This document shows, piece by piece, positions 1 through 58,025 of a DNA stretch of 58,025 bases (positions are counted from its first letter, which is position 1; every line of letters begins with the position of its first letter). This DNA is from Acidobacteriaceae bacterium (GTDB taxonomy: Bacteria > Acidobacteriota > Terriglobia > Terriglobales > Acidobacteriaceae). The stretch is taken from positions 1 through 58,025 of the forward strand of contig JANYKL010000095.1 in the NCBI GenBank assembly GCA_025361625.1. The letters are read 5' to 3'. Below the pieces are notes generated by a model that saw only the letters and a program-made list of their open reading frames with translations, searched no databases and was not told where the DNA came from. A program made the position numbers and the translations under genes.

Positions 1-374
1 AACACGGCTGGCGCAAAGTTATTTACGACCACTCTCGGTGCTTCCATTTCCTGAGGTTGTTGCTTCACGACGCGATTTTCTTTAGGCACGACTAGCTTTG
101 GCGTCTGGAAAGCCGGTACTGGTGGCAGGAGTTTGGCGTGGAGCGGAAGTGGCCGCCGTTTCGGAAGCGCCTCAGGTCTTAACGGTGGGCGCGCCACGAG
201 TTCCGTGACGTGAAAATTTGGAGACACCAACATCGTGTCCGGCAAAATGATCCCGAAACAAATAAGTAGAAGAATGAGTGCGCTCACTAATCCATAGCTC
301 GTTGCAAATGTGCGCCAGTCCCATTTGTTTTCTGGCAGCAGTCCGAGTTCGAAATCGTGATCGTTCGTTGGCAT
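1..374 (-). CDS. TonB-like energy transducer, N-terminal part (runs off the window)
   Basis: Minus-strand reading frame with an ATG at 374 and a GGAG ribosome site a few bases upstream. It stays open for 124 codons to the window edge, so the C-terminus is missing. The N-terminal ~25 residues are soluble (MPTNDHDFELGLLPENK). One membrane segment follows at about residues 28-45 (YGLVSALILLLICFGIIL). Next comes a periplasmic stretch rich in Pro, Lys and Arg (RPPLRPEALPKRRPLPLH) and a motif PRVVVNNFAP. One N-terminal anchor followed by a Pro-rich linker is the layout of TonB-family proteins, which carry proton-motive energy to outer-membrane receptors. The diagnostic C-terminal TonB domain is not in view, so the family call is an inference; any single-anchor Pro-rich envelope protein would look similar. 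Confidence 0.6.
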   Translation of the reverse strand, partial: MPTNDHDFELGLLPENKWDWRTFATSYGLVSALILLLICFGIILPDTMLVSPNFHVTELVARPPLRPEALPKRRPLPLHAKLLPPVPAFQTPKLVVPKENRVVKQQPQEMEAPRVVVNNFAPAV

Positions 375-511
375 ATGACTCCAAAAGGGCACCTAAGCCA
401 GGGGAAACTCAGGTTGGAGACACAACCTTAACGGGAGAATGGGCAAGGGTAAACGTGTCGCTTGCGCCTGTCCTTTAGTAATCGGTTTGGAAGTGACCTT
501 GCGGTGGATTT

Positions 512-1912
512 TTACTTTGGTAACGTCGAGCGACGCCATCGAAAAAAGTAAAAAACGGGAATGCCCGCGAGAATTACCAGGCATCCTGCGGAGGAACTCT
601 TGATGTTGTCGGTGAAAGTGTAATAGAGGAGCACGGCGGAGACGAAAACAAATAAAGCCGGAACGACTGGATATCCCCAGACCTTATACGGACGGTTCAA
701 TGATGGCTCACGGCGACGGAAAACGAATATCGTGCTGCCCGTGATCATGTAGAAGAGCCACTCCGCAAAAATTGCGAGAGAAAAGAATTGCCGGAAATTA
801 CCGCCCAGAAGCAGCAGGGTGACAGCCAGTCCACATTGCACTGCGATGGCGACCGTCGGTGTTCGAAAGCGCGGATGCACCTCGGCAATTGCCTTAAAAA
901 AATATCCGTCCCGGGCCATGGCGAACGGAACGCGAGCCCCGCTCATGATCGAGCCATTGAGGGTGACGAGCATCGAGATTGCCATTCCTACGGAGACGAG
1001 AGCTGCACCAGCGTGTCCTAGCACGAGCGCCACGACGTCCGATGCTGGACGTTGCGAAACTGCCACGCTTGCCGCTGGGAGCACATACTGCACGGCGGCG
1101 TTCACCATAATGTAGAGCGCACCGACCGTCGCGACTCCCCAAATTAATGACAGCGGGATGTTGCGTTGTGGGTCTCGTATTTCGCCGGCCACCATGTTCA
1201 GGTCGTTCCATCCGTCGTAAGCCCAGAGCGCCGCGACCAGGGCCGCGAAGAATCCGACCATGCCGCCTTTCGCGCCCGAGTACTCAGTGGCGAAGTTTGA
1301 CCAGGTGCCTCCCTTGTAGGAGAAGCCGACGACCACGATCCCCACAATAATGACAATCTTGAGCAACGTAAACAAAAACTGAAATTCACCCGCGCGTCGG
1401 ACTCCTAAGTAGTTAAGAAGCGAAATGAGAATCGTAGCGCCCACGGCGAACATCTGCCCGTTAGTAATCGTGAGAGTGTATGAAGCAAACTGCTGAGACA
1501 GCAGGGGACGGCCAAGAAAAGAGAAAACGGAAAAAGTTTGTAGGATGCGAACCAATCCGGTCGTGATGGTTGCAATCGATGCGGGTTTGGAAATTAAGAA
1601 GGTTGTCCAGGAATAGAGAAACGCGGCGAGTGGACCATAAGCGTCGCGGACATAGACATATTCGCCCCCGGCTTGCGGCTTCATAGCGCCCAGTTCCGCG
1701 TAGGTGATTGCGCCGAAAAAAGAGAGCAGGCCCCCTGCCATCCACGCAAGATAAACGAGCCGGGCCGAGCCGACTGCCTGCATCATCTCAGCAGGAACCA
1801 GGAATATTCCGCTGCCTATGATCGTGCCAACCACGACGGCGCCAGCATGGGATAGGCCGAGGTCGCGTGCTAGCTCGGGGCGAACACGGTCGTTTTCAGT
1901 ACGCGTCGACAT
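512..1912 (-). CDS. APC-superfamily amino acid permease
   Basis: A 466-residue polytopic inner-membrane protein of the amino acid-polyamine-organocation superfamily. The first helix carries the substrate-binding signature VGTIIGSGIFLVP (about residues 28-40), followed by LSFFGAITYAELGAMKPQAGG, the conserved helix-2/3 segment of the family. About 12 hydrophobic segments are visible, as usual. It most resembles the LAT/SteT branch of neutral amino-acid exchangers (DGWNDLNMVAGEIRDPQRN in the middle), but the substrate cannot be read from sequence. It lies just downstream of the sodium:solute symporter on the same strand (37-base gap), so the two may be co-transcribed. The nearby TonB-like gene is also on the minus strand. 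Confidence 0.9.
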   Translation of the reverse strand: MSTRTENDRVRPELARDLGLSHAGAVVVGTIIGSGIFLVPAEMMQAVGSARLVYLAWMAGGLLSFFGAITYAELGAMKPQAGGEYVYVRDAYGPLAAFLYSWTTFLISKPASIATITTGLVRILQTFSVFSFLGRPLLSQQFASYTLTITNGQMFAVGATILISLLNYLGVRRAGEFQFLFTLLKIVIIVGIVVVGFSYKGGTWSNFATEYSGAKGGMVGFFAALVAALWAYDGWNDLNMVAGEIRDPQRNIPLSLIWGVATVGALYIMVNAAVQYVLPAASVAVSQRPASDVVALVLGHAGAALVSVGMAISMLVTLNGSIMSGARVPFAMARDGYFFKAIAEVHPRFRTPTVAIAVQCGLAVTLLLLGGNFRQFFSLAIFAEWLFYMITGSTIFVFRRREPSLNRPYKVWGYPVVPALFVFVSAVLLYYTFTDNIKSSSAGCLVILAGIPVFYFFRWRRSTLPK

Positions 1913-1949
1913 TCGTTGGTACGAAATTAAACTAAATTAGCGAACCTAG

Positions 1950-3440
1950 CTATTGCGGATGGCCGCATTCGGAACAGAACCGAGAGGCTGCTGTGGTGGC
2001 GCCCCAAAGAAAGCTGGCCCCGTACCCTACTAAGAAAGTAAGGCATGTTCCGATCGCGACCCACCACGTAAAGGCGACACGCGACCAATGCCAAAGGTAG
2101 AGTTCGATCGCCAAGCCGCAAAGCATCCCTACAATAGCCCCGCGCTGATTCGCACGCTTTGTGAGAACTCCTAGCAAGAACACGCCAAGCAGTGCGCCAT
2201 ACGCTACTGAAGCGATCTGGAGCCCGACCTCGATGACACGGCTTACCCGATTTAAAGCTAGCAACGCGAGCGCGAACAGAATCAATGCCCACCCAACAGT
2301 TGCCACGCGCGCCAGTCGCAGACGTTTTGGCTCGCTAATCGGCGGGCGGAACCGCACATAGAAATCCATGACTGAACTTGACGACAAGGAATTGAGCGCT
2401 GCGCTCAAATTAGACATGGCGGCAGCAAGAATTGCGGCAATGAGCAAGCCCGCAATGCCGTGGGGCATACGGCTAACGATGAAAGTGGGGTAGATTCTAT
2501 CTGCCCGCCCGAATGCCGAGGACGGAACACGGTAGTAGGCGAAAAGCATGACTCCCACAAAAAGAAATAGCGCGAATTGCAAGAGCACGACAATGGAGCT
2601 CGAGAGTAGCGCCAACATCGACTGTCGTCCATTTTTTGCCGCAAGAAGACGTTGTACGATCAGTTGATCGGTACCGTGGCTAGCGGTCCTCAGAAATGCT
2701 CCTCCGATAATGCCGGCCCAGATTGTGTAGGGTCTCGAAACCAAGGTCGAAAAATCCAGCACTTGAAATTTATGCAGACCTTCAGCGAGGTGTCGAGTTG
2801 ATTCCCAACCGCCGGGAACCAGATGCAGTATCGTGACGAGCCCGACCACAGTCCCTCCAACGTAAATGAACGTCTGAACTACGTCGGTCCAAATCACCGC
2901 GGCCAAGCCGCCTTCAAAGGTGTAAATCAGAGTGAGCAGAGTGATGATGGCGATGGACGCGACCTCACCCGTCCCTAGCGCGATCGAGACAACGATTGAT
3001 ACGGCGTAGACTCGAACTCCTTCCGCCGCCGCGCGCGTCAATAAGAAAAGGCCTGCGGTCACAGTTCGCAGTTCCGGCCCGAAGCGGCGCTCGATTAACT
3101 CGTAGGCAGTGTATAGCTCTCCGCGAAAATACTGTGGAAGCAGAATGAAACTTATGACTACCGAACCAATGACGTAGCCGAATACGAGTTGAAGAAATGT
3201 CAGGTTCGAGTCGTAGGCCAAGCCAGGAATGCTGATAATCGTGAGGGTGCTGGTCTCGGCGGCCACGATGGACAGGCCAATTGCCCACCAGGGGATATTG
3301 CGGTCGGCGAGAAAGTAATCGCGCATCGTCCGCTGCCGCTTGCGAAAGCGCAGGCCGAAAAGCGTAATGCCGACGAGATAGGCCGCGATAATGAGCAGGT
3401 CGAGTTTGTTCAATCCCAAGCGTGACCCTCGCGACGGCAC
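1950..3440 (-). CDS. Sodium:solute symporter (SSS family)
   Basis: A 496-residue membrane protein with about 13 hydrophobic segments and the SSS N-terminal pattern: LDLLIIAAYLVGITLFG, then TMRDYFLADRNIPWWAIG and ISIPGLAYDSNLTFLQLVFG. These transporters import sugars, amino acids, sialic acid or other organic solutes with Na+. The gene is divergent from a BadF/N-acetylglucosamine-type kinase whose start is at about 3702, which suggests (inference) uptake of an amino sugar that the kinase then phosphorylates. The C-terminus ends in an unusual cytoplasmic CSECGHPQ, like half of a zinc ribbon. The start is at 3440; no strong ribosome site was seen. Confidence 0.88.
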   Translation of the reverse strand: MPSRGSRLGLNKLDLLIIAAYLVGITLFGLRFRKRQRTMRDYFLADRNIPWWAIGLSIVAAETSTLTIISIPGLAYDSNLTFLQLVFGYVIGSVVISFILLPQYFRGELYTAYELIERRFGPELRTVTAGLFLLTRAAAEGVRVYAVSIVVSIALGTGEVASIAIITLLTLIYTFEGGLAAVIWTDVVQTFIYVGGTVVGLVTILHLVPGGWESTRHLAEGLHKFQVLDFSTLVSRPYTIWAGIIGGAFLRTASHGTDQLIVQRLLAAKNGRQSMLALLSSSIVVLLQFALFLFVGVMLFAYYRVPSSAFGRADRIYPTFIVSRMPHGIAGLLIAAILAAAMSNLSAALNSLSSSSVMDFYVRFRPPISEPKRLRLARVATVGWALILFALALLALNRVSRVIEVGLQIASVAYGALLGVFLLGVLTKRANQRGAIVGMLCGLAIELYLWHWSRVAFTWWVAIGTCLTFLVGYGASFLWGATTAASRFCSECGHPQ

Positions 3441-3610
3441 GAAACCGAAGTTAGAGTGCGCACAGCATAAATGAGGTTCATTGTAACAAGCATGGTTCTG
3501 GCAACACGGCAGACATATCGTTATGCTTGTCTTAAGCAGTCATGGAAACATTCGAAGAAATCATCACGACGAACCCATGAGAAACTGATTGGTCGCCTCG
3601 AATTATTCGA

Positions 3611-3674
3611 ACTGCCGGGGGACCGCATGGAGCATCGTCTACGGGAGCGTTAAGCTCCATGGATTTCCGGCAGT
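3611..3674. repeat. Nested inverted repeats before the kinase gene
   Basis: Two nested perfect 8-base inverted pairs: ACTGCCGG (3611-3618) with CCGGCAGT (3667-3674), and inside it CATGGAGC (3626-3633) with GCTCCATG (3654-3661). Together they can fold a 64-base RNA with two stem segments, ending about 28 bases before the proposed kinase start. The divergent gap 3441-3701 holds no convincing reading frame. It could be a leader structure or an operator pair; the function is unknown. Confidence 0.45.
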
Positions 3675-3701
3675 CACCAATATAGTCGGGGAGAAATAGC
3701 A

Positions 3702-4649
3702 CTGGCATATTTTTTAGGAATCGACGGCGGCGGCACAAAGACCCGGTTTGCTTTAGCCGACGAGACCAGGGTTCTTGCCCGCGCAGTTTACGCCGGCAGT
3801 AACGTCATTCGGCTCGGCGAAGCGCACGCGAAAGATGTGCTGCGCGACGGAGTCAAGCGAATCACCACAGCGGCCAGGATTTCACCGTCCCAGATTCTGG
3901 CAACCTGCATAGGAGCAGCCGGCGCTGCTCGAACCGACGTGGCCGTGAAAATAAGCGCTATTCTTGCGGACTTGTCTCTCAGAAACGTCGAGGTTGTCGG
4001 TGACACTCTGATAGCTTTGGAAGCCGCATTTTGCAGCGGGCCTGGCGTCATAGCGATATCGGGCACGGGGTCAATCGTCTATGGCCGCGACGCGTTGGGA
4101 CACACAGCACGTGCAGGCGGCTGGGGCTTCGCTGTGTCGGACGAGGGATCGGGTCATTGGATTGGGAAAAAGGCGATTTCAGCAATATTGAGTGCTCATG
4201 ACGAAGACCGGCACACCCTGCTGTCTAATTTAATTTTCAAGAGTTGGCACCTTCGTTCCGTCGATGACCTCGTCCAAGAAGCGAACTCAACCCCTCAGCC
4301 GGATTTTCCCCGAGTATTCCCGCTCGTACTTCGTGCAGCGGAGCAAGGTGACGAGGTAGCAGAAGATTTACTTCGCGAGGCTGGAGTGAAATTAGCAGCG
4401 CTGGTGGCAACCGTACTACGCAGATTGGATCCGCAAAGTGCAGCGGACCAAAACATTGCCGCGGAGAGAAAGGCGTCGTTGCCGGTTGCGACAACGGGCA
4501 GCGTATTCCGGCAGTCTTCGCGAGTTCGCGAAACCTTTAAGGCCTCTCTGCGAGCGACATTTCCAGGTATTGTGGTTCACCGGGAAATCGCGGAGCCAAT
4601 CAATGGGGCGTTGTCGCGAGCGCGAGCGTATGCGTCCGCGTCACGATGA
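3702..4649 (+). CDS. BadF/BadG/BcrA/BcrD-type ATPase, N-acetylglucosamine kinase-like
   Basis: About 315 residues of the ASKHA fold. The phosphate-1 loop GIDGGGTKTRFALAD sits at residues 6-20. The adenosine/phosphate-2 region shows ISGTGSIVYG, followed by GGWGFAVSDEGSGHWIG, which is typical of N-acetylglucosamine/glucosamine kinases of the BadF family. It probably phosphorylates an amino sugar in the cytoplasm with ATP. The first in-frame ATG (3837) would remove the essential phosphate-1 loop, so translation must begin upstream. No ATG, GTG or TTG exists between the TAA at 3651 and the motif. A CTG at 3702, 9 bases after a GGGGAG ribosome site, gives the expected MAYFLGIDGGG start. The divergent SSS symporter may supply its substrate. 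Confidence 0.82.
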   Translation: MAYFLGIDGGGTKTRFALADETRVLARAVYAGSNVIRLGEAHAKDVLRDGVKRITTAARISPSQILATCIGAAGAARTDVAVKISAILADLSLRNVEVVGDTLIALEAAFCSGPGVIAISGTGSIVYGRDALGHTARAGGWGFAVSDEGSGHWIGKKAISAILSAHDEDRHTLLSNLIFKSWHLRSVDDLVQEANSTPQPDFPRVFPLVLRAAEQGDEVAEDLLREAGVKLAALVATVLRRLDPQSAADQNIAAERKASLPVATTGSVFRQSSRVRETFKASLRATFPGIVVHREIAEPINGALSRARAYASASR

Positions 4650-4706
4650 TGATTTGGGAATCCGCATGATTGTTGCCGTAGACACCTACGCCTTCAACTT
4701 CTAAGC

Positions 4707-5501
4707 ATGGCCGATAAAGAAAAATTCGACCGTCCTGTCGAAGCGAACTCCGAGCTGACTGAAGATTCAGCTCTGGCGCTTTTGAGCGCTCCAGATGTTA
4801 CGCCCGAGACCTGCGAACGGCTGGCCAAAAACGGCAGCTTGCTCAAGAGCCGCAAAGTGAAAGTCGCGCTGGTATGCCACCGACGTACACCGAGACACGT
4901 ATCGGTACCCGTCGCTCGTCAGCTATACACATTCGATTTGATGAAGGTTGCGCTCTCGCCTACTGTGGTCTCAGATATCAAAGTCGCAATCGACGACATT
5001 TTGATTGCGCGATTAAAAACCCTCACTATAGGAGAACGCTTGACCCTGGCGCGGAGAGCCACGGGGCGTGTCGCTGCCGCCCTTTTGGTGGAGAGCGAGC
5101 TATCGACTGCCAGAGCGGACGTTAGCACCGACGATGCCGCCGCCCTCGGGCGTGAAAAGCCCGATAAAAAGCGGAAATTCAATTTCTTTCCGAAGGATGC
5201 TCGTGTGATGCAGGCCGCGCTTGAGAATCCTCGCCTGACGGAGGCGCTGCTGATTAAGGCGATCCTATCGCCGCGAACGGGTTTCACCCTCATCGATGTG
5301 GTAGCACGCCACGCGAAATGGTCAAAACGTCGAGAAGTTCGCGTTGCTCTTCTGCGTACCGAATATTTGCCGCTCGCGAAGGCGCTCGAATATAGCCGAG
5401 AAGTTCCAACAGGCGCACTACTAGAGTTGTTAGGCAGTTCGCGTTTACCAGAGCCGGTTAAGATCCTGCTATGTAAGGGGAGTAAAAGCTACCCAACTTA
5501 A
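4707..5501 (+). CDS. Helical-repeat protein of unknown function
   Basis: A 264-residue, mainly alpha-helical protein with repeated ~25-30 residue units such as ALALLSAPDVTPETCERLA, VKVALVCHRRTPRHV, LMKVALSPTVVSDIKVAI and MQAALENPRLTEALLIKAIL. The pattern resembles HEAT- or leucine-rich-variant-type solenoids, which bind proteins. A charged hinge (REKPDKKRKFNFFPKD) divides the N- and C-terminal repeat blocks. There is no signal peptide or membrane segment, so it is probably cytosolic. It follows the kinase by 57 bases on the same strand and may share its transcript. I do not recognise a named family; the coding call is based on length, start and consistent composition. Confidence 0.7.
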   Translation: MADKEKFDRPVEANSELTEDSALALLSAPDVTPETCERLAKNGSLLKSRKVKVALVCHRRTPRHVSVPVARQLYTFDLMKVALSPTVVSDIKVAIDDILIARLKTLTIGERLTLARRATGRVAAALLVESELSTARADVSTDDAAALGREKPDKKRKFNFFPKDARVMQAALENPRLTEALLIKAILSPRTGFTLIDVVARHAKWSKRREVRVALLRTEYLPLAKALEYSREVPTGALLELLGSSRLPEPVKILLCKGSKSYPT

Positions 5502-5609
5502 TGGCAAGACCGAGAATTTGGGGGGGCGGATACCGGGCGCTCCCAAAACTTATGCTTTCAGTTCTTTTCACGGTGGGCTGAATAAAGAAAACTTACAAGG
5601 AGGTAACAA

Positions 5610-6101
5610 ATGTCTACCAATAAATTTCTGGCTGTGATTGTATTTACGTTTTGTTTCGCTTTGTCCTCGGGGGCAACGAAGCAAAAGCCGCTCAAGGGCG
5701 AGGAGCTCCTGCGCAGCCTTGAAGCCGACTTTGCCGCCGATGTAGCGCAACACGGCCATGATGCATTCATCTCTCATTTTGCGGACGATGGCGTTGAAGT
5801 AGTAGACGGCGGAGACTTCAATGATAAAGACGCGATGAGGAAGGAGCCTCCGTGGTCAGACGGCACTACGCTCACGTGGACTCCGATTAAAGCAGAAATG
5901 GCCAGCTCGGGTGATCTGGGTTATACCTACGGCCACTACATCTACACAGCCAAGAATAAGGCTGGCAAACTTACGACAAGTTACGGCAAGTACACATCCA
6001 TCTGGAAAAAGCAAAAGGACGGCCAATGGAAAGTGGTCGTGGACATGGGTAATTCGAGCCCCGATCCCAAGGATAGTAAAGATCCAAAGACAACAAACTG
6101 A
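5610..6101 (+). CDS. Secreted NTF2-like (DUF4440/SnoaL-type) protein
   Basis: 163 residues with a signal peptide (KFLAVIVFTFCFALSSGA, residues 5-22) and an NTF2-like cone fold. The features are an N-terminal helix (GEELLRSLEADFAADVAQHG), then FISHFADDGVEVVDGG, and a beta-sheet half ending in YTSIWKKQKDGQWKVVVD, the usual W-K-x-x-x-G-x-W-K-V hallmark of DUF4440 proteins. A near-perfect ribosome site, AAGGAGG, lies 6-7 bases before the ATG. DUF4440 proteins have no single known reaction; this one is probably periplasmic. A second secreted member of the fold is encoded at 15443-15898. Confidence 0.8.
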   Translation: MSTNKFLAVIVFTFCFALSSGATKQKPLKGEELLRSLEADFAADVAQHGHDAFISHFADDGVEVVDGGDFNDKDAMRKEPPWSDGTTLTWTPIKAEMASSGDLGYTYGHYIYTAKNKAGKLTTSYGKYTSIWKKQKDGQWKVVVDMGNSSPDPKDSKDPKTTN

Positions 6102-6131
6102 GAATGGGATCCCATCACTGAGACGAAAGTT

Positions 6132-7012
6132 TTACCCTGACGACTTATCTCGAATCGCACTCATCAGGCTCGAAGTAACCGGCGTATCAATCGCGAAGCG
6201 TTCGCCGCCTCGCACGATCGGGCCGCCGATAGCATCTAGCTCTAACTGGCGTCTCGCGATGACGTCCTTTTGCATGGAACTACGCATTGTGGGCGGCACC
6301 CCCTCAAAGAAAGCCAGAGTCTGGTCAGGGCAGGTCTTTGCGCCGCTTGCCTGGGCCACCGCGCACGCCTCCGCCACAGCAAACTTTAATTTTTGACTCC
6401 ACTCGGCGTCAGCAAGAATCTCGCCCACGCTTTTGCCGGATGCTGATGTCAAAAGAGCGAGTGGAGCAAGAAAGCAAAGTTTATTCCACAATAGAGTTTG
6501 TTCGTTCTGAATAAATTGACAATTAAACCCAATCCTGCCGAGCGTCTCCGTTAAACTTCTCAGCAACGGCTTCGCGCTCTCGGTGAGATACAGACGGATG
6601 AACGGCGATCGCTGAATAAACTTCCCCGGCCCGCACGTTCGGCTTCAACGGCTATGGTCGCGGGTAGAACGTGAACCGGTCCGAACTTTTCTCGCAAAAC
6701 GGCAACATGGTCGGTCCCGTTAAGCAATGGAATGATGTAGCGAGGCGGGTGCTTGATCACTTCCAGAGCCGAGGGTAGTTGGTAAGTTTTCGTTGCGATC
6801 CACAAGATATCAGCCGGCTCTTCTAAACTTGTAATGGGGTGAGCAGGTGCCGTGATCGAGTCTTGTGCGGGTGGGCGTTGCAATGATAACTCCGCCGGAA
6901 GGCTTGCTAACGTTTCAGGCCGGATAATGACCATAACGTCTTCGCCGATCGACGAAAGTGCGGTCGCCATTAGACCACCAATGGCTCCAACTCCTAAAAT
7001 CACATGTTTCAT
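6132..7012 (-). pseudogene. Frameshifted ketopantoate reductase (PanE/ApbA family)
   Basis: Two overlapping minus-strand frames together make one PanE-like protein of about 293 residues. The N-terminal part (7012 down to about 6630) has the NAD(P)-binding motif VILGVGAIGGLMATAL and PLLNGTDHVAVLREKFG. The C-terminal part (about 6630 to 6132) carries the helical domain with NKLCFLAPLALLTS and the conserved E-x-x and S-S-M-Q-x-D region (TMRSSMQKDVIARRQLELD). Reading across a one-base shift near 6629-6637 (run of C and G) restores EAERAG-PGKFIQRSPFIRLYL, so a single-base deletion explains the break. Start is the ATG at 7012 with GGGAG upstream. The intact family reduces ketopantoate to pantoate with NADPH. 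It is a true pseudogene or a sequencing/assembly error. Confidence 0.8.
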
Positions 7013-7144
7013 TCCCAACTCCCGCGATTTAATGCTTTGAAGTTTTGACGCCGCCTGGTTAGCACTGACTTGCTTTACGCTGTGGCCAAAAGTCTGTCAC
7101 ACTGACCATCAAGCTTCCTCGCTATTGCTAGCTAATCACTATAT

Positions 7145-9178
7145 ATGGGAAAAATTCACATTCTCCCTGAAAGAGTCGCCAATCAGATCGCCGCTGGCGA
7201 AGTTGTAGAGCGACCCGCGTCGGTGGTGAAAGAGCTTCTTGAGAACTCGCTGGACGCGGGAGCAACGCGGATTCGAATTGTGATTGAGGCGGGCGGAAAA
7301 AAGCTAATACAGATCACCGATAACGGCTGCGGGATGGTGCGTGACGATGCCATGCTTGCCTTCGAGCGGCACGCCACTTCGAAAATCAAAGATACAGACG
7401 ACTTGCTCAGAATCGGAACCTTGGGCTTCAGAGGAGAAGCGTTGCCTTCGATTGCCTCGGTCGCTCGTTTTCAGCTCGAGACGCGAGCGCAAGAGGAAGA
7501 AGCCGGTACCCTCCTCGAAATCAACGGCGGAAAGATGATTCGGGTGGAAGAGGCCGGATTGCCGTTGGGTACGTCGATTACAATCCGCGATCTCTTCTTC
7601 AACGTCCCGGCCAGAAAGAAATTTCTGCGTGCGGAATCGACTGAACTTTCGCACATCGCATCATTGGTTACCCACTACGCGCTCGCTCACCCTGACAAAC
7701 ATTTTGAATTGCACTCTTCTTCCAATGCCTTGCTGGTCGCTCCTCCGGTTGCGAATCATCGAGAGCGTGTCTACCAGGTCTTTGGGCAGGAGACGGTTGA
7801 CCAATTGATTCCGTTAGCCGCAGAGCAGCCGCTGCAACATGTGGGCTTGCCGAAACCTCCTCCATGGAAAATGGCGGAATCCTTCGAACACGCCAAGGCG
7901 GAGGCCGCTAGAATGGATTCTGGATCTGAACAGCAGCCGGATGATTTCGGCGATGTTCGCTTGCACGGCTTCGTTTCGAAGCCGGAGATCCAAAAGCTAA
8001 ATCGCAATTCAATTTTCATTTTTGTTAATGGACGGTTGATTCGCGACCGCCTTATCCAACATGCGATCACCGAGGCTTATCGAAATATATTGCCTCCAGC
8101 TGTTTATCCCGTGGTGCTGCTTTTTATCGAAATGCCGAACGCCGAAGTGGATGTTAATGTTCATCCCTCAAAGACAGAGGTTAGGTTCCGGCAACAAACA
8201 GTTATTCATGATTTTGTTCGCGAATCAGTACGTGCGGCGCTGATGAAAGCACGCCCGGTGCCGCAATTCCTCTCGGAAATCCGAGCCCAGGCAACCTCGG
8301 TCGCGGGTTTGAGCAGCCCCGGTCCGCGAACGTTTGCACTCGATGAGGGCGCCGACGAACAATCCGCTAGCGGAATCCCTGTGGGGTCAGGTCGATTTGC
8401 CTTGCAGTCGCAGACGATTCCGGCGGCAACGGCGCACTTTGGCTTCGAAGAAGCCATCGCCGTCGAGGCCAACGCCGCTCGCTCGCTGGCGCGAGATCCT
8501 TGCAACCCGATTTCAGAAATTGACAACCAACTGATCCCGGATCACGGTTGCGCGCCACCTATTACTCATGAGACGCAAGCCCCTCCAACCCTGGAGTCGC
8601 TCAACACCTTGCGCCCGCTCGGCCAGATACGAAATTCATTCATCCTCGCAGTTAACGAAGACGGCCTATGGATTATCGACCAGCACGTTGCCCATGAACG
8701 AGTCCTCTTCGAGCGCGTGCTCATGCAGCGGTCCAAACAACAAGTGGAAAGCCAGCGCCTGCTGCTCCCTCTGATCATCGAATTGACTCCTGCGCAGCAC
8801 GCTATCTTCAGCGAGATTGCGGAGGAATTGTCGCGCAATGGCTTTGAAGCTGAACCCTTCGGAGCGCGCAGTGTAGCGGTAAAGCTCGCTCCCGCCGGAG
8901 TTGACGCCGCACAAATCGAGCACATGATGAACGAGATCTTTGAGCAGTTGATGCGCGAAGATCAGGCCATTAACATGGATGCAATTCGCACCCGGATCGC
9001 GGCTTCGATCGCATGTCATGCCGCAATCAAAGTGAATATGCCGCTTGCACAAAACAAAATGGAGTGGTTGCTGGCGGAACTGGCGAAGACTGAGCATCCG
9101 ATGACGTGCCCGCACGGCAGACCAGTGGTGCTGCGGTATTCCATGCAGGATATTCAGAAGGCTTTTAAGAGAATTTAG
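7145..9178 (+). CDS. mutL: DNA mismatch repair protein MutL
   Basis: 677 residues. The N-terminal GHKL ATPase has all its motifs: ELLENSLDAGAT, DNGCGM, RHATSKI and GFRGEALPSIASV. The transducer domain follows, with VNVHPSKTEVRF. After a variable linker (about 370-480) the C-terminal dimerisation/endonuclease domain carries DQHVAHERVLFE (residues 512-523), matching the DQHA-x2-E-x4-E metal site, and CPHGRP (655-660). This should therefore be a nicking MutL, as in bacteria without MutH, and not the E. coli type. It couples MutS mismatch recognition to strand incision. It is divergent from the broken PanE gene and followed 106 bases later by a winged-helix protein. Confidence 0.97.
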   Translation: MGKIHILPERVANQIAAGEVVERPASVVKELLENSLDAGATRIRIVIEAGGKKLIQITDNGCGMVRDDAMLAFERHATSKIKDTDDLLRIGTLGFRGEALPSIASVARFQLETRAQEEEAGTLLEINGGKMIRVEEAGLPLGTSITIRDLFFNVPARKKFLRAESTELSHIASLVTHYALAHPDKHFELHSSSNALLVAPPVANHRERVYQVFGQETVDQLIPLAAEQPLQHVGLPKPPPWKMAESFEHAKAEAARMDSGSEQQPDDFGDVRLHGFVSKPEIQKLNRNSIFIFVNGRLIRDRLIQHAITEAYRNILPPAVYPVVLLFIEMPNAEVDVNVHPSKTEVRFRQQTVIHDFVRESVRAALMKARPVPQFLSEIRAQATSVAGLSSPGPRTFALDEGADEQSASGIPVGSGRFALQSQTIPAATAHFGFEEAIAVEANAARSLARDPCNPISEIDNQLIPDHGCAPPITHETQAPPTLESLNTLRPLGQIRNSFILAVNEDGLWIIDQHVAHERVLFERVLMQRSKQQVESQRLLLPLIIELTPAQHAIFSEIAEELSRNGFEAEPFGARSVAVKLAPAGVDAAQIEHMMNEIFEQLMREDQAINMDAIRTRIAASIACHAAIKVNMPLAQNKMEWLLAELAKTEHPMTCPHGRPVVLRYSMQDIQKAFKRI

Positions 9179-9284
9179 AGGTCGATGTAATTCTCAAGTC
9201 TCAACTCCGAAGCAACTAATTAGGCCGCTTACCTTAATGAGCACGGCTGACGGCCGATGACTCATCTATGATCTAATCGAAATC

Positions 9285-10163
9285 ATGACCGACGCGGAAC
9301 TCCAACAGGCACGCATGCAAAGGTGGCATCTCGACGGTCAGCCTGTCCGCACTCTCGAAGATGCACGCTCTTTCATCGAGGAAGTGGGGTTTTGTTTGAT
9401 GTACCCGATGCGCCCGGCCATTCTGGCGCCAACTTTTATCGGAGCATGGGTCGGGGCGGATGAAAATCTACCCGTGAGACAGCATGCTTTTTCCGATAAT
9501 CGCGCGAAAGACGCGACGGAATTGATGGTGCGTCTCTTACGAGTGAAGAGCGCGTTTGAAGCTCCGCTGTTGGATGAAAATAACGCGTTTCTTTTGGCTG
9601 CTTCGGTCTTTCCTTTTTTTTATGCGTTGGTCGGCGAGCGCAATCCAAAGCAGCCTCCGGCATGCGGTCCCCGATCTCCGTATTCGCCGCTGGCTTGCGA
9701 CGCTTTCGAAATCATTCGCAAGCGGGGTCCAATTTCAAAAACAAAACTTGGAGAGATGCTGGGCGGATCGGTATCGACTGCTGGTCTCGACCGCGGACTC
9801 AACGAACTGTTGGTAAAACTTCGCATTACCCGCGTCGACTATTCTGACGCGGAAGGTTCAGTCTGGGATGAATTGTCGCGCTGGGCGCCGGATGTAGTGC
9901 GTGAAGGAGTAAGTCTGTCACTGCCCGAGGCCCTCTCTGCCCTGGTATCCAAATATCTGGAATGTGTAATCGCGGCCGACGAAGTTGAAGTAGAAACTTT
10001 TCTTGCGCACTTCGTCCCCCGCACGCGGGTCAGGGAAGCGATCCATGCGCTCCTTTCCGCTCGAGAGCTAAGTTTTGTGCATGTAGGAAGCAAGTCGCTG
10101 TTGCAAATGACCCCGGCAAAGGTTGCATACGTCCCCAAACCACGTGCAGAGCGAGTCAGGTAG
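9285..10163 (+). CDS. Winged-helix protein, possibly AlkZ/YcaQ-related
   Basis: 292 residues, no signal or membrane segment. The N-terminal half (ARSFIEEVGFCLMYPMRPAI, APTFIGAWVG) has an unusual aromatic pattern. The middle part has a winged-helix unit (FEIIRKRGPISKTKLGEMLG, GLDRGLNELLVKLRITRVDY) and a second similar unit nears the C-terminus (VEVETFLAHFVPRTRVREAIHALLSA). Tandem winged helices with an SxxxL/D-x-x-L-x-x-L pattern recall the AlkZ/YcaQ (HTH_42) DNA glycosylases, but the protein is shorter than the usual ~400 residues and I could not find the QxQ catalytic motif. It lies just downstream of mutL, so a DNA repair role is possible but unproven. Confidence 0.55.
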   Translation: MTDAELQQARMQRWHLDGQPVRTLEDARSFIEEVGFCLMYPMRPAILAPTFIGAWVGADENLPVRQHAFSDNRAKDATELMVRLLRVKSAFEAPLLDENNAFLLAASVFPFFYALVGERNPKQPPACGPRSPYSPLACDAFEIIRKRGPISKTKLGEMLGGSVSTAGLDRGLNELLVKLRITRVDYSDAEGSVWDELSRWAPDVVREGVSLSLPEALSALVSKYLECVIAADEVEVETFLAHFVPRTRVREAIHALLSARELSFVHVGSKSLLQMTPAKVAYVPKPRAERVR

Positions 10164-10246
10164 GGTACGTTGCAGACTTGCTTTCGAACAGCCTGTCGAA
10201 ATCTAATGAAGGTCACTGAGCACCGTGTACAATCGCTTCGCCAACG

Positions 10247-10930
10247 ATGACTGAGCAAGCCAAACGTAAACTCATTATTGCCATAGACGGCCCGGCTGGA
10301 GCGGGTAAGAGCACGATTGCCTCTCGCCTTGCGCGCAAGCTTGGCTATGTAAATTTAGAGAGCGGCGCGATGTATCGTGCCCTGGCGCTGAAAGCAATCG
10401 AGTGGGATGCGTCATTTGACGATGAAGCCGCCCTCCTCAAAATGGCTCAAGGTTCGACGATTATCCTGGAGCGTTCGATTGGGGGCAACCGTGTGTTGCT
10501 GAATGGCAAAGATATTTCCGCCCGCATTCGCGATCGGGACGTCACTGAGGGCGCATCACGCGTATCCGTACATCCAAAGGTCCGCGAGTGGATGGTGGAG
10601 CGGCAACGCGAAATGGGTGTTGGCGGCGGCGTGGTGATGGAAGGCCGAGACATCGGTACGAAAGTTTTCCCGGATGCCGACCTCAAAATTTTTCTTGACG
10701 CTGATCCGGTGATTCGCGAGCAACGGAGGCTCGATCAACAGAAAGTCAAGGGCGTTTCCGCGGAGGCCATGTCGGCAGAGCTCCGCGACCGGGATCACCG
10801 TGACCGAACACGCGCCGCTTCTCCGCTCGCGGCCGCGCAAGATGCAGTTGTGCTCGACTCGACTAAGCTCAGTGAAGATGAAGTTCTGGGACGTATTGAA
10901 AAGCTAGTAGAGGACAAAGTGAAACTGTAA
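10247..10930 (+). CDS. cmk: Cytidylate kinase
   Basis: 227 residues, the normal length for the family. The P-loop GPAGAGKS is at residues 15-22. It is followed by NLESGAMYRALALKAI, the Cmk-specific nucleoside-binding segment (SGAMYR). Other hallmarks are EGRDIGTKVFPDADLKIFLDA and the lid region with RDRDHRDRTRAASPL. It phosphorylates CMP and dCMP with ATP in the cytosol. The start ATG at 10247 lies 83 bases after the winged-helix gene and may share its transcript. The 3' end faces the porin gene across an inverted repeat (11023-11060). Confidence 0.97.
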   Translation: MTEQAKRKLIIAIDGPAGAGKSTIASRLARKLGYVNLESGAMYRALALKAIEWDASFDDEAALLKMAQGSTIILERSIGGNRVLLNGKDISARIRDRDVTEGASRVSVHPKVREWMVERQREMGVGGGVVMEGRDIGTKVFPDADLKIFLDADPVIREQRRLDQQKVKGVSAEAMSAELRDRDHRDRTRAASPLAAAQDAVVLDSTKLSEDEVLGRIEKLVEDKVKL

Positions 10931-11022
10931 TCTAGTTCCGATTCAGCAGCTGTCGTCTTCGAATGATCACCGCATCGGCACGAGAGACAAGCAGGAACGC
11001 AGATTTGTGAAGTGCCAACTTA

Positions 11023-11060
11023 GACCGGAGTATTGTTCTACGCGAGCAAGCTCTCCGGTC
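11023..11060. terminator. Inverted repeat between cmk and the porin gene
   Basis: Perfect 8-base arms GACCGGAG (11023-11030) and CTCCGGTC (11053-11060) with a 22-base loop lie between the two convergent 3' ends. The position suits a bidirectional transcript end, but there is no U-tract on either side, so this is a weak terminator candidate. Confidence 0.35.
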
Positions 11061-11073
11061 GTCGAGTTAACCC

Positions 11074-12699
11074 CTAGAACTTAACCAGAATGTCGAGATC
11101 AAGAAGCGATTGATTTTTGCGCAGATCGGGAGACCACAATCCCCCACTGCCCGCGCAGCCCGAAATGCTCGTCGATGGACTGCCGTTCATGCAGGCGTAC
11201 TGGGTCGGAAAACCGTTGTTTGATCCGGGGGGCGGAGTAATTCCGCCGGCGCCAGAAAAATAGGGCACGCTTGCGTGCCGATAGTCGTACTCCCATCGAA
11301 ACGTAATCCACTGCCGCGGCATGTAGTCAAACGTCAATGAAGTATCCCAAGCTTTGAACGGGTCTCCAGGGTTGCCTGTGAAGTACGGCGAATTGAGCGC
11401 CGCTGATGATGCGGTCTCGCCGTTGATTGGCGGAATGAGCACAAGATAGCGCCCAGGATTGTTGACCTTGCCGCCTCCAACTGTCAAACCAAACAAATCC
11501 TTGTTGAACCACATGCGGTTGTAGAACATGATGCCAATGAAGCTTTGCTTTGGACCGCCCAACGTGTCGCCATGGCAACTCACGCCTCCACCAAATTCAC
11601 AGCCTAAGTCCCCGGTGAACGAGAACGCCATCTTGTCAATCCGGTTTTGGGGCTTGTCGTAGTACTTGATTTCCACGCTGTCGTCGGTATGAATCCGTCC
11701 GCGTTTCGGAATGTAAAGATCGTCGTGACCCAGGCCGTAGTTATTCGAGATGATGTTGATCCAGGGCCGGGGCGTCCACCTTATCTGGCCTCCAAGACCT
11801 TTTCTAGAGTTAGAAGAGCCATAGGACTGCCAGCCATTAATAATCCAGGGCTCAATTTTCAAGTGAGCGGTCGGGAATAGTTGAATTCGCAATCCCTCAA
11901 AAAACCAGGGCGTATTCGACGACACATACGAGGGCTGATAAGCCCAGTTGTCGAAGTTGTAGTAACTGAAGAGCCCGACGTAGGACATGAAAATTCCTGC
12001 GTCGATATTAATGCCGTGCATGGCATCGATATGATACCCGCCGTAAGCTTCCGAGAGATAGCGGTGCGCGTTGGCAAGGTCCCACTGTCCTTTCGCAGGG
12101 CTGGGATCATTGCGGGCCGTGGCCGTTGAGTACAAGCCGAATTGAGTCATAAGCCGCGCGCGGACATTTTCATAATGAAAGTCACCACCCACGCCCAACT
12201 GCTCGACTTGAATCTCGTTCGCGCGAAACAGTTCGCTTGACCCGCCCATCGAATTATCTTTCGGATGGTTGAAGTCGTAGTTATACGTGATATCCGCTCG
12301 AACCTCGGGGCTGAAGAATTTGGAATCAAAGGCTGTGTCCTTGTTGCGAGGATTGCCGTTCAACCATGTCCAGTCGGCGTCGGAGAAGGGTGCGATCTTA
12401 TCCTTCTTGGTAAGGTCGGCCGACGCGCTTTCCGTGGGCGCTGGCAGATTGACGGGTGTCGTTGCTACAGGTGCAGAAGGAGTCGCCTCGCGATGTTTTA
12501 GTTCTGATTCGAGCACTTCGATGCGAGCTTTCATAGCCGCGAGTTCGTTCGCCAGATCAGCGGAACTGACCGAGTGCTCATTTTGCGCGAATACGGATTG
12601 GGAGGTGATTACGACAAGTCCGAGCAAGAGACTTAGCGATATCAATGAAGAACCACGATTCTGTTTAATGAATTGTTTTGCGCGATGTGTCTTTTTCAT
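11074..12699 (-). CDS. Outer-membrane beta-barrel porin
   Basis: 541 residues with a long signal peptide (cleavage predicted after VFA, residue 38). A short coiled-coil follows (DLANELAAMKARIEVLESEL, about 46-65), then a Pro/Ala/Thr linker. The rest has the alternating hydrophobic/aromatic pattern of a beta barrel, rich in Tyr, Trp, Asn and Gly, for example PEVRADITYNYDFNHP and WITFRWEYDYRHAS, and ends in phenylalanine (DLDILVKF), the C-terminal signature of outer-membrane barrels. The N-terminal coiled coil and barrel resemble Acidobacteria/phosphate-selective-type (OprP/BBP2) porins. The substrate is unknown. Two cysteine pairs (DLGCEFGGGVSC; ACMNG...SGCAG) could form disulfides in loops. 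Confidence 0.82.
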   Translation of the reverse strand: MKKTHRAKQFIKQNRGSSLISLSLLLGLVVITSQSVFAQNEHSVSSADLANELAAMKARIEVLESELKHREATPSAPVATTPVNLPAPTESASADLTKKDKIAPFSDADWTWLNGNPRNKDTAFDSKFFSPEVRADITYNYDFNHPKDNSMGGSSELFRANEIQVEQLGVGGDFHYENVRARLMTQFGLYSTATARNDPSPAKGQWDLANAHRYLSEAYGGYHIDAMHGINIDAGIFMSYVGLFSYYNFDNWAYQPSYVSSNTPWFFEGLRIQLFPTAHLKIEPWIINGWQSYGSSNSRKGLGGQIRWTPRPWINIISNNYGLGHDDLYIPKRGRIHTDDSVEIKYYDKPQNRIDKMAFSFTGDLGCEFGGGVSCHGDTLGGPKQSFIGIMFYNRMWFNKDLFGLTVGGGKVNNPGRYLVLIPPINGETASSAALNSPYFTGNPGDPFKAWDTSLTFDYMPRQWITFRWEYDYRHASVPYFSGAGGITPPPGSNNGFPTQYACMNGSPSTSISGCAGSGGLWSPDLRKNQSLLDLDILVKF

Positions 12700-12784
12700 A
12701 GGAATCCGAACTTACTATGACACCACGTTGATCGTAAAGACCGCCTAAGTGATTCGTAAATATCTCGTAAAGAAAAATTGGCAA

Positions 12785-14599
12785 TTACTTCCTAAGAATG
12801 CCGATACCGAGGTCGCGCAACTGGGCATCAGTAACCGGAGTTGGCGCTTCCATCATCAAGTCTTTTGCGGCGGCTGTTTTGGGGAAAGGGATAACCTCGC
12901 GCAAGCTGTCTGCGCCCGCCAAGATCATGACGATGCGATCCAGACCTAGCGCAATGCCGCCATGCGGGGGTGTACCGTACTCAAGCGCTTCGAGAAAAAA
13001 TCCGAAGCGGGCGCGCGCTTCAGCGTCATTCATACCGAGTGCATGGAAGATTCGACTCTGCACATCCTGACGGTGAATACGAATTGAGCCGGAACCAAGC
13101 TCCGTTCCGTTCAGGACCACGTCATAAGCCAACGCGCGAACCATGGCCGGGTCGCTCTCCAGCTTATCCATGTCCTCATCGTGCGGCGAAGTGAAGGGAT
13201 GGTGGGCAGCCATCCAGCGCTTCTCTCCCTCGTCGTATTCGAACATAGGAAAATTTGTGACCCAGAGGAAGCGATAATCGCCCTTCTGGAAAAGCTTGTG
13301 CCGGTCCGAATATTTCTGGGCGAGCGCGACCCGCAGAATTCCGGCGGAGGCGTAAATCGCTAACTCAGCTGGCGTGACTTTCCGTTTGCTCGCCGGGTGA
13401 GCCTCGCCCCCGGTAACTTGTCTCGAGCCGACTACAAGAACCAGCAAGTCTTCGGCGGCGGCCTCTGCTTTTGCGCGAACCTTCGCCGCCCCATCCGGAA
13501 ACTTCCCTTCGATGCGTTTGAAATCTTCGAACACGCGTGCGCCACCCTTAGAGACAAAAAGAGGCTTGATGTCATCGCGCTCTTTGCGTGACAACTCGCC
13601 TACGTTTGGGATGCGTATCGCAATTACTGGCAAGTCTTTGTTGATGGCAAGTGTCTCCAGGTCTTCGGCGGAGAAGCAATCCGCGACATCCGTAAATGCA
13701 GGGACGCGAAGATCAGGCTTGTCGATCCCGTACTTCCGGATCGCTTCATCGTAGTCCATGCGCATAAACGGAGTTTTAATTTCATGTCCGGCAGCCTTGA
13801 ACGCCGCGGTTAAGAAGCCCTCGACCGTCTCCCAAACTTGCTCAGGCTGCGGGTAACTCATTTCCAGATCTATCTGGGTGAATTCGGGTTGGCGATCGGC
13901 GCGCAAATCCTCGTCACGGAAGCAACGAACTATCTGAAAATATTTATCGAAGCCTGAGATCATCAAAATTTGCTTGAACAGTTGTGGCGATTGCGGCAGC
14001 GCGTAAAAAGATCCCGGTTGCACACGACTGGGCACAAGATAATCACGTGCGCCTTCGGGCGTTGACCTCGTCATGAAAGGAGTTTCGATCTCGTAAAACC
14101 CCCGCCCCGAAAGATCCTCGCGAATCGCCAGCGCGACTTTATGCCGAAGTTCAATGTTGTGTTGCATCACGTCGCGGCGCAGGTCGATGTAACGGTATTT
14201 CAGGCGCATTTCTTCGTTCGCTAAAACGGTATCTGACGGCAAGAATGGCAGCGGCTTTGAAACATTCAAGATGCGCAATTCATCCACAACCAGTTCAACT
14301 TCGCCGGTCGGTATATTTGTATTGACCGTGTCATGATCACGTTTCTTGACCGTCCCTGTGGCCGCGATAACGAACTCGTTGCGAAGGACCTCGGCCTTCT
14401 GATGCACCGCAGTATTCAGTTCGTGGTTGAAGACGACTTGCGTCACGCCGCTACGGTCGCGCAGATCGACAAAAATAATTTGTCCTAAATCGCGACGGCG
14501 GTTAACCCACCCCATGAGCACAACCTTCTTGCCAGCGTCGGCGAGTCTGAGCTCTCCACACATATGCGTCCGTCGTAAATCACCTAAAAAATCAATCAC
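12785..14599 (-). CDS. aspS: Aspartyl-tRNA synthetase
   Basis: 604 residues, typical of the bacterial enzyme, with an N-terminal OB-fold anticodon domain (THMCGELR; GWVNRRRDLGQIIFVDLRDR). The class II core has GFYEIETPFMTRSTPEGARD (motif 1/2 region) and RCFRDEDLRADRQPEFTQID. The bacteria-specific GAD insertion is in the middle. Motif 3 is GLDRIVMILAGADSLREVIPF near the C-terminus. It charges tRNA-Asp. In RRRDLG it has Leu where many non-discriminating AspRS carry His, which hints at a discriminating enzyme; I rate that inference as weak. The start is GTG at 14599, with AAGG upstream; a later ATG would cut the THMCGELR strand. Confidence 0.96.
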   Translation of the reverse strand: MIDFLGDLRRTHMCGELRLADAGKKVVLMGWVNRRRDLGQIIFVDLRDRSGVTQVVFNHELNTAVHQKAEVLRNEFVIAATGTVKKRDHDTVNTNIPTGEVELVVDELRILNVSKPLPFLPSDTVLANEEMRLKYRYIDLRRDVMQHNIELRHKVALAIREDLSGRGFYEIETPFMTRSTPEGARDYLVPSRVQPGSFYALPQSPQLFKQILMISGFDKYFQIVRCFRDEDLRADRQPEFTQIDLEMSYPQPEQVWETVEGFLTAAFKAAGHEIKTPFMRMDYDEAIRKYGIDKPDLRVPAFTDVADCFSAEDLETLAINKDLPVIAIRIPNVGELSRKERDDIKPLFVSKGGARVFEDFKRIEGKFPDGAAKVRAKAEAAAEDLLVLVVGSRQVTGGEAHPASKRKVTPAELAIYASAGILRVALAQKYSDRHKLFQKGDYRFLWVTNFPMFEYDEGEKRWMAAHHPFTSPHDEDMDKLESDPAMVRALAYDVVLNGTELGSGSIRIHRQDVQSRIFHALGMNDAEARARFGFFLEALEYGTPPHGGIALGLDRIVMILAGADSLREVIPFPKTAAAKDLMMEAPTPVTDAQLRDLGIGILRK

Positions 14600-14825
14600 G
14601 TATCAGCCTTGTCTTGCCTGGGCAGGAGAAGCGAAAATTCCCGGCATCGGAACCAAGATTATAAATCGATTGAACTACTTGAGGAGCGGGACCGATGCGT
14701 TCCTTATGCAAGGGGTTGGTTCTTACCTTGGCTTGGAAAGAAAAACAATTCCAGATTATTAATAAATGTTGGCGGTATACTTAGCACGCCCCTTTGTTGA
14801 AAATTTTAGAGGAGATAACAAAAAT

Positions 14826-15146
14826 ATGAAGAAGCTAATGGCAATTTGTTTCGCAGTGGCGATCATGACCTGCGGCATCGCAGTGGCTCAGGACACCATG
14901 AAATCCGACAATATGAAGTCGGACAACACGAAGTCCGACAGCGGCATGTCGAAGAAGACTTCAAAAGTAACCGGCAAGATCAGTGAAGATGGCAAGTCGT
15001 TCGTCGGCGACAGCGATAGCAAGACCTGGACAATCAGCAACCCGGACGCAGTGAAGGGGCATGAAGGTCATCACGTCACACTGACGGCTCATGTAGACGC
15101 AGACAAGAGCGAAGTACATGTTATGTCGTTGAAAATGGCAAAGTAA
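14826..15146 (+). CDS. Small secreted protein with a KSDN repeat (DUF5818-like)
   Basis: 106 residues. The signal peptide MKKLMAICFAVAIMTCGIAVAQ is followed by three imperfect 5-residue repeats (MKSDN, MKSDN, TKSDS, coded by 15-base units) and a small beta domain (KVTGKISEDGKSFVGDSDSK ... GHEGHHVTLTAHVDADKSEVHVMSLKMAK). The domain resembles DUF5818-like secreted proteins common in Acidobacteria; that match is from memory and tentative. The ATG at 14826 has a good AGAGGAGA ribosome site. An upstream in-frame codon (14766) would add residues without a signal-like start, so I reject it. A strong intrinsic terminator follows at 15177, so this is a monocistronic unit. Confidence 0.78.
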   Translation: MKKLMAICFAVAIMTCGIAVAQDTMKSDNMKSDNTKSDSGMSKKTSKVTGKISEDGKSFVGDSDSKTWTISNPDAVKGHEGHHVTLTAHVDADKSEVHVMSLKMAK

Positions 15147-15161
15147 CGATTGTTTCAATCG
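15147..15161 (+). repeat. Short hairpin just after the stop codon
   Basis: CGATTG (15147-15152), loop TTT, CAATCG (15156-15161): a perfect 6-bp hairpin starting immediately after the TAA of the small secreted protein gene and 15 bases before the terminator. It may protect the mRNA 3' end. Confidence 0.4.
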
Positions 15162-15176
15162 TTTGGCGTTTCAAAG

Positions 15177-15212
15177 AAGGGATCGGCGATGTGCCGGCCC
15201 CTTTTTTATTTT
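15177..15212 (+). terminator. Intrinsic terminator of the small secreted protein gene
   Basis: An 11-position stem AAGGGATCGGC (15177-15187) pairs with GCCGGCCCCTT (15193-15203) with one mismatch and one G-U pair. The loop is GATGT and the following run is TTTTATTTT. It ends the plus-strand transcript. The rest of the gap to 15442 shows no reading frame I can support. Confidence 0.85.
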
Positions 15213-15442
15213 GTGCAGGTGCTTTCATAGTTTGAAAACTGACAGAGCTTCAATCAGCCATAAGTAGAGCGCAAAAAACATGAGGGGGGATGAGTCAATT
15301 GGTTGTCCGTCCCGCAGCCCAGCTTAAAAAATTTGGCGGACAGCGATCACGGTTCGCTTATGAACCCAACGCAGCGCGTCCGCGAATCGATGCCTACCCG
15401 CAAGCATGAAGGGAGTTCGATTTTCTTCAGCCTTAACTGCAA

Positions 15443-15898
15443 CTAATCCAGATCAGTCGCACTCCACAGGTTTGCCGTAATCTGTCGAAACTTCAGCTTC
15501 CATTGATTGTTGACTTTTGCCCACGTGTCAGTCATGTGCCGATACCGCGGCTGCGTTCCAGGAACGATGAGGTTATAGGCTACAACTGCGCTTTCATCAT
15601 TCAGTCTGATCGCCTGAAAGTCGTAAGCGCGTGGTGGGCGAGTCTCATCAGAATGTGAAAGTGCCACAACTTCGCCGCGACCATAAAAATCCCCGTTTGG
15701 GCCAATTCCTCTGAAATCCTCAGCCACCGCCGCTTCTAGCGCGCCTGCATCTTTTTTCGATTCCGCCTCTAGAAAATGCTTCTCCTGATCGATGATCTCT
15801 TGATCAAACGCCGAGACCTGCTTGGATGAGGGACCTCGAGCAAGCGATGTGCTGACACAAATTATCGCGGCAATCATGATTTGGAATGTACGGGACAT
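15443..15898 (-). CDS. Secreted NTF2-like (DUF4440) protein
   Basis: 151 residues with a signal peptide (MSRTFQIMIAAIICVSTSLA). The NTF2-like fold has an N-terminal helix (IIDQEKHFLEAESKKDAGALEAAV), AEDFRGIGPNGDFYGR and the hallmark sheet end DTWAKVNNQWKLKFRQITA. The start is ATG 15898, 6 bases after a perfect AGGAGG; a GTG directly before it (15901) is less likely. The family has varied or unknown roles; a periplasmic binding or enzymatic role is possible. It lies 40 bases upstream of hisS's 3' end on the same strand, so hisS transcription may continue into it. Its paralogue is at 5610. Confidence 0.8.
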   Translation of the reverse strand: MSRTFQIMIAAIICVSTSLARGPSSKQVSAFDQEIIDQEKHFLEAESKKDAGALEAAVAEDFRGIGPNGDFYGRGEVVALSHSDETRPPRAYDFQAIRLNDESAVVAYNLIVPGTQPRYRHMTDTWAKVNNQWKLKFRQITANLWSATDLD

Positions 15899-15938
15899 CA
15901 CAGGCCTCCTGGTTCAGCTGACATAGTCGAACCTAACA

Positions 15939-17216
15939 CTACCCCCGCAAAAGTCGTTCCGCCAGTCCTTCGCGAGCGACAGTCTCTTGAGTTCCTGACG
16001 CCAAGTGCTTAACGGCGAAGGCGGCCGCGGCGACCTCATTTTCGCCGACGATAATCATGAATTTCGCACCGATTTTGTCGGCTGCCTCGAACGACTTCTT
16101 CAACCGGAAAGACTCATCACCAAGATCGATAATGAGGTCGTGCCGTCGCAGTTCGCGCGCAACAATCGCGGCTTCACGATTCATTCCACTCCCCAGCGGG
16201 GCAATGTAAGCGTCCGGCTTCCTCGTAACTGACTCGGCAGAAGCACTCAGCGAAAGCACGAGTCGATCTTCGCCAATGGCGAAGCCTATCCCTGGAGCAG
16301 CAGGACCGCCGAGCGCTTCGGACAGCCCGTCATAGCGGCCGCCGCCAAGAATCGCATTCTGCGCTCCCAAAGATCCGTGGGTAAATTCAAATGCAGTGCG
16401 AGTGTAGTAATCCAACCCGCGTACCAGGCGTGGACTTTCGACAAATGGAATTCGAACTGCCTTCAGGATGGCTTTCACGGCCTCGTAGTGATCGCGGCAT
16501 TCGTTATCCAGAAACTGATTGACTGTCGGCAGCGTTTCGATGATCGGCTGATCGGCCGCTACCTTACAGTCAAAAACCCGCAGTGGATTGGTCACAGCGC
16601 GACGCTTGCAATCGTCGCACATCTGGTCTACCACCGGAGCTAACGCCTGCTTCAGTGCCTCGTTAAAACGCGCGCGATCGGCCGGGCATCCGACAGAATT
16701 TAGTTCGAGATTCCAATTCGTGATGCCAACGCGATCGAGCAAGGTTGCCAGGAGTTCGAGAATCTCGGCATCCCGAGCGGGCGAAGTACTGCCAGAGGCA
16801 GCGGGACCGATCACTTCGGCGCCAATCTGGTAGAACTGGCGGTAGCGGCCTTTCTGCGGGCGTTCGCGGCGAAACTGGGGGCCGATGTAGAACAGCTTGC
16901 TCAGTCCGCGGTCCCACATTTTGTGTTCAATGTAGGCGCGAACCACTCCCGCTGTGTTTTCTGGACGGAGGGTTAGCGACTGGCCTTTATCGCTTTCAGC
17001 GCGGCCCCGGTCCTCCCAGGTAAACATTTCCTTGACAACGATATCGGTCTCTTCGCCAACGCCGCGCGCGAACAACTCCGTCGATTCGAAAATCGGCGTT
17101 CGAATTTCATGGAAGTTATAGGCCCGAAAAACATCGCGCGCCGTCGTTTCGACAAAATTCCAGAGCGCCGTATCCGGCGGGAGCAGATCGCGCGTGCCGC
17201 GAGGTGATTTAATCAT
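15939..17216 (-). CDS. hisS: Histidyl-tRNA synthetase
   Basis: 425 residues, the usual length. Class II motifs are all present: PRGTRDLLPPDTALWNF at the N-terminus; TLRPENTAGVVRAYIEH; motif 2 GPQFRRERPQKGRYRQFYQI; and the two HisRS-specific segments RGLDYYTRTAFEF and LGGGRYDGLSEALGG. The C-terminal anticodon-binding domain follows. It attaches histidine to tRNA-His. The start ATG is at 17216. The 122-base gap to the divergent methyltransferase gene holds no other gene. Confidence 0.97.
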   Translation of the reverse strand: MIKSPRGTRDLLPPDTALWNFVETTARDVFRAYNFHEIRTPIFESTELFARGVGEETDIVVKEMFTWEDRGRAESDKGQSLTLRPENTAGVVRAYIEHKMWDRGLSKLFYIGPQFRRERPQKGRYRQFYQIGAEVIGPAASGSTSPARDAEILELLATLLDRVGITNWNLELNSVGCPADRARFNEALKQALAPVVDQMCDDCKRRAVTNPLRVFDCKVAADQPIIETLPTVNQFLDNECRDHYEAVKAILKAVRIPFVESPRLVRGLDYYTRTAFEFTHGSLGAQNAILGGGRYDGLSEALGGPAAPGIGFAIGEDRLVLSLSASAESVTRKPDAYIAPLGSGMNREAAIVARELRRHDLIIDLGDESFRLKKSFEAADKIGAKFMIIVGENEVAAAAFAVKHLASGTQETVAREGLAERLLRG

Positions 17217-17338
17217 AGCTAAGTTGGCTTGTTAAGTTTATTAGTTTAACGTTGAAAGTGGATTTGCGGACTTTACAATCGGCGTTTGCAAGCATGAACA
17301 AGAAACTCATCCCAACACAATCCTGACGATCCCAAATT

Positions 17339-18178
17339 ATGCGTCGTATCCAGTTCATTGAGATACACGATCAGGCCTGGTTTCCGGCCTCGATTCGAGA
17401 CGAGATCACCGACGCACTGCAGTTTGGATTTAATGCCATCAACGCCTATGCGCCGATAGCGCCACTCTTGCACGATGCGCTCCACTCCACATACGGTTCG
17501 ACAAGCGAAGGATCCGAAGAAGCGAGATCTGTCGTGGATTTATGCTCGGGGGGCGGAGGCCCATGGTTCGGCTTAATAAAAAGATTGGATTCGATAGCCT
17601 TGAATAGCTTGGAGCGGCCGCTCCGGATTTGGCTCACCGATAAATATCCAAATGTGACTGGCGCGGAAAATTTGTCGCCGGATCTAACCCCTAATCTTGC
17701 AAATCGAATCAGCTTCTACCCTAAGTCGGTGGACGCAATGCGAGTGCCCGCGGAACTAAGGGGCTTTCGAACTATGTTCACTTCTTTTCATCATTTTCCG
17801 CCCGCCGGCGCTGCGGCAATTCTGCAGAACGCTATAGATGCCGGCGAAGGTATTGCCATCTTCGAGGTCACGAACCGATCGCTCTCGGCAATCGCTCGAG
17901 TCTTAGCGTGGGCTGCGTTTTTATTTTTCGGAACACCCTGGATTCGTCCATTTCGATGGACTCGCCTGCTATGGACCTACCTCATCCCCATCATTCCTAT
18001 GATTCTGATCCATGACGGGGTGATCTCTTGCTTGAGAACCTATCGTCCACCGGAAATGCTAGCCATTGTGGAAACGCTAAACGCGGAAGGCTATGAATGG
18101 AGGTCCGGCGAGCATATAGGTGGCCGCCGTCAGCCGCGCATAACCTACCTGATCGGCTATCGATCGAAAAACAGGTAA
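17339..18178 (+). CDS. SAM-dependent methyltransferase-like protein with a membrane segment
   Basis: 279 residues. A class I methyltransferase motif I is visible as VVDLCSGGGGPWFGL (residues 65-79), then IWLTDKYPN (motif II region with an acidic residue) and FTSFHHFPPAGA, a motif IV-like stretch. Unusually, residues about 181-225 are hydrophobic (RVLAWAAFLFFGTPW ... LIPIIPMILIHDG), enough for one or two membrane segments before the C-terminal domain. The substrate is unknown. It sits alone between divergent hisS and convergent gamma carbonic anhydrase. The start is ATG 17339. Confidence 0.7.
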   Translation: MRRIQFIEIHDQAWFPASIRDEITDALQFGFNAINAYAPIAPLLHDALHSTYGSTSEGSEEARSVVDLCSGGGGPWFGLIKRLDSIALNSLERPLRIWLTDKYPNVTGAENLSPDLTPNLANRISFYPKSVDAMRVPAELRGFRTMFTSFHHFPPAGAAAILQNAIDAGEGIAIFEVTNRSLSAIARVLAWAAFLFFGTPWIRPFRWTRLLWTYLIPIIPMILIHDGVISCLRTYRPPEMLAIVETLNAEGYEWRSGEHIGGRRQPRITYLIGYRSKNR

Positions 18179-18207
18179 GAGATATTTGCCGATGTCGGCT
18201 GCCGCAG

Positions 18208-18729
18208 TTATAGGCCCTTCCTTTCTAATAAATACGATTGCGTGTATCCCACATAATTATCGGCGTAACGCAAAATAATTTCTTCATCGCTCTCGTCTAG
18301 CTTGCGGCGCAATTGCCCGGGCGAGCCCATCCACAGGGAATTAGGCTCAACAATTGTTTTCTCAGGAATCAGAGTGCCGGCCGCGATGATCGAACCCGAG
18401 CCGATCACCGCCCCGTTCAGGATGATGCACCCCATCCCGATCAAGCAGCGAGCTTCGATGGTGCACCCGTGCAGAATGGCGCCGTGCCCAACGGTGACGT
18501 AGTCGCCGAGGTAGACGCCGTACTGTCCCTTCATGCCGTGCAGTACGCAGTTATCCTGGACATTCGAATAGTGGCCCAAGCGGATCTGGTGCACATCGCC
18601 GCGAAGCACGGCATTCATCCAAATGCTGGAGTGCTCGCCGACAACGACATCCCCAATCAACTGCGCCGAATCGTCGATGTAGCATGTTTCTGGAAACTCG
18701 GGAGTAACGCCTTTATAAGATCGAATCAT
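18208..18729 (-). CDS. Gamma-class carbonic anhydrase-family protein
   Basis: 173 residues forming a left-handed beta-helix of hexapeptide repeats (IGDVVVGEHSSIWMNAVLRG, VGHGAILHGCTIEARCLIG). The three metal-ligand histidines are H64 (VLHG), H82 (GHGA) and H87 (ILHGC). R43 and D45 (RGD) and Q58-D59 are in the usual places. It lacks the acidic loop of archaeal Cam, as do bacterial CamH/YrdA-type members, so catalysis of CO2 hydration is plausible but many relatives are inactive in assays. It faces the methyltransferase gene across a 29-base gap. Confidence 0.88.
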   Translation of the reverse strand: MIRSYKGVTPEFPETCYIDDSAQLIGDVVVGEHSSIWMNAVLRGDVHQIRLGHYSNVQDNCVLHGMKGQYGVYLGDYVTVGHGAILHGCTIEARCLIGMGCIILNGAVIGSGSIIAAGTLIPEKTIVEPNSLWMGSPGQLRRKLDESDEEIILRYADNYVGYTQSYLLERKGL

Positions 18730-18881
18730 GGATTTTAGATGCCGGTATGCCGCAAAGTAGCCAACATATCACGGGGCTATTTCCCGAATCAGCGAATGTG
18801 CTAGCGAGGTCGATGAATCTGAATTTCGCCTAAGCACGATTGTTATGATTACTACCTACACCCTCACTGGCTTGACGGGGT

Positions 18882-18895
18882 TGCAGTAAACTGCA
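18882..18895. promoter_or_regulatory. Palindrome right before the M50 protease start codon
   Basis: TGCAGT (18882-18887), AA, ACTGCA (18890-18895): a perfect 6-2-6 palindrome three bases before the ATG at 18899, where a ribosome site should be. No Shine-Dalgarno sequence is visible. It could be an operator or a start-masking hairpin; a TTGACG just upstream (18872) could be a -35 box. Confidence 0.35.
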
Positions 18896-18898
18896 CTC

Positions 18899-19819
18899 AT
18901 GCCGAGCGCCCCGTCACGAGCCATACGCATCTTTCGATTTTCTGGAATCGATGTATTTCTGCATTGGTCCTGGTTTCTGGTCGGGGCCTACGAAATCCAG
19001 AATCGAGCCGGCCAATATTCGTCAATTACCTGGAACATCATTGAATATCTGGCACTGTTCCTAATAGTCACCATGCACGAATTTGGTCACGCGTTGGCCT
19101 GTCGCCAGGTCGGCGGGAAAGCGGATCGGATTGTGCTGTGGCCTCTCGGCGGCGTCGCTTATGTGGACCCTCCGCAGCGACCCGGTGCGACGCTATGGAG
19201 CATCGTTGCAGGACCGCTCGTCAATGTCGGTTTAATCCCGATTTTTTATTTCTTTTTTCGCTTTGGCCACTCCCACGGATGGGCGCAATCCATGCCCGAC
19301 GTTTATCATCTGGTTACTGCGGTATTAACGATCGATGTCGTCCTTCTCGTCTTCAATATCCTGCCGATTTATCCTTTGGATGGCGGGCAAATTCTCCGGT
19401 CGCTCCTCTGGTTTGTCATGGGTCGCGCGCGAAGTTTGATGGTGGCAACCATCCTCGGCCTGGTAGGGGTCGTCGCTTTCATCGGCCTCGCTATCTGGAT
19501 GCGGTCAGTTTGGTACATTGCGATGGCCGGCTTCATGCTGATGAACTGCTGGAGTGGCTTGAAGCACGCGCAAGCACTTCTCAAAGTGGCAAAGTTGCCA
19601 CGGCGCGACGGCTTTAATTGTCCGAGTTGCAAATCTTCGCCTCCCATTGGGCAGTACTGGAAATGCGCGAAGTGCCAGCAATCATTCGACACCTTTGCAA
19701 CCCACGGAGTCTGTCCACATTGCGGAGCGCGATATGAGACCACGAAGTGTATTGACTGCGGAGCCTCAAACGACATTGCTCAATGGGCCGGATATCACTT
19801 GACGCCGGCCGGTGTTTAA
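18899..19819 (+). CDS. Site-2-type (M50) membrane metalloprotease with zinc ribbons
   Basis: 306 residues. The zinc-binding HEFGHA motif is in a membrane helix (H60, E61, H64) and the third ligand motif is NILPIYPLDGGQILR, both typical of the compact SpoIVFB-like M50 group. About six membrane segments span residues 15-220. A cytoplasmic C-terminal tail from about 240 holds four CxxC pairs (CPSC, CAKC, CPHC, CIDC), i.e. two zinc ribbons. This is an unusual addition that could bind substrate or nucleic acid. It probably cleaves a membrane-anchored protein; the substrate is unknown. The ATG at 18899 has no clear ribosome site and a palindrome right before it. Confidence 0.87.
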   Translation: MPSAPSRAIRIFRFSGIDVFLHWSWFLVGAYEIQNRAGQYSSITWNIIEYLALFLIVTMHEFGHALACRQVGGKADRIVLWPLGGVAYVDPPQRPGATLWSIVAGPLVNVGLIPIFYFFFRFGHSHGWAQSMPDVYHLVTAVLTIDVVLLVFNILPIYPLDGGQILRSLLWFVMGRARSLMVATILGLVGVVAFIGLAIWMRSVWYIAMAGFMLMNCWSGLKHAQALLKVAKLPRRDGFNCPSCKSSPPIGQYWKCAKCQQSFDTFATHGVCPHCGARYETTKCIDCGASNDIAQWAGYHLTPAGV

Positions 19820-19836
19820 GTCGGCTTTTAGCGGCA

Positions 19837-21417
19837 TCACGATTCGACCGTGGTTATTGCCCGCACACTTTGCCTCAATCGAAGCAGCACTGCTGCAAGC
19901 AGGCCCGTCGCGGACAGCCAGAGAACGAGAGCGACATTCACTAACCATGCTGGAGCCGTTCCCACGCGTCGCAACAAAAACGGCAAGAAGTTCCAAGTCG
20001 TGATGTGGACGTAGTCCCACGTATCTTCGCGCATGGAATCGTTAACCAAACCCCAGGCATCCATCTTGCCTAGGGCAAAGGCAAGAATATTCTTGAAGCG
20101 CAGGGCAATGACGAACGTGGGATGCCCGAGCGTTTCCATCTGATAGATTTCGAGCGGAAGCCAGAAGGCCAGCGAAGCCAGTTGTACCACCACGCTGACG
20201 ACGATCAAAAGACAGCCGAAGATCCAGATCGCTTTGCCGAGAACGTGACGAAACCGAAGCAGAGTTGGCACGGCGAGCATGGCCACCATCTCTACCGCGG
20301 TCGAAATATAGCGATCTCCCCAAGCGAAATCGCCCGCCCAGTAGGCGTATCGCGCGTATAAACAGATGTAGGCGAAAAGCAGCAAGAGCGAAGTGATTCC
20401 ATAAGCGCGCGCGACGGGAGTGAGGCGCTTCCAGGTAAAAGCGAGCAGAAAGATGGCGAGAGGCAGAAGCGGGTCAAACAGGAAGATCGACGTTTCCGGC
20501 TTGAGAAGCGGGCCGAGAAAGCCCTCCGAAAAAAGACCGTTCCAAGGAAAATTTGCCGGCAGCGAAGGATCGCGCTGGCGATACTCGAGCGCAAAATAAT
20601 AAACGTACGTGTTCGTGAATGAACCAAAGCGCCAGAACTGGTAGGCGCGGTCGATGAGAAAGAAAAATATATAGACTGGGGCGGCGATTTTTGAATATTC
20701 GAAAATGCGCTTTAGAAAATGGCCGCCGCGGTCGCCCTCCCACCAAATCACCAGAAGCACAAGAGCCGCCGCCGCAAGCAGGTCAAGGATGGTGGTAAGA
20801 CGCGTCAACAAGTTGAGACCAAGAGCGCACGAACCGATCAGGAGCGCGCGCGAGCGGTTGCTGCGTAACCATTCCAACTGATAGGCAAAGCCGGTGAGCG
20901 TCAGCAAGAAGATGTAGTTATTCTCCGTCATGTTCTGCGTGTAATGCAGGTGCGTTGTACACAGCATTAGCGCCACCACTCCGGCTACGCCTTCGCTTAC
21001 GTTGAAGCCGAGTTGCTTAAACAAACGAAACGCGACAAGTGCGGTGAACACGTTGATCAAGGGGCCGGTGATGTAGCTAACGAAAATTGCACGAATTGCT
21101 GGATCGTCCGTGTAGCCCGCGAAGGGACGAAGATGCGAAACCCACGTCCCCAGTAAATCAGCTGGCAGCATGATGAGGGACTGGCCGATGCCGTACCAGC
21201 TGTAGAGCTTCCCTCCGCGCCCGTGTAGCCCAAACTCGGGGTAATCACCGGGGGGGACCTGCGGATCAGAAGTCCAGAGCCAGTGAGTAGTTTGCAAGCG
21301 GTGCATGGTGTCGGCGGTTCCGAGTTCACCGGATTGCACGACGATTGCGAGCAAACCAGCCGCGAGACACAAGAGCACAGTCGTGTCATTGATCCAGCGC
21401 TTGAGATGCAAAGCCAT
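19837..21417 (-). CDS. Polytopic membrane protein, glycosyltransferase-39-like
   Basis: About 526 residues from ATG 21417 (MALHLKRWIND); an upstream in-frame extension to 21549 looks non-membrane and overlaps the opposite gene's leader, so I prefer the shorter form. It has about 12 hydrophobic segments and a large extracytoplasmic loop between TM1 and TM2 (HWLWTSDPQVPPGDYPEFG, RGGKLYSWYGIGQS). That layout fits GT-C glycosyltransferases of the GT39/PMT type that use polyprenyl-phosphate sugars. The acidic pair of the first loop is not obvious, so activity is uncertain. It is convergent with the M50 protease and divergent from the TPM-domain gene. Confidence 0.72.
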   Translation of the reverse strand: MALHLKRWINDTTVLLCLAAGLLAIVVQSGELGTADTMHRLQTTHWLWTSDPQVPPGDYPEFGLHGRGGKLYSWYGIGQSLIMLPADLLGTWVSHLRPFAGYTDDPAIRAIFVSYITGPLINVFTALVAFRLFKQLGFNVSEGVAGVVALMLCTTHLHYTQNMTENNYIFLLTLTGFAYQLEWLRSNRSRALLIGSCALGLNLLTRLTTILDLLAAAALVLLVIWWEGDRGGHFLKRIFEYSKIAAPVYIFFFLIDRAYQFWRFGSFTNTYVYYFALEYRQRDPSLPANFPWNGLFSEGFLGPLLKPETSIFLFDPLLPLAIFLLAFTWKRLTPVARAYGITSLLLLFAYICLYARYAYWAGDFAWGDRYISTAVEMVAMLAVPTLLRFRHVLGKAIWIFGCLLIVVSVVVQLASLAFWLPLEIYQMETLGHPTFVIALRFKNILAFALGKMDAWGLVNDSMREDTWDYVHITTWNFLPFLLRRVGTAPAWLVNVALVLWLSATGLLAAVLLRLRQSVRAITTVES

Positions 21418-21594
21418 CGCTTGGATGGTAATGCGACACCCCCGATTTATGAAGCCGGACGTCAACGGCGGAGTACACGCGCAGCTAAGCGGCGCAACGT
21501 GTGGCAGAGGTTGGAGCAAGCGTGCTGATCTCCTGTACAATTTTTGCAAATGCGGCTGCGGGAGAAGGTCGATGCAAGTCAGAGCATCCGAGTG

Positions 21595-22446
21595 ATGGCG
21601 AGCTCCGGGCGACGTGCCCTGCTATCATCGATTTTTCTCGATTGCTTACTGCTGGTTCTGTGCGCTGTCCTTGCTCCGCATTTATCGATAGCTGAGCCCA
21701 TCGCCTCCCTCAATGCCAGCAATTACGTCAACGATTTCGCGGCAGTATTGAGCGGTGGCACCGTTACCAGGCTTAATGACCTTTGTCTTCAGGTCGATCA
21801 GAAAGCGCATGCTCAGATCGCTGTAGTCACCGTGAAATCATTCGATGGCCAGGATCCGGTTACCTATGCTGTCACGCTTTATCAAAAGTGGGGCATCGGA
21901 GCGAAAGGTAAAGATCGTGGCGTTCTGATCGTTCTTGCGACGCAAGATCACAAATATTGGACCTCGGTCGGCTACGGGCTCGAAGGCATTCTTCCCGACG
22001 GGAAGGTCGGCGGCTTCGGCAGGGAGATGGTTCCCTTGCTGAAAGCTGGCGATTACGGCGGGGCGGTTACGCTGATCACGTCGCGCGTCGCCACAGTCAT
22101 CGCTCAAGATGCCGGCGTCACGCTCGATAACCAGCCGCAGACAACACCAGCAGTGGCTCCGCCATACATGGGTCCCGCCCTTGGCAAGGGCACGATTGTC
22201 GTGCTTCTTCTCATTTTTTTCTTCGTCGTAATCCCGATTCTTCGAGCCATGTCCCGCGGGAGCGGCGGTCGGGGGAACCTTCTCAGCTTCCTGTTGGGCA
22301 TGTTTCTGGGCGGAGGTGGGCGCGGCGGCTTCGGTGGGGGGAGTTTCGGAGGCGGTGGTTTTGGCGGGGGAGGATTTGGCGGAGGCGGATTCGGCGGTTT
22401 CGGTGGAGGCGGCACTGGTGGCGGTGGAGCGGGCGGTAGTTGGTAG
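21595..22446 (+). CDS. TPM-domain (YgcG-like) membrane protein with Gly-rich tail
   Basis: About 283 residues. A signal peptide (about residues 8-34) is followed by the TPM domain: VNDFAAVLSGGTVTRLNDLC, QIAVVTVKSFDGQDPVTYAV, LYQKWGIGAKGKDRGVLIVL and VGYGLEGILPDGKVG. One membrane segment (TIVVLLLIFFFVVIPIL) and a Gly-rich tail rich in GGFGGGG follow. TPM (TLP18.3/Psb32/MOLO-1) domains are found in membrane proteins of unclear function, some reported as phosphatases. The start is uncertain: ATG 21595 is preferred, with no good ribosome site, and in-frame TTG 21544 and ATG 21550 lie upstream. A nucleotidyltransferase-fold gene follows 46 bases later. Confidence 0.85.
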   Translation: MASSGRRALLSSIFLDCLLLVLCAVLAPHLSIAEPIASLNASNYVNDFAAVLSGGTVTRLNDLCLQVDQKAHAQIAVVTVKSFDGQDPVTYAVTLYQKWGIGAKGKDRGVLIVLATQDHKYWTSVGYGLEGILPDGKVGGFGREMVPLLKAGDYGGAVTLITSRVATVIAQDAGVTLDNQPQTTPAVAPPYMGPALGKGTIVVLLLIFFFVVIPILRAMSRGSGGRGNLLSFLLGMFLGGGGRGGFGGGSFGGGGFGGGGFGGGGFGGFGGGGTGGGGAGGSW

Positions 22447-22492
22447 CCAAGGAGTCGATGTTGACTACAAGAAAGCGACGCGAAGGCGAGTG

Positions 22493-23221
22493 ATGGATTC
22501 TGATAAAGAAAAAGTTCTTAACGAACTCGTAGAGAGAATGCGCAAAGTAGCCGGAACGAACTTGCAGTCCGTTATTCTCTACGGTTCCGCCGCGGCTGGC
22601 GACTATGTCTCCGACCACTCGGACGTCAATCTGCTGTGCCTGTTCGGCGAAACCTCATTTGCAACCATTCAAACGATTGCTCCGGTGATTGAGTGGTGGG
22701 GCGCACAAAAGCATCGACCTCCACTATTGCTGAACGTGGAAGAAGTGAAACGGTCGGTCGATGTGTTCTCCATCGAGTTTCTCGATATGCGCCGCAATTA
22801 CAGGTTGCTCTTTGGGAACGACGCCCTGAAGACACTGGAAATTCCGATGCGGTGGCATCGCGCACAACTGGAATATGAACTGCGGGAGAAGACGATCCTG
22901 CTCCGCCAACGCCTGCTGACTGTTTCCGGAGACAATGCCAAGTGGGACCTGCTTCTCCACTCCCTTCCGGCATTTGGCACGCTCTTCCGTCATTCGCTCA
23001 TCGCCTTGGGCGATCTCGCACCTGGCTCCGCCCGCGAAGCGGCGAGCGCACTCGCGGTCAAGCTGAACATCGAGATGAGCTCTTTCAATCAACTTCTCGA
23101 CATCCGGGAACGAAAAACAAACAGATCTTCAGTCAAAGTCGACGAAATATTCGCGCGATATCTGAAATTGGTACAAGAAGTGTCCTCGGCGGTTGACCAT
23201 ATGCTTGATCCCGCGGCCTGA
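22493..23221 (+). CDS. Nucleotidyltransferase-fold protein (DxD changed to DxN)
   Basis: 242 residues. The N-terminal nucleotidyltransferase motif VILYGSAAAGDYVSDHSDVNLL is clear (G31-S32 and D44-x-N46). The second metal-binding Asp of the usual SDxDL is Asn, so metal binding and catalysis may be lost or altered. The C-terminal half is helical (RAQLEYELREKTILLRQRLL, LLLHSLPAFGTLFRHSLIALG) and may bind substrate or protein, as in aminoglycoside- or glutamate-ammonia-ligase adenylyltransferase-like families. The start is ATG 22493 with GGCGAG/AAGG upstream; an in-frame extension to 22316 would overlap the Gly-rich end of the previous gene and is rejected. Confidence 0.75.
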   Translation: MDSDKEKVLNELVERMRKVAGTNLQSVILYGSAAAGDYVSDHSDVNLLCLFGETSFATIQTIAPVIEWWGAQKHRPPLLLNVEEVKRSVDVFSIEFLDMRRNYRLLFGNDALKTLEIPMRWHRAQLEYELREKTILLRQRLLTVSGDNAKWDLLLHSLPAFGTLFRHSLIALGDLAPGSAREAASALAVKLNIEMSSFNQLLDIRERKTNRSSVKVDEIFARYLKLVQEVSSAVDHMLDPAA

Positions 23222-23246
23222 CCGGGTTGCCTTGCTAGAATTAACT

Positions 23247-23630
23247 ATGCCCGACGATCCGGCCAGTTCTCGAGACGCCCAGCCTCAGGCGCGCCAGTTG
23301 GCCGAAGAACACTACTACGCCGCGCTCGACCTCGTGCTCGAAGGCCATCATGAGCAAGCCGTCGCCGAATACCGGCAGGCTGTAGCCGCTGATCCTCAAT
23401 TCACAGACGCCCTTCATGGCCTGAGTCGCGCACTGCAGGACCTCAGCCGATTCGATGAAGCAATTGAGGTCTCCAAGCAAATTTCGGCCATCGATCCCGA
23501 CGACATTCTTGCGCACACAAGCCTCTCAATTCTTTATCAGAAGAAAGGGATGGTTCCAGAAGCCGAAGCTGAGGGCAACAAGGCTCGGGTACTGGGATGG
23601 AAGCAGCAATTGAAGAAGGGAAGCTGTTAG
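23247..23630 (+). CDS. Small TPR protein
   Basis: 127 residues with two to three tetratricopeptide units: ALDLVLEGHHEQAVAEYRQAVAADPQFTDALH, GLSRALQDLSRFDEAIEVSKQISAIDPDDIL and TSLSILYQKKGMVPEAEAEGNKARVLG. The repeats form a protein-binding surface. No signal peptide; cytosolic. The start is ATG 23247, 25 bases after the nucleotidyltransferase stop, so they may be co-transcribed. A longer frame from 23193 starts inside that gene and is rejected. The partner is unknown. Confidence 0.78.
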   Translation: MPDDPASSRDAQPQARQLAEEHYYAALDLVLEGHHEQAVAEYRQAVAADPQFTDALHGLSRALQDLSRFDEAIEVSKQISAIDPDDILAHTSLSILYQKKGMVPEAEAEGNKARVLGWKQQLKKGSC

Positions 23631-23711
23631 CAGGAAATATCGCTACATCCACCTCTGTCTGGCTACGTCAACCCCGGTTGCACTCCGAGCTACAATGATC
23701 GAGGAGTTCCC

Positions 23712-24890
23712 ATGCGAGAAGTAGTTATCGTTTCCTCGGTTCGCACGCCGGTAGGCCGGGCATTTAAGGGTACGCTCCGTGCCACGCGGCCCGATGAATT
23801 GGCGGCTGTCGCGATCAGAGGCGCGCTTGATCGTGTTCCGCAACTCGATCTCAAAGAGATCGAAGACGTGATTCTCGGTTGCGCTATGCCTGAAGCCGAG
23901 CAGGGAATGAACGTCGCGCGCATTGCTTCATTGCGTGCTGGCCTGCCTGTCGAAGTTTCTGCCGTGACCATCAACCGCTTCTGCTCATCGGGATTGCAAG
24001 CGATTGCCATGGCCGCTGAGCGCATCATGTGCGGCGCGGCCGAAGTAATGGTCGCCGGTGGTACGGAATCGATGTCGATGATACCGATGGGTGGCAGCAA
24101 AATCTCTCCCAACCCCTGGCTGGTCGATCATTATCCTGATTCTTATCTTTCTATGGGCCTCACCGCCGAACGGCTGGCGGCGCGATTTGGTATTAAGCGC
24201 GAAGAGTGCGACGAGTTCTCGCTGCGCAGCCATCGAAAAGCCCTGGCTGCAATCGAAGCAGGTAAGTTCGAGGATGAGACTGTGCAGGTTCCGGTGAGTC
24301 TTACAATCCCCAACGGCTCCAGGCCGAAAAAACAGGACATATTTTTCAAGGTGGATGAAGGTCCGCGCGCGGATACTTCGATCGAGGCACTGGGTTTGCT
24401 CAAAGCGGCCTTTCACGTTAAGGGAGTTTCGACCGCGGGAAATTCTTCACAGATGTCCGATGGCGCTGCAGCGTCCGTTGTCATGTCAGCTGAGCGGGCA
24501 AAGGCGTTAGGTATTATCCCGCTGGCGCGCTACGTTTGCTTCGCCACTGCCGGCTACAAACCGGAAGAGATGGGTCTTGGTCCGGTCTTCGCCATTCCAA
24601 AAGCTCTGAGGCTGTCGGGACTAAAGCTCGACGACATTGACCTGATCGAGTTAAACGAAGCCTTTGCTGCGCAGTCGCTCGCCGTGATCAGGGAAGCCGG
24701 AATCGATATCGACCGGGTCAATCCGAATGGTGGCGCTATCGCCTTGGGGCATCCTCTTGGTTGTACTGGAGCCAAGCTAACCGCGAGCATAATTCGTGAA
24801 TTAAGCCGCCGCAAAGGCCGCTACGGCATGGTAACCATGTGTGTTGGCGGGGGGATGGGAGCGGCGGGGATTTTCGAGAATCTCTCGTAA
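23712..24890 (+). CDS. Acetyl-CoA acyltransferase (thiolase)
   Basis: 392 residues, full length. The nucleophile Cys91 lies in [16 protein letters not shown]. The catalytic His is in [18 protein letters not shown] (H347), and the second Cys in [16 protein letters not shown] (C377). It cleaves 3-ketoacyl-CoA with CoA to release acetyl-CoA, or condenses two acetyl-CoA in reverse. The genes that follow (acyl-CoA dehydrogenase, carboxyltransferase, HMG-CoA lyase, hydratase) make it the first gene of an acyl-CoA degradation block. The next start is 91 bases downstream. Confidence 0.95.
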
Positions 24891-24981
24891 CCGCTCATGC
24901 CTCCAAAGTCATTTCAGAGCATAAAAGTATTTCGTCGTTCTCTCCATATCTCCGTGGTGTAATCAAGGCATCGAGGTATTC

Positions 24982-26778
24982 ATGGCCACTACTGCAGTCC
25001 CTAAAACCAAAATTCTTGGCGGCAGTTTTCTCCTGGAAGAGCGGCAGCCCTCGGAGGTCTTCACTCCAGAAGATTTCTCCGACCAACAGCGCATGATCGG
25101 AAAAACGGCCGAGGAATTCGCGGTTAAAGAAATTGTTCCCTTGGCCGAGAAAATTGAACAAAAAGATTATTCGATCTCTCGCGACCTGCTCAAAAAGGCG
25201 GGAGACCTAGGCCTCAGCGGAGTGGAAATTCCAGAGGCTTATGGTGGCCTCGAGATGGATAAAGTTACGGCTGCCATCATCGCCGATCACATCGCGAAAT
25301 ACGCGGGATTTGCAACCACATGGGGCGCGCACAGCGGAATCGGCATGCTTCCGATCGTCTATTTCGGAACGGAAGAGCAGAAGAAAAAATACTTGCCGCG
25401 CCTTGCCTCGGGAGAAACGGTGGGCGCGTATGCCTTGTCGGAGGCGACTTCTGGCTCAGATGCCTTGAACTGCCGCGCTCGCGCTGTGCTTTCGCCTGAT
25501 GGCAAATACTACATCCTCAACGGCGAAAAGATGTGGATCACCAATGCCGGCTTTGCGGACTTGTTCACCGTGTTCGCAAAAATTGATGGTGAGAAGTTTT
25601 CGGCATTCCTGGTTGAAAAAGATTTTCCCGGATTTTCCCATGGCGCAGAAGAACACAAGATGGGGATTCGCGGATCCTCCACCTGTCCCGTGATTCTAAA
25701 CGACTGTAAAGTGCCGGTGGAGAATCTGCTTGGTGAGATTGGCAAGGGCCACGTCATCGCCTTCAACATTCTGAATATCGGCCGCTTCAAGCTTGGTGCG
25801 ATGTGCGTCGGCGGCGCGCGTGTGTCGATCGAAAACGCGATTGCTTATGCTAAGGAACGGAAGGCGTTTGGCAAGACCATCGGCGAGTTTGGCTTGGTCC
25901 GCGAAAAAATCGCGAACATGGCAATGCTGATTTATGTCGGCGAATCAGTCGTTTATCGAACCGTCGGCATGATGGACAATCTGCTCTCGGAAATCGACAG
26001 CGCAAGTTCCGATGCGGCACGAGAACAGCGGAAAGCTATAGAAGAGTACGCGGTTGAATGCTCGATCCTGAAAGTGTGGGGATCGGAGATGATCGACTAT
26101 GTTGTCGACGAGACGTTACAGATTTATGCGGGCTACGGGTTCGTAGAAGAGTACCCCGCTGAACGAGCCTATCGAGACGCGCGCATCAACCGCATCTTCG
26201 AAGGCACAAACGAAATTAATCGTCTGATCATTACCGGCTTCCTGCTGAAACGGGCGATGAGCGGCCAGTTGCCGTTAATGCCCGCGATCAAGAAGTTGAT
26301 GGATGAAGTCCTGAGCGGTCCTTCTCCCGGCGGCGATATCGACGGCGAACTCGCGGAAGAACGCAGACTGGTGGCGCAAGCGAAGAAGTTGGCGTTGTTC
26401 GTCTCCGGGGCTGCGACCCAGAAGTACATGCAGAAAATTCAAGACCAACAGGAAGTGATGGGCGCAATCGCCGATATGACGATTGAGATCTACGCCATGG
26501 AGTCGGCGCTGCTTCGCGCGCAAAAGATGGTCGAACAGAAAGGCGAAGGAGCCGCGGCGTTGCCTTTGGCCATGACGCGAGTCTATTTGACGCAAGCACA
26601 CGAGAAAATCGAAGCTGCGGCGAAGAAAGTGATTGCCGATGTCGCCGATGGAGATATGCTGCGGACTCAACTAGCGATCGTGCGTCGGTTGTCGAAGCAT
26701 GAACCGTTCAACACCATCGCGCTGCGCCAACAAATTGCCCAGCGCACCATCGAGGCAGGGAAATATATTTTAAGTTAA
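24982..26778 (+). CDS. Acyl-CoA dehydrogenase, long (VLCAD-like) form
   Basis: 598 residues, longer than the ~380-residue standard enzyme. The FAD/substrate motifs include YALSEATSGSDALNCRA and WITNAGFADLFTVFAK. The catalytic Glu region is INRIFEGTNEINRLIITGF. A C-terminal extension of ~190 residues follows, mainly helical (VMGAIADMTIEIYAMESALL), as in very-long-chain acyl-CoA dehydrogenases. It oxidises acyl-CoA to trans-2-enoyl-CoA, passing electrons to electron-transfer flavoprotein. ATG 24982 has little ribosome site (GGTATTC). It is followed by a 247-base gap with a repeat-like hairpin. Confidence 0.94.
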   Translation: MATTAVPKTKILGGSFLLEERQPSEVFTPEDFSDQQRMIGKTAEEFAVKEIVPLAEKIEQKDYSISRDLLKKAGDLGLSGVEIPEAYGGLEMDKVTAAIIADHIAKYAGFATTWGAHSGIGMLPIVYFGTEEQKKKYLPRLASGETVGAYALSEATSGSDALNCRARAVLSPDGKYYILNGEKMWITNAGFADLFTVFAKIDGEKFSAFLVEKDFPGFSHGAEEHKMGIRGSSTCPVILNDCKVPVENLLGEIGKGHVIAFNILNIGRFKLGAMCVGGARVSIENAIAYAKERKAFGKTIGEFGLVREKIANMAMLIYVGESVVYRTVGMMDNLLSEIDSASSDAAREQRKAIEEYAVECSILKVWGSEMIDYVVDETLQIYAGYGFVEEYPAERAYRDARINRIFEGTNEINRLIITGFLLKRAMSGQLPLMPAIKKLMDEVLSGPSPGGDIDGELAEERRLVAQAKKLALFVSGAATQKYMQKIQDQQEVMGAIADMTIEIYAMESALLRAQKMVEQKGEGAAALPLAMTRVYLTQAHEKIEAAAKKVIADVADGDMLRTQLAIVRRLSKHEPFNTIALRQQIAQRTIEAGKYILS

Positions 26779-26831
26779 AGGTCGAGGAGCTGCTTCACGG
26801 TCGTGACAACGATACGAAACAAGCATCCTTC

Positions 26832-26902
26832 GCGAAGCGAGGGAGCTCTGCAATTCGCCGCAAGAATTGCGCCGCCCTTCGCTCCGCTCAGGATGACACT
26901 TG
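26832..26902. repeat. REP-like intergenic hairpin element
   Basis: Within the 247-base gap 26779-27025: GCAATTC (26850-26856) and GAATTGC (26864-26870) form a 7-bp hairpin with a 7-base loop. Flanking it are CGCGAAGCGAGGGAG and CGCTCCGCTCAGGATGACA, sequences of the kind that recur between genes in many soil bacteria. Only one copy occurs in this window, so dispersal is not shown. No gene was found in the gap. Confidence 0.4.
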
Positions 26903-27025
26903 TTCAGCTAGGCAAAGCGATCCTGGCGTCAGTCGCGTGAAACGGGAGTCGGCTGTGCGCAATTGATCCTGCTCCAAAGCTGGCTGTTATAGTAGGTATT
27001 TTCGCCAGCACCTCATAAGATTTCT

Positions 27026-28726
27026 ATGGTTGAACGGACCAACTCCAACGCTCTTACCATCGACAACATTCTTCCCACCAGAATTGACCCCAGTTCATTG
27101 CGCTTCGAATCGAACATGCGCGCTCTAGCCGATATGGTAGCGAAGATTCGCAATGAAGAAGAGAAGATCTGCGAAGGCGGCGGTACGAAAGCAATTGAAA
27201 ATCAGCACAAAAAAGGCCGGCTGACGGCTCGTGAGCGCATCAAGCTCTTGGTTGATCCGGGAACGTTTTTCGAGCTTGGCCTGTACGCCGCCCATCAGAT
27301 GTATGAAGAGTGGGGAGGCGCGCCAGCGGCCGGCGTTCTTACGGGCCTCGCTCGCATTCACTCCCGCATGGTCATGCTGATCGTGAATGACGCCACGGTC
27401 AAGGCCGGTGCATTTTTCCCGATGACATCGAAAAAGGTAATCCGCGCCCAAAATATCGCAATCGAAAATAAGATTCCTACGATTTATCTGGTCGATTCGG
27501 CGGGCGTGTTTCTTCCGCTGCAAGAAGATGTCTTTCCCGACACAGACGATTTTGGCCGCGTTTTTCGCAACAACGCGGTAATGTCGGCAATGGGAATTCC
27601 CCAGATTGCAGCCATTATGGGCATGTGTGTCGCGGGAGGCGGATATCTTCCAGTAATGTGCGATCACGTTCTAATGACGGACGGCAGCGGGCTGTTCTTG
27701 GCGGGGCCGGCTCTGGTACAGGCGGCGATCGGACAGAAGGTTTCTGCTGAAGAGCTAGGCGGAGCCGCCATGCATTCCGCCATTAGTGGCACAGTCGACT
27801 TTCGCGAGCCGAACGACGAAGCATGCATTGCCCGCATTCGGTCTCTGATCGAAAGGTGGGGATACCGGCGCCAATCTTTGTGGGACCGAAAAGAGCCCGT
27901 CGAGCCCGCGATGCCAGCCGAAGAAATTTACGGAACGTACGATGCATCTTCGGCGCGACCCTACGATATGAAAGAAATTGTCGCGCGTATCGTCGATGGC
28001 AGCCGTTTTGATGAGTACAAGCCTGAGTATGGGAAGACGCTCGTCTGCGGCTATGCACGTATAGGAGGTTTCGCCGTTGGCATCGTCGCGAACCAGAAAC
28101 TCCACGCGCAGCAGACGGATCACGAAGGCAAAAAACGAGTCGAGTTTGGCGGCGTTATCTACACCGAGTCCGCCGAAAAAGCGGCCCGCTTCATCATGGA
28201 TTGCAATCAAAATTTGATCCCCCTGGTTTTCTTTCATGACGTCAACGGATTCATGGTTGGGCGCGACGCGGAATGGAGCGGCATCATTAAAGCTGGGGCG
28301 AAGATGGTAAATGCCGTGTCGAATTCGGTGGTTCCTAAGATCACGGTTATCGTCGGCGGATCGTTCGGCGCTGGTCATTACGCCATGTGCGGTAAAGCCT
28401 TCGACCCGCGCTTCGTCTTTGCTTGGCCGACCGCCAAATATGCGGTGATGAGTGGGGACGCCGCAGCCGGAACATTGGTTGAAGTAAAGGTCAAGCAGCT
28501 TGAACGCAGCGGAAAAAAGCTAAGCGAAGAAGAGCGGAAAGAACTTTTCGACTCAACTAAGAAGACATACGACGAGCAAACTGATCCGCGTTACGGCGCG
28601 GCGCGGCTTTGGATCGACAAGATTATCGACCCGATGGAAACGCGCCAAGCAATAACGCAGGCTCTGGAAGCAGCGTCCTTAAACCCGGATGTGCCCGAGT
28701 TCAAAGTCGGAGTTCTGCAAACATGA
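27026..28726 (+). CDS. Acyl-CoA carboxylase carboxyltransferase (methylcrotonyl-CoA carboxylase beta-like)
   Basis: 566 residues of the crotonase-like carboxyltransferase fold with two domains. The N-terminal half has KGRLTARERIKLLVDPGTFFE, then VDSAGVFLPLQEDVFPD and LFLAGPALVQAAIGQKVSAEELGGA, the last being typical of methylcrotonyl- and geranyl-CoA carboxylase beta subunits. The C-terminal half has VPLVFFHDVNGFMVGRDAE and VVPKITVIVGGSFGAGHYAM. It moves CO2 from carboxybiotin to an acyl-CoA. It needs a biotin carboxylase/carrier alpha subunit, which is not encoded here. Its neighbours point to leucine degradation. Confidence 0.92.
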   Translation: MVERTNSNALTIDNILPTRIDPSSLRFESNMRALADMVAKIRNEEEKICEGGGTKAIENQHKKGRLTARERIKLLVDPGTFFELGLYAAHQMYEEWGGAPAAGVLTGLARIHSRMVMLIVNDATVKAGAFFPMTSKKVIRAQNIAIENKIPTIYLVDSAGVFLPLQEDVFPDTDDFGRVFRNNAVMSAMGIPQIAAIMGMCVAGGGYLPVMCDHVLMTDGSGLFLAGPALVQAAIGQKVSAEELGGAAMHSAISGTVDFREPNDEACIARIRSLIERWGYRRQSLWDRKEPVEPAMPAEEIYGTYDASSARPYDMKEIVARIVDGSRFDEYKPEYGKTLVCGYARIGGFAVGIVANQKLHAQQTDHEGKKRVEFGGVIYTESAEKAARFIMDCNQNLIPLVFFHDVNGFMVGRDAEWSGIIKAGAKMVNAVSNSVVPKITVIVGGSFGAGHYAMCGKAFDPRFVFAWPTAKYAVMSGDAAAGTLVEVKVKQLERSGKKLSEEERKELFDSTKKTYDEQTDPRYGAARLWIDKIIDPMETRQAITQALEAASLNPDVPEFKVGVLQT

Positions 28727-28812
28727 TTTATAGTTTTCCAGATGGAACCTGATCTTAAGTTGTTTTGTGGTCAAAAGAAAAACCTCTCCAGCTTTAGCAG
28801 TAAAAAGAATCG

Positions 28813-29703
28813 ATGCCAGCTAACGAAACCGTCAAACTCATAGAGTGTCCGCGTGACGCCTGGCAAGGCCTCAAAGGGCAGGTTCCAACCGACCTGAAAG
28901 TTACATATCTAAAAGCGTTGATCTCGGCAGGATTCAAGCAGATTGACGCGGTAAGTTTTGTCTCGCCGAGCGCCGTCCCGCAAATGGCAGACTCCGAAGA
29001 CGTGCTGCGCCAACTCGAGGGGCCTGAAGATATCGAGATCATCGGCATCGTAGTGAATGAAAAGGGCGCGCAGCGCGCCATTGCGACGGGCCTGGTGCAA
29101 ACACTTGGCTTCCCCTACTCCATCTCGCCAACATTTTTGCAGAAGAATCAACACCAAACGCTCGAAGACGCAATCGAAGAACTGGAAAGGATCGACAAGA
29201 GGGCCGACGACGCCGGTATAGATACTGTTGTTTATATTTCGATGGCGTTCGGCAATCCCTACAACGATCTGTGGACAATCGAAGAAGTAGTTGAAGCGGT
29301 GGCGCTGCTGGAAATCCAGGAGATACGAAAAATCTCTTTGGCCGATACGGTCGGCCTGGCTACGCCCGAGAAAATTCGCGAAGTAGTTTCAGTTGTGATG
29401 GAAAAATATCACTATCTGGAAATCGGAGTTCATCTTCATAGCCGTCCCGAAGATGCCCGGGCAAAAATAGAAGCAGCCTACGACGCCGGGTGCCGGCGCT
29501 TTGATTCCTCTATAGGTGGCCTTGGGGGGTGCCCCTTCGCGCAAGATGATCTTGTCGGAAATATTCCCACCGAGGCCGTAATCGAAACTTTGCGTAGCCG
29601 GGGAGCGCAACTGCCGCCATTGAAAACGCTGGACGCGCTGCTCGCCGCGTCGGCAGAGATTGGCAAGCGTTATAAAATTCCTACAAACGGTCCAGAAATC
29701 TAG
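28813..29703 (+). CDS. mvaB: Hydroxymethylglutaryl-CoA lyase
   Basis: 296 residues of the DRE-TIM metallolyase fold. The HMG-CoA lyase cysteine signature appears as FDSSIGGLGGCPFAQDD (the Cys is the catalytic one). The other end of the barrel has LISAGFKQIDAVSFVSP. The N-terminal PRD motif reads ECPRDAWQGLKG; the family usually has PRDGLQ, so the Arg-Asp pair is kept but the Gly-Leu is changed to Ala-Trp. It splits HMG-CoA to acetoacetate and acetyl-CoA, the last step of leucine breakdown. It follows the carboxyltransferase by 86 bases and precedes the hydratase by 4 bases. Confidence 0.9.
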   Translation: MPANETVKLIECPRDAWQGLKGQVPTDLKVTYLKALISAGFKQIDAVSFVSPSAVPQMADSEDVLRQLEGPEDIEIIGIVVNEKGAQRAIATGLVQTLGFPYSISPTFLQKNQHQTLEDAIEELERIDKRADDAGIDTVVYISMAFGNPYNDLWTIEEVVEAVALLEIQEIRKISLADTVGLATPEKIREVVSVVMEKYHYLEIGVHLHSRPEDARAKIEAAYDAGCRRFDSSIGGLGGCPFAQDDLVGNIPTEAVIETLRSRGAQLPPLKTLDALLAASAEIGKRYKIPTNGPEI

Positions 29704-29707
29704 AGTG

Positions 29708-30490
29708 ATGAACTACAAAACGCTCCAACTGACATTTGCCGCACAGGCCGCCACGATCACGCTGAACCGCCCCGACAAGCGAAACGCTATTAGTTACGAA
29801 CTGATCTCTGATCTCTGCGGTGCACTAGAGGAAGTCCAAAACTCTGGCGCCCGAGCTCTCATCCTTACCGGAGCAGGGAAAGCGTTTTGCTCTGGCATGG
29901 ATTTAGAGGACTTGAAAGCACTGATCGGGCGCTCGCCAAAACAGAATTTGGAAGATTCAGAGACTATGGCGAGGCTTTTCCAGTCCCTTTATGAGTTTCC
30001 CAAGCCGACCATTGCAGCGGTAAATGGTTCCGCCATCGCCGGAGGAACTGGACTAGCTTTTCTTTGCGACTTCACTATTGCCGTGCCCGATGCGAAGTTT
30101 GGCTACACAGAAGTTCGAATCGGCTTTGTGCCTGCCATTGTTTCCACTTTTCTCTTGCGTCAAGTCGGAGAAAAAGTCGCGCGTGATCTTTTGCTTACCG
30201 GTCGAATCTTTAAGGCGGAAGAAGCTCTTAAACTGGGATTAGTGAACGAAATTGTCGCTCCGGAAAATTTGCTTGGGCGCGCCAATGCTCTTGCAATACA
30301 ACTCTCCGAGAACAGCCCGCTTTCACTTTTAAATACTAAACGGCTGCTGACCGAGCACGCGCGAGCCGAACTCGATAGGCAGATCGAGGCTGCGGTTCGC
30401 GAAAATGCAGGCATTCGCGAGAGCGCCGATTTCCGTGAAGGCATCGAGTCATTTTTGGAAAAAAGAAAACCGCAGTGGACGGGTCGATGA
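29708..30490 (+). CDS. Enoyl-CoA hydratase/isomerase (methylglutaconyl-CoA hydratase candidate)
   Basis: 260 residues of the crotonase family. The oxyanion-hole segment is GAGKAFCSGMDLEDL (residues 55-69). The second half has AIAGGTGLAFLCDFTIAV and KFGYTEVRIGFVPAIVS with the conserved Glu. Its place between HMG-CoA lyase and the thioesterase suggests it may hydrate 3-methylglutaconyl-CoA to HMG-CoA, though generic 2-enoyl-CoA hydratase activity is equally possible. The start is ATG 29708, four bases after the lyase stop; a longer frame from 29660 lies inside the lyase gene. The next gene overlaps it. Confidence 0.9.
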   Translation: MNYKTLQLTFAAQAATITLNRPDKRNAISYELISDLCGALEEVQNSGARALILTGAGKAFCSGMDLEDLKALIGRSPKQNLEDSETMARLFQSLYEFPKPTIAAVNGSAIAGGTGLAFLCDFTIAVPDAKFGYTEVRIGFVPAIVSTFLLRQVGEKVARDLLLTGRIFKAEEALKLGLVNEIVAPENLLGRANALAIQLSENSPLSLLNTKRLLTEHARAELDRQIEAAVRENAGIRESADFREGIESFLEKRKPQWTGR

Positions 30491-30933
30491 AATCTTTCGA
30501 CTCCGAGAAGAGACAGCCAAAAACGGTGAATGAAACCCGCATCCGGGTGCGCTACGCGGAAACTGACCAGATGGGCGTCGTTTATCATGCCAACTATTTT
30601 GTTTGGTTCGAGATTGGGCGTGTCGAATTGTTTCGCCAGTTTGGTTTCCGTTACAAAGATATGGAGCGCGAAGACGACTGCTACATCGCCGTCGTCTTTG
30701 CGCGATGCCGATACAAGGCTCCCGTGCATTATGATGACGAGGTTGTGGTGCGGACCACGCTTACCCATGTTCGAGACAAGGTGATTCGTTTCGGATATGA
30801 GCTTCGCAGCACGGAAGGAAAGCTGTTGGCGCAAGGCGAAACTACGCACGTGGTTGCAGATTCAAAAATGAACTCGAAGAGATTGCCGGAAAAGTTCCTT
30901 AAAATATTTCGCGCAGCGGCAGGCGCACCGTAA
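30487..30933 (+). CDS. YbgC-type acyl-CoA thioesterase
   Basis: 148 residues of the hotdog fold. The family motif is RYAETDQMGVVYHANYF with catalytic Asp27, followed by WFEIGRVELFRQFGF. This is the 4-hydroxybenzoyl-CoA thioesterase/YbgC signature. It hydrolyses acyl-CoA, freeing CoA. The start is ATG 30487, whose ATGA overlaps the hydratase stop, so the two are translationally coupled. The GTG at 30475 is an alternative start that would lie deeper in the upstream gene. Confidence 0.9.
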   Translation: MKSFDSEKRQPKTVNETRIRVRYAETDQMGVVYHANYFVWFEIGRVELFRQFGFRYKDMEREDDCYIAVVFARCRYKAPVHYDDEVVVRTTLTHVRDKVIRFGYELRSTEGKLLAQGETTHVVADSKMNSKRLPEKFLKIFRAAAGAP

Positions 30934-31028
30934 ATGTTCAAGGTCTGTTAATTCGGCAACGCTAATATGGTCTCCGGTGCGTGAGATGAACTTACCAATT
31001 AATTGCGTATCTAAAGGCGAAACCTGAT

Positions 31029-32570
31029 TTGAAAGCCATACATATTAACGGAAACGATCTGACCCTCGAAGACGTACGCGAGGTCGCGCGTACCGATGTT
31101 CGGCAGGTCGTAATGCTTGCTCCTGATGCACGAACTGCGGTTGACCGCGCTCGAGCGGTTGTAGATGCCCTGGTCGCGAGCAACAAAATTTCCTACGCAA
31201 TTACAACTGGCGTCGGAAAGCTTAGCGATGTGCACATCGTGGGAGAGCAGGTACGAGAGTTACAAGTCAACTTAGTGCGTTCGCATGCAGTGGGCGTCGG
31301 CGAGCCGATGGCTATTTCTGATACCCGTGCCATGATGCTTCTTCGCGCGAATTCGCTCTCCAAGGGCAATTCGGGAGTTCGCGCCGTCACCATCGATACC
31401 ATCTGCGAAATGCTGAATCGGGGCGTAACTCCATATGTCCCGTCGCAGGGCAGCGTCGGAGCGAGCGGCGACCTGGCTCCGCTGGCGCATCTCGCGCTGG
31501 CGTTGATCGGGGAGGGCGAGTGCTATGACGAAAAAGGCGCACGCACGGCGAGCGCCCAAGCCCTGAAGGCCGCGCAGATCAAGCCGCTGGTGCTGGAGGC
31601 CAAAGAAGCAGTTTCGCTGATCAACGGAACGCAGGCCATGCTGGCGATTGGCTCGCTCATGCTGCTCGCAGCTGAGACGCTGGTTGACACCGCCGATGTT
31701 ATCGGCGCCATGGCTTGCGATGCGCTGAAAGGCACTACTGTGGCTTTTGACGAACGCATTCACAAAGCACGCCCCCATCCGGGGCAGATTAAAAGTGCAG
31801 CAAACCTTCGCCACCTGATGGAGCAGAGTGAGATCCGCGAATCGCACCTCGATTGCGGACGTGTACAGGATGCGTACTCGCTGCGCTGCATCCCGCAGGT
31901 CCATGGCGCGGTGCGCGATACTCTCGCCCACTGCCGCAGGATATTTGAGATCGAGACAAACTCAGCAGTCGATAATCCGTTGGTCTTTGTAAAAAATCCA
32001 CGAGCCACAGACGGAGAAGGCGACGTCATCTCCGGTGGAAATTTTCATGGCGAACCTCTCGCCTTCGCGCTTGATTTTCTCGCCATCGCGCTGAGCGCCT
32101 TAGCCGGGATCAGCGAACGTCGACTAGAGCGCATGGTCAATCCGGCTCTAAGCGAATGCCTTCCGCCATTCCTGGCTCCCGGAGCGGGTCTGAATTCAGG
32201 TTTCATGATGCCGCAGGTGACCGCCGCCGCGCTCGTCAGCGAGAACAAAGTGCTGGCTCACCCGGCATCAGTCGATTCAATCACGACTTCTGGAAACAAA
32301 GAAGATTTCGTGTCAATGGGAATGATCGCCGCTAACAAACTGAAGCGAGTGATTGAAAATACTCGCAACACTTTAGCCATCGAAGCCATGGCCGCCGCGC
32401 AAGCTCTCGATTTTCATGTGCCTCTTAAAACTTCGAAACCGCTGCAACAGGCGCACGCGGCGATCCGTTCGGTGTGCGCGACCATGGAGAAAGACCGCGC
32501 AATGTACCAGGATTTTGTCCGCATTTCCGACTTGATCGCGAGCGGGAAGCTTGCGGATGTCTTGCGTTGA
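31029..32570 (+). CDS. hutH: Histidine ammonia-lyase
   Basis: 513 residues, normal for HutH. The MIO cofactor-forming triad is A145-S146-G147 in GSVGASGDLAPLAHLAL. SSGGNFHGE-like residues appear as SGGNFHGEPLAFALDF, and NPALSECLPPFLAPGAG is also typical. It removes ammonia from histidine to give urocanate. It starts with TTG at 31029 with AAAGG upstream. No hutU, hutI or hutG lies near, so the rest of the pathway would be elsewhere. Its stop abuts the stop of the convergent HD gene (TGATCA). Confidence 0.93.
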   Translation: MKAIHINGNDLTLEDVREVARTDVRQVVMLAPDARTAVDRARAVVDALVASNKISYAITTGVGKLSDVHIVGEQVRELQVNLVRSHAVGVGEPMAISDTRAMMLLRANSLSKGNSGVRAVTIDTICEMLNRGVTPYVPSQGSVGASGDLAPLAHLALALIGEGECYDEKGARTASAQALKAAQIKPLVLEAKEAVSLINGTQAMLAIGSLMLLAAETLVDTADVIGAMACDALKGTTVAFDERIHKARPHPGQIKSAANLRHLMEQSEIRESHLDCGRVQDAYSLRCIPQVHGAVRDTLAHCRRIFEIETNSAVDNPLVFVKNPRATDGEGDVISGGNFHGEPLAFALDFLAIALSALAGISERRLERMVNPALSECLPPFLAPGAGLNSGFMMPQVTAAALVSENKVLAHPASVDSITTSGNKEDFVSMGMIAANKLKRVIENTRNTLAIEAMAAAQALDFHVPLKTSKPLQQAHAAIRSVCATMEKDRAMYQDFVRISDLIASGKLADVLR

Positions 32571-33173
32571 TCAGAACCTATCCAGGAAGGCTTCGCCGCC
32601 CGTCCCAGCCAACCCTAGCTCACCGGCGACCGCCTTCATCGCCTCGATGCAAAACGAGATGTGCTCTTCCAGGTCGAGGCCCAAGTCGGCCGCACCCAAA
32701 ATTATGTCTTCGCGATGGACGCTGCGCGCGAAAGCCTTATCTTTCATTTTTTTTCGAACTGACTTCGCCTCAACATCGGCGAGCGACTTCGAAGGTCTTA
32801 CCAGCGCGCAAGCCGTAATAAACCCCGATAATTCGTCACATGCAAATAGCGTCTTTTCCATCGGAGAAGTCCGCGCGACGCCGCTGTATTCGGCGTGCGA
32901 CATAATTGCCCGCCGCACTTCCTCGGAATATCCGCGTTCCGCTAAAATCTCGCAGCCGCGATATGGATGATCTTCCTGACTCGGATATTTCTCGTAATCA
33001 AAGTCGTGAAGCAGCCCGACCGTACCCCACAATTCCTCGTCCGCTCCATCCTTTCGAGCATAGGCGCGCATGCATGCTTCGACCGCGATCGCGTGTTTGC
33101 GCAAACTCTCCGATTGTGTGAACTCAGTTAGTAAACACCATGACTTGCCACGCCGTTCAAGGCTCCCGGTCAT
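32571..33173 (-). CDS. HD-domain hydrolase-like protein
   Basis: 200 residues of the HD phosphohydrolase superfamily. The metal motif is LLHDFDYEKYPSQEDHPYRG: H56-D57, and H69 as a later ligand; H27 (LRKHAIAV) is the first His. It is cytoplasmic and likely acts on a nucleotide or other phosphate ester, but the substrate is unknown. The start is ATG 33173 with GAAAGG upstream. Its stop directly meets the stop of hutH on the other strand, so the two genes abut without a gap and read-through antisense is possible. Confidence 0.85.
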   Translation of the reverse strand: MTGSLERRGKSWCLLTEFTQSESLRKHAIAVEACMRAYARKDGADEELWGTVGLLHDFDYEKYPSQEDHPYRGCEILAERGYSEEVRRAIMSHAEYSGVARTSPMEKTLFACDELSGFITACALVRPSKSLADVEAKSVRKKMKDKAFARSVHREDIILGAADLGLDLEEHISFCIEAMKAVAGELGLAGTGGEAFLDRF

Positions 33174-33331
33174 ATGCCTTTCGTATTCCTTTCGTCTTTG
33201 TCAGAATTACTGCCCTGTTTTCAACAACGAGATGTGATCAATTCGCTTGACATGAACGCCCCGATCCCTCAGATTACGCATTAGTTGTTGGTTTTGAGAG
33301 TAGCCCCCGCTCTGGCACTCGCAAACCCTGA

Positions 33332-33877
33332 ATGGCAACCACATTAACGCCCGTGGATTCACGGGAAGTAGTACGCTGCGACCAATGCTCGTTAGTGCAA
33401 TTCCGCACAACCAATAGTCTCTGCCGCCGTTGTCATCTTTCTTTGGATGAGGACGAAGCGGAGATCGCCGCCATGACCGCTCAGCCAGAAGTCATGCCTA
33501 TCAGTGCCCACTCCACCGGGCGCGGGCATCTCAAACTGGCGCATTCCATTCGATCGCTTAGGTTACGCAACGGACTGAGCCAGCGTCAACTGGCGTTGCG
33601 CATGGCCGTGCCTCGAACTTACGTCTCGAAGATTGAGAACGAGAAGGCCACCCCGACCCTTTCTTCCCTTGAGCGATTGGCGAGGGCTCTAGAAGTCAGC
33701 GTGCCAGATTTGCTCTCCGGCGGCGAACGCAACCGCCAGGAAGAGGTTCGCGAACTTATGGAAGACCAGTTCGTTGCCGAAGTTATGCCCTATCTGTCGC
33801 AACTGAACGGAATGCAGATGTCGAGCATTCTGGCGCAGGTGCGGGATCTTACAGTTCGGCCACGTCGGACCGCTTAA
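33332..33877 (+). CDS. XRE-family regulator with an N-terminal zinc-ribbon-like motif
   Basis: 181 residues. An N-terminal CDQC (C16, C19) and CRRC (C31, C34) pair looks like a zinc ribbon. The helix-turn-helix (about 70-126) reads IRSLRLRNGLSQRQLALRM and TYVSKIENEKATPTLSSLER, standard for XRE DNA-binding domains, followed by ALEVSVPDLLSG. The C-terminus is helical and may dimerise. It is probably a sensor-regulator acting near its own gene or the following acyl-CoA genes. A 12-bp hairpin and a strong terminator lie downstream. ATG 33332 is the start. Confidence 0.85.
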   Translation: MATTLTPVDSREVVRCDQCSLVQFRTTNSLCRRCHLSLDEDEAEIAAMTAQPEVMPISAHSTGRGHLKLAHSIRSLRLRNGLSQRQLALRMAVPRTYVSKIENEKATPTLSSLERLARALEVSVPDLLSGGERNRQEEVRELMEDQFVAEVMPYLSQLNGMQMSSILAQVRDLTVRPRRTA

Positions 33878-33895
33878 GTCAGTTATGAACTAAGT

Positions 33896-33933
33896 GACAA
33901 CTCTTCGGGCGATCCTTTCATCGAAGAGTTGTC
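33896..33933. repeat. Perfect 12-bp hairpin after the regulator gene
   Basis: GACAACTCTTCG (33896-33907) and CGAAGAGTTGTC (33922-33933) pair perfectly across a 14-base loop, 18 bases after the regulator stop. No U-tract follows, so it is not a standard terminator. It could be an operator (12-bp arms), an mRNA-protecting hairpin or part of a small RNA. Confidence 0.5.
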
Positions 33934-34005
33934 CTTAAATGCAGTTTTTTGGGACAAAGTTTAGAACATAGGTTTGAATTTTTATCCGGGCACACCCAAC
34001 TGGAC

Positions 34006-34037
34006 AGCCGAAGCCTTCGGGCTTCGGCTTTTTTTTT
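34006..34037 (+). terminator. Strong intrinsic terminator with UUCG loop
   Basis: AGCCGAAGCC (34006-34015), TTCG loop (34016-34019), GGCTTCGGCT (34020-34029), then nine T (34029-34037). This is a textbook terminator, about 130 bases after the XRE stop. It may end the regulator mRNA or a small RNA in the 33878-34006 stretch. In that stretch I see no reading frame; 34038-34256 shows only the palindrome listed below. Confidence 0.9.
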
Positions 34038-34154
34038 GCGTGCCATAGAGTCCACTGAAATTATCTAATCTGAGCGTAGATGTTCGTGTTCTTTTGCCAG
34101 CAGTTTTCAAGTCACCCGATAATCGATAAAAATTTGATTGTCCCTTTGGATGCC

Positions 34155-34166
34155 AACCGGTCGGTT
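34155..34166. promoter_or_regulatory. Candidate TetR-type operator before acyl-CoA dehydrogenase
   Basis: AACCG (34155-34159), GT, CGGTT (34162-34166): a perfect 5-2-5 inverted repeat within CCAACCGGTCGGTTACG, about 90 bases before the acyl-CoA dehydrogenase start. Short palindromes with this core are typical of TetR-family fatty-acid repressors, but no such regulator is in the window, so this is an inference. Confidence 0.35.
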
Positions 34167-34256
34167 ACGCCGATTTTCAAATCCGATGTTTTTCGGGAGC
34201 TTCACATGCTTAAATGAAAATGTCGTCCCAAAGCACTCTTTTGACGAGGAGATCAA

Positions 34257-35402
34257 TTGGACTTTTTATTAAACGAAGAGCAGCTTCACCTGAAAAAAAC
34301 GGTGCGCGAGTTTGCGGAACGCGAAATCGCCCCGCACGTCATGACGTGGGACGAGTCCAGTGAGTTTCCTCTCGCGACCATCAAAGAGCTGGGGAAACTC
34401 GGACTGATGGGTATCATCTTCCCCGCTGAATACGGCGGCGCGGGCATGGGCTATGTTGAATATGTGACGGCGGTGGGCGAGCTTTCTCGCGTGGATGGAT
34501 CCGTGGGCATCATCGTCGCCGCGCACACCTCACTGTGCTCCAATCACATTTTTCTTGCAGGCAATGAACAGCAGAAAAAGAAATACATTCCTAAGTTAGC
34601 AAGCGGCGAGTTCATTGGGGCCTGGGGATTGACCGAGCCATCTGCCGGCTCGGACGCCGGTAGCGCCCGCATGACTGCTACACGTGCCAAGGGGGGTTGG
34701 GTTCTGAACGGGTCCAAAACTTTTATCACTAACGGCCATTACGCGGATGTGATCGTCGCGCTTGCCGTAACCGATCGGACGGCGCGGACGCACGGCTTGT
34801 CGGCCTTCATCGTCGAGAAAAATACGAAGGGCTTTCGCCCTGGGAAGAAGGAAAACAAACTGGGACTGCGGGCTAGCGACACCGCCGAACTGATTTTTGA
34901 AGATTGCTTTGTTCCAGCCGAAAATTTAGTTGGAGGGGAAGGGAACGGCTTCCGCGATTCCATGCGCATCCTTGATGGCGGAAGAATTTCGATCGCCGCC
35001 CTCTCCCTCGGGATGGCCGACGGCGCTTATGGGGTTGCGTTGAAATATTCAAAGGAGCGTAAACAGTTTGGAAAAGCCATCTCCGAATTTCAGGCGATCC
35101 AATGGAAGCTTGCCGACATGGCAACGGAAATTGAAGCCGCCAGGTTGCTCACGCTGCGCGCCGCGTCCATGAAAGATTCTGGCATGAAGACGACTCTGGA
35201 ATCTTCCATGGCAAAGCTTTACGCTAGCGAAGTTGCCGTTAGATGCGCAAATGAAAGCGTACAAATCCACGGCGGCTACGGCTTCATCAAAGATTATCCG
35301 GCTGAAAAGTTTTATCGCGATGTAAAGCTTTGCACCATTGGCGAAGGGACGAGCGAAATTCAACGCCTGGTCATCGCGCGCCAGCTGCTGAAAGATTGCT
35401 GA
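34257..35402 (+). CDS. Short-chain-type acyl-CoA dehydrogenase
   Basis: 381 residues, standard for the family. Motifs are [34 protein letters not shown] and [18 protein letters not shown], the last holding the catalytic Glu and FAD contact. It oxidises short or branched acyl-CoA, passing electrons to electron-transfer flavoprotein. The start is TTG 34257 with a GAGGAG ribosome site 6-8 bases before it; the first residues ([19 protein letters not shown]) match family members. It lies 91 bases before meaB on the same strand with a GC-rich hairpin between. Confidence 0.94.
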
Positions 35403-35422
35403 ATGGTTATGGGCTTGCGGAA

Positions 35423-35445
35423 GGGCAGGGAGTGGGCCCCTGCCC
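35423..35445. repeat. GC-rich hairpin between acyl-CoA dehydrogenase and meaB
   Basis: GGGCAGGG (35423-35430) and CCCTGCCC (35438-35445) form a perfect 8-bp stem with loop AGTGGGC. No U-tract follows. It may slow transcription between the two genes or protect the upstream mRNA. Confidence 0.45.
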
Positions 35446-35493
35446 AGTCTCCGAAGTCCGACCCTGAATTCTCATCTGCTTTACACTGATCTG

Positions 35494-36459
35494 TTGAATT
35501 CCCAATCCCAACCGCTCATCGACCGGCTTCGCAGCGGAGACACCCGCGCTCTCGCTCGTGCCATTACGATCGTCGAGAATCGAGCCCCGGGATGGTCAGA
35601 CCTTCTTAAGTCGCTCTTCCCCCTCACGGGTAAGGCGCGAGTTATTGGTATCACCGGATCTCCGGGGGCGGGGAAAAGCACGCTGGTCGACCAATTAGCC
35701 AAACACTACCGCAAAGAGCATCAGAGCGTTGGCGTGATTGCGGTCGATCCCACTAGCCCCTACACCGGCGGGGCAATCCTAGGCGACCGGATCCGCATGC
35801 AGGACCACTATAGTGACCCCGGCATCTATATTCGCAGTATGGCAACTCGCGGTTCGCTCGGCGGACTCGCGCGCGCCACCGCCGACGCCTCGACTGTTCT
35901 CGATGCCTCCGGACGGGATGTGATCATGATCGAAACCGTGGGAGTCGGGCAAGATGAAATCGATATAGTTCGCCTCGCTGATGTCACTGTGGTGATGCTG
36001 GTTCCGGGCATGGGCGATGACGTGCAGACCATCAAGGCGGGAATCATGGAGATCGCGGACATCTTTGTGATTAACAAGAGCGACCGCGATGGCGCTGAGC
36101 GTGTGGAACTCGAGATTCGCGCCATGCAGTCGCTCGCCATGCGCGCCGACCGGTGGAGTCCATCGATTGTCAAGACCGTTGCCAGCGAAGGCACAGGGAT
36201 CGGGAAACTTGCAGAGGCGATTACCGAGTATGAAAAATATCTCGATAAAGAGAATCTTGCCCAGAAGAGAAATATTGAGAACTGGCAGGAACGCCTGGTT
36301 GAGATGCTTCGGGACGCTATGCTCGAGAAGGCTCGCTCTCAGATGTCCGACGGCAGCCTGCAACGCTATGCTGGTGAGATCGCCGAGCACAAGCGCGATC
36401 CCTATTCGCTGGTCGAGGAATTGATGGCACAGATCGCAACGGAGCCGAAACGCCCGTAG
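35494..36459 (+). CDS. meaB: Methylmalonyl-CoA mutase-associated GTPase MeaB
   Basis: 321 residues of the MeaB/ArgK SRP-like GTPases. The P-loop is ITGSPGAGKSTLVDQL (residues 53-68). Other motifs are VDPTSPYTGGAILGDRIRM, VIMIETVGVGQDEIDIV and the guanine-binding INKSDRDGA. It loads and protects adenosylcobalamin in methylmalonyl-CoA mutase. The mutase genes are not in this window. The start is TTG 35494, with no clear ribosome site; the first usable ATG is too far inside. It is followed 72 bases later by methylmalonyl-CoA epimerase. Confidence 0.95.
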   Translation: MNSQSQPLIDRLRSGDTRALARAITIVENRAPGWSDLLKSLFPLTGKARVIGITGSPGAGKSTLVDQLAKHYRKEHQSVGVIAVDPTSPYTGGAILGDRIRMQDHYSDPGIYIRSMATRGSLGGLARATADASTVLDASGRDVIMIETVGVGQDEIDIVRLADVTVVMLVPGMGDDVQTIKAGIMEIADIFVINKSDRDGAERVELEIRAMQSLAMRADRWSPSIVKTVASEGTGIGKLAEAITEYEKYLDKENLAQKRNIENWQERLVEMLRDAMLEKARSQMSDGSLQRYAGEIAEHKRDPYSLVEELMAQIATEPKRP

Positions 36460-36531
36460 CGGGCCTGAACGAGAAGAGACGTCGCTCCGTAGACAGGTCG
36501 GCTGCTGCGGACACAAATCCGAAAGAAAATT

Positions 36532-36927
36532 ATGGACTTTGGCATCGACCATCTCGGAATAGCGGTGAAATCGCTGACTGCGGCCAAAATGATTTACGAA
36601 AAGCTGGGACTTAGCGTTTCTCCCGAAGAAGCCGTCGAACATGAAAAAGTCAAGCTTGTTATGGTCCCGGTCGGCGACTGCCGAATTGAACTTCTCGAAG
36701 CCACATCTGAAGACTCCGCGATTGCGAAGTACATCGCTAAGCGAGGAGAAGGGCTGCACCACATTTGCGTGCGCGTCCCTGACCTGGGCGCCGCAGTCGA
36801 AAAATTGAAGTCCGAAGGCGTGCGCCTCGTCTCCAATGAAATTAAAACTGGAGCTGGCGGCCACCGCTATATCTTCGTGCATCCGCAAAGTACGGCGGGT
36901 GTTCTGCTGGAGTTGGTGGGGATATGA
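36532..36927 (+). CDS. mce: Methylmalonyl-CoA epimerase
   Basis: 131 residues of the VOC (glyoxalase) fold with two betaalphabetabetabeta modules. Metal-binding residues are H7 in FGIDHLGIAV, the region IELLEATS, GLHHICVRVPDL, and the C-terminal GVLLELVGI. It interconverts (2S)- and (2R)-methylmalonyl-CoA in the propionyl-CoA to succinyl-CoA pathway, matching its neighbour meaB. Start ATG 36532 has AAAG upstream. Confidence 0.94.
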   Translation: MDFGIDHLGIAVKSLTAAKMIYEKLGLSVSPEEAVEHEKVKLVMVPVGDCRIELLEATSEDSAIAKYIAKRGEGLHHICVRVPDLGAAVEKLKSEGVRLVSNEIKTGAGGHRYIFVHPQSTAGVLLELVGI

Positions 36928-36991
36928 GCGGCGCTGCCTCCGGCACTCCCCCCTGTCTCGTGGCCTCGTGCGCCCATTCGCGTGAAATCTT

Positions 36992-37723
36992 ATGCTTTTG
37001 TTAGCGGTTGATACGGCAGGCAAGAAGGGCAGTATTGCGATTGCCGAAGCGCGCGCAGGCGAGGCGTCTCTTGAACTTCTCGAGCTTGTGCCCCTCGATG
37101 GGGGCGCGTTTTCAGCACACCTCGTTCCGGAGATCGCGGCTCTTCTGCAAAAGCATGGTCGTGGACGGACGAAGCACGACATCTCGGCATTCATTGTCGT
37201 GACCGGACCAGGATCATTCACGGGTCTTCGAGTCGGACTGGCGGCCATAAAAGCGCTTGCCGAAACGCTGAATAAACCGATCGTCGGAATTTCCCTTCTG
37301 GAAGCAATCGCCCGCAGCTCTGCAAAAACGGGTCGCAGCATAGTGATCCTCGACGCGGGGAGAAGCGATCTCTACGTGGGGGAGTATTTGATCGTCGACC
37401 ATGCATCTGCAAGTCCCATCAGCGAACGGCTCATGACTCGCAAAGAATTCCTCGACAGAGTTCACACCTCTGACTCGCGCCCACTCGGGGTGATCTCATC
37501 GGATGAAGTTCTAGCAAAGTCGTTTTCGTCCGAAGGCCTCCTCGTGCGCCTTGTCACCTATCCAAACGCAGGAGTGATCGCGCAACTTGGAATGGAGCGT
37601 CTTGGGCGCGGAGAAATTGTAAGCGTGGGAGATCTTGAGCCCAACTATCTACGCCACAACGTGGCCTCACTGCCCAAGGACTCGCTGTCCAAGGACTTGC
37701 TGCCCAAGGATCATTCCAAGTGA
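36992..37723 (+). CDS. tsaB: tRNA t6A-modification protein TsaB
   Basis: 243 residues of the YeaZ/TsaB ASKHA fold. The N-terminal LLAVDTAGKKGSIAIAEA and TGPGSFTGLRVGLAAIKALAE are diagnostic. TsaB pairs with TsaD to build the threonylcarbamoyl-adenosine modification on tRNAs that read ANN codons. The C-terminus has an odd in-frame repeat (LPKDS, LSKDL, LPKDH) encoded by three 15-base units. The stop overlaps the rimI start (TGATG), so they are coupled. tsaE lies at 47300; tsaD is not seen. Confidence 0.93.
   Translation: MLLLAVDTAGKKGSIAIAEARAGEASLELLELVPLDGGAFSAHLVPEIAALLQKHGRGRTKHDISAFIVVTGPGSFTGLRVGLAAIKALAETLNKPIVGISLLEAIARSSAKTGRSIVILDAGRSDLYVGEYLIVDHASASPISERLMTRKEFLDRVHTSDSRPLGVISSDEVLAKSFSSEGLLVRLVTYPNAGVIAQLGMERLGRGEIVSVGDLEPNYLRHNVASLPKDSLSKDLLPKDHSK
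37670..37714 (+). repeat. 15-base tandem repeat at the tsaB 3' end
   Basis: Three units, CTGCCCAAGGACTCG, CTGTCCAAGGACTTG and CTGCCCAAGGATCAT (37670-37684, 37685-37699, 37700-37714), encode LPKDS-LSKDL-LPKDH at the TsaB tail. Slippage there would change the tail length in whole units without frame loss. Confidence 0.7.
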
Positions 37724-38181
37724 TGAACCGAGATAGCGATGATTTGCCGATTGCGATTAGACTCGCCAACCGAAATGACGTTCCGACGATTTTGACGATC
37801 GCAACTCAAACGGCGACAGCATCCCATTGGACAGCTGAGCACTATTCGCACGTAGCTGAGAAAGGAATTCTTGCGATTGCTGAAAGCCTAACGTCTCTGT
37901 GCGGGTTCATCGCCGTGCAAACCCTCACAGACGACTGGGAAATCCAAAATCTGGTGGTCCTCCCTGAATTTCGCCGAAACCGAGTAGCCGAAAAGCTTGT
38001 TCGCAACGTCATGCAGTCGGCACGCAATAGGCACGCCACTCGGATTCTGCTGGAAGTGCGAGAGTCAAACGCAGCCGCACGCGCCTTTTATGAGAAGCTG
38101 GGTTTTAAGATGGACGGAACTCGAAACGGATACTATAAAGACCCGCGCGAGAGTGCGATTATGTATTTCGCCCGCCTGTGA
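37723..38181 (+). CDS. rimI: Ribosomal-protein-alanine N-acetyltransferase RimI-like
   Basis: 152 residues of the GNAT fold. The core is NLVVLPEFRRNRVAEKLVRN and LLEVRESNAAARAFYEKLGF, followed by GYYKDPRESAIMYF, typical of RimI. The usual acetyl-CoA loop RRxGxG/A reads RRNRVA, so the first Gly is Arg, which may weaken cofactor binding. RimI acetylates ribosomal protein S18. The start ATG 37723 overlaps the tsaB stop codon; a GTG at 37720 is an alternative. Confidence 0.85.
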   Translation: MNRDSDDLPIAIRLANRNDVPTILTIATQTATASHWTAEHYSHVAEKGILAIAESLTSLCGFIAVQTLTDDWEIQNLVVLPEFRRNRVAEKLVRNVMQSARNRHATRILLEVRESNAAARAFYEKLGFKMDGTRNGYYKDPRESAIMYFARL

Positions 38182-38289
38182 ATATCTTCCCAGCTTTCAG
38201 AGATTGCCTATATAGGTCATCGACTTATGCAATCACTTCTGGGTATTAAAGACCCCTACAAAAAACTAAATCTACCTATGAAATCTGAT

Positions 38290-38318
38290 TGAAGCGCGTC
38301 TAGCCCTGTGCTACTTTT
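38290..38318 (+). promoter_or_regulatory. Candidate sigma-70 promoter before the DUF465 gene
   Basis: TTGAAG, a 17-base spacer and TACTTT lie about 40-70 bases upstream of the ATG at 38361. The -35 and -10 boxes each match the sigma-70 consensus only partly. The upstream part of the 38182-38360 gap holds no reading frame. Confidence 0.3.
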
Positions 38319-38360
38319 TAGTCTGGTCGTAACAATACAGTGGTAGGAGGTCTGGCAAAG

Positions 38361-38579
38361 ATGCTTACTACAAGAGACGGGACCCAGTCCGGTCCCGACG
38401 AATTCCAGAGACTGGCTCAGGAGCACTCGCAATATTCCCAACGTCTGGAATCCCTCACCCAGAAGCGTTACCTCACCGAAGATGAGAAGCTGGAAGAAGT
38501 GCGATTAAAGAAGCTGAAATTACGACTCAAAGACCAGATGTACACGCTTGAACATCAAGTTCAAGGCCGTTCCGCTTAA
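38361..38579 (+). CDS. YdcH/DUF465-type small protein
   Basis: 72 residues, mainly helical and highly charged: EFQRLAQEHSQYSQRLESL, then LEEVRLKKLKLRLKDQMYTLEHQ. The LKKxKLxLKDQM pattern matches DUF465 (YdcH) proteins of unknown function. The start is ATG 38361, 10 bases after a strong AGGAGG; a GTG at 38340 precedes the ribosome site and is rejected. Confidence 0.8.
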   Translation: MLTTRDGTQSGPDEFQRLAQEHSQYSQRLESLTQKRYLTEDEKLEEVRLKKLKLRLKDQMYTLEHQVQGRSA

Positions 38580-38760
38580 CACCCCTCTTTTTGTTGGCCG
38601 GTACCACCGCACCTGCGTGTACGCCGGGGTGGGCCTCCCTTCCGCCTAGCCAGGCGCAACCCCTGGAGTGATCGCCTATATCGACGTTTGGTGCTCTAGA
38701 TGTGTATGGATTACGAGAGTAAGAATCGCCTCGACTCGCACTATAATCGTTGCATCTCCT

Positions 38761-39444
38761 ATGGTTCGAGACGGATATTTTTACGCCGCAGGATGCTTGG
38801 TCGCCGCAATCGTGATCAGATTCCTGACGCAGTGGCCCTTCGCTGTCCCTCTCCTCTTGCTGGCGTTATTTTTTTTGTGGTTCTTTCGCGATCCGGAGCG
38901 CTCCATCACTACGCTGCCGGGAGCTATCGTTTCTCCCGGCGATGGCAAGGTCACCGACGTCTCGCTCGTCACGGGGAACGAGACCGTTCTCTACCGAATC
39001 AGCATTTTTCTGAACGTCTTCGATGTTCACGTGAATCGTTCTCCGATCACGGGAGTCATTCGCGACCTGCGCTACGAGCGTGGCAAACACCTCAACGCGA
39101 TGAGTGCAAACTCAGCCGAAGAAAATGAAAAGAACGTAGTCACCGTTGAAGGGGACGGGCGTACGGTAATTTTCAAACAGATTGCCGGCATAATCGCTCG
39201 CCGCATCGTTTTCAACTTCAAAGTTGGAGACCAATTGAGCCGCGGTCAGCGCGTTGGTCTCATAAAATTCGGATCCCGCGTAGATATTATGTTCGATCGC
39301 GATGCCGCCGTCCAGGTCCAGGTCGGTGATCGGGTTAAAGGCGGCCAGACCGTACTCGCGATGTTGCCTGTCGGTCAACTGACTGCCCCGGCCTTGCACG
39401 CAGGTTTTGGGGACAAAGAGAAACTTGAGGGAGGGGCTCACTAA
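38761..39444 (+). CDS. psd: Phosphatidylserine decarboxylase (short, membrane-associated type)
   Basis: 227 residues. Two hydrophobic segments are at the N-terminus (GYFYAAGCLVAAIVIRFL, PLLLLALFFLWFF). The conserved active-site parts are SPGDGKVTDV (D61), NVFDVHVNRSP (H90) and FGSRVDI with the self-cleavage site between G171 and S172, giving a pyruvoyl group. This short Psd form lacks the LGST motif of the long form. It makes phosphatidylethanolamine from the product of PssA. The start is ATG 38761; earlier in-frame codons are non-conserved. pssA starts 3 bases after its stop. Confidence 0.93.
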   Translation: MVRDGYFYAAGCLVAAIVIRFLTQWPFAVPLLLLALFFLWFFRDPERSITTLPGAIVSPGDGKVTDVSLVTGNETVLYRISIFLNVFDVHVNRSPITGVIRDLRYERGKHLNAMSANSAEENEKNVVTVEGDGRTVIFKQIAGIIARRIVFNFKVGDQLSRGQRVGLIKFGSRVDIMFDRDAAVQVQVGDRVKGGQTVLAMLPVGQLTAPALHAGFGDKEKLEGGAH

Positions 39445-39446
39445 AC

Positions 39447-40322
39447 ATGGACGAGCAAACGCCTCGGCGCCGCGTAACCGATCATTCTGGCGGCAAACTG
39501 CGCAAAGGCATTTATATTTTGCCCTCGCTCTTCACCACCGCGAATATCGCGGCCGGATTCTACGCGATTCTACAGACCGTGCACGGCAACCCCGTCGATC
39601 CCTGGCACTTGGACTACGCCGCGAAAGCCATCGGCTTCGCTGTGTTATTCGACGGCCTTGATGGGCGTATCGCGCGCATGACCAACACCGCTAGTGATTT
39701 TGGACGAGAATTAGACTCGCTTGCAGATGTCATCACGTTCGGCGTGGCTCCAGCGCTCCTGGCGTGGATGTGGGGCTTCCACCTGCTCCCGACGGGGTTC
39801 ATTAGTCCCGGGCTCCATTTGAAGATAATTCAATTAGGGTCTATCGCTTGCTTTGCGTTCCTGATTGCCGGCGCCAGTCGCCTTGCCCGGTTCAATATTG
39901 CGAAGAATCCTCAGCCTTCAAATCCTGGGCGCCCTGGAAAAAAGTATTTTGTTGGGATGCCGATTCCAGCAGGCGCGGGTGTAATAGCGGCGGTTGTGCA
40001 TTTTGCCGGTGGAGAGCCCGTGACCTCCTGGATTACTTCGATGAGTTGGATCATGACGGTCGTCGTGGTCGGTTATCTTATGGTGAGCAGCTGGCGCTTC
40101 TACAGCTTTAAAGACATCGATTTTCGTTCGCGGCACCCCTTCCGCCTCATCGTTATTTTTGCGATTGTTGGTGCGTCGATTTGGTTTTTTTCAGGGCCGG
40201 CGCTTTTCGTGATCGCCATCCTTTACATGGCGTCGGGCGTGTTGTGGAGATTGCAGTGGGTTTTGCGCCGTAAACGGCCGCCTGCACCTCCGGCGTATCG
40301 GGAAGCATCTCAAACTCCATGA
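39447..40322 (+). CDS. pssA: CDP-diacylglycerol-serine O-phosphatidyltransferase
   Basis: 291 residues of the CDP-alcohol phosphatidyltransferase family with about seven membrane segments. The motif D-G-x2-A-R-x8-G-x3-D-x3-D reads DGRIAR then G86, D90, D94 (D72-D94). The N-terminus RKGIYILPSLFTTANIAAGF is typical of the PssA membrane type. It joins serine to CDP-diacylglycerol, giving phosphatidylserine for Psd. Its stop overlaps the next start (ATGA), so it is coupled to the Asd-like gene. Confidence 0.94.
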   Translation: MDEQTPRRRVTDHSGGKLRKGIYILPSLFTTANIAAGFYAILQTVHGNPVDPWHLDYAAKAIGFAVLFDGLDGRIARMTNTASDFGRELDSLADVITFGVAPALLAWMWGFHLLPTGFISPGLHLKIIQLGSIACFAFLIAGASRLARFNIAKNPQPSNPGRPGKKYFVGMPIPAGAGVIAAVVHFAGGEPVTSWITSMSWIMTVVVVGYLMVSSWRFYSFKDIDFRSRHPFRLIVIFAIVGASIWFFSGPALFVIAILYMASGVLWRLQWVLRRKRPPAPPAYREASQTP

Positions 40323-41404
40323 GTCCAGTCTCGAAAGTTGTATCCCCCAAAGCTGTAGCTTCGCCGCTCGAGGCGCGCGGCGCCAACTTATATCGGGTCG
40401 CCATCGTTGGAGGCGCAACCCTTCTCGGTAAAGAACTTGCTGAAGTTTTGCGCGACCGCAACTTTCCGGCGGCGGATATTCGTCTGTTGGACGACGACGA
40501 CACGCTTGGTCAGCTTAAAGCCGTCGGCGACGAAATTAATTTTATTCAGAGCATCCGCTCAGAGCAGTTCGAGCGCGTCGACTTCGCTTATTTCGCCGCT
40601 GATGCGCGCTCCACAAAAAATAACTGGAAGGCCGCTAGCGATCTTGGCGATACGATCGTCGATCTTACGTATGCCTTGGAAGATAAGCCGGGAGTCTCGA
40701 TTCGGTCGCCCTGGATCGAGCGTCAGACGAACCAGTCCGTGGCTCCAGATTTACAGCCAGGGCCGGTTGTGGTGGCGCATCCTGCCGCCACTGTCTTGGC
40801 CCTTCTCGCGTTGCGAGCCGGTAAGGCCGCTAAGGTCGAGCGTCTGGTTGCCACTGTGTTGGAGCCGGCGTCCGAAAGTGGCCAGAAGGGAATGGACGAA
40901 CTTCACGAGCAGACGGTGAACTTACTTTCCTTTCAGGAATTGCCAAAGAAAATATTCGATATTCAGGTCGCTTTTAACCTCTTGGCTCGTTTCGGCCAAA
41001 GCTCTCATTTATCGCTGCAAGAGGTCTCGCAGACGATTGTCAAGCATTACCGGAGCATCGCTCCTGCGGCGGTCGAGCCTGCCTTACAGCTTTTGCAAGC
41101 TCCGGTTTTCCATGGTTATGGATTCTCGGTTTACCTGGAAATGGAAAAACCGGTCAGCGTCGCCGATCTCTCGCTTGCCTTGGCTGGAGATCACGTGGTG
41201 CTGAATGTTGGTCCAGACGAGTCACCAACCAATGTGAGTGCGGCGGGGCAAGGTGACATTCAGCTTTCGATTACTCCTGACGCGACTCAGGCGAACGGAG
41301 TCTGGCTCTGGGCCACAACCGACAATTTGCGGATTGCTGCGCTCACAGCCGTCGAGTGTGCCGAAACCATGACCGCATCTCGACCTACGGGGCCAATTCA
41401 ATGA
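40319..41404 (+). CDS. Cys-less Asd/ArgC (Usg-like) dehydrogenase homologue
   Basis: 361 residues with the aspartate-semialdehyde dehydrogenase fold. The NAD(P) loop is VAIVGGATLLGKELAEVL (27-44) and the dimerisation domain has ATVLEPASESGQKGMDELHE. The active site NP(N/D)CST is changed to HPAATV (H154-V159), with A157 where the catalytic Cys should be. Like E. coli Usg, it is unlikely to be an active dehydrogenase and may be a structural or regulatory partner. The gene overlaps pssA and lptE by 4 bases each (ATGA), an unexpected place for an Asd homologue. It is in an operon for lipids and LPS export. Confidence 0.88.
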   Translation: MSPVSKVVSPKAVASPLEARGANLYRVAIVGGATLLGKELAEVLRDRNFPAADIRLLDDDDTLGQLKAVGDEINFIQSIRSEQFERVDFAYFAADARSTKNNWKAASDLGDTIVDLTYALEDKPGVSIRSPWIERQTNQSVAPDLQPGPVVVAHPAATVLALLALRAGKAAKVERLVATVLEPASESGQKGMDELHEQTVNLLSFQELPKKIFDIQVAFNLLARFGQSSHLSLQEVSQTIVKHYRSIAPAAVEPALQLLQAPVFHGYGFSVYLEMEKPVSVADLSLALAGDHVVLNVGPDESPTNVSAAGQGDIQLSITPDATQANGVWLWATTDNLRIAALTAVECAETMTASRPTGPIQ

Positions 41405-41940
41405 CGGAACAGGCCAGAAGTAAAAGTTTTCTGGCCTCCATTTTTATCGCTCTTTTTTTGTTGACCGGGTGCGGATATCACACCGCCGGCAACAGCGCGG
41501 CAGAACTGCCTCGCAACGTGCAAACTATTGCAATCCCTGGCTTCTTGAGCCGGAGCCCCAGTTTTCGGGTGGAGCAACAATTAACGGACGCGGTAGTACG
41601 AGAGTTCAACGCTCGAACCCAATATCATGTGATCCATGATTCGAATTCTGATGCCGACGCAACTCTTAAAGCCATAGTTTTATCGGCGTCGTCCAACCCG
41701 CTGGCTTACGATTCTCAGACCGGACGCGCAGCAAGCGCAATCATTACAGTGAACATTCAAGTCACATTAACCGACCGCAAGGGCAAGGTGCTCTTCCAGA
41801 ATCCGAATTACATTTTTCACGATCAATACGAATTGTCGCGCGACCTCACCAGCTTTTTTCAGGAGGATTCTCCAGCTGTCGATCGCCTGTCACGTGACTT
41901 TGCACGGACCCTTGTCGCGAACATTCTGGAGGCGTACTGA
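41401..41940 (+). CDS. lptE: LPS assembly lipoprotein LptE-like
   Basis: 179 residues. A lipoprotein signal (FLASIFIALFLLTGC, C24) is followed by GYHTAGNSAAELPRNVQTIAI and PGFLSRSPSFRVEQQLTDAV, the standard LptE pattern. The body ends in DRLSRDFARTLVANILEAY. It sits in the outer membrane as a plug of the LptD barrel. The start is ATG 41401, overlapping the Asd-like stop; a longer frame from 41356 lies inside that gene. The next gene starts 3 bases after its stop. Confidence 0.9.
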   Translation: MTEQARSKSFLASIFIALFLLTGCGYHTAGNSAAELPRNVQTIAIPGFLSRSPSFRVEQQLTDAVVREFNARTQYHVIHDSNSDADATLKAIVLSASSNPLAYDSQTGRAASAIITVNIQVTLTDRKGKVLFQNPNYIFHDQYELSRDLTSFFQEDSPAVDRLSRDFARTLVANILEAY

Positions 41941-41942
41941 TC

Positions 41943-43067
41943 ATGTCGAGCCGCTCCAAGCTCCTTGCGGCAATGTTGATCGCTCTTGCGCCCTTTTCAT
42001 TTGCTGCCAAGAGAGAAAAAAAAGAACAGCCGATTTTGCATCATATCGGCTTTAGCTTTCGCGAGTTTTCCGCGCCCGATGACTACAACTGGCGCGGCTC
42101 GAACGAGCGTACCCTGAGCGGTATTATCTGGTATCCGTCCGAAGACATCGCTGGACAAAAGGATCAGTTAGTTGGTCCTCCTGACGCGCCGCTGTTCAGC
42201 GCCGGGCGGGCTGCCAAGGATGCCACGCTCGCTCCGGCGTTCGAGAAATTTCCACTTATCGCGCTCTCCCACGGCACCGGAGGGAGCGCTATGCAGATGG
42301 CGTGGCTTGGCACCTATCTCGCCGCTCGGGGTTATATCGTCGTCGCCTGCAACCATCCCGGCAACAACGCAGTCACCGGATATACGACCCAGGGTTTTAT
42401 CGAAGGGTGGGAGAGAGCTAAGGATATCAGCACGGTGATCGGCGACATGCTCGCGGATCCTCGGTTTGGCTCGAAAATCGATCCTGATCGCATCGGCGCG
42501 GCGGGTTTCTCCTATGGCGGATACACGATGCTCGAGCTTGCGGGCGGGACTACTGACCTTAACCGTCTTCTGGTCTGGTGCGATGAACAAAAGGCTGCCT
42601 GTAGCCCTCCGGAAATGCCCGATCTGCTGGAAAAGTTTAAGGCCATCCGGCAAGAAGCCGAAGTGAAGCAATCGTTGCAGCATGCCGGAGATTCTTATCG
42701 CGATCCGCGAGTCCGAGCCGCATTCTTGATTGCTCCCGCCGTCGCCAGGGCGTTCACTCCAGAAACTTTGCAGAAGATCGCGATTCCTATCGAGATCGTT
42801 GCCGGCGAAAGCGATACCATCGTTCCTCCCGACGAGAATGCGAGATTTTATGCCGCGAATATTAAAGGCTCGAAACTTACGATCATCCCCGGGGGCGTCG
42901 GTCATTACACGTTTCTCGACGTAGGTACCGAGCTTGGCCAGAAGCAATTACCGCAGTTGTTCGTGGATAATCCCGGCGTCGATCGAGCAGCCGTCCACCA
43001 GCGGGTCAACGAAATGGCAGCGGATTTTTTCGCAAGAGAACTCGCCCCAGCGAAAAAGAAACGCTGA
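41943..43067 (+). CDS. Secreted alpha/beta hydrolase
   Basis: 374 residues. The signal peptide is at 1-22 (KLLAAMLIALAPFSFAA). The alpha/beta-hydrolase nucleophile elbow is GFSYGG (S190), with ALSHGTGGSAMQMAWL as the oxyanion region, AGESDTIVP for the acid and GGVGHYTF for His. It resembles PAF-acetylhydrolase/dienelactone hydrolase-like esterases. The substrate is unknown. It lies between lptE and holA, which are adjacent in many bacteria, so it is an insertion into that pair, and it is co-directional. Confidence 0.82.
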   Translation: MSSRSKLLAAMLIALAPFSFAAKREKKEQPILHHIGFSFREFSAPDDYNWRGSNERTLSGIIWYPSEDIAGQKDQLVGPPDAPLFSAGRAAKDATLAPAFEKFPLIALSHGTGGSAMQMAWLGTYLAARGYIVVACNHPGNNAVTGYTTQGFIEGWERAKDISTVIGDMLADPRFGSKIDPDRIGAAGFSYGGYTMLELAGGTTDLNRLLVWCDEQKAACSPPEMPDLLEKFKAIRQEAEVKQSLQHAGDSYRDPRVRAAFLIAPAVARAFTPETLQKIAIPIEIVAGESDTIVPPDENARFYAANIKGSKLTIIPGGVGHYTFLDVGTELGQKQLPQLFVDNPGVDRAAVHQRVNEMAADFFARELAPAKKKR

Positions 43068-43139
43068 TTCGACGCCTGAGATCCAGCGTTAACTCAAGGG
43101 GAGTTGCCGTTGACGGTCGCGATGTTAGAGTAATTAGGA

Positions 43140-44267
43140 ATGCGGGCCTTCTCCCAAACCGAGCGCTTTTTCTCCGAACTGGAATCGAAAAAGCTACGAC
43201 CCGCGTATGTGCTGGTGGGAGATGAAGCGTTCTTCCGCAAACGCTGCCGCGATGCCATCCTCGAACACCTGGTAGCCCCTGACTCGCGCGACTTTGGACT
43301 CTTCGAATTCGATCTCACCGAAACTTCGCTGAATGAAGTTCTCGATAGGGCCCGGACCGCTTCGCTGATGGCGCCCTTTCAGGTTTTCTTCGTTCGTGGC
43401 GTGAAGAACCTGTTCGGCCGCGGGTCAAACGAAGAAAAGATCGGCGCAATCGAGGCCTACTGCAAGAATCCGAACCCGGATGCGCTCATTGTTTTCGTTG
43501 CCGACCACATCAGCATCCCCGCCGACGCGCGCCGCATGGACATGACGGACAAAGATCGCTACCAGAAGATCCGCGATGATCTTGGACCATTCTGCGGCAT
43601 CGTCGAACTATGCCGTGTACAGGAAGGCGAAGCCGTGCGCTGGATTAGCGAGTACAGCGCCACACGCGAGGTGAAGGTCGACCCCGACGGTGCACGCGAA
43701 CTGGTGGACGCGCTTGGCGGCGACATGATGATGGTCTCGAACGAACTCGAGAAACTGATTCTTTATGTGGGCGAGAAAAAGAAAATCACGCTTGGTGATG
43801 TGGAGACCATGGTACTTGCCGCCAAGCAGCGCTCGCTCTATGAACTGACGGACGCGATCTCATCGAAGGCTCCGGCCCGCGCGCTGGAGGTTTTGGACTG
43901 TTTGCTCAACGTAGGAGATGGCGAAGAAGCCGCCATCGGCCATCTCTATATGCTGGCCAAGACCTTCCGCCAAATGCTGGTGATTTTGGAGCGCAACGTG
44001 CGCGACCAGCGCATGTTGTGGGCCGCGCTGTGGCAGGGGTTCCGAGTGCCGCCGTTTGCGGCGGATGACATTATCCGGCAGGCTCGCCGTTATAAATCGA
44101 AGCGGGAGTTGACGCGGGCCATTCGGCTTGTCGCCAAGGCTGACTTGGCGTTGCGTTCGAACCCGGTTGGCAAGCGTTTGGTGCTCGAAAAACTCGTTCT
44201 GGACTTATGCGCTGAACCCAAACCGGAAGCCACGGCCGGTTGGATGCAAGAAGAACTTCCCGTCTAG
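43140..44267 (+). CDS. holA: DNA polymerase III delta subunit
   Basis: 375 residues. The N-terminal AAA+-like domain has RPAYVLVGDEAFFRKRCRDA and LNEVLDRARTASLMAPFQVF; the lid has VSNELEKLILYVGEKKKITLGDVE and the C-terminal collar RELTRAIRLVAKADLALRSN. No Walker A loop is present, as usual for delta. It opens the beta clamp in the clamp loader. The start is ATG 43140 with TTAGGA upstream; the gap to the hydrolase is 72 bases. Confidence 0.92.
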   Translation: MRAFSQTERFFSELESKKLRPAYVLVGDEAFFRKRCRDAILEHLVAPDSRDFGLFEFDLTETSLNEVLDRARTASLMAPFQVFFVRGVKNLFGRGSNEEKIGAIEAYCKNPNPDALIVFVADHISIPADARRMDMTDKDRYQKIRDDLGPFCGIVELCRVQEGEAVRWISEYSATREVKVDPDGARELVDALGGDMMMVSNELEKLILYVGEKKKITLGDVETMVLAAKQRSLYELTDAISSKAPARALEVLDCLLNVGDGEEAAIGHLYMLAKTFRQMLVILERNVRDQRMLWAALWQGFRVPPFAADDIIRQARRYKSKRELTRAIRLVAKADLALRSNPVGKRLVLEKLVLDLCAEPKPEATAGWMQEELPV

Positions 44268-44374
44268 GGTTGCCGCAGAATACCCGATTCAGTTATGCCA
44301 CTTAAAAAGGACGACCTGAGCTAGATCAGTTGCGGGATAAATTTGCCGTGCTTTGCCTTGGCGAGCAAACGCTC

Positions 44375-46654
44375 TTATCCCTTTACTTCGGCTACCGCCA
44401 GTCTTAGTTGTTCTGCTTCCGGTGAGTTCGGCTTCAGCTTCACCACTTTGTCGAGTTGCTGGCGCGCCAGCGCCCCCTTGCCAATCTTTGCGTACGCCAA
44501 ACCCAGGTGAAGATTAAAGAGAGGGTTATCCGGCTCCTTCTTCACGGCCTCTTTGAAGAGATCGATAGCGGAAGAATAAACTTGCTTGTGATAAAAGGCC
44601 CATCCCAGCGTGTCTGCGGAATTTGCGTTGTCAGGTAGTTGCCGCCGCGCCGTTTGCGCCATCGAAAAGGCGACGTCCACATTGCCGCCCTGCTGCAACA
44701 TTACATACGCCAGATTATTCGAGGCAAGAGGATTTTCTGGTTGCAGGTTCAGCACCTTCTGATACTGATCTTTTGCGTTCTCCCATTGTTGCTTGTTTTC
44801 ATAAATGCCGCCGGCCAGCAGATAGAATGCAATTTCCCGCGGATTCTGCTTTTCGCCTTCAACGTATGTTTGCAGGGCCAAATCGCCCGCCCCCCGGGCG
44901 GTCTGGGCGATTCCAAGCTTAACCGCTGCTTCGGCGCTCTTCTTGTCCAGATCCAGCGCCTGCTTGAATTCAGCTTCGGCCGCTCCCGGATCCTTCTTCT
45001 GCTCGATCAGCAGTTGGCCAAGCATGATGTGAAAGCCGACGTTCCTGGGATTTCGTGAGATCTGTGTCTTGGCGATCGCAATCGCACGGTCCGGCTGCTT
45101 TTGCAACAACTCGACATTGAGCAGTCCGCCCAGCGCATCGGTTGAATTCGGGTCGACGTCGAGGCCTTGCTGGTAGGCTTTCTGTGCCTCTGAGTATTGA
45201 GATTGGTCCACCCGCAGATTGCCCAGTTGGACGTAAGCAATTGGGTTTTTTGGTTCTTTTTGTAACGATTGTTTTATGTATTCCTCCGCCGAGGGATACT
45301 GTTTGCGATTGATATCCGCAATCGCTCGCAAGAGATATCCATCGGGAGCGTTGGGCTGGACGGACATGATTTGCTCAGCTTCCTGGGACAATGCATTCGC
45401 ATCGCCTCGATGAATATCCACTCCTGCCAGGGCACGGTGGGCTTCAACGAGGTCTGGACGCAAGCGAGTCGCATCACGCCATTCTGCTTCCGCACGATTG
45501 TTATTTCCCATCTGATCAAAGGCCAGCCCAAGCTGATAATGGGCGATGGCGTTGTCTGGATCGTTCTTCAAAACGGATTCCAACGTGTTGACGGCGTCAT
45601 TGGCTTTGCCGCTTCGAATATCGATTTCCGCCTTGAAAAGTTTGGTACCGGGATCGTCTGGTTTAGTCTTCAGATCCTCGTCATTCAGCTTGCGAGCGTC
45701 GGCGATCCTGTCTTTCAAAATGAGCAATTGAATGTAGTTCTTCTTCACCACCGAGTCCTTGGGATGATCGCGATAAAGTTCTCCGTACTCGGCGGTAGCT
45801 CGTTCGAGCTGGTTGTTTGAGTAATAAAAGTCTCCCAACATGCGATATCCCACCGAATTGGAGGGGAAATCTTTCTTGGATTTTCTAAGCAGTTCCTCAG
45901 CCTGAGTCGGTCTGCCTTCCCCCATGTAAAGTCCGGCGAGAGCGATCCTTGGGTTAGGATCGTCCTGTGCTATCTGAATAGCCTTCTGATAAGTCTGTTC
46001 GGCCTCAGGATAGAGCCCGCGCGCCTGGTAGAAATTTCCCAGTGCCAGCAGGGCGTTACCGGATTTCGGATCGAGTTCCACCGCTTTCTTGAAACTCGCC
46101 TCCGCCACATCCCACTGCTGCCCCCGCACCTGAAGAAGTGCCATGTTCAAATAGGAATCAGAGCGCTTCGGATCGAGTTGCAAAGCCTTTTGCATGTCCG
46201 TCAGCGCGGCCGCGAGATTGTTCATGCCTTCGTCATAGTTAGCGCGCGCGACATAGACCTCTGGGTTATTCGGTTCTTTTTCGGCTACGACGTCGAGGTG
46301 CTCTTTCGCATCGTTGAACTGGTGCCCCAAAATCAGCAGGTTCGCCATATCCAGATGTGCTGCATACTGGTCCGGCTTCTGCTGGATGGTGGTATTCAAT
46401 TCCTGAAAAGCATTGGGCCACTGTTGCAGTTTCATCAGCGTAATAGCTAGCTTGTAATGAGCATCGGTGAAGCGCGGGTCGACCTGAATCGCATTTTCGT
46501 ATTGAATTGCCGCTTCGCGATACTGAGCCCTATCGAAATAACGCTGGCCGCTCTCGAGATATTTTTGTTTGCGGACATTCGGATCGCGCGAGCACCCAGT
46601 CAGAAACGACACCAGAGCGATCGCCACTATCGCCGCCAATCTCAACTTCTTCAT
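44375..46654 (-). CDS. Large TPR lipoprotein
   Basis: 759 residues. A lipoprotein signal MKKLRLAAIVAIALVSFLTGC (C21) is followed by about 19 tetratricopeptide units; clear ones are AIQYENAIQVDPRFTDAHYK, EQTYQKAIQIAQDDPNPRIA, AQKAYQQGLDVDPNSTDALG and AIDLFKEAVKKEPDNPLFN. The layout resembles TPR lipoproteins of exopolysaccharide/PEP-CTERM systems, but no exosortase gene is seen, so the role is open. A frame starting at 46699 would add MGMDMDTNTDMDLRI from the hexamer repeats; the lipoprotein start at 46654 is preferred. The 107-base gap to holA shows no terminator. Confidence 0.88.
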   Translation of the reverse strand: MKKLRLAAIVAIALVSFLTGCSRDPNVRKQKYLESGQRYFDRAQYREAAIQYENAIQVDPRFTDAHYKLAITLMKLQQWPNAFQELNTTIQQKPDQYAAHLDMANLLILGHQFNDAKEHLDVVAEKEPNNPEVYVARANYDEGMNNLAAALTDMQKALQLDPKRSDSYLNMALLQVRGQQWDVAEASFKKAVELDPKSGNALLALGNFYQARGLYPEAEQTYQKAIQIAQDDPNPRIALAGLYMGEGRPTQAEELLRKSKKDFPSNSVGYRMLGDFYYSNNQLERATAEYGELYRDHPKDSVVKKNYIQLLILKDRIADARKLNDEDLKTKPDDPGTKLFKAEIDIRSGKANDAVNTLESVLKNDPDNAIAHYQLGLAFDQMGNNNRAEAEWRDATRLRPDLVEAHRALAGVDIHRGDANALSQEAEQIMSVQPNAPDGYLLRAIADINRKQYPSAEEYIKQSLQKEPKNPIAYVQLGNLRVDQSQYSEAQKAYQQGLDVDPNSTDALGGLLNVELLQKQPDRAIAIAKTQISRNPRNVGFHIMLGQLLIEQKKDPGAAEAEFKQALDLDKKSAEAAVKLGIAQTARGAGDLALQTYVEGEKQNPREIAFYLLAGGIYENKQQWENAKDQYQKVLNLQPENPLASNNLAYVMLQQGGNVDVAFSMAQTARRQLPDNANSADTLGWAFYHKQVYSSAIDLFKEAVKKEPDNPLFNLHLGLAYAKIGKGALARQQLDKVVKLKPNSPEAEQLRLAVAEVKG

Positions 46655-46660
46655 TATCCG

Positions 46661-46702
46661 CAAATCCATATCCGTATTCGTATCCATATCCATACCCATA
46701 TC
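46661..46702. repeat. Imperfect hexamer repeats before the TPR lipoprotein
   Basis: Seven hexamers (plus strand: CAAATC, CATATC, CGTATT, CGTATC, CATATC, CATACC, CATATC; 46661-46702) lie directly upstream of the lipoprotein start at 46654. In the gene's sense they read as GGATAT/GGATAC units with ATG in frame (MDMDTNTDMD). They could vary the leader or N-terminus by two-residue steps. Confidence 0.65.
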
Positions 46703-46956
46703 AACGAACGCCTCGTCTCACGATAAAAGTTCCGCGAGTTCTTCTGGCTAATCTCCCTAAATATCTACTTATCTATGCCCTGATCAAACAAGCGTACTCT
46801 GACCAGGTCAGTCGCAAAAGTTACTGCCGTGATTATCGCTAAGGGGCATTTGGCAGGATTGCCAACTTCTTGACGCGCAAAGCGTGCCCATGGGCAACCG
46901 CTTTCGTTATTTGCCGCCAAGGGTGTTGCCTTCGCGGCATAGTTGACAAGATTATT
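46703..46956. other. Intergenic region with a CTGACC-A-GGTCAG palindrome
   Basis: No reading frame with gene-like features on either strand. A perfect 6-1-6 palindrome, CTGACC A GGTCAG (46799-46811), lies about 145 bases upstream of the TPR lipoprotein and could be an operator. TTGACA at 46943 could be part of a promoter of the PilZ remnant. Confidence 0.4.
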
Positions 46957-47243
46957 ATGACTCATTTCCCGCCAAACGATTCCCGGCAGCGCTCTCCTCG
47001 GGTACGACTCAATGGATCAGTGGCAGCGGCGCTCATAGCCGAAAGCGGCTACTGGGCGACGGCTAAACTGCGATTTCTCTGACCGGAGACCTGCCGCAAA
47101 TGCCCCGGAAACTTCTGGCGGGCGATTTTGTGGAAATTGCATTTCATACTCGGTCGGGCGCCATACGCGGCGTGGCCGAAATGTGCAGCCTTTCCACACT
47201 GCGCAAAACGCTTGCATGCAGTCCGCTAGCAGCGGGATTCTAG
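46957..47243 (+). pseudogene. PilZ-domain gene remnant, frameshifted and shortened
   Basis: ATG 46957 opens a frame with the PilZ N-terminal motif (RQRSPRVRLNGSVAAALIAE, then GYWATAKLRF), ended by TGA at 47080. A second frame (47079-47243) continues the domain: MPRKLLAGDFVEIAFHTRSG and IRGVAEM, the Gly-Asp-Phe and VEIAFHT strands of PilZ, then CSLSTLRKTLACSPLAAGF and TAG. The domain is out of phase and its usual C-terminal strand (QPF...) is missing, though QPFHTAQN appears in a third frame at 47183. Intact PilZ domains bind cyclic di-GMP. This is an old pseudogene just upstream of tsaE. Confidence 0.65.
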
Positions 47244-47299
47244 GGCAGGGCAGTCCCGAAGACGTTAGTCCTCTACGCTATACTGGCGTCATCAGCGGG

Positions 47300-47722
47300 A
47301 TGCAAGCCCAAACCATCACCCATTCTGCGGAAGAGACGATCGCCTTCGGTCGAGAACTTGCGGGCGAGATATTGCCTCCACTCTTAGTTCTTCTTAGCGG
47401 CGACCTTGGTGCAGGCAAGACCACCCTTATCAAAGGGATCGCCGAAGGATTCGGAGCGGCACATGCAGAAGATGTCACCAGCCCGACCTTCACCCTTGTT
47501 CATGAATATCGCGGACCTAAAATCACCCTGTTCCACATCGACCTTTACCGCATTGATACGGAGCGAGAACTTGAGACCCTCGCGCTTGACGACTTGATCG
47601 CACCGAATTGCATATTATTGGTAGAGTGGGGAGAGAAGTTTCCTCAACTACTCCGAGATAAGAACTTGCAAATTGACTTGCAGAGAGTGTCGGATCAAGA
47701 GCGGAAGATACGGTTATCTTGA
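47300..47722 (+). CDS. tsaE: tRNA t6A-modification ATPase TsaE
   Basis: 140 residues. The P-loop is GDLGAGKTTLIKGI (34-47). Other hallmarks are EDVTSPTFTLVHEYRG, LFHIDLYRI and LLVEWGEKFPQLL. TsaE is the ATPase of the TsaB-TsaD-TsaE complex for t6A. The start is ATG 47300 (MQAQTITHSAEETIAFGREL); a longer frame from 47183 derives from the PilZ remnant and is rejected. The ribosome site is weak (AGCGGG). Confidence 0.93.
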   Translation: MQAQTITHSAEETIAFGRELAGEILPPLLVLLSGDLGAGKTTLIKGIAEGFGAAHAEDVTSPTFTLVHEYRGPKITLFHIDLYRIDTERELETLALDDLIAPNCILLVEWGEKFPQLLRDKNLQIDLQRVSDQERKIRLS

Positions 47723-48060
47723 ATCGGGTTTATGGGGCTTTTGAACCACTGGACCTTACTGGACAAACGCTCAAAAGCGATATTTCAGGGCCCTTTGTAA
47801 GTTCGCCGTCGCCTGACGGATTTCAATTCATCTAGCGGCTTCTGCCGTGTTCGATCATGAGTCGCGTGCAAGCAATCGGAGCGTGCCACTCGCGAATCAA
47901 TGAAAACAGCATGGCGGCGGCAAAGAAAACGAATGCCAACTTCCGAAACCGGATGCTGGCGGTTTTCCCCGCCATCCCTTCAACCACCGGTGGTCGTAAA
48001 TTCGACGAAGATTTGTGATCAGGACGCTCCGTTCCTGGTTCGTGCCTCATCCAATATTCG
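47723..48060. other. Intergenic region with an inverted repeat
   Basis: GCTTTTGA (47737-47744) and TCAAAAGC (47771-47778) form an 8-bp inverted repeat with a 26-base loop that includes two direct copies of ACTGGAC, 14 bases after the tsaE stop. Apart from the low-confidence small frame on the minus strand (47832-48050), I see nothing gene-like. Confidence 0.35.
47832..48050 (-). CDS. Possible small membrane protein
   Basis: Minus-strand frame from ATG 48050 of 72 residues (MRHEPGTERPDHKSS ...). It has one hydrophobic segment (LAFVFFAAAMLFSLI) and a basic C-terminus. There is no good ribosome site and the gap to the divergent plus-strand frame is only 10 bases. I do not recognise a family. 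It is a weak candidate, listed because the region is otherwise empty. Confidence 0.25.
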   Translation of the reverse strand: MRHEPGTERPDHKSSSNLRPPVVEGMAGKTASIRFRKLAFVFFAAAMLFSLIREWHAPIACTRLMIEHGRSR

Positions 48061-48309
48061 ATGGCAAATTTTGCAAAGAGCATCAAAAAAATAGAGGTTG
48101 AGGATCTAAAAGTTGGTCTTATATGTGCCGATCGTGACGGTAACCGCATCCGTGTCGATCGCGTGTTCCGTGACGACCAGGGGATTGGTAGTCTCTCCTA
48201 CCACTTTTTGAACGACGAACTGCGCGTGCAGGAGGGTGTCCAGGAGAGAACAGTTGAGCAGTTTCTTTCAGAAGGCTGGGTAATGGCGGCCGCCGGCTCT
48301 GCTCTCTAA
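48061..48309 (+). CDS. Small hypothetical protein
   Basis: 82 residues, soluble: MANFAKSIKKIEVEDLKVGL, then DRDGNRIRVDRVFRDDQG, LSYHFLNDELRVQEGVQERT and VEQFLSEGWVMAAAGSAL. Alternating charged and hydrophobic residues suggest a small beta/alpha fold. No family recognised and no clear ribosome site before ATG 48061. The 3' end is 9 bases from the convergent SpoIIE-like gene. Confidence 0.5.
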   Translation: MANFAKSIKKIEVEDLKVGLICADRDGNRIRVDRVFRDDQGIGSLSYHFLNDELRVQEGVQERTVEQFLSEGWVMAAAGSAL

Positions 48310-48318
48310 TGATCAATA

Positions 48319-49407
48319 TTAATATCGGTAATCAGTGACTGGCCCCGTATTAAGCCGGTTTAAGGATTCATATTCGTTCAACTCTCCCTTGCTATTGCGA
48401 ACCAAAGCTAGAGTTGTGAGGTCGGCCCCGCCGACCACCTGTGGCGCACTTTGTTGCGCAGACCGCAGCATTGCCAGGCAAAGCCCGTAGGCCCGATGTA
48501 TCGGGGCCTGCTCCATGGCAGCCACAACCCCCTCCATTGCGAAATTAGATGACAAGCTAGAGTCGGCGTCATGTCGCAATGAAATTGCTTCTACCACTCC
48601 CCGCGACACCAGAAGTAGGGCGGACTCCTCCTCCAGACGATATGTATTTGCGCCTTGGGTGGTGTGCGTAAAAAGGCCAAGTGGAAGGCCCGTAGCCGCG
48701 AGCAGTGAGATCCCGGAACGGTCGCGCAGCAGCGCCGGTGTGTGCCCCGCATTGGCGTAGCAAACTGTGCCGACGTCTTCGTTGTAGCAACCAATAAACG
48801 CTGAGCAATTACGGACCCCGCGGTCAATGATGGTTTGATTCATCGCATAGCAGAGTTGAATCATAGCGCTGGTCTCGTTAAAGTCTTCTTCCGCAAACAA
48901 AATTGACGAGCGTTCGCGAAAAGTTCTCTGGACAGTAAAGAGAATTTCGCGCGTATCTGCGCGACGGCCAGCAATATCGAGCATCACAAATATGACTCGC
49001 GAACTGCCGACTCTTAGGACCTCGTAAAAGTCTCCGGCGACACGCTCTCCAAAATAGACGGCCGCCATGTCCGCCCCACTGATTCGAGGGGTATCGCAAT
49101 GGAGCGGTTCCCGCGCCGGAGCATCGACCTGGGTCCGCTTCATAAAACTACCTGCAAGCTTTGATCTCATCAGAGATTCCCAAAACGTAGAGTTCGGGCG
49201 CTGGTAAGGAAGTTCGATCGGGAGCGTCATGCTCGAGCCATCCCGCCGGGAGCAACGCTCGAAGTTTGACGCGAAGCGGCGAGCACAAGCGTCGGCATCT
49301 ACTCGTCTATCGGCACTATCGGTTGCCACTTTAGAATTGCGGTGCTGGACGGCGGCTGCGGCGCGGTTTAATGATGCAGTAGCCTGGTTCCAAGGGGAGC
49401 TTGCCAT
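48319..49407 (-). CDS. SpoIIE/PP2C-like phosphatase domain with degenerate metal sites
   Basis: 362 residues from ATG 49407. The C-terminal ~250 residues have the SpoIIE (PPM) pattern: VAGDFYEVL (125-132), VMLDIAGRRA, CYANAGHTPALL and TGLPLGLF. Three expected acidic/metal features are altered: GDFYD is GDFYE, DVSGHG is DIAGRR, and the TDGVTE motif is VSRGVVEA, so the key Asp is missing. It may be an inactive or scaffold phosphatase. The N-terminus (about 1-120) is basic and disordered. An upstream frame to 49584 would overlap fabI and is rejected. Substrate and partners are unknown; the kinase at 50517 is on the same strand. Confidence 0.8.
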   Translation of the reverse strand: MASSPWNQATASLNRAAAAVQHRNSKVATDSADRRVDADACARRFASNFERCSRRDGSSMTLPIELPYQRPNSTFWESLMRSKLAGSFMKRTQVDAPAREPLHCDTPRISGADMAAVYFGERVAGDFYEVLRVGSSRVIFVMLDIAGRRADTREILFTVQRTFRERSSILFAEEDFNETSAMIQLCYAMNQTIIDRGVRNCSAFIGCYNEDVGTVCYANAGHTPALLRDRSGISLLAATGLPLGLFTHTTQGANTYRLEEESALLLVSRGVVEAISLRHDADSSLSSNFAMEGVVAAMEQAPIHRAYGLCLAMLRSAQQSAPQVVGGADLTTLALVRNSKGELNEYESLNRLNTGPVTDYRY

Positions 49408-49556
49408 CAGTTTCGATGACCGTCGCGTGGCCGTTAACTGAATGTTCTTCCACGAAATCCCAAAGCTTCCAGGGGCGAGGATATGGTTCTGATTTCGTGA
49501 AAAGCTGCCTCGGCGATCACGTTTGTCGAGCCAATGGAGAGTCCCTTCTCGAACAC

Positions 49557-50327
49557 TTAAAAACCCATGATGTTGTAACCACAATCGACGTAGATCACTT
49601 CTCCGGTGATGCCCGAGCTAGCGTCGGAAGCGAGGAAGACGCCCGTGTTGCCAACCTCTGAAACTTCGACATTTCTCTGCAATGGCGCGCGCTCCGCGTG
49701 AGACTTCAGCATGTCCCCAAGCCCGGAAATGCCGCGAGACGCCAGCGTTTTGAGGGGGCCGGCGGAGATGGCATTTACTCGAATCTTCCTCCGTCCCAAA
49801 TCTTGGGCGAGATAACGGACCGTGCATTCAAGCGCTGCTTTGGCAACGCCCATCACGTTGTAGTGCGGAACGACTTTCTCGGCCCCGTAGTAAGTCATCG
49901 TAATTACGCTCCCCCCATCTTCCATCAGAGGCGCCGCAGCCCGGCTCACCGCGATCAGAGAATAAACGCTGACGTCATGCGCGATCCTGAAGCCCTCGCG
50001 GCTGGTGTTTACGAAGTCTCCCTTCAACTCTTCAGCGGGCGCGAACGCTACGCTGTGGATAACGGCATGTAACTTGCCATAACGCGATTTGAGCTTTTCG
50101 AAGAGTTGCGCAATGTCTTCATCTCTGGACACATCGCACATGAAGGCCTCTGCCCCCGGCAATGACAAAATTAAATCCTTTGCTTCCAACTCCATACGTT
50201 GATTTTGGTAAGTAACGGCGAGATTCACTCCGGCGGCGTGAAGTCCCTGAGCAATCGCCCAGGCAATTGAGCGCTTATTGGCAACTCCGAACACAACTGC
50301 TGCCTTACCCTTCAGATCTTCAAACAT
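49557..50327 (-). CDS. fabI: Enoyl-ACP reductase FabI
   Basis: 256 residues of the short-chain dehydrogenase fold. The N-terminus VVFGVANKRSIAWAIAQGLH matches FabI cofactor binding. The catalytic set is Y146, Y156 and K163 (TYYGAEKVVPHYNVMGVAKA), with the same numbering as E. coli FabI. It performs the last step of each fatty acid elongation cycle with NADH. The start is ATG 50327 with GAGGAGAGG upstream; a longer frame to 50384 precedes it. It lies 149 bases before the SpoIIE-like start. Confidence 0.96.
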   Translation of the reverse strand: MFEDLKGKAAVVFGVANKRSIAWAIAQGLHAAGVNLAVTYQNQRMELEAKDLILSLPGAEAFMCDVSRDEDIAQLFEKLKSRYGKLHAVIHSVAFAPAEELKGDFVNTSREGFRIAHDVSVYSLIAVSRAAAPLMEDGGSVITMTYYGAEKVVPHYNVMGVAKAALECTVRYLAQDLGRRKIRVNAISAGPLKTLASRGISGLGDMLKSHAERAPLQRNVEVSEVGNTGVFLASDASSGITGEVIYVDCGYNIMGF

Positions 50328-50516
50328 GGGGCCTCTCCTCGAAGAACAGAAAGAATACCAGCAACCGAGAGCGGAGGCGGGCACACAGACGGAACCGCAC
50401 GGAGGCTATCAATTGCCGATGGAATGAGGGGCCAAATGACAACAGGGAAACACGTATTCAGTGCTGGCTCTAGTTATCCCACAAGTTAAATGAGGGGAAC
50501 CCAGGCCTCGCCGCTT

Positions 50517-53111
50517 TTACTTAAGCCCAGTCACGACAAACGCTTCCGAAAGCATTTTTACATAGACGTAGGCGTAAGCTCGACCGTCCTGAGAGAACTT
50601 TGGTCCCCCGACCTGCGACGTGCCAGCTCCTAGTTCTCCGCCGAAGGTTTTCCAGAACTCCATTTTCCCTGTTGATGGATCGACTTTGTACACCTTGGCG
50701 CCGCCTGATCCCGTGTGGCTGGAAACGGCATAGACGGAGGCCCCGTCGGCTGACCATCCGGTCAAGTTATAACTGGAATCAAGGTTGGGAATCAAACGCA
50801 AACCGGTGCCGTCAAGAGGCCAAACTCCATACCTGCCGTCCGGGCCAGTGACAGTCATGCTTTTGCCGTCAGGGGAAAGGTTTATGCCTACAGTTCCTTC
50901 TGGCGTGATGGGCTTCGAATCGCCGGTTTGAAAATCGATCAAATAATCTCGCGCGCCGTGCCCGGACTCAATTCCTGCCGCCAAGATGTGTTTGCCGTCA
51001 GGCAGAAAGTGGACAGCGCCATAGCTGATGGAATCGTGCGTGAGTTGACGCGCCTCGCCCGCCCCCGCGGGCACAAGGTTCAGAGGCCCACCTTTAGCCG
51101 CCTTGGTAATCGCCCACCTGGAATCTGGCGAAAGCGCCAAGCCCAATCCCTCTCCTATTCGAACCGGCGGAGATCCGTCTGTAGAACGGATGAAGACTGT
51201 GTAGTTTGGTCCGCCGCCGTTGCCCTCTTCCTCGAAGATAACTTTTTGGCCATCAACGCTAATGTCGCGCGGGATCGACCAGCCAAACCAACCTAGTTCT
51301 TGTTCTTCTTTGGCACCAGGGGCTAGACCGCGAATACCAATTCTCGGCTGATGTGTCGCCATCAACAAAGCGCCGTTTTGCAGATCGGCGATCCACATAC
51401 CTCCCGGAACGTTGGTGATACTCCGCTGCTTACCGGCCAGCGTCACAGCGCGCGGATTGACGGCGCTGCCGTTTGTGCTCGAAGAAAACCAGATCTCGTC
51501 CCCAGCGGGAGACCATAGAACTCCTTCGATCGATTCCCATCCCGATGAAAGTTTTCTGTCTTTATTGTTGTCGCTGCCATTGCTAGCGATGATTGCAACG
51601 GAACCTTCGTCGTCGCCACCCGGGTTCTCGTGGTCGGAAAAAGCGACCCATTTGCCATTGGGCGATATTTTCGGGTGGCTGATCCAATCAATGCTGTCGT
51701 ACAGAACTTTTCCGATCGGATACTCCAAACGCCAGTGGCTATTCTGGGGAATAAAACGGACCACGGCCAAGGTGTCGCCTGCCGGAGACCAGTCGGCGTC
51801 CTGAACATCTTCCAGCACTTCTCTCGGAGTGCCGCCGCTCAATGGAACACGGGCCAGCGTTCCTGTGCGCGCGTAGCCAGACAAAAATTTTGTATTCAGG
51901 CGAATGGCGAGTTCACCGGCCTTCGAGATCGATAACAGCTCCGCGTCTTTCATTCCCAGCTCTCGCGCTCCCGGATCGTCCGTGCGCGAGATGTAGAGTT
52001 GATTCTCGCCGCCCTCCCAGGCTGCTCTGTAAACGATGCTGCCGTCGGGAGTGAACCGGGCGTTGCCAATCGAACCGGTGCGGAAAGTGATTTGCTTGTA
52101 CTCCGGTTGTTCGGTCCGGGCGCCAGCCCTTCCAATCCACCAACCGAGTGCGCTGGCAGCGAATGCCAGTGCGAGAGCGGTCGCGATAGCAATGGGCAGC
52201 GCACGGCTCCTGCCTTTATCGGCAAAGCCCAAGGTCGCGATTCTTGCGGATGAACCGGAGAGTCCAGAAAGATGCTCGAGATCAAACGCGATATCGCTTG
52301 CGGAATGGAAGCGGCTCTCCGGATTTTTCTCCAGACAGTGCTGCACGATCCGATCAAGCGCCGGAGAAATGTTGCGATTGGTTTCGCTCAACTCCGGAGG
52401 GTCTTCTCGCAGGATCGAACTCATCGTGTCTGCAGACGTGTCGCCATGAAAGGCGCGTTTGCCGGCAAGCATCTCGTAGAGAATCGCGCCAAAACTAAAG
52501 ATGTCAGAGCGCGCGTCAACCGCAGTTCCGCGCACTTGCTCGGGAGACATATACCCAGCCGTGCCCATCACGACTCCAGCCTCGGTACCGTGGCTCACGG
52601 TTGCCATGGAAGTATTGGCCGTACTTTCGGGCTGAGTTAACTTGGCCAGTCCAAAGTCGAGAATCTTGACGCGTCCGTCTTTTGTGACAAATAAATTTTC
52701 AGGCTTGAGGTCGCGATGAATAATGCCTTTTTCGTGTGCCGCAGCTAGCCCATGCGCGATCTGCATGGAGTGATCGAGGGTCTTACGCACAGGGATGGCC
52801 CCGCTACGCAAGCGCTCGCGAAGAGTCTCGCCCTCCAGCAGTTCAGAGACAACGTAGGGCGAACCATCGCTTGTACCTATGTCGAAAACGGCCAGAATAT
52901 TTGGATGATTCAGCGCCGCCGTCGCAAGCGCTTCTTGCTCGAAACGCTTCATACGATCGGCGTCAGCTGAAAGCGCTTTTGGTAAAACTTTGATGGCAAC
53001 TTCCCGCCGAAGGCGTGAGTCTCGGGCGCGATAGACTTCGCCCATACCTCCTGCGCCGAGAAGGGAGACAACTTCGTATGGACCTAGCTTCGTGCCCGCG
53101 GAGAGGTTCAT
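50517..53111 (-). CDS. Receptor-like Ser/Thr protein kinase with PD40 propeller
   Basis: 864 residues. An N-terminal PknB-type kinase domain is intact: GAGGMGEVYRARD (19-31), K41 in VAIKVLP, HRDLKPENLF (132-141), DFGLAK (152-157) and GTAGYMSPEQVRG. One membrane segment lies at about 304-326 (ALPIAIATALALAFAAS). Outside is a beta-propeller of WD40/PD40-type repeats, e.g. ARFTPDGSIVYRAA, VLWSPAGDEIWFSSS and LALSPDSRWAIT. This layout (cytoplasmic kinase, extracytoplasmic propeller sensor) is common in Acidobacteria. The signal and substrates are unknown. Confidence 0.92.
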   Translation of the reverse strand: MNLSAGTKLGPYEVVSLLGAGGMGEVYRARDSRLRREVAIKVLPKALSADADRMKRFEQEALATAALNHPNILAVFDIGTSDGSPYVVSELLEGETLRERLRSGAIPVRKTLDHSMQIAHGLAAAHEKGIIHRDLKPENLFVTKDGRVKILDFGLAKLTQPESTANTSMATVSHGTEAGVVMGTAGYMSPEQVRGTAVDARSDIFSFGAILYEMLAGKRAFHGDTSADTMSSILREDPPELSETNRNISPALDRIVQHCLEKNPESRFHSASDIAFDLEHLSGLSGSSARIATLGFADKGRSRALPIAIATALALAFAASALGWWIGRAGARTEQPEYKQITFRTGSIGNARFTPDGSIVYRAAWEGGENQLYISRTDDPGARELGMKDAELLSISKAGELAIRLNTKFLSGYARTGTLARVPLSGGTPREVLEDVQDADWSPAGDTLAVVRFIPQNSHWRLEYPIGKVLYDSIDWISHPKISPNGKWVAFSDHENPGGDDEGSVAIIASNGSDNNKDRKLSSGWESIEGVLWSPAGDEIWFSSSTNGSAVNPRAVTLAGKQRSITNVPGGMWIADLQNGALLMATHQPRIGIRGLAPGAKEEQELGWFGWSIPRDISVDGQKVIFEEEGNGGGPNYTVFIRSTDGSPPVRIGEGLGLALSPDSRWAITKAAKGGPLNLVPAGAGEARQLTHDSISYGAVHFLPDGKHILAAGIESGHGARDYLIDFQTGDSKPITPEGTVGINLSPDGKSMTVTGPDGRYGVWPLDGTGLRLIPNLDSSYNLTGWSADGASVYAVSSHTGSGGAKVYKVDPSTGKMEFWKTFGGELGAGTSQVGGPKFSQDGRAYAYVYVKMLSEAFVVTGLK

Positions 53112-53270
53112 GATCGGCGCGATTATAGCGGAAGAGCAACTTCAGCTCTAGTTTTTGGCAGAATCAGATGGAGTCCAATGTTGGTAATCACGATTTTATC
53201 GAGCAGCGCCGAAATCATATCGGTGATGAGCCGCACGAAAAGCGAATAGCGGAAAATTAATGGCCGCTCC

Positions 53271-54797
53271 CTAATTCTCGCTCTCAACAGGCGCAGCCTT
53301 TGGAGCAGGCAATGCCTTCGCTGGCTTGCCCGATTTCACGGCGGGCGGAGTGGGTGGGGTGGGCGGAGTTGGAGGCACGAACTCCCCGCTGCCTTTACGG
53401 ATCTCAATCGTTCCTTTATCGCAGTTCAGCACCAATCGCGGACCATTGGTCCCAATCGATCCGGTAGCGCTTGAGTCCTTTTCGTGATTGCTCACCGAAA
53501 GTTCCGGGAACTCGCTTTCGATTTCGCCCTGATGTGTGCGAGCTTCCACCTTCATGGGAGTGTTCGGTGGAATGGAAACTTGTATATCTCCCTTATGGTT
53601 GTCAATTTGAATGTTGCCCGGATGGTGCAACGAAACTTCGACCGTTCCGTTCGCGTTTTCGAGGCGTAGATCGCCGGACAGACCCTCCAGGGAAATGTCT
53701 TTCGAATGCGTCATCAGCCGGATCGGTCCAGAGAGCGAATCGGCCCGCAGATCGCCGGAGTCGAGATCGAGCCTGCCATCGAGCCGCGAAAATTCCATGT
53801 CGGTGCGCGAGGAGTGAAAGGTAACCGGCTTGCTCACCCGTACCAGCCGCAGGCTCTCGTGATACTCGCCCTCAAGATGCACAGCGCCGTCGATGTCTTC
53901 CATCGAAACTTCGTTGGATTTTCCCTGTAGAGAAACATCGCCTTTCACGTGGGAAAGGTGGGTGGAGCTGCCGTCGAGATTCAACTGAATCGAACCGGTG
54001 TGATCGTTAATGTTGACCTCTCCGTGGCGGTGCGTCACTTCGATGTTGGAGCTAAAATCCGCGATCGTAAGATCGCCTCGCGCTGAGGTGATCATGAGCG
54101 CAGTACTCACCGGAACATAAATATCCATGTCCGAGGTGACGCCCTTATCGCCCGCTCCCTGCGTGTTTGCGTTCAAGGTCACAACTTTATCTCCGACGAT
54201 GATCTGAGGCTTTGTCTTGGCGTTGTAAGCGTCGGCGTCCAGTTCTTTTTCTGCGCGAACCTTCTTGCGCACGGACACGCGCATTGTCTTGCCTTCGGCC
54301 ACGTTGATAGTGAGAGTGCCGTGCTCGTCGTTGATATGGAGCGCACTGCCCGCTGGAATCTCCTGCGTCAACTCGTCGCTGTAACTGAAGGTAGAACCAC
54401 CGAAAATTTCGTCGAGTCCGCGATCATCGCCGATCTGGATATGCTCGGCAATATTTTTCCAGTTCAGGTGTGCGGCCTGCGTCGCAATCAATCCCGAGAT
54501 GATCAAGAAAAGCATCAGGAAAACGCCGCCTACTCCGATGCCGCGTGGCGTTTGTCCTGCGCGCTTTGCCTGTTCATGCTCGAGTAACTTCAGCGCCCCC
54601 CATAAAATCAGAAGCGCGGGCCAGAAGCGCGCGTAGTACCTGCCTAGACTGTGAATCTCCAGTACGCCGGTCGTTCCGAGAAGAAATAAAAACCCCAGCA
54701 GAATTAAGATAACCGGACCAGCCAGCGAACGCGCGGCTGGGTGCGGCGGCGTCTGGGGCGCAGTCGCATTCGGAGGTGTCACGTAAGGGCTAACCAC
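53271..54797 (-). CDS. DUF4097 adhesin-like protein with membrane anchor
   Basis: 508 residues. Three N-terminal membrane segments (residues about 24-107, including PVILILLGFLFLLGTTGVL, then RFWPALLILWGALKLL) resemble LiaI/LiaF-type (DUF5668) anchors. A long beta-helix/DUF4097 region follows, with repeats such as GDLTIADFSSNIEVTHRHGE, GDVSLQGKSNEVSMEDIDGA and GDLRLENANGTVEVSLHHPG. The Pro-rich tail is PPTPPTPPTPP. DUF4097 is found in envelope-stress operons. The GTG start 54797 overlaps the previous gene by 8 bases. Last gene of the ECF sigma operon; 159 bases precede the kinase gene. Confidence 0.82.
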   Translation of the reverse strand: MVSPYVTPPNATAPQTPPHPAARSLAGPVILILLGFLFLLGTTGVLEIHSLGRYYARFWPALLILWGALKLLEHEQAKRAGQTPRGIGVGGVFLMLFLIISGLIATQAAHLNWKNIAEHIQIGDDRGLDEIFGGSTFSYSDELTQEIPAGSALHINDEHGTLTINVAEGKTMRVSVRKKVRAEKELDADAYNAKTKPQIIVGDKVVTLNANTQGAGDKGVTSDMDIYVPVSTALMITSARGDLTIADFSSNIEVTHRHGEVNINDHTGSIQLNLDGSSTHLSHVKGDVSLQGKSNEVSMEDIDGAVHLEGEYHESLRLVRVSKPVTFHSSRTDMEFSRLDGRLDLDSGDLRADSLSGPIRLMTHSKDISLEGLSGDLRLENANGTVEVSLHHPGNIQIDNHKGDIQVSIPPNTPMKVEARTHQGEIESEFPELSVSNHEKDSSATGSIGTNGPRLVLNCDKGTIEIRKGSGEFVPPTPPTPPTPPAVKSGKPAKALPAPKAAPVESEN

Positions 54798-55821
54798 GGT
54801 TCACCTCGTCAGGGGCGACTGGGGGAACTAATGGGGCGGCGGGAGTAACCGGCGTCGCATCTGCGACAGGCGGCGTAGGAGCGGAAGTCTGCCTCCCTTG
54901 CGCGTACTGTGGATCCGCGGAGGCGTGACCCTCAGTGGAAGCATTGCCTTGGAGCAATTTAACTGCGCCAACCACTAACAGGATCACGGGCCACGTGCGA
55001 CCGACACCAAGCGCGTGCAGGTTCTCAAGCAAGAATAAAATCCCGATGGTCAGAAGCATCGCCGGACCCATCAGTCGTCGCGTACGACAGCGCGCGCACT
55101 GGCATCCGCGACCATGCTGGCCGAGCACTCCCAAATTGCGCGCGAATAACCAAATACCTAGCAGGATCAAAATGATGGGCCAGAAGCGATCGATTCCGAA
55201 GGCGGCCAAGCCAAGCGTGTGCAAAAGAAAAATCACGCCGACCAGGATAAGCACGATTGCGCCCGTTGGAATTTTGCTGGCCTCGATTTTCTCTCCGGCA
55301 CCGAAGGTTGAGGCCAAACCGAAGGGATCGGGAACCGGCTGTGCCGTTTGAATCGCTTTTGCAGTTCGCACCGCGTCTATGATCTGGTAGACATAAAAGA
55401 AAGCAATGCCCAATCCGCAAAAAACTCCCAGTGCGGTGGAGTTGTCGTCGCCAGCGGCGTTGGCCCCAGCAATGAGCAAAACAAAGATGGCAAGGTGCGC
55501 CAGACCCTTGGCATATTGCCCCGTGTATACGGCGCCTACCCCGAATGGGAAAAATCCGGCGAGTACTCCGGCCAGGGCGGGATTGGGGCCGCCGCTAGCG
55601 GCGGGCGTTACCGGTGGAATGAAGGAAGTAGCGGGAGGGACGTAGCTGCCGGGGGCGAATCCGGCGGCAGGCGGAGGCACTGTGCCTTGCATCTTCGCAC
55701 CCAGGCAATCCTCGCAATAAATTACGCCCTTCACCGGACGCGTGCAATTTGCGCACAGTGGCTTTCCGCAGGTACGGCAATAAGCGAGCGCCGGAGCATC
55801 AGCATGATTGGCGCAGTTCAT
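54790..55821 (-). CDS. B-box zinc-finger membrane protein (DUF5668-like)
   Basis: 343 residues. The N-terminal B-box-like finger has C3, H6, C15, C18, C23, C26, C36 and C39 (MNCANHADAPALAYCRTCG ...). A Pro-rich spacer follows. About six membrane segments come next, including GAIVLILVGVIFLLHTLGLA and RFWPIILILLGIWLFARNLG, which are repeated LiaF/DUF5668-like units, here found three times with RTWPVILLVVGAVKLLQ. The C-terminal tail is Ala/Pro-rich. The start overlaps the anti-sigma stop (ATGA) and the end overlaps the DUF4097 gene. It likely senses or shields the membrane together with the anti-sigma protein; the mechanism is unknown. Confidence 0.82.
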   Translation of the reverse strand: MNCANHADAPALAYCRTCGKPLCANCTRPVKGVIYCEDCLGAKMQGTVPPPAAGFAPGSYVPPATSFIPPVTPAASGGPNPALAGVLAGFFPFGVGAVYTGQYAKGLAHLAIFVLLIAGANAAGDDNSTALGVFCGLGIAFFYVYQIIDAVRTAKAIQTAQPVPDPFGLASTFGAGEKIEASKIPTGAIVLILVGVIFLLHTLGLAAFGIDRFWPIILILLGIWLFARNLGVLGQHGRGCQCARCRTRRLMGPAMLLTIGILFLLENLHALGVGRTWPVILLVVGAVKLLQGNASTEGHASADPQYAQGRQTSAPTPPVADATPVTPAAPLVPPVAPDEVNRG

Positions 55822-56690
55822 ACGAGCCTCCGATTTGTTGCCTCTGACATAACGGCAAAGACTTTTTTAGCGACCGGGCCGCCATCGATTTGATTCGCGG
55901 TACCCGCAAGCAGCGTGCTTGAGCCGGGCAACTCACAACGCGCGGCCTGCCGACAGGGGACTACTTCATCCAACCGTTCCGTCAATCCGGCTAGCACGGT
56001 CTCATTTTCTTCCCGAGAATAGTTTCGATCCTGTTTCTGTTCCGGTTGACCGCTCGTATCATTCTTACGGTTCTCCTTCTGCTGCGGGGTATTGGATTCA
56101 TCCGGGGCATTCGCTTTTTTCAGCTCTCTTACTTTCGATTCGATCTCGTACACGAATCGAATGTTGTCGTAGTACTTCACCACCTTGATCTGGGCGTCAT
56201 AATACGCGTGCCGCACAGCCGTTGGCCGTAGATCGACTTTGGCCATGTCGCTGGCCTTCACTCCGGCGAAATTGAGCGCCAGCGAGAAGGTGAAGAAGAT
56301 CATACCGAACGACATTACGAAGCGCGGCTGGCGCACGAAGGCTGCGGTTGGAGAGAAGAAAGAATCCCACCACTGTCGCATCCGCTCACCGACAGGAGTT
56401 TTGCCTCCCGCCGTTACGTTAAGAGGCCGCGAGCTCGGCACGCCGCTCGTTGCCGCCAGAATGTTGTGCACCAAATGGAGCGGCGGCTCAACCCTTTCGA
56501 GGGCAAGGGTCCGCAGCCATTGTTTTCCAGCTTCCACTTCAGTAAACATCGGTCCGCAGACCGGGCAAACTCGGCGATGCGCTTCGAAGGCTTCCTTTCG
56601 AATCCCGCTCAATCCCCCATCATCGAGGGCCTCAAGGAGCAGCGCGTCGAACTCGGAGCACTCCATTCCGTGTTTTGTTTCACCTGGCAT
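55818..56690 (-). CDS. Zinc-binding anti-sigma factor-like protein
   Basis: 290 residues. The N-terminal zf-HC2/ZAS motif is EAHRRVCPVCGP (H38, C42, C45), as in anti-sigma factors. One membrane segment follows at 124-143 (FVMSFGMIFFTFSLALNFAG). Beyond it is a charged extracytoplasmic region (SNTPQQKENRKNDTSGQ) and a C-terminal domain with several Cys (CRQAARCELPGS). It likely holds the sigma factor encoded just upstream. The start overlaps the sigma stop (TGATG), so both are coupled. Confidence 0.85.
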   Translation of the reverse strand: MPGETKHGMECSEFDALLLEALDDGGLSGIRKEAFEAHRRVCPVCGPMFTEVEAGKQWLRTLALERVEPPLHLVHNILAATSGVPSSRPLNVTAGGKTPVGERMRQWWDSFFSPTAAFVRQPRFVMSFGMIFFTFSLALNFAGVKASDMAKVDLRPTAVRHAYYDAQIKVVKYYDNIRFVYEIESKVRELKKANAPDESNTPQQKENRKNDTSGQPEQKQDRNYSREENETVLAGLTERLDEVVPCRQAARCELPGSSTLLAGTANQIDGGPVAKKVFAVMSEATNRRLV

Positions 56691-57289
56691 CAGATCACCT
56701 GTTTATAGGTACGTTGTAGAAGGCGCGCAAGTTCCGCTCGCCCGCGGTTAATTCGTGACTTGACGGTTCCTTCCGGAACCCTCAGAGCCGTAGCAATCTC
56801 CCGGTAGTCCATATCCTGTAAATCGCGAAGAATGACGGCCTCCCGAAGCTCGGGAGACAGCTTCTGAAGGGCAAAATGCACCATTTCGCGCGCTTCCCGC
56901 CCTCGCACGGCTTGGTCCGGAGCCAGGCCCTGATCCGCAATTTGCTCGCTAAGCGGTTGCGCATCTTCATGATCCGAGGAAGTCGTGTCGAGAGAATCAG
57001 TGAGGCGGTCGCCCTTCGACTTGCGAAAGTGATCCACTAGCAAGTTGCGGGTAATGGTCGTCACCCAGGTCATAAACGCGCCTTTGGCCGCGTCATAAGT
57101 CTTCAGGGTGCGATACATCTTGATGAAGACCTCTTGGGTGAGGTCCTGGGCGTTCTCAGAGTCTCCGGCAAAGCGATAGCAGAGGCTATAAATGCGGCGG
57201 TGGTAGCGCTGGACGATCTCCTCCCAGGCTGCAGGATCGCCGCCAACGCAGCGACGGACGAGCAATCCGATAACCTGGGCTTCTTCCAA
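56690..57289 (-). CDS. ECF RNA polymerase sigma factor (sigma-24 family)
   Basis: 199 residues. Region 2 has YHRRIYSLCYRFAGDSENAQD with LTQEVFIKMYRTL, and MTWVTTITRNLLVDHFRKSK. Region 4 has SPELREAVILRDLQDMDYRE with IATALRVPEGTVKSRINRGR. It matches ECF (sigma-E-type) factors. The start is TTG 57289, with GGAG 8 bases before it. The next genes are its anti-sigma factor and two membrane proteins, so it probably drives an envelope stress response. A candidate ECF-type promoter lies 155 bases upstream, which would make the operon self-regulated. Confidence 0.93.
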   Translation of the reverse strand: MEEAQVIGLLVRRCVGGDPAAWEEIVQRYHRRIYSLCYRFAGDSENAQDLTQEVFIKMYRTLKTYDAAKGAFMTWVTTITRNLLVDHFRKSKGDRLTDSLDTTSSDHEDAQPLSEQIADQGLAPDQAVRGREAREMVHFALQKLSPELREAVILRDLQDMDYREIATALRVPEGTVKSRINRGRAELARLLQRTYKQVI

Positions 57290-57446
57290 AACCGACTCCG
57301 GAACTTCACGACTGAACGAGGACTTTCAATACGGCGCCGTTTTTAGTCCTGACGCTTTGTAGCGATACCAAAGGCCTAAGTTTGACCGTCAGCACGCTCG
57401 CTCCGAGAGGACGCAAACTGCCGACCAACTGTAACAGGACAAAGGC

Positions 57447-57474
57447 GATACGTTTTTGTGGGACGAGAAGTTCC
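57447..57474 (-). promoter_or_regulatory. Candidate ECF-type promoter of the sigma operon
   Basis: On the minus strand GGAAC (57474-57470), a 17-base spacer and CGTATC (57452-57447) fit the GGAAC-N16/17-CGT layout of ECF sigma promoters (AT-rich spacer CAAAAA). It lies about 155 bases upstream of the sigma start, giving a long leader. It also sits close to the divergent peroxidase-like gene at 57531. Confidence 0.5.
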
Positions 57475-57530
57475 CTTGAATCACGAAGCTAGCGAGCATG
57501 GGCCGCAACTTTCTCTGCTAATCTTCACCC

Positions 57531-57932
57531 ATGCCGATGGATCGCAAAGAACCTCACTATGTATTCAGCGATAGACAGGTGGCCGAAAAAAGTGAAATCG
57601 CCCGCCGCTTTCTCGACACTCGCGCTCGACTGAATGAAAACGTCGATAAAGCCGATAATTTTGTGGTGAAGCGCTTCTACAACATTGACCACAACACCTA
57701 TCTGGAAGGCGCTCTCCCGGCGAAGTACAAGGAACTGATGGGGCTGGTTGCCTCGGCAAGTTTGCGTTGCGATGATTGCATCAACTACCACGTAATCCAG
57801 TCCTATCGGTTGGGCGTGACCCGCGCGGAACAGGAAGAGGCGATCAATGTAGCGCTGGTCATCGGCGGAAGCATCGTGGTTCCGCACTTGCGGCGCGCCT
57901 ATGAGCTGTTAAGCGAACTGTACTCGGGCTGA
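57531..57932 (+). CDS. Carboxymuconolactone decarboxylase/AhpD-like protein
   Basis: 133 residues, all helical. The AhpD-type active site CDDCINYHVIQSYRLG has C80, C83 and H87 (CxxC-x3-H). The N-terminal helices (EIARRFLDTRARLNENVDK, VVKRFYNIDHNTYLEG) and the helix after it (QEEAINVALVIGGSIVVPHL) match. These proteins are thiol-disulfide alkyl-hydroperoxidase partners or lactone decarboxylases; the Cys pair favours the redox role. It is divergent from the sigma gene. Start ATG 57531; it lacks an obvious ribosome site. Confidence 0.85.
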   Translation: MPMDRKEPHYVFSDRQVAEKSEIARRFLDTRARLNENVDKADNFVVKRFYNIDHNTYLEGALPAKYKELMGLVASASLRCDDCINYHVIQSYRLGVTRAEQEEAINVALVIGGSIVVPHLRRAYELLSELYSG

Positions 57933-57935
57933 TGT

Positions 57936-58025
57936 TTATTTGCCAGGCGCCACGGGCGCGGGAGGGTCCGAAGCCAGCCTTCCGTAAAGTTCAAGATCCA
58001 GAAACTTTCCCCACTTTTGGGTGTG
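57936..58025 (-). CDS. C-terminal end of a coding region (runs off the window)
   Basis: Minus-strand frame of 29 codons (TQKWGKFLDLELYGRLASD, then PPAPVAPGK) ending in TAA at 57938-57936. It is fully open to the window edge, with a Pro-rich tail and coding-like composition. It is convergent with the AhpD-like gene, three bases apart. I do not recognise the family. It is too short for a firm call. Confidence 0.5.
   Translation of the reverse strand, partial: HTQKWGKFLDLELYGRLASDPPAPVAPGK

Follow-up and report, generated by a model that had tools for sequence, protein, structure and literature searches.

A four-gene operon of Acidobacteriaceae bacterium (GCA_025361625.1, contig JANYKL010000095.1; the analysed stretch of 58,025 nt is referred to below as the window) probably serves to control an envelope-stress ECF sigma factor, with feedback through two promoters and a small regulon outside the operon. 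It seems to be a self-regulated envelope-stress switch made up of the sigma factor, a brake anchored in the membrane and a pair of membrane proteins akin to known envelope sensors, and is best read as a SigW/SigE-type circuit with Psp/Lia-type parts. The gene order, two GAAC-N17-CGT boxes with their conservation, and the presence of the same box ahead of the candidate target genes are read directly from the DNA.

Acidobacteriota are abundant soil bacteria, and the operon offers a testable promoter pair and a short target list; it also suggests a possible role for DUF4097/Toastrack proteins and bacterial B-box proteins. The sigma-linked Toastrack/B-box context is already known (PMC11237479); our literature search found no joint treatment of an ECF sigma factor, DUF4097 and an anti-sigma factor.

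Gene order and protein families

All four genes lie on the minus strand, in the order ECF sigma factor (57289-56690), zinc-finger anti-sigma factor (56690-55818), B-box/LiaI-like protein (55821-54790) and LiaF-TM/DUF4097 (Toastrack) protein (54797-53271). The coupling by overlaps claimed in the first-pass annotation of this DNA is real, with 1, 4 and 8 bases shared between successive open reading frames, and the synteny search that it proposed recovered the same four-gene order across Acidobacteriota. The order SIG-ASF-BBX-DUF is found in 79 of 120 loci (two locus sets, partly overlapping) and a variant with an extra, separate small LiaI-like gene in another 22, the remaining 19 being mostly truncated at contig ends or interrupted by split frames. 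A search across the phylum yielded 24 loci, the window's own among them, of which 19 show all four genes within flanks of only 1.5 kb. Two further ECF operons of the same genome likewise end with a DUF4097-type gene, one of them below the Pfam cut-off. No Rfam family reached the gathering score within 53000-58025.

The first gene (56690..57289) encodes a short protein of 199 aa with both sigma-70 regions 2 and 4 above the Pfam cut-off (Sigma70_r2, PF04542, 80.6 bits, 7.3e-23; Sigma70_r4_2, PF08281, 62.2 bits, 3.6e-17), i.e., an ECF sigma factor, and its closest solved structure is SigW (7.5e-28), consistent with a SigW/SigE-like protein. Its TTG start is preceded by a likely ribosome-binding site, GGAG (57296..57299, minus strand).

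The second protein (55818..56690, 290 aa) had been annotated as a ZAS anti-sigma factor, an identity that is borne out by alignment: the N-terminal H38-x3-C42-x2-C45 motif (HRRVCPVC, 56556..56579, minus strand) is invariant in 25/25 aligned sequences and a single transmembrane segment is predicted in 36 of 38 proteins, although the zf-HC2 match itself falls below the Pfam cut-off (15.6 vs 22.2 bits). Alignment and the structure model also point to a conserved helix on the outer side, with the motif KYYDNIRFVYEIES (56136..56177, minus strand). A comparison of this protein with PDB sequences returned one match only, at chance level (E 0.45), and a fold search returned none below E 6.

In the third protein (54790..55821, 343 aa), the domains zf-B_box, LiaF-TM and LiaI-LiaF-like_TM1, the latter in two stretches, exceed the Pfam cut-off, and residues C3, H6, C15, C18, C23, C36 and C39 are invariant in 22/22 aligned sequences. 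The fourth (53271..54797, 508 aa) combines DUF4097 (PF13349, 55.5 bits) and LiaF-TM, both above the cut-off, with LiaI-LiaF-like_TM1, whose score of 27 bits equals its cut-off. The LiaF transmembrane domain PF22570 (cut-off 27) is matched in both membrane proteins, with 33 and 38.3 bits, in support of the LiaI/LiaF-type identity proposed earlier for their membrane segments, and the three RFWPIIL-like repeats were located within these transmembrane stretches (RFWPIIL, 55168-55188; RTWPVIL, 54979-54999; RFWPALL, 54609-54629). The LiaF C-terminal domain PF09922 stays below its cut-off (15.5 vs 29 bits). Among the four operon proteins and two neighbours, which were all scanned against Pfam, there are no LiaS/LiaR two-component domains; within the operon, there is no PspA or PspC, and no RseB/MucB-family partner matches up to E 0.1.

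The AlphaFold model of the Toastrack protein (mean pLDDT 81.3) comprises three N-terminal helices and a beta-rich region, residues 135-468, which together with the PF13349 match identifies the single-stranded beta-helix of Toastrack. The top PDB match of the model is 4qrk (E 4.3e-7), with low TM-scores of 0.15 and 0.34. Among 41 DUF4097 proteins, three hydrophobic segments are found in 21 and two in 18, the window's own protein having only two by this method. The side of the membrane that holds the Toastrack domain is disputed, the domain being placed inside the cell in PMC11237479 and, for LiaG, outside it in PMC9239133; the weakly supported topology obtained here leans towards the outer side.

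Proposed circuit and the role of the membrane proteins

By analogy with its family, the anti-sigma factor would, at rest, keep the sigma factor bound at the membrane through its N-terminal zinc-finger domain. Envelope damage would be sensed outside, most likely where the conserved outer helix of the anti-sigma factor may meet the LiaF-like Toastrack protein, the B-box/LiaI protein being a putative partner in the membrane, and the sigma factor would then be freed to read GAAC-N17-CGT promoters. One of these, P1, lies before the whole operon and would provide positive feedback; another, P2, within the 3'-terminal part of the sigma gene, would serve only the anti-sigma factor and the two membrane proteins and would provide negative feedback. 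Beyond the operon, the sigma factor would act on a small set of genes, among them those for a PspC-like protein, a STAS protein and an M48 membrane protease as well as a MacA-like export operon.

Both membrane proteins, B-box and Toastrack, presumably influence the anti-sigma factor. Alternatively, the anti-sigma factor alone could sense and transmit the signal, the two proteins being co-expressed, membrane-protecting effectors of the Psp/Lia kind that stand outside the switch. This possibility, which gains from the PspC-like gene within the candidate regulon, appears rather unlikely to us given the tight coupling to the anti-sigma gene (the 4-base ASF-BBX overlap is kept in 107 of 117 pairs), the phylum-wide co-occurrence of the four genes, the position of P2, suited to making the anti-sigma factor together with both membrane proteins, and the two additional ECF operons that end in a DUF4097-type gene. 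The multi-part envelope sensor suggested in the first-pass annotation is consistent with the order of the genes, with the candidate regulon and with a topology that is weakly predicted.

Promoter-like boxes and candidate regulon

The ECF-type box P1, GGAAC-N17-CGT(A), occupies 57450..57474 on the minus strand; its distance to the TTG start is 160 bases rather than the 155 of the first-pass annotation. Its proposed function as a self-promoter is strongly supported by conservation: GAAC-N17-CGT occurs in 86 of 92 related regions upstream of sigma genes, a count that includes at least two regions (L038 and L049) with a non-homologous match, where the homologous site is GGAAAC with spacing 18, compared with a mean of 2.4 and a maximum of 6 in 60 shuffles. 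The significance of P1 derives from this conservation alone; in the window itself, the motif count is at the chance level (2 found vs 1.89 expected). An inverted repeat with arms of at least 5 surrounds the -10 element in 37 of 81 regions (permutation mean 22, maximum 33), a weak excess that is not controlled for relatedness.

Two elements, the second box P2 and the candidate regulon, are additions to the earlier annotation. The genome of the window has no excess over the reversed-pattern control for either the box (12 vs 14) or GGAACTT-N15-CGT (12 vs 17), and therefore the genus was used for the regulon. Summed over 24 genomes, 339 boxes were found vs 171 in the control. The box lies ahead of the PspC-like gene in 19/24 genus cases, the STAS gene in 20/23, the M48 membrane protease gene in 12/17, the gene for a 171-aa protein in all six genomes looked at, and the MacA-like gene in four genomes. 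An ABC transporter was rejected as a target: the GAACTT form is directly upstream in only 2 of 15 genus orthologues and any GAAC form, on the strand of the gene, in 4 of 15, whereas in four genomes it is the MacA-like gene that has the box instead.

GAAC is a common -35 element of ECF sigma factors, so some of these targets could be driven by another sigma factor. With 13 other sigma-70-type genes in the genome, a different ECF sigma factor with a similar promoter preference might read the targets outside the operon, and one of 12 such genes carries GAAC-N17-CGT within the 500 bases upstream of region 2, in its open frame but possibly ahead of the true start; one gene shows the motif with a spacing of 15. 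We nevertheless consider this unlikely: the other 11 of the 12 lack GAAC-N17-CGT before region 2, an argument that is weak because some ECF sigma factors do not regulate themselves.

P2 (56711..56735, minus strand) is embedded in the 3' end of the sigma gene, 20 bases ahead of the anti-sigma start. Towards its end, the sigma gene carries GAAC-N17-CGT in 82 of 96 orthologues; of the 14 that lack it, one contains unknown bases and 13 come from other families. The box is preserved by unusual codon choices, E186 being GAA in 86/93, L187 CTT in 68/95 and R193 CGT in 82/85, and among 104 columns ranked by codon bias R193 is first, L187 third and E186 14th. Judged from sequence, P2 would drive the anti-sigma and membrane genes without the sigma gene, in the manner of E. 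coli rseA P3. That it is merely codon bias aiding translation from the anti-sigma start, through low structure around the ribosome-binding site, is quite improbable: columns without promoter meaning near the gene end are also biased (R179, rank 2; L157, 4; L191, 5), with R179 and L191 preferring A/T-ending codons too, but CGA, equally A/T-ending, occurs at R193 only once, GAA, CTT and CGT form the bipartite box of P1 at identical spacing, and most of the printed outer-family sequences without the box retain Glu-Leu there, encoded as GAG-CTG or GAA-TTG.

Relation to known systems

The association of Toastrack, B-box and LiaI-LiaF-TM domains with an operonic sigma factor is named in general terms in PMC11237479, the main text of which contains neither 'Acidobacteri' nor 'ECF'; the available portions give no promoter or regulon.

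In E. coli rpoE-rseABC, as here, the sigma factor, a membrane anti-sigma factor and further envelope proteins share an operon. In E. coli, a sigma-dependent promoter before the operon is combined with a second one, rseA P3, inside the sigma gene (PMC8595263); the counterparts in the window are two conserved boxes, P1 and P2, which are predicted promoters. The two arrangements differ in that rseA P3 lies more than 230 bases before rseA, against 20 bases for P2, and in that the Toastrack protein has no Pfam match to the RseB family; the B-box protein resembles RseC by position only. With LiaFSR (liaIH-liaGFSR), the operon shares the LiaI/LiaF transmembrane segments and the DUF4097 domain. Unlike in that system, there is no two-component system in the four genes and the two neighbours, the LiaF C-terminal domain is sub-threshold, and the output is an ECF sigma factor.

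More tentatively, although we regard it as a serious possibility, this could be a phylum-wide envelope-stress system of Acidobacteriota in which an ECF sigma factor, not a two-component system, runs the Psp/Lia machinery, the outer-side LiaF-Toastrack protein gates the anti-sigma factor in the manner of the unrelated RseB, and negative feedback through P2 arose separately from that of rseA P3 in E. coli.

The other close parallel is SigW-RsiW of Bacillus subtilis, the source of the closest solved sigma factor, where we take yknX to be MacA-like. Among the members of the SigW regulon are yvlABCD, the pspA operon and yknX (PMC3498285), a parallel to the PspC-like, DUF4097 and MacA-like genes found here; YvlB and YvlC carry DUF4097 and PspC (PMC9239133). 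Unlike in SigW-RsiW, the DUF4097 and LiaI/LiaF parts sit within the sigma operon itself.

The operon and its recurrence in Acidobacteriota

The four consecutive genes on the minus strand, which encode an ECF sigma factor (57289-56690), a zinc-finger anti-sigma factor (56690-55818), a B-box protein (55821-54790) and a DUF4097 (Toastrack) protein (54797-53271), form what is, judging by sequence, an envelope-stress operon of the ECF class; it has Lia/Psp-type components and recurs across Acidobacteriota. The four open frames and their overlaps are as described in the first-pass annotation, and its domain assignments were recovered in Pfam except for the zinc finger of the anti-sigma factor, the match to which is sub-threshold. 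The RFWPIIL-like repeated segments are located in the LiaI/LiaF-type transmembrane stretches. An association of sigma factors with Toastrack and B-box proteins is already mentioned in PMC11237479.

The B-box protein has a match in 54 of 61 genomes (own genome and 60 relatives). Among 120 loci, i.e., 40 neighbourhoods and the best 80 loci from MAGs (titled Acidobacteriota, Terriglobia, Candidatus Sulfotelmatobacter and similar), the two sets partly overlapping, 79 have the gene order of the window and 22 carry an additional gene, LIA2, between the B-box and DUF4097 genes; in some of the 79, a small gene may be concealed in a gap of 183-398 bases. LIA2, small and separate, aligns with the second of the two LiaI-like parts of the B-box protein. 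In the window's group, a small LiaI-like gene of this type has thus probably been fused into the B-box gene, which would account for the two repeats there. Most of the remaining 19 loci are interrupted by contig ends or split frames, and one (L073) lacks a recognised anti-sigma gene. With the choice of starts leaning to those of the window, the overlaps are conserved as well: -1 between the sigma and anti-sigma genes (86 of 110 pairs), -4 between the anti-sigma and B-box genes (107/117) and -8 between the B-box and DUF4097 genes (82/93).

In a phylum-wide draw, the B-box profile matched in 93 of 119 genomes, many matches being weak, and all four genes are in order in 19 of the 24 best loci, the window's own counted. 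In three of the 24, no DUF4097 match was found inside the 1.5 kb flank; one has no anti-sigma match and another only the B-box and DUF4097 genes. Directly downstream of the operon in the window is a serine/threonine kinase gene (50517-53111) preceded by a CGCTATAAT element; a full-length relative adjoins the operon in two of the 40 neighbourhoods (L047 and L049).

Promoter-like boxes upstream of and inside the sigma gene

The GGAAC-N17-CGT box previously noticed upstream of the sigma gene is present at 57474-57450, but the window alone makes it uninformative because its two matches compare with 1.89 expected. Among 92 distinct upstream regions (39 + 53, window included), GAAC-N17-CGT is found in 86, compared to 60 shuffles that average 2.4 and reach 6 at most, although these regions are kin, so that the 86 are not independent events, and at least two matches lie off the homologous site. 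Each other spacing from 10 to 25 is found in at most five of the 92 regions. GAACTT-N15-CGT is present in 68 regions. The first G is not conserved, since just 27 regions have GGAAC. The in silico evidence that the sigma factor would regulate its own gene from this predicted promoter is strong.

In 61 of the 92 regions (shuffle mean 0.3), an extended -10 like element, TGNTACAAT, stands before the ECF box, and the looser TGNTANAAT mostly lies 27 to 58 bases ahead of GAAC, which suggests that a housekeeping promoter adjoins the ECF promoter in most relatives; both forms are absent from the window's upstream region. A weak inverted repeat, ACAAA...TTTGT (57437-57459), surrounds the -10 of the upstream ECF box and is a possible operator. 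The intergenic region is common to the operon and a divergent AhpD/carboxymuconolactone decarboxylase-like gene (57531-57932).

The second match in the window (56735-56711) lies inside the sigma gene, 20 bases ahead of the anti-sigma start. GAAC-N17-CGT occurs near the sigma gene end in 82 of 96 orthologues (box start within the last 120 bases, 60 bases beyond also taken in); of the 14 without it, 13 come from other families and one (L049) has unknown bases. The codons of this box are unusual. In the orthologue alignment, Arg193 is CGT in 82 of 85 cases (CGT accounts for 301 of 2141 Arg codons across these genes), Leu187 is CTT in 68/95 and Glu186 is GAA in 86/93, with codon-bias ranks of 1, 3 and 14 among 104 columns. 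Columns 179, 157 and 191 rank 2, 4 and 5, so other forces also bias codons near the gene end. The evidence for a putative second promoter inside the sigma gene is good, and its logic would be the same as that of E. coli rseA P3, a promoter within the sigma gene (PMC8595263).

Candidate targets of the sigma factor

Within the 500 bases before region 2, GAAC-N17-CGT is found in only one of 12 other sigma-70-type genes of the own genome (the long, probably primary one left out), which favours the window's sigma factor as the likely reader of the target boxes. The box of that one gene lies inside the open frame, although the true start may be downstream of it, and one further gene of the 12 has a box with spacing 15.

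A genome-wide scan of the own genome found no excess of boxes over the control. The 24 genus genomes together do have an excess, with at least 339 boxes vs at least 171 for the reversed pattern (sums over the sites listed, the operon's own boxes counted). Excluding the operon's own sites, 80 were fetched: five genus genomes (G002, G004, G008, G012, G013) supplied 73, and the own genome supplied 7 of its 12. Downstream of boxes are a 171-aa protein (6/6 genomes), a MacA-like membrane-fusion protein, a 128-aa secreted protein and a STAS protein (four genomes each), an M48 protease (two genomes, plus the own genome) and a zinc-ribbon PspC protein (two genomes); some recurrences, antisense to long frames, look like coding conservation. 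In the own genome, the 171-aa protein (L316, contig C31) matches chorismate mutase type II below threshold, and a box lies 43 bases upstream of it.

The looser GAAC-N17-CGT is found before the PspC-like gene in 19 of 24 loci (spacing 14 also appears in 13, owing to a CGTCGT repeat) and before the STAS gene in 20 of 23. For M48 genes, GAAC-N17-CGT is present in 12 of 17 loci, 13 distant paralogues among the 30 fetched having been set aside, and control patterns in 0 or 1. The own-genome STAS gene has a box with spacing 16, and the PspC gene is interrupted by a contig end. We propose these as a small candidate target set.

Protein models and the side of the Toastrack domain

In the anti-sigma model (mean pLDDT 65.8), the N-terminal domain is helical and is followed by a TM helix (122-141) and a long outer helix (156-194); the latter, according to the model and alignment, carries a conserved KYYxNxRFVYEIES motif. 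The DUF4097 protein is modelled (mean pLDDT 81.3) with three helices at the N-terminus and a beta-rich domain; its nearest match in a fold search is 4qrk, a structure that PMC11237479 names for Toastrack. We infer the sensing step of the operon.

Loop charges of +2.0, +0.1, +0.7 and -2.6 in the 21 of 41 DUF4097 proteins with three segments lean towards a Toastrack domain that would be outside; the window's own protein has only two segments by the same prediction. PMC9239133 describes the domain of LiaG as extracellular, and PMC11237479 describes Toastrack as intracellular.

The own genome contains two more ECF sigma/anti-sigma/DUF4097-type operons (L321:176-3114 and L322:1666-4142). Both end in a DUF4097-type protein, one below the Pfam cut-off, and the N-termini of these proteins appear signal-peptide-like by eye, which likewise leans towards a Toastrack domain placed outside. 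One of the two anti-sigma factors contains HEAT repeats.
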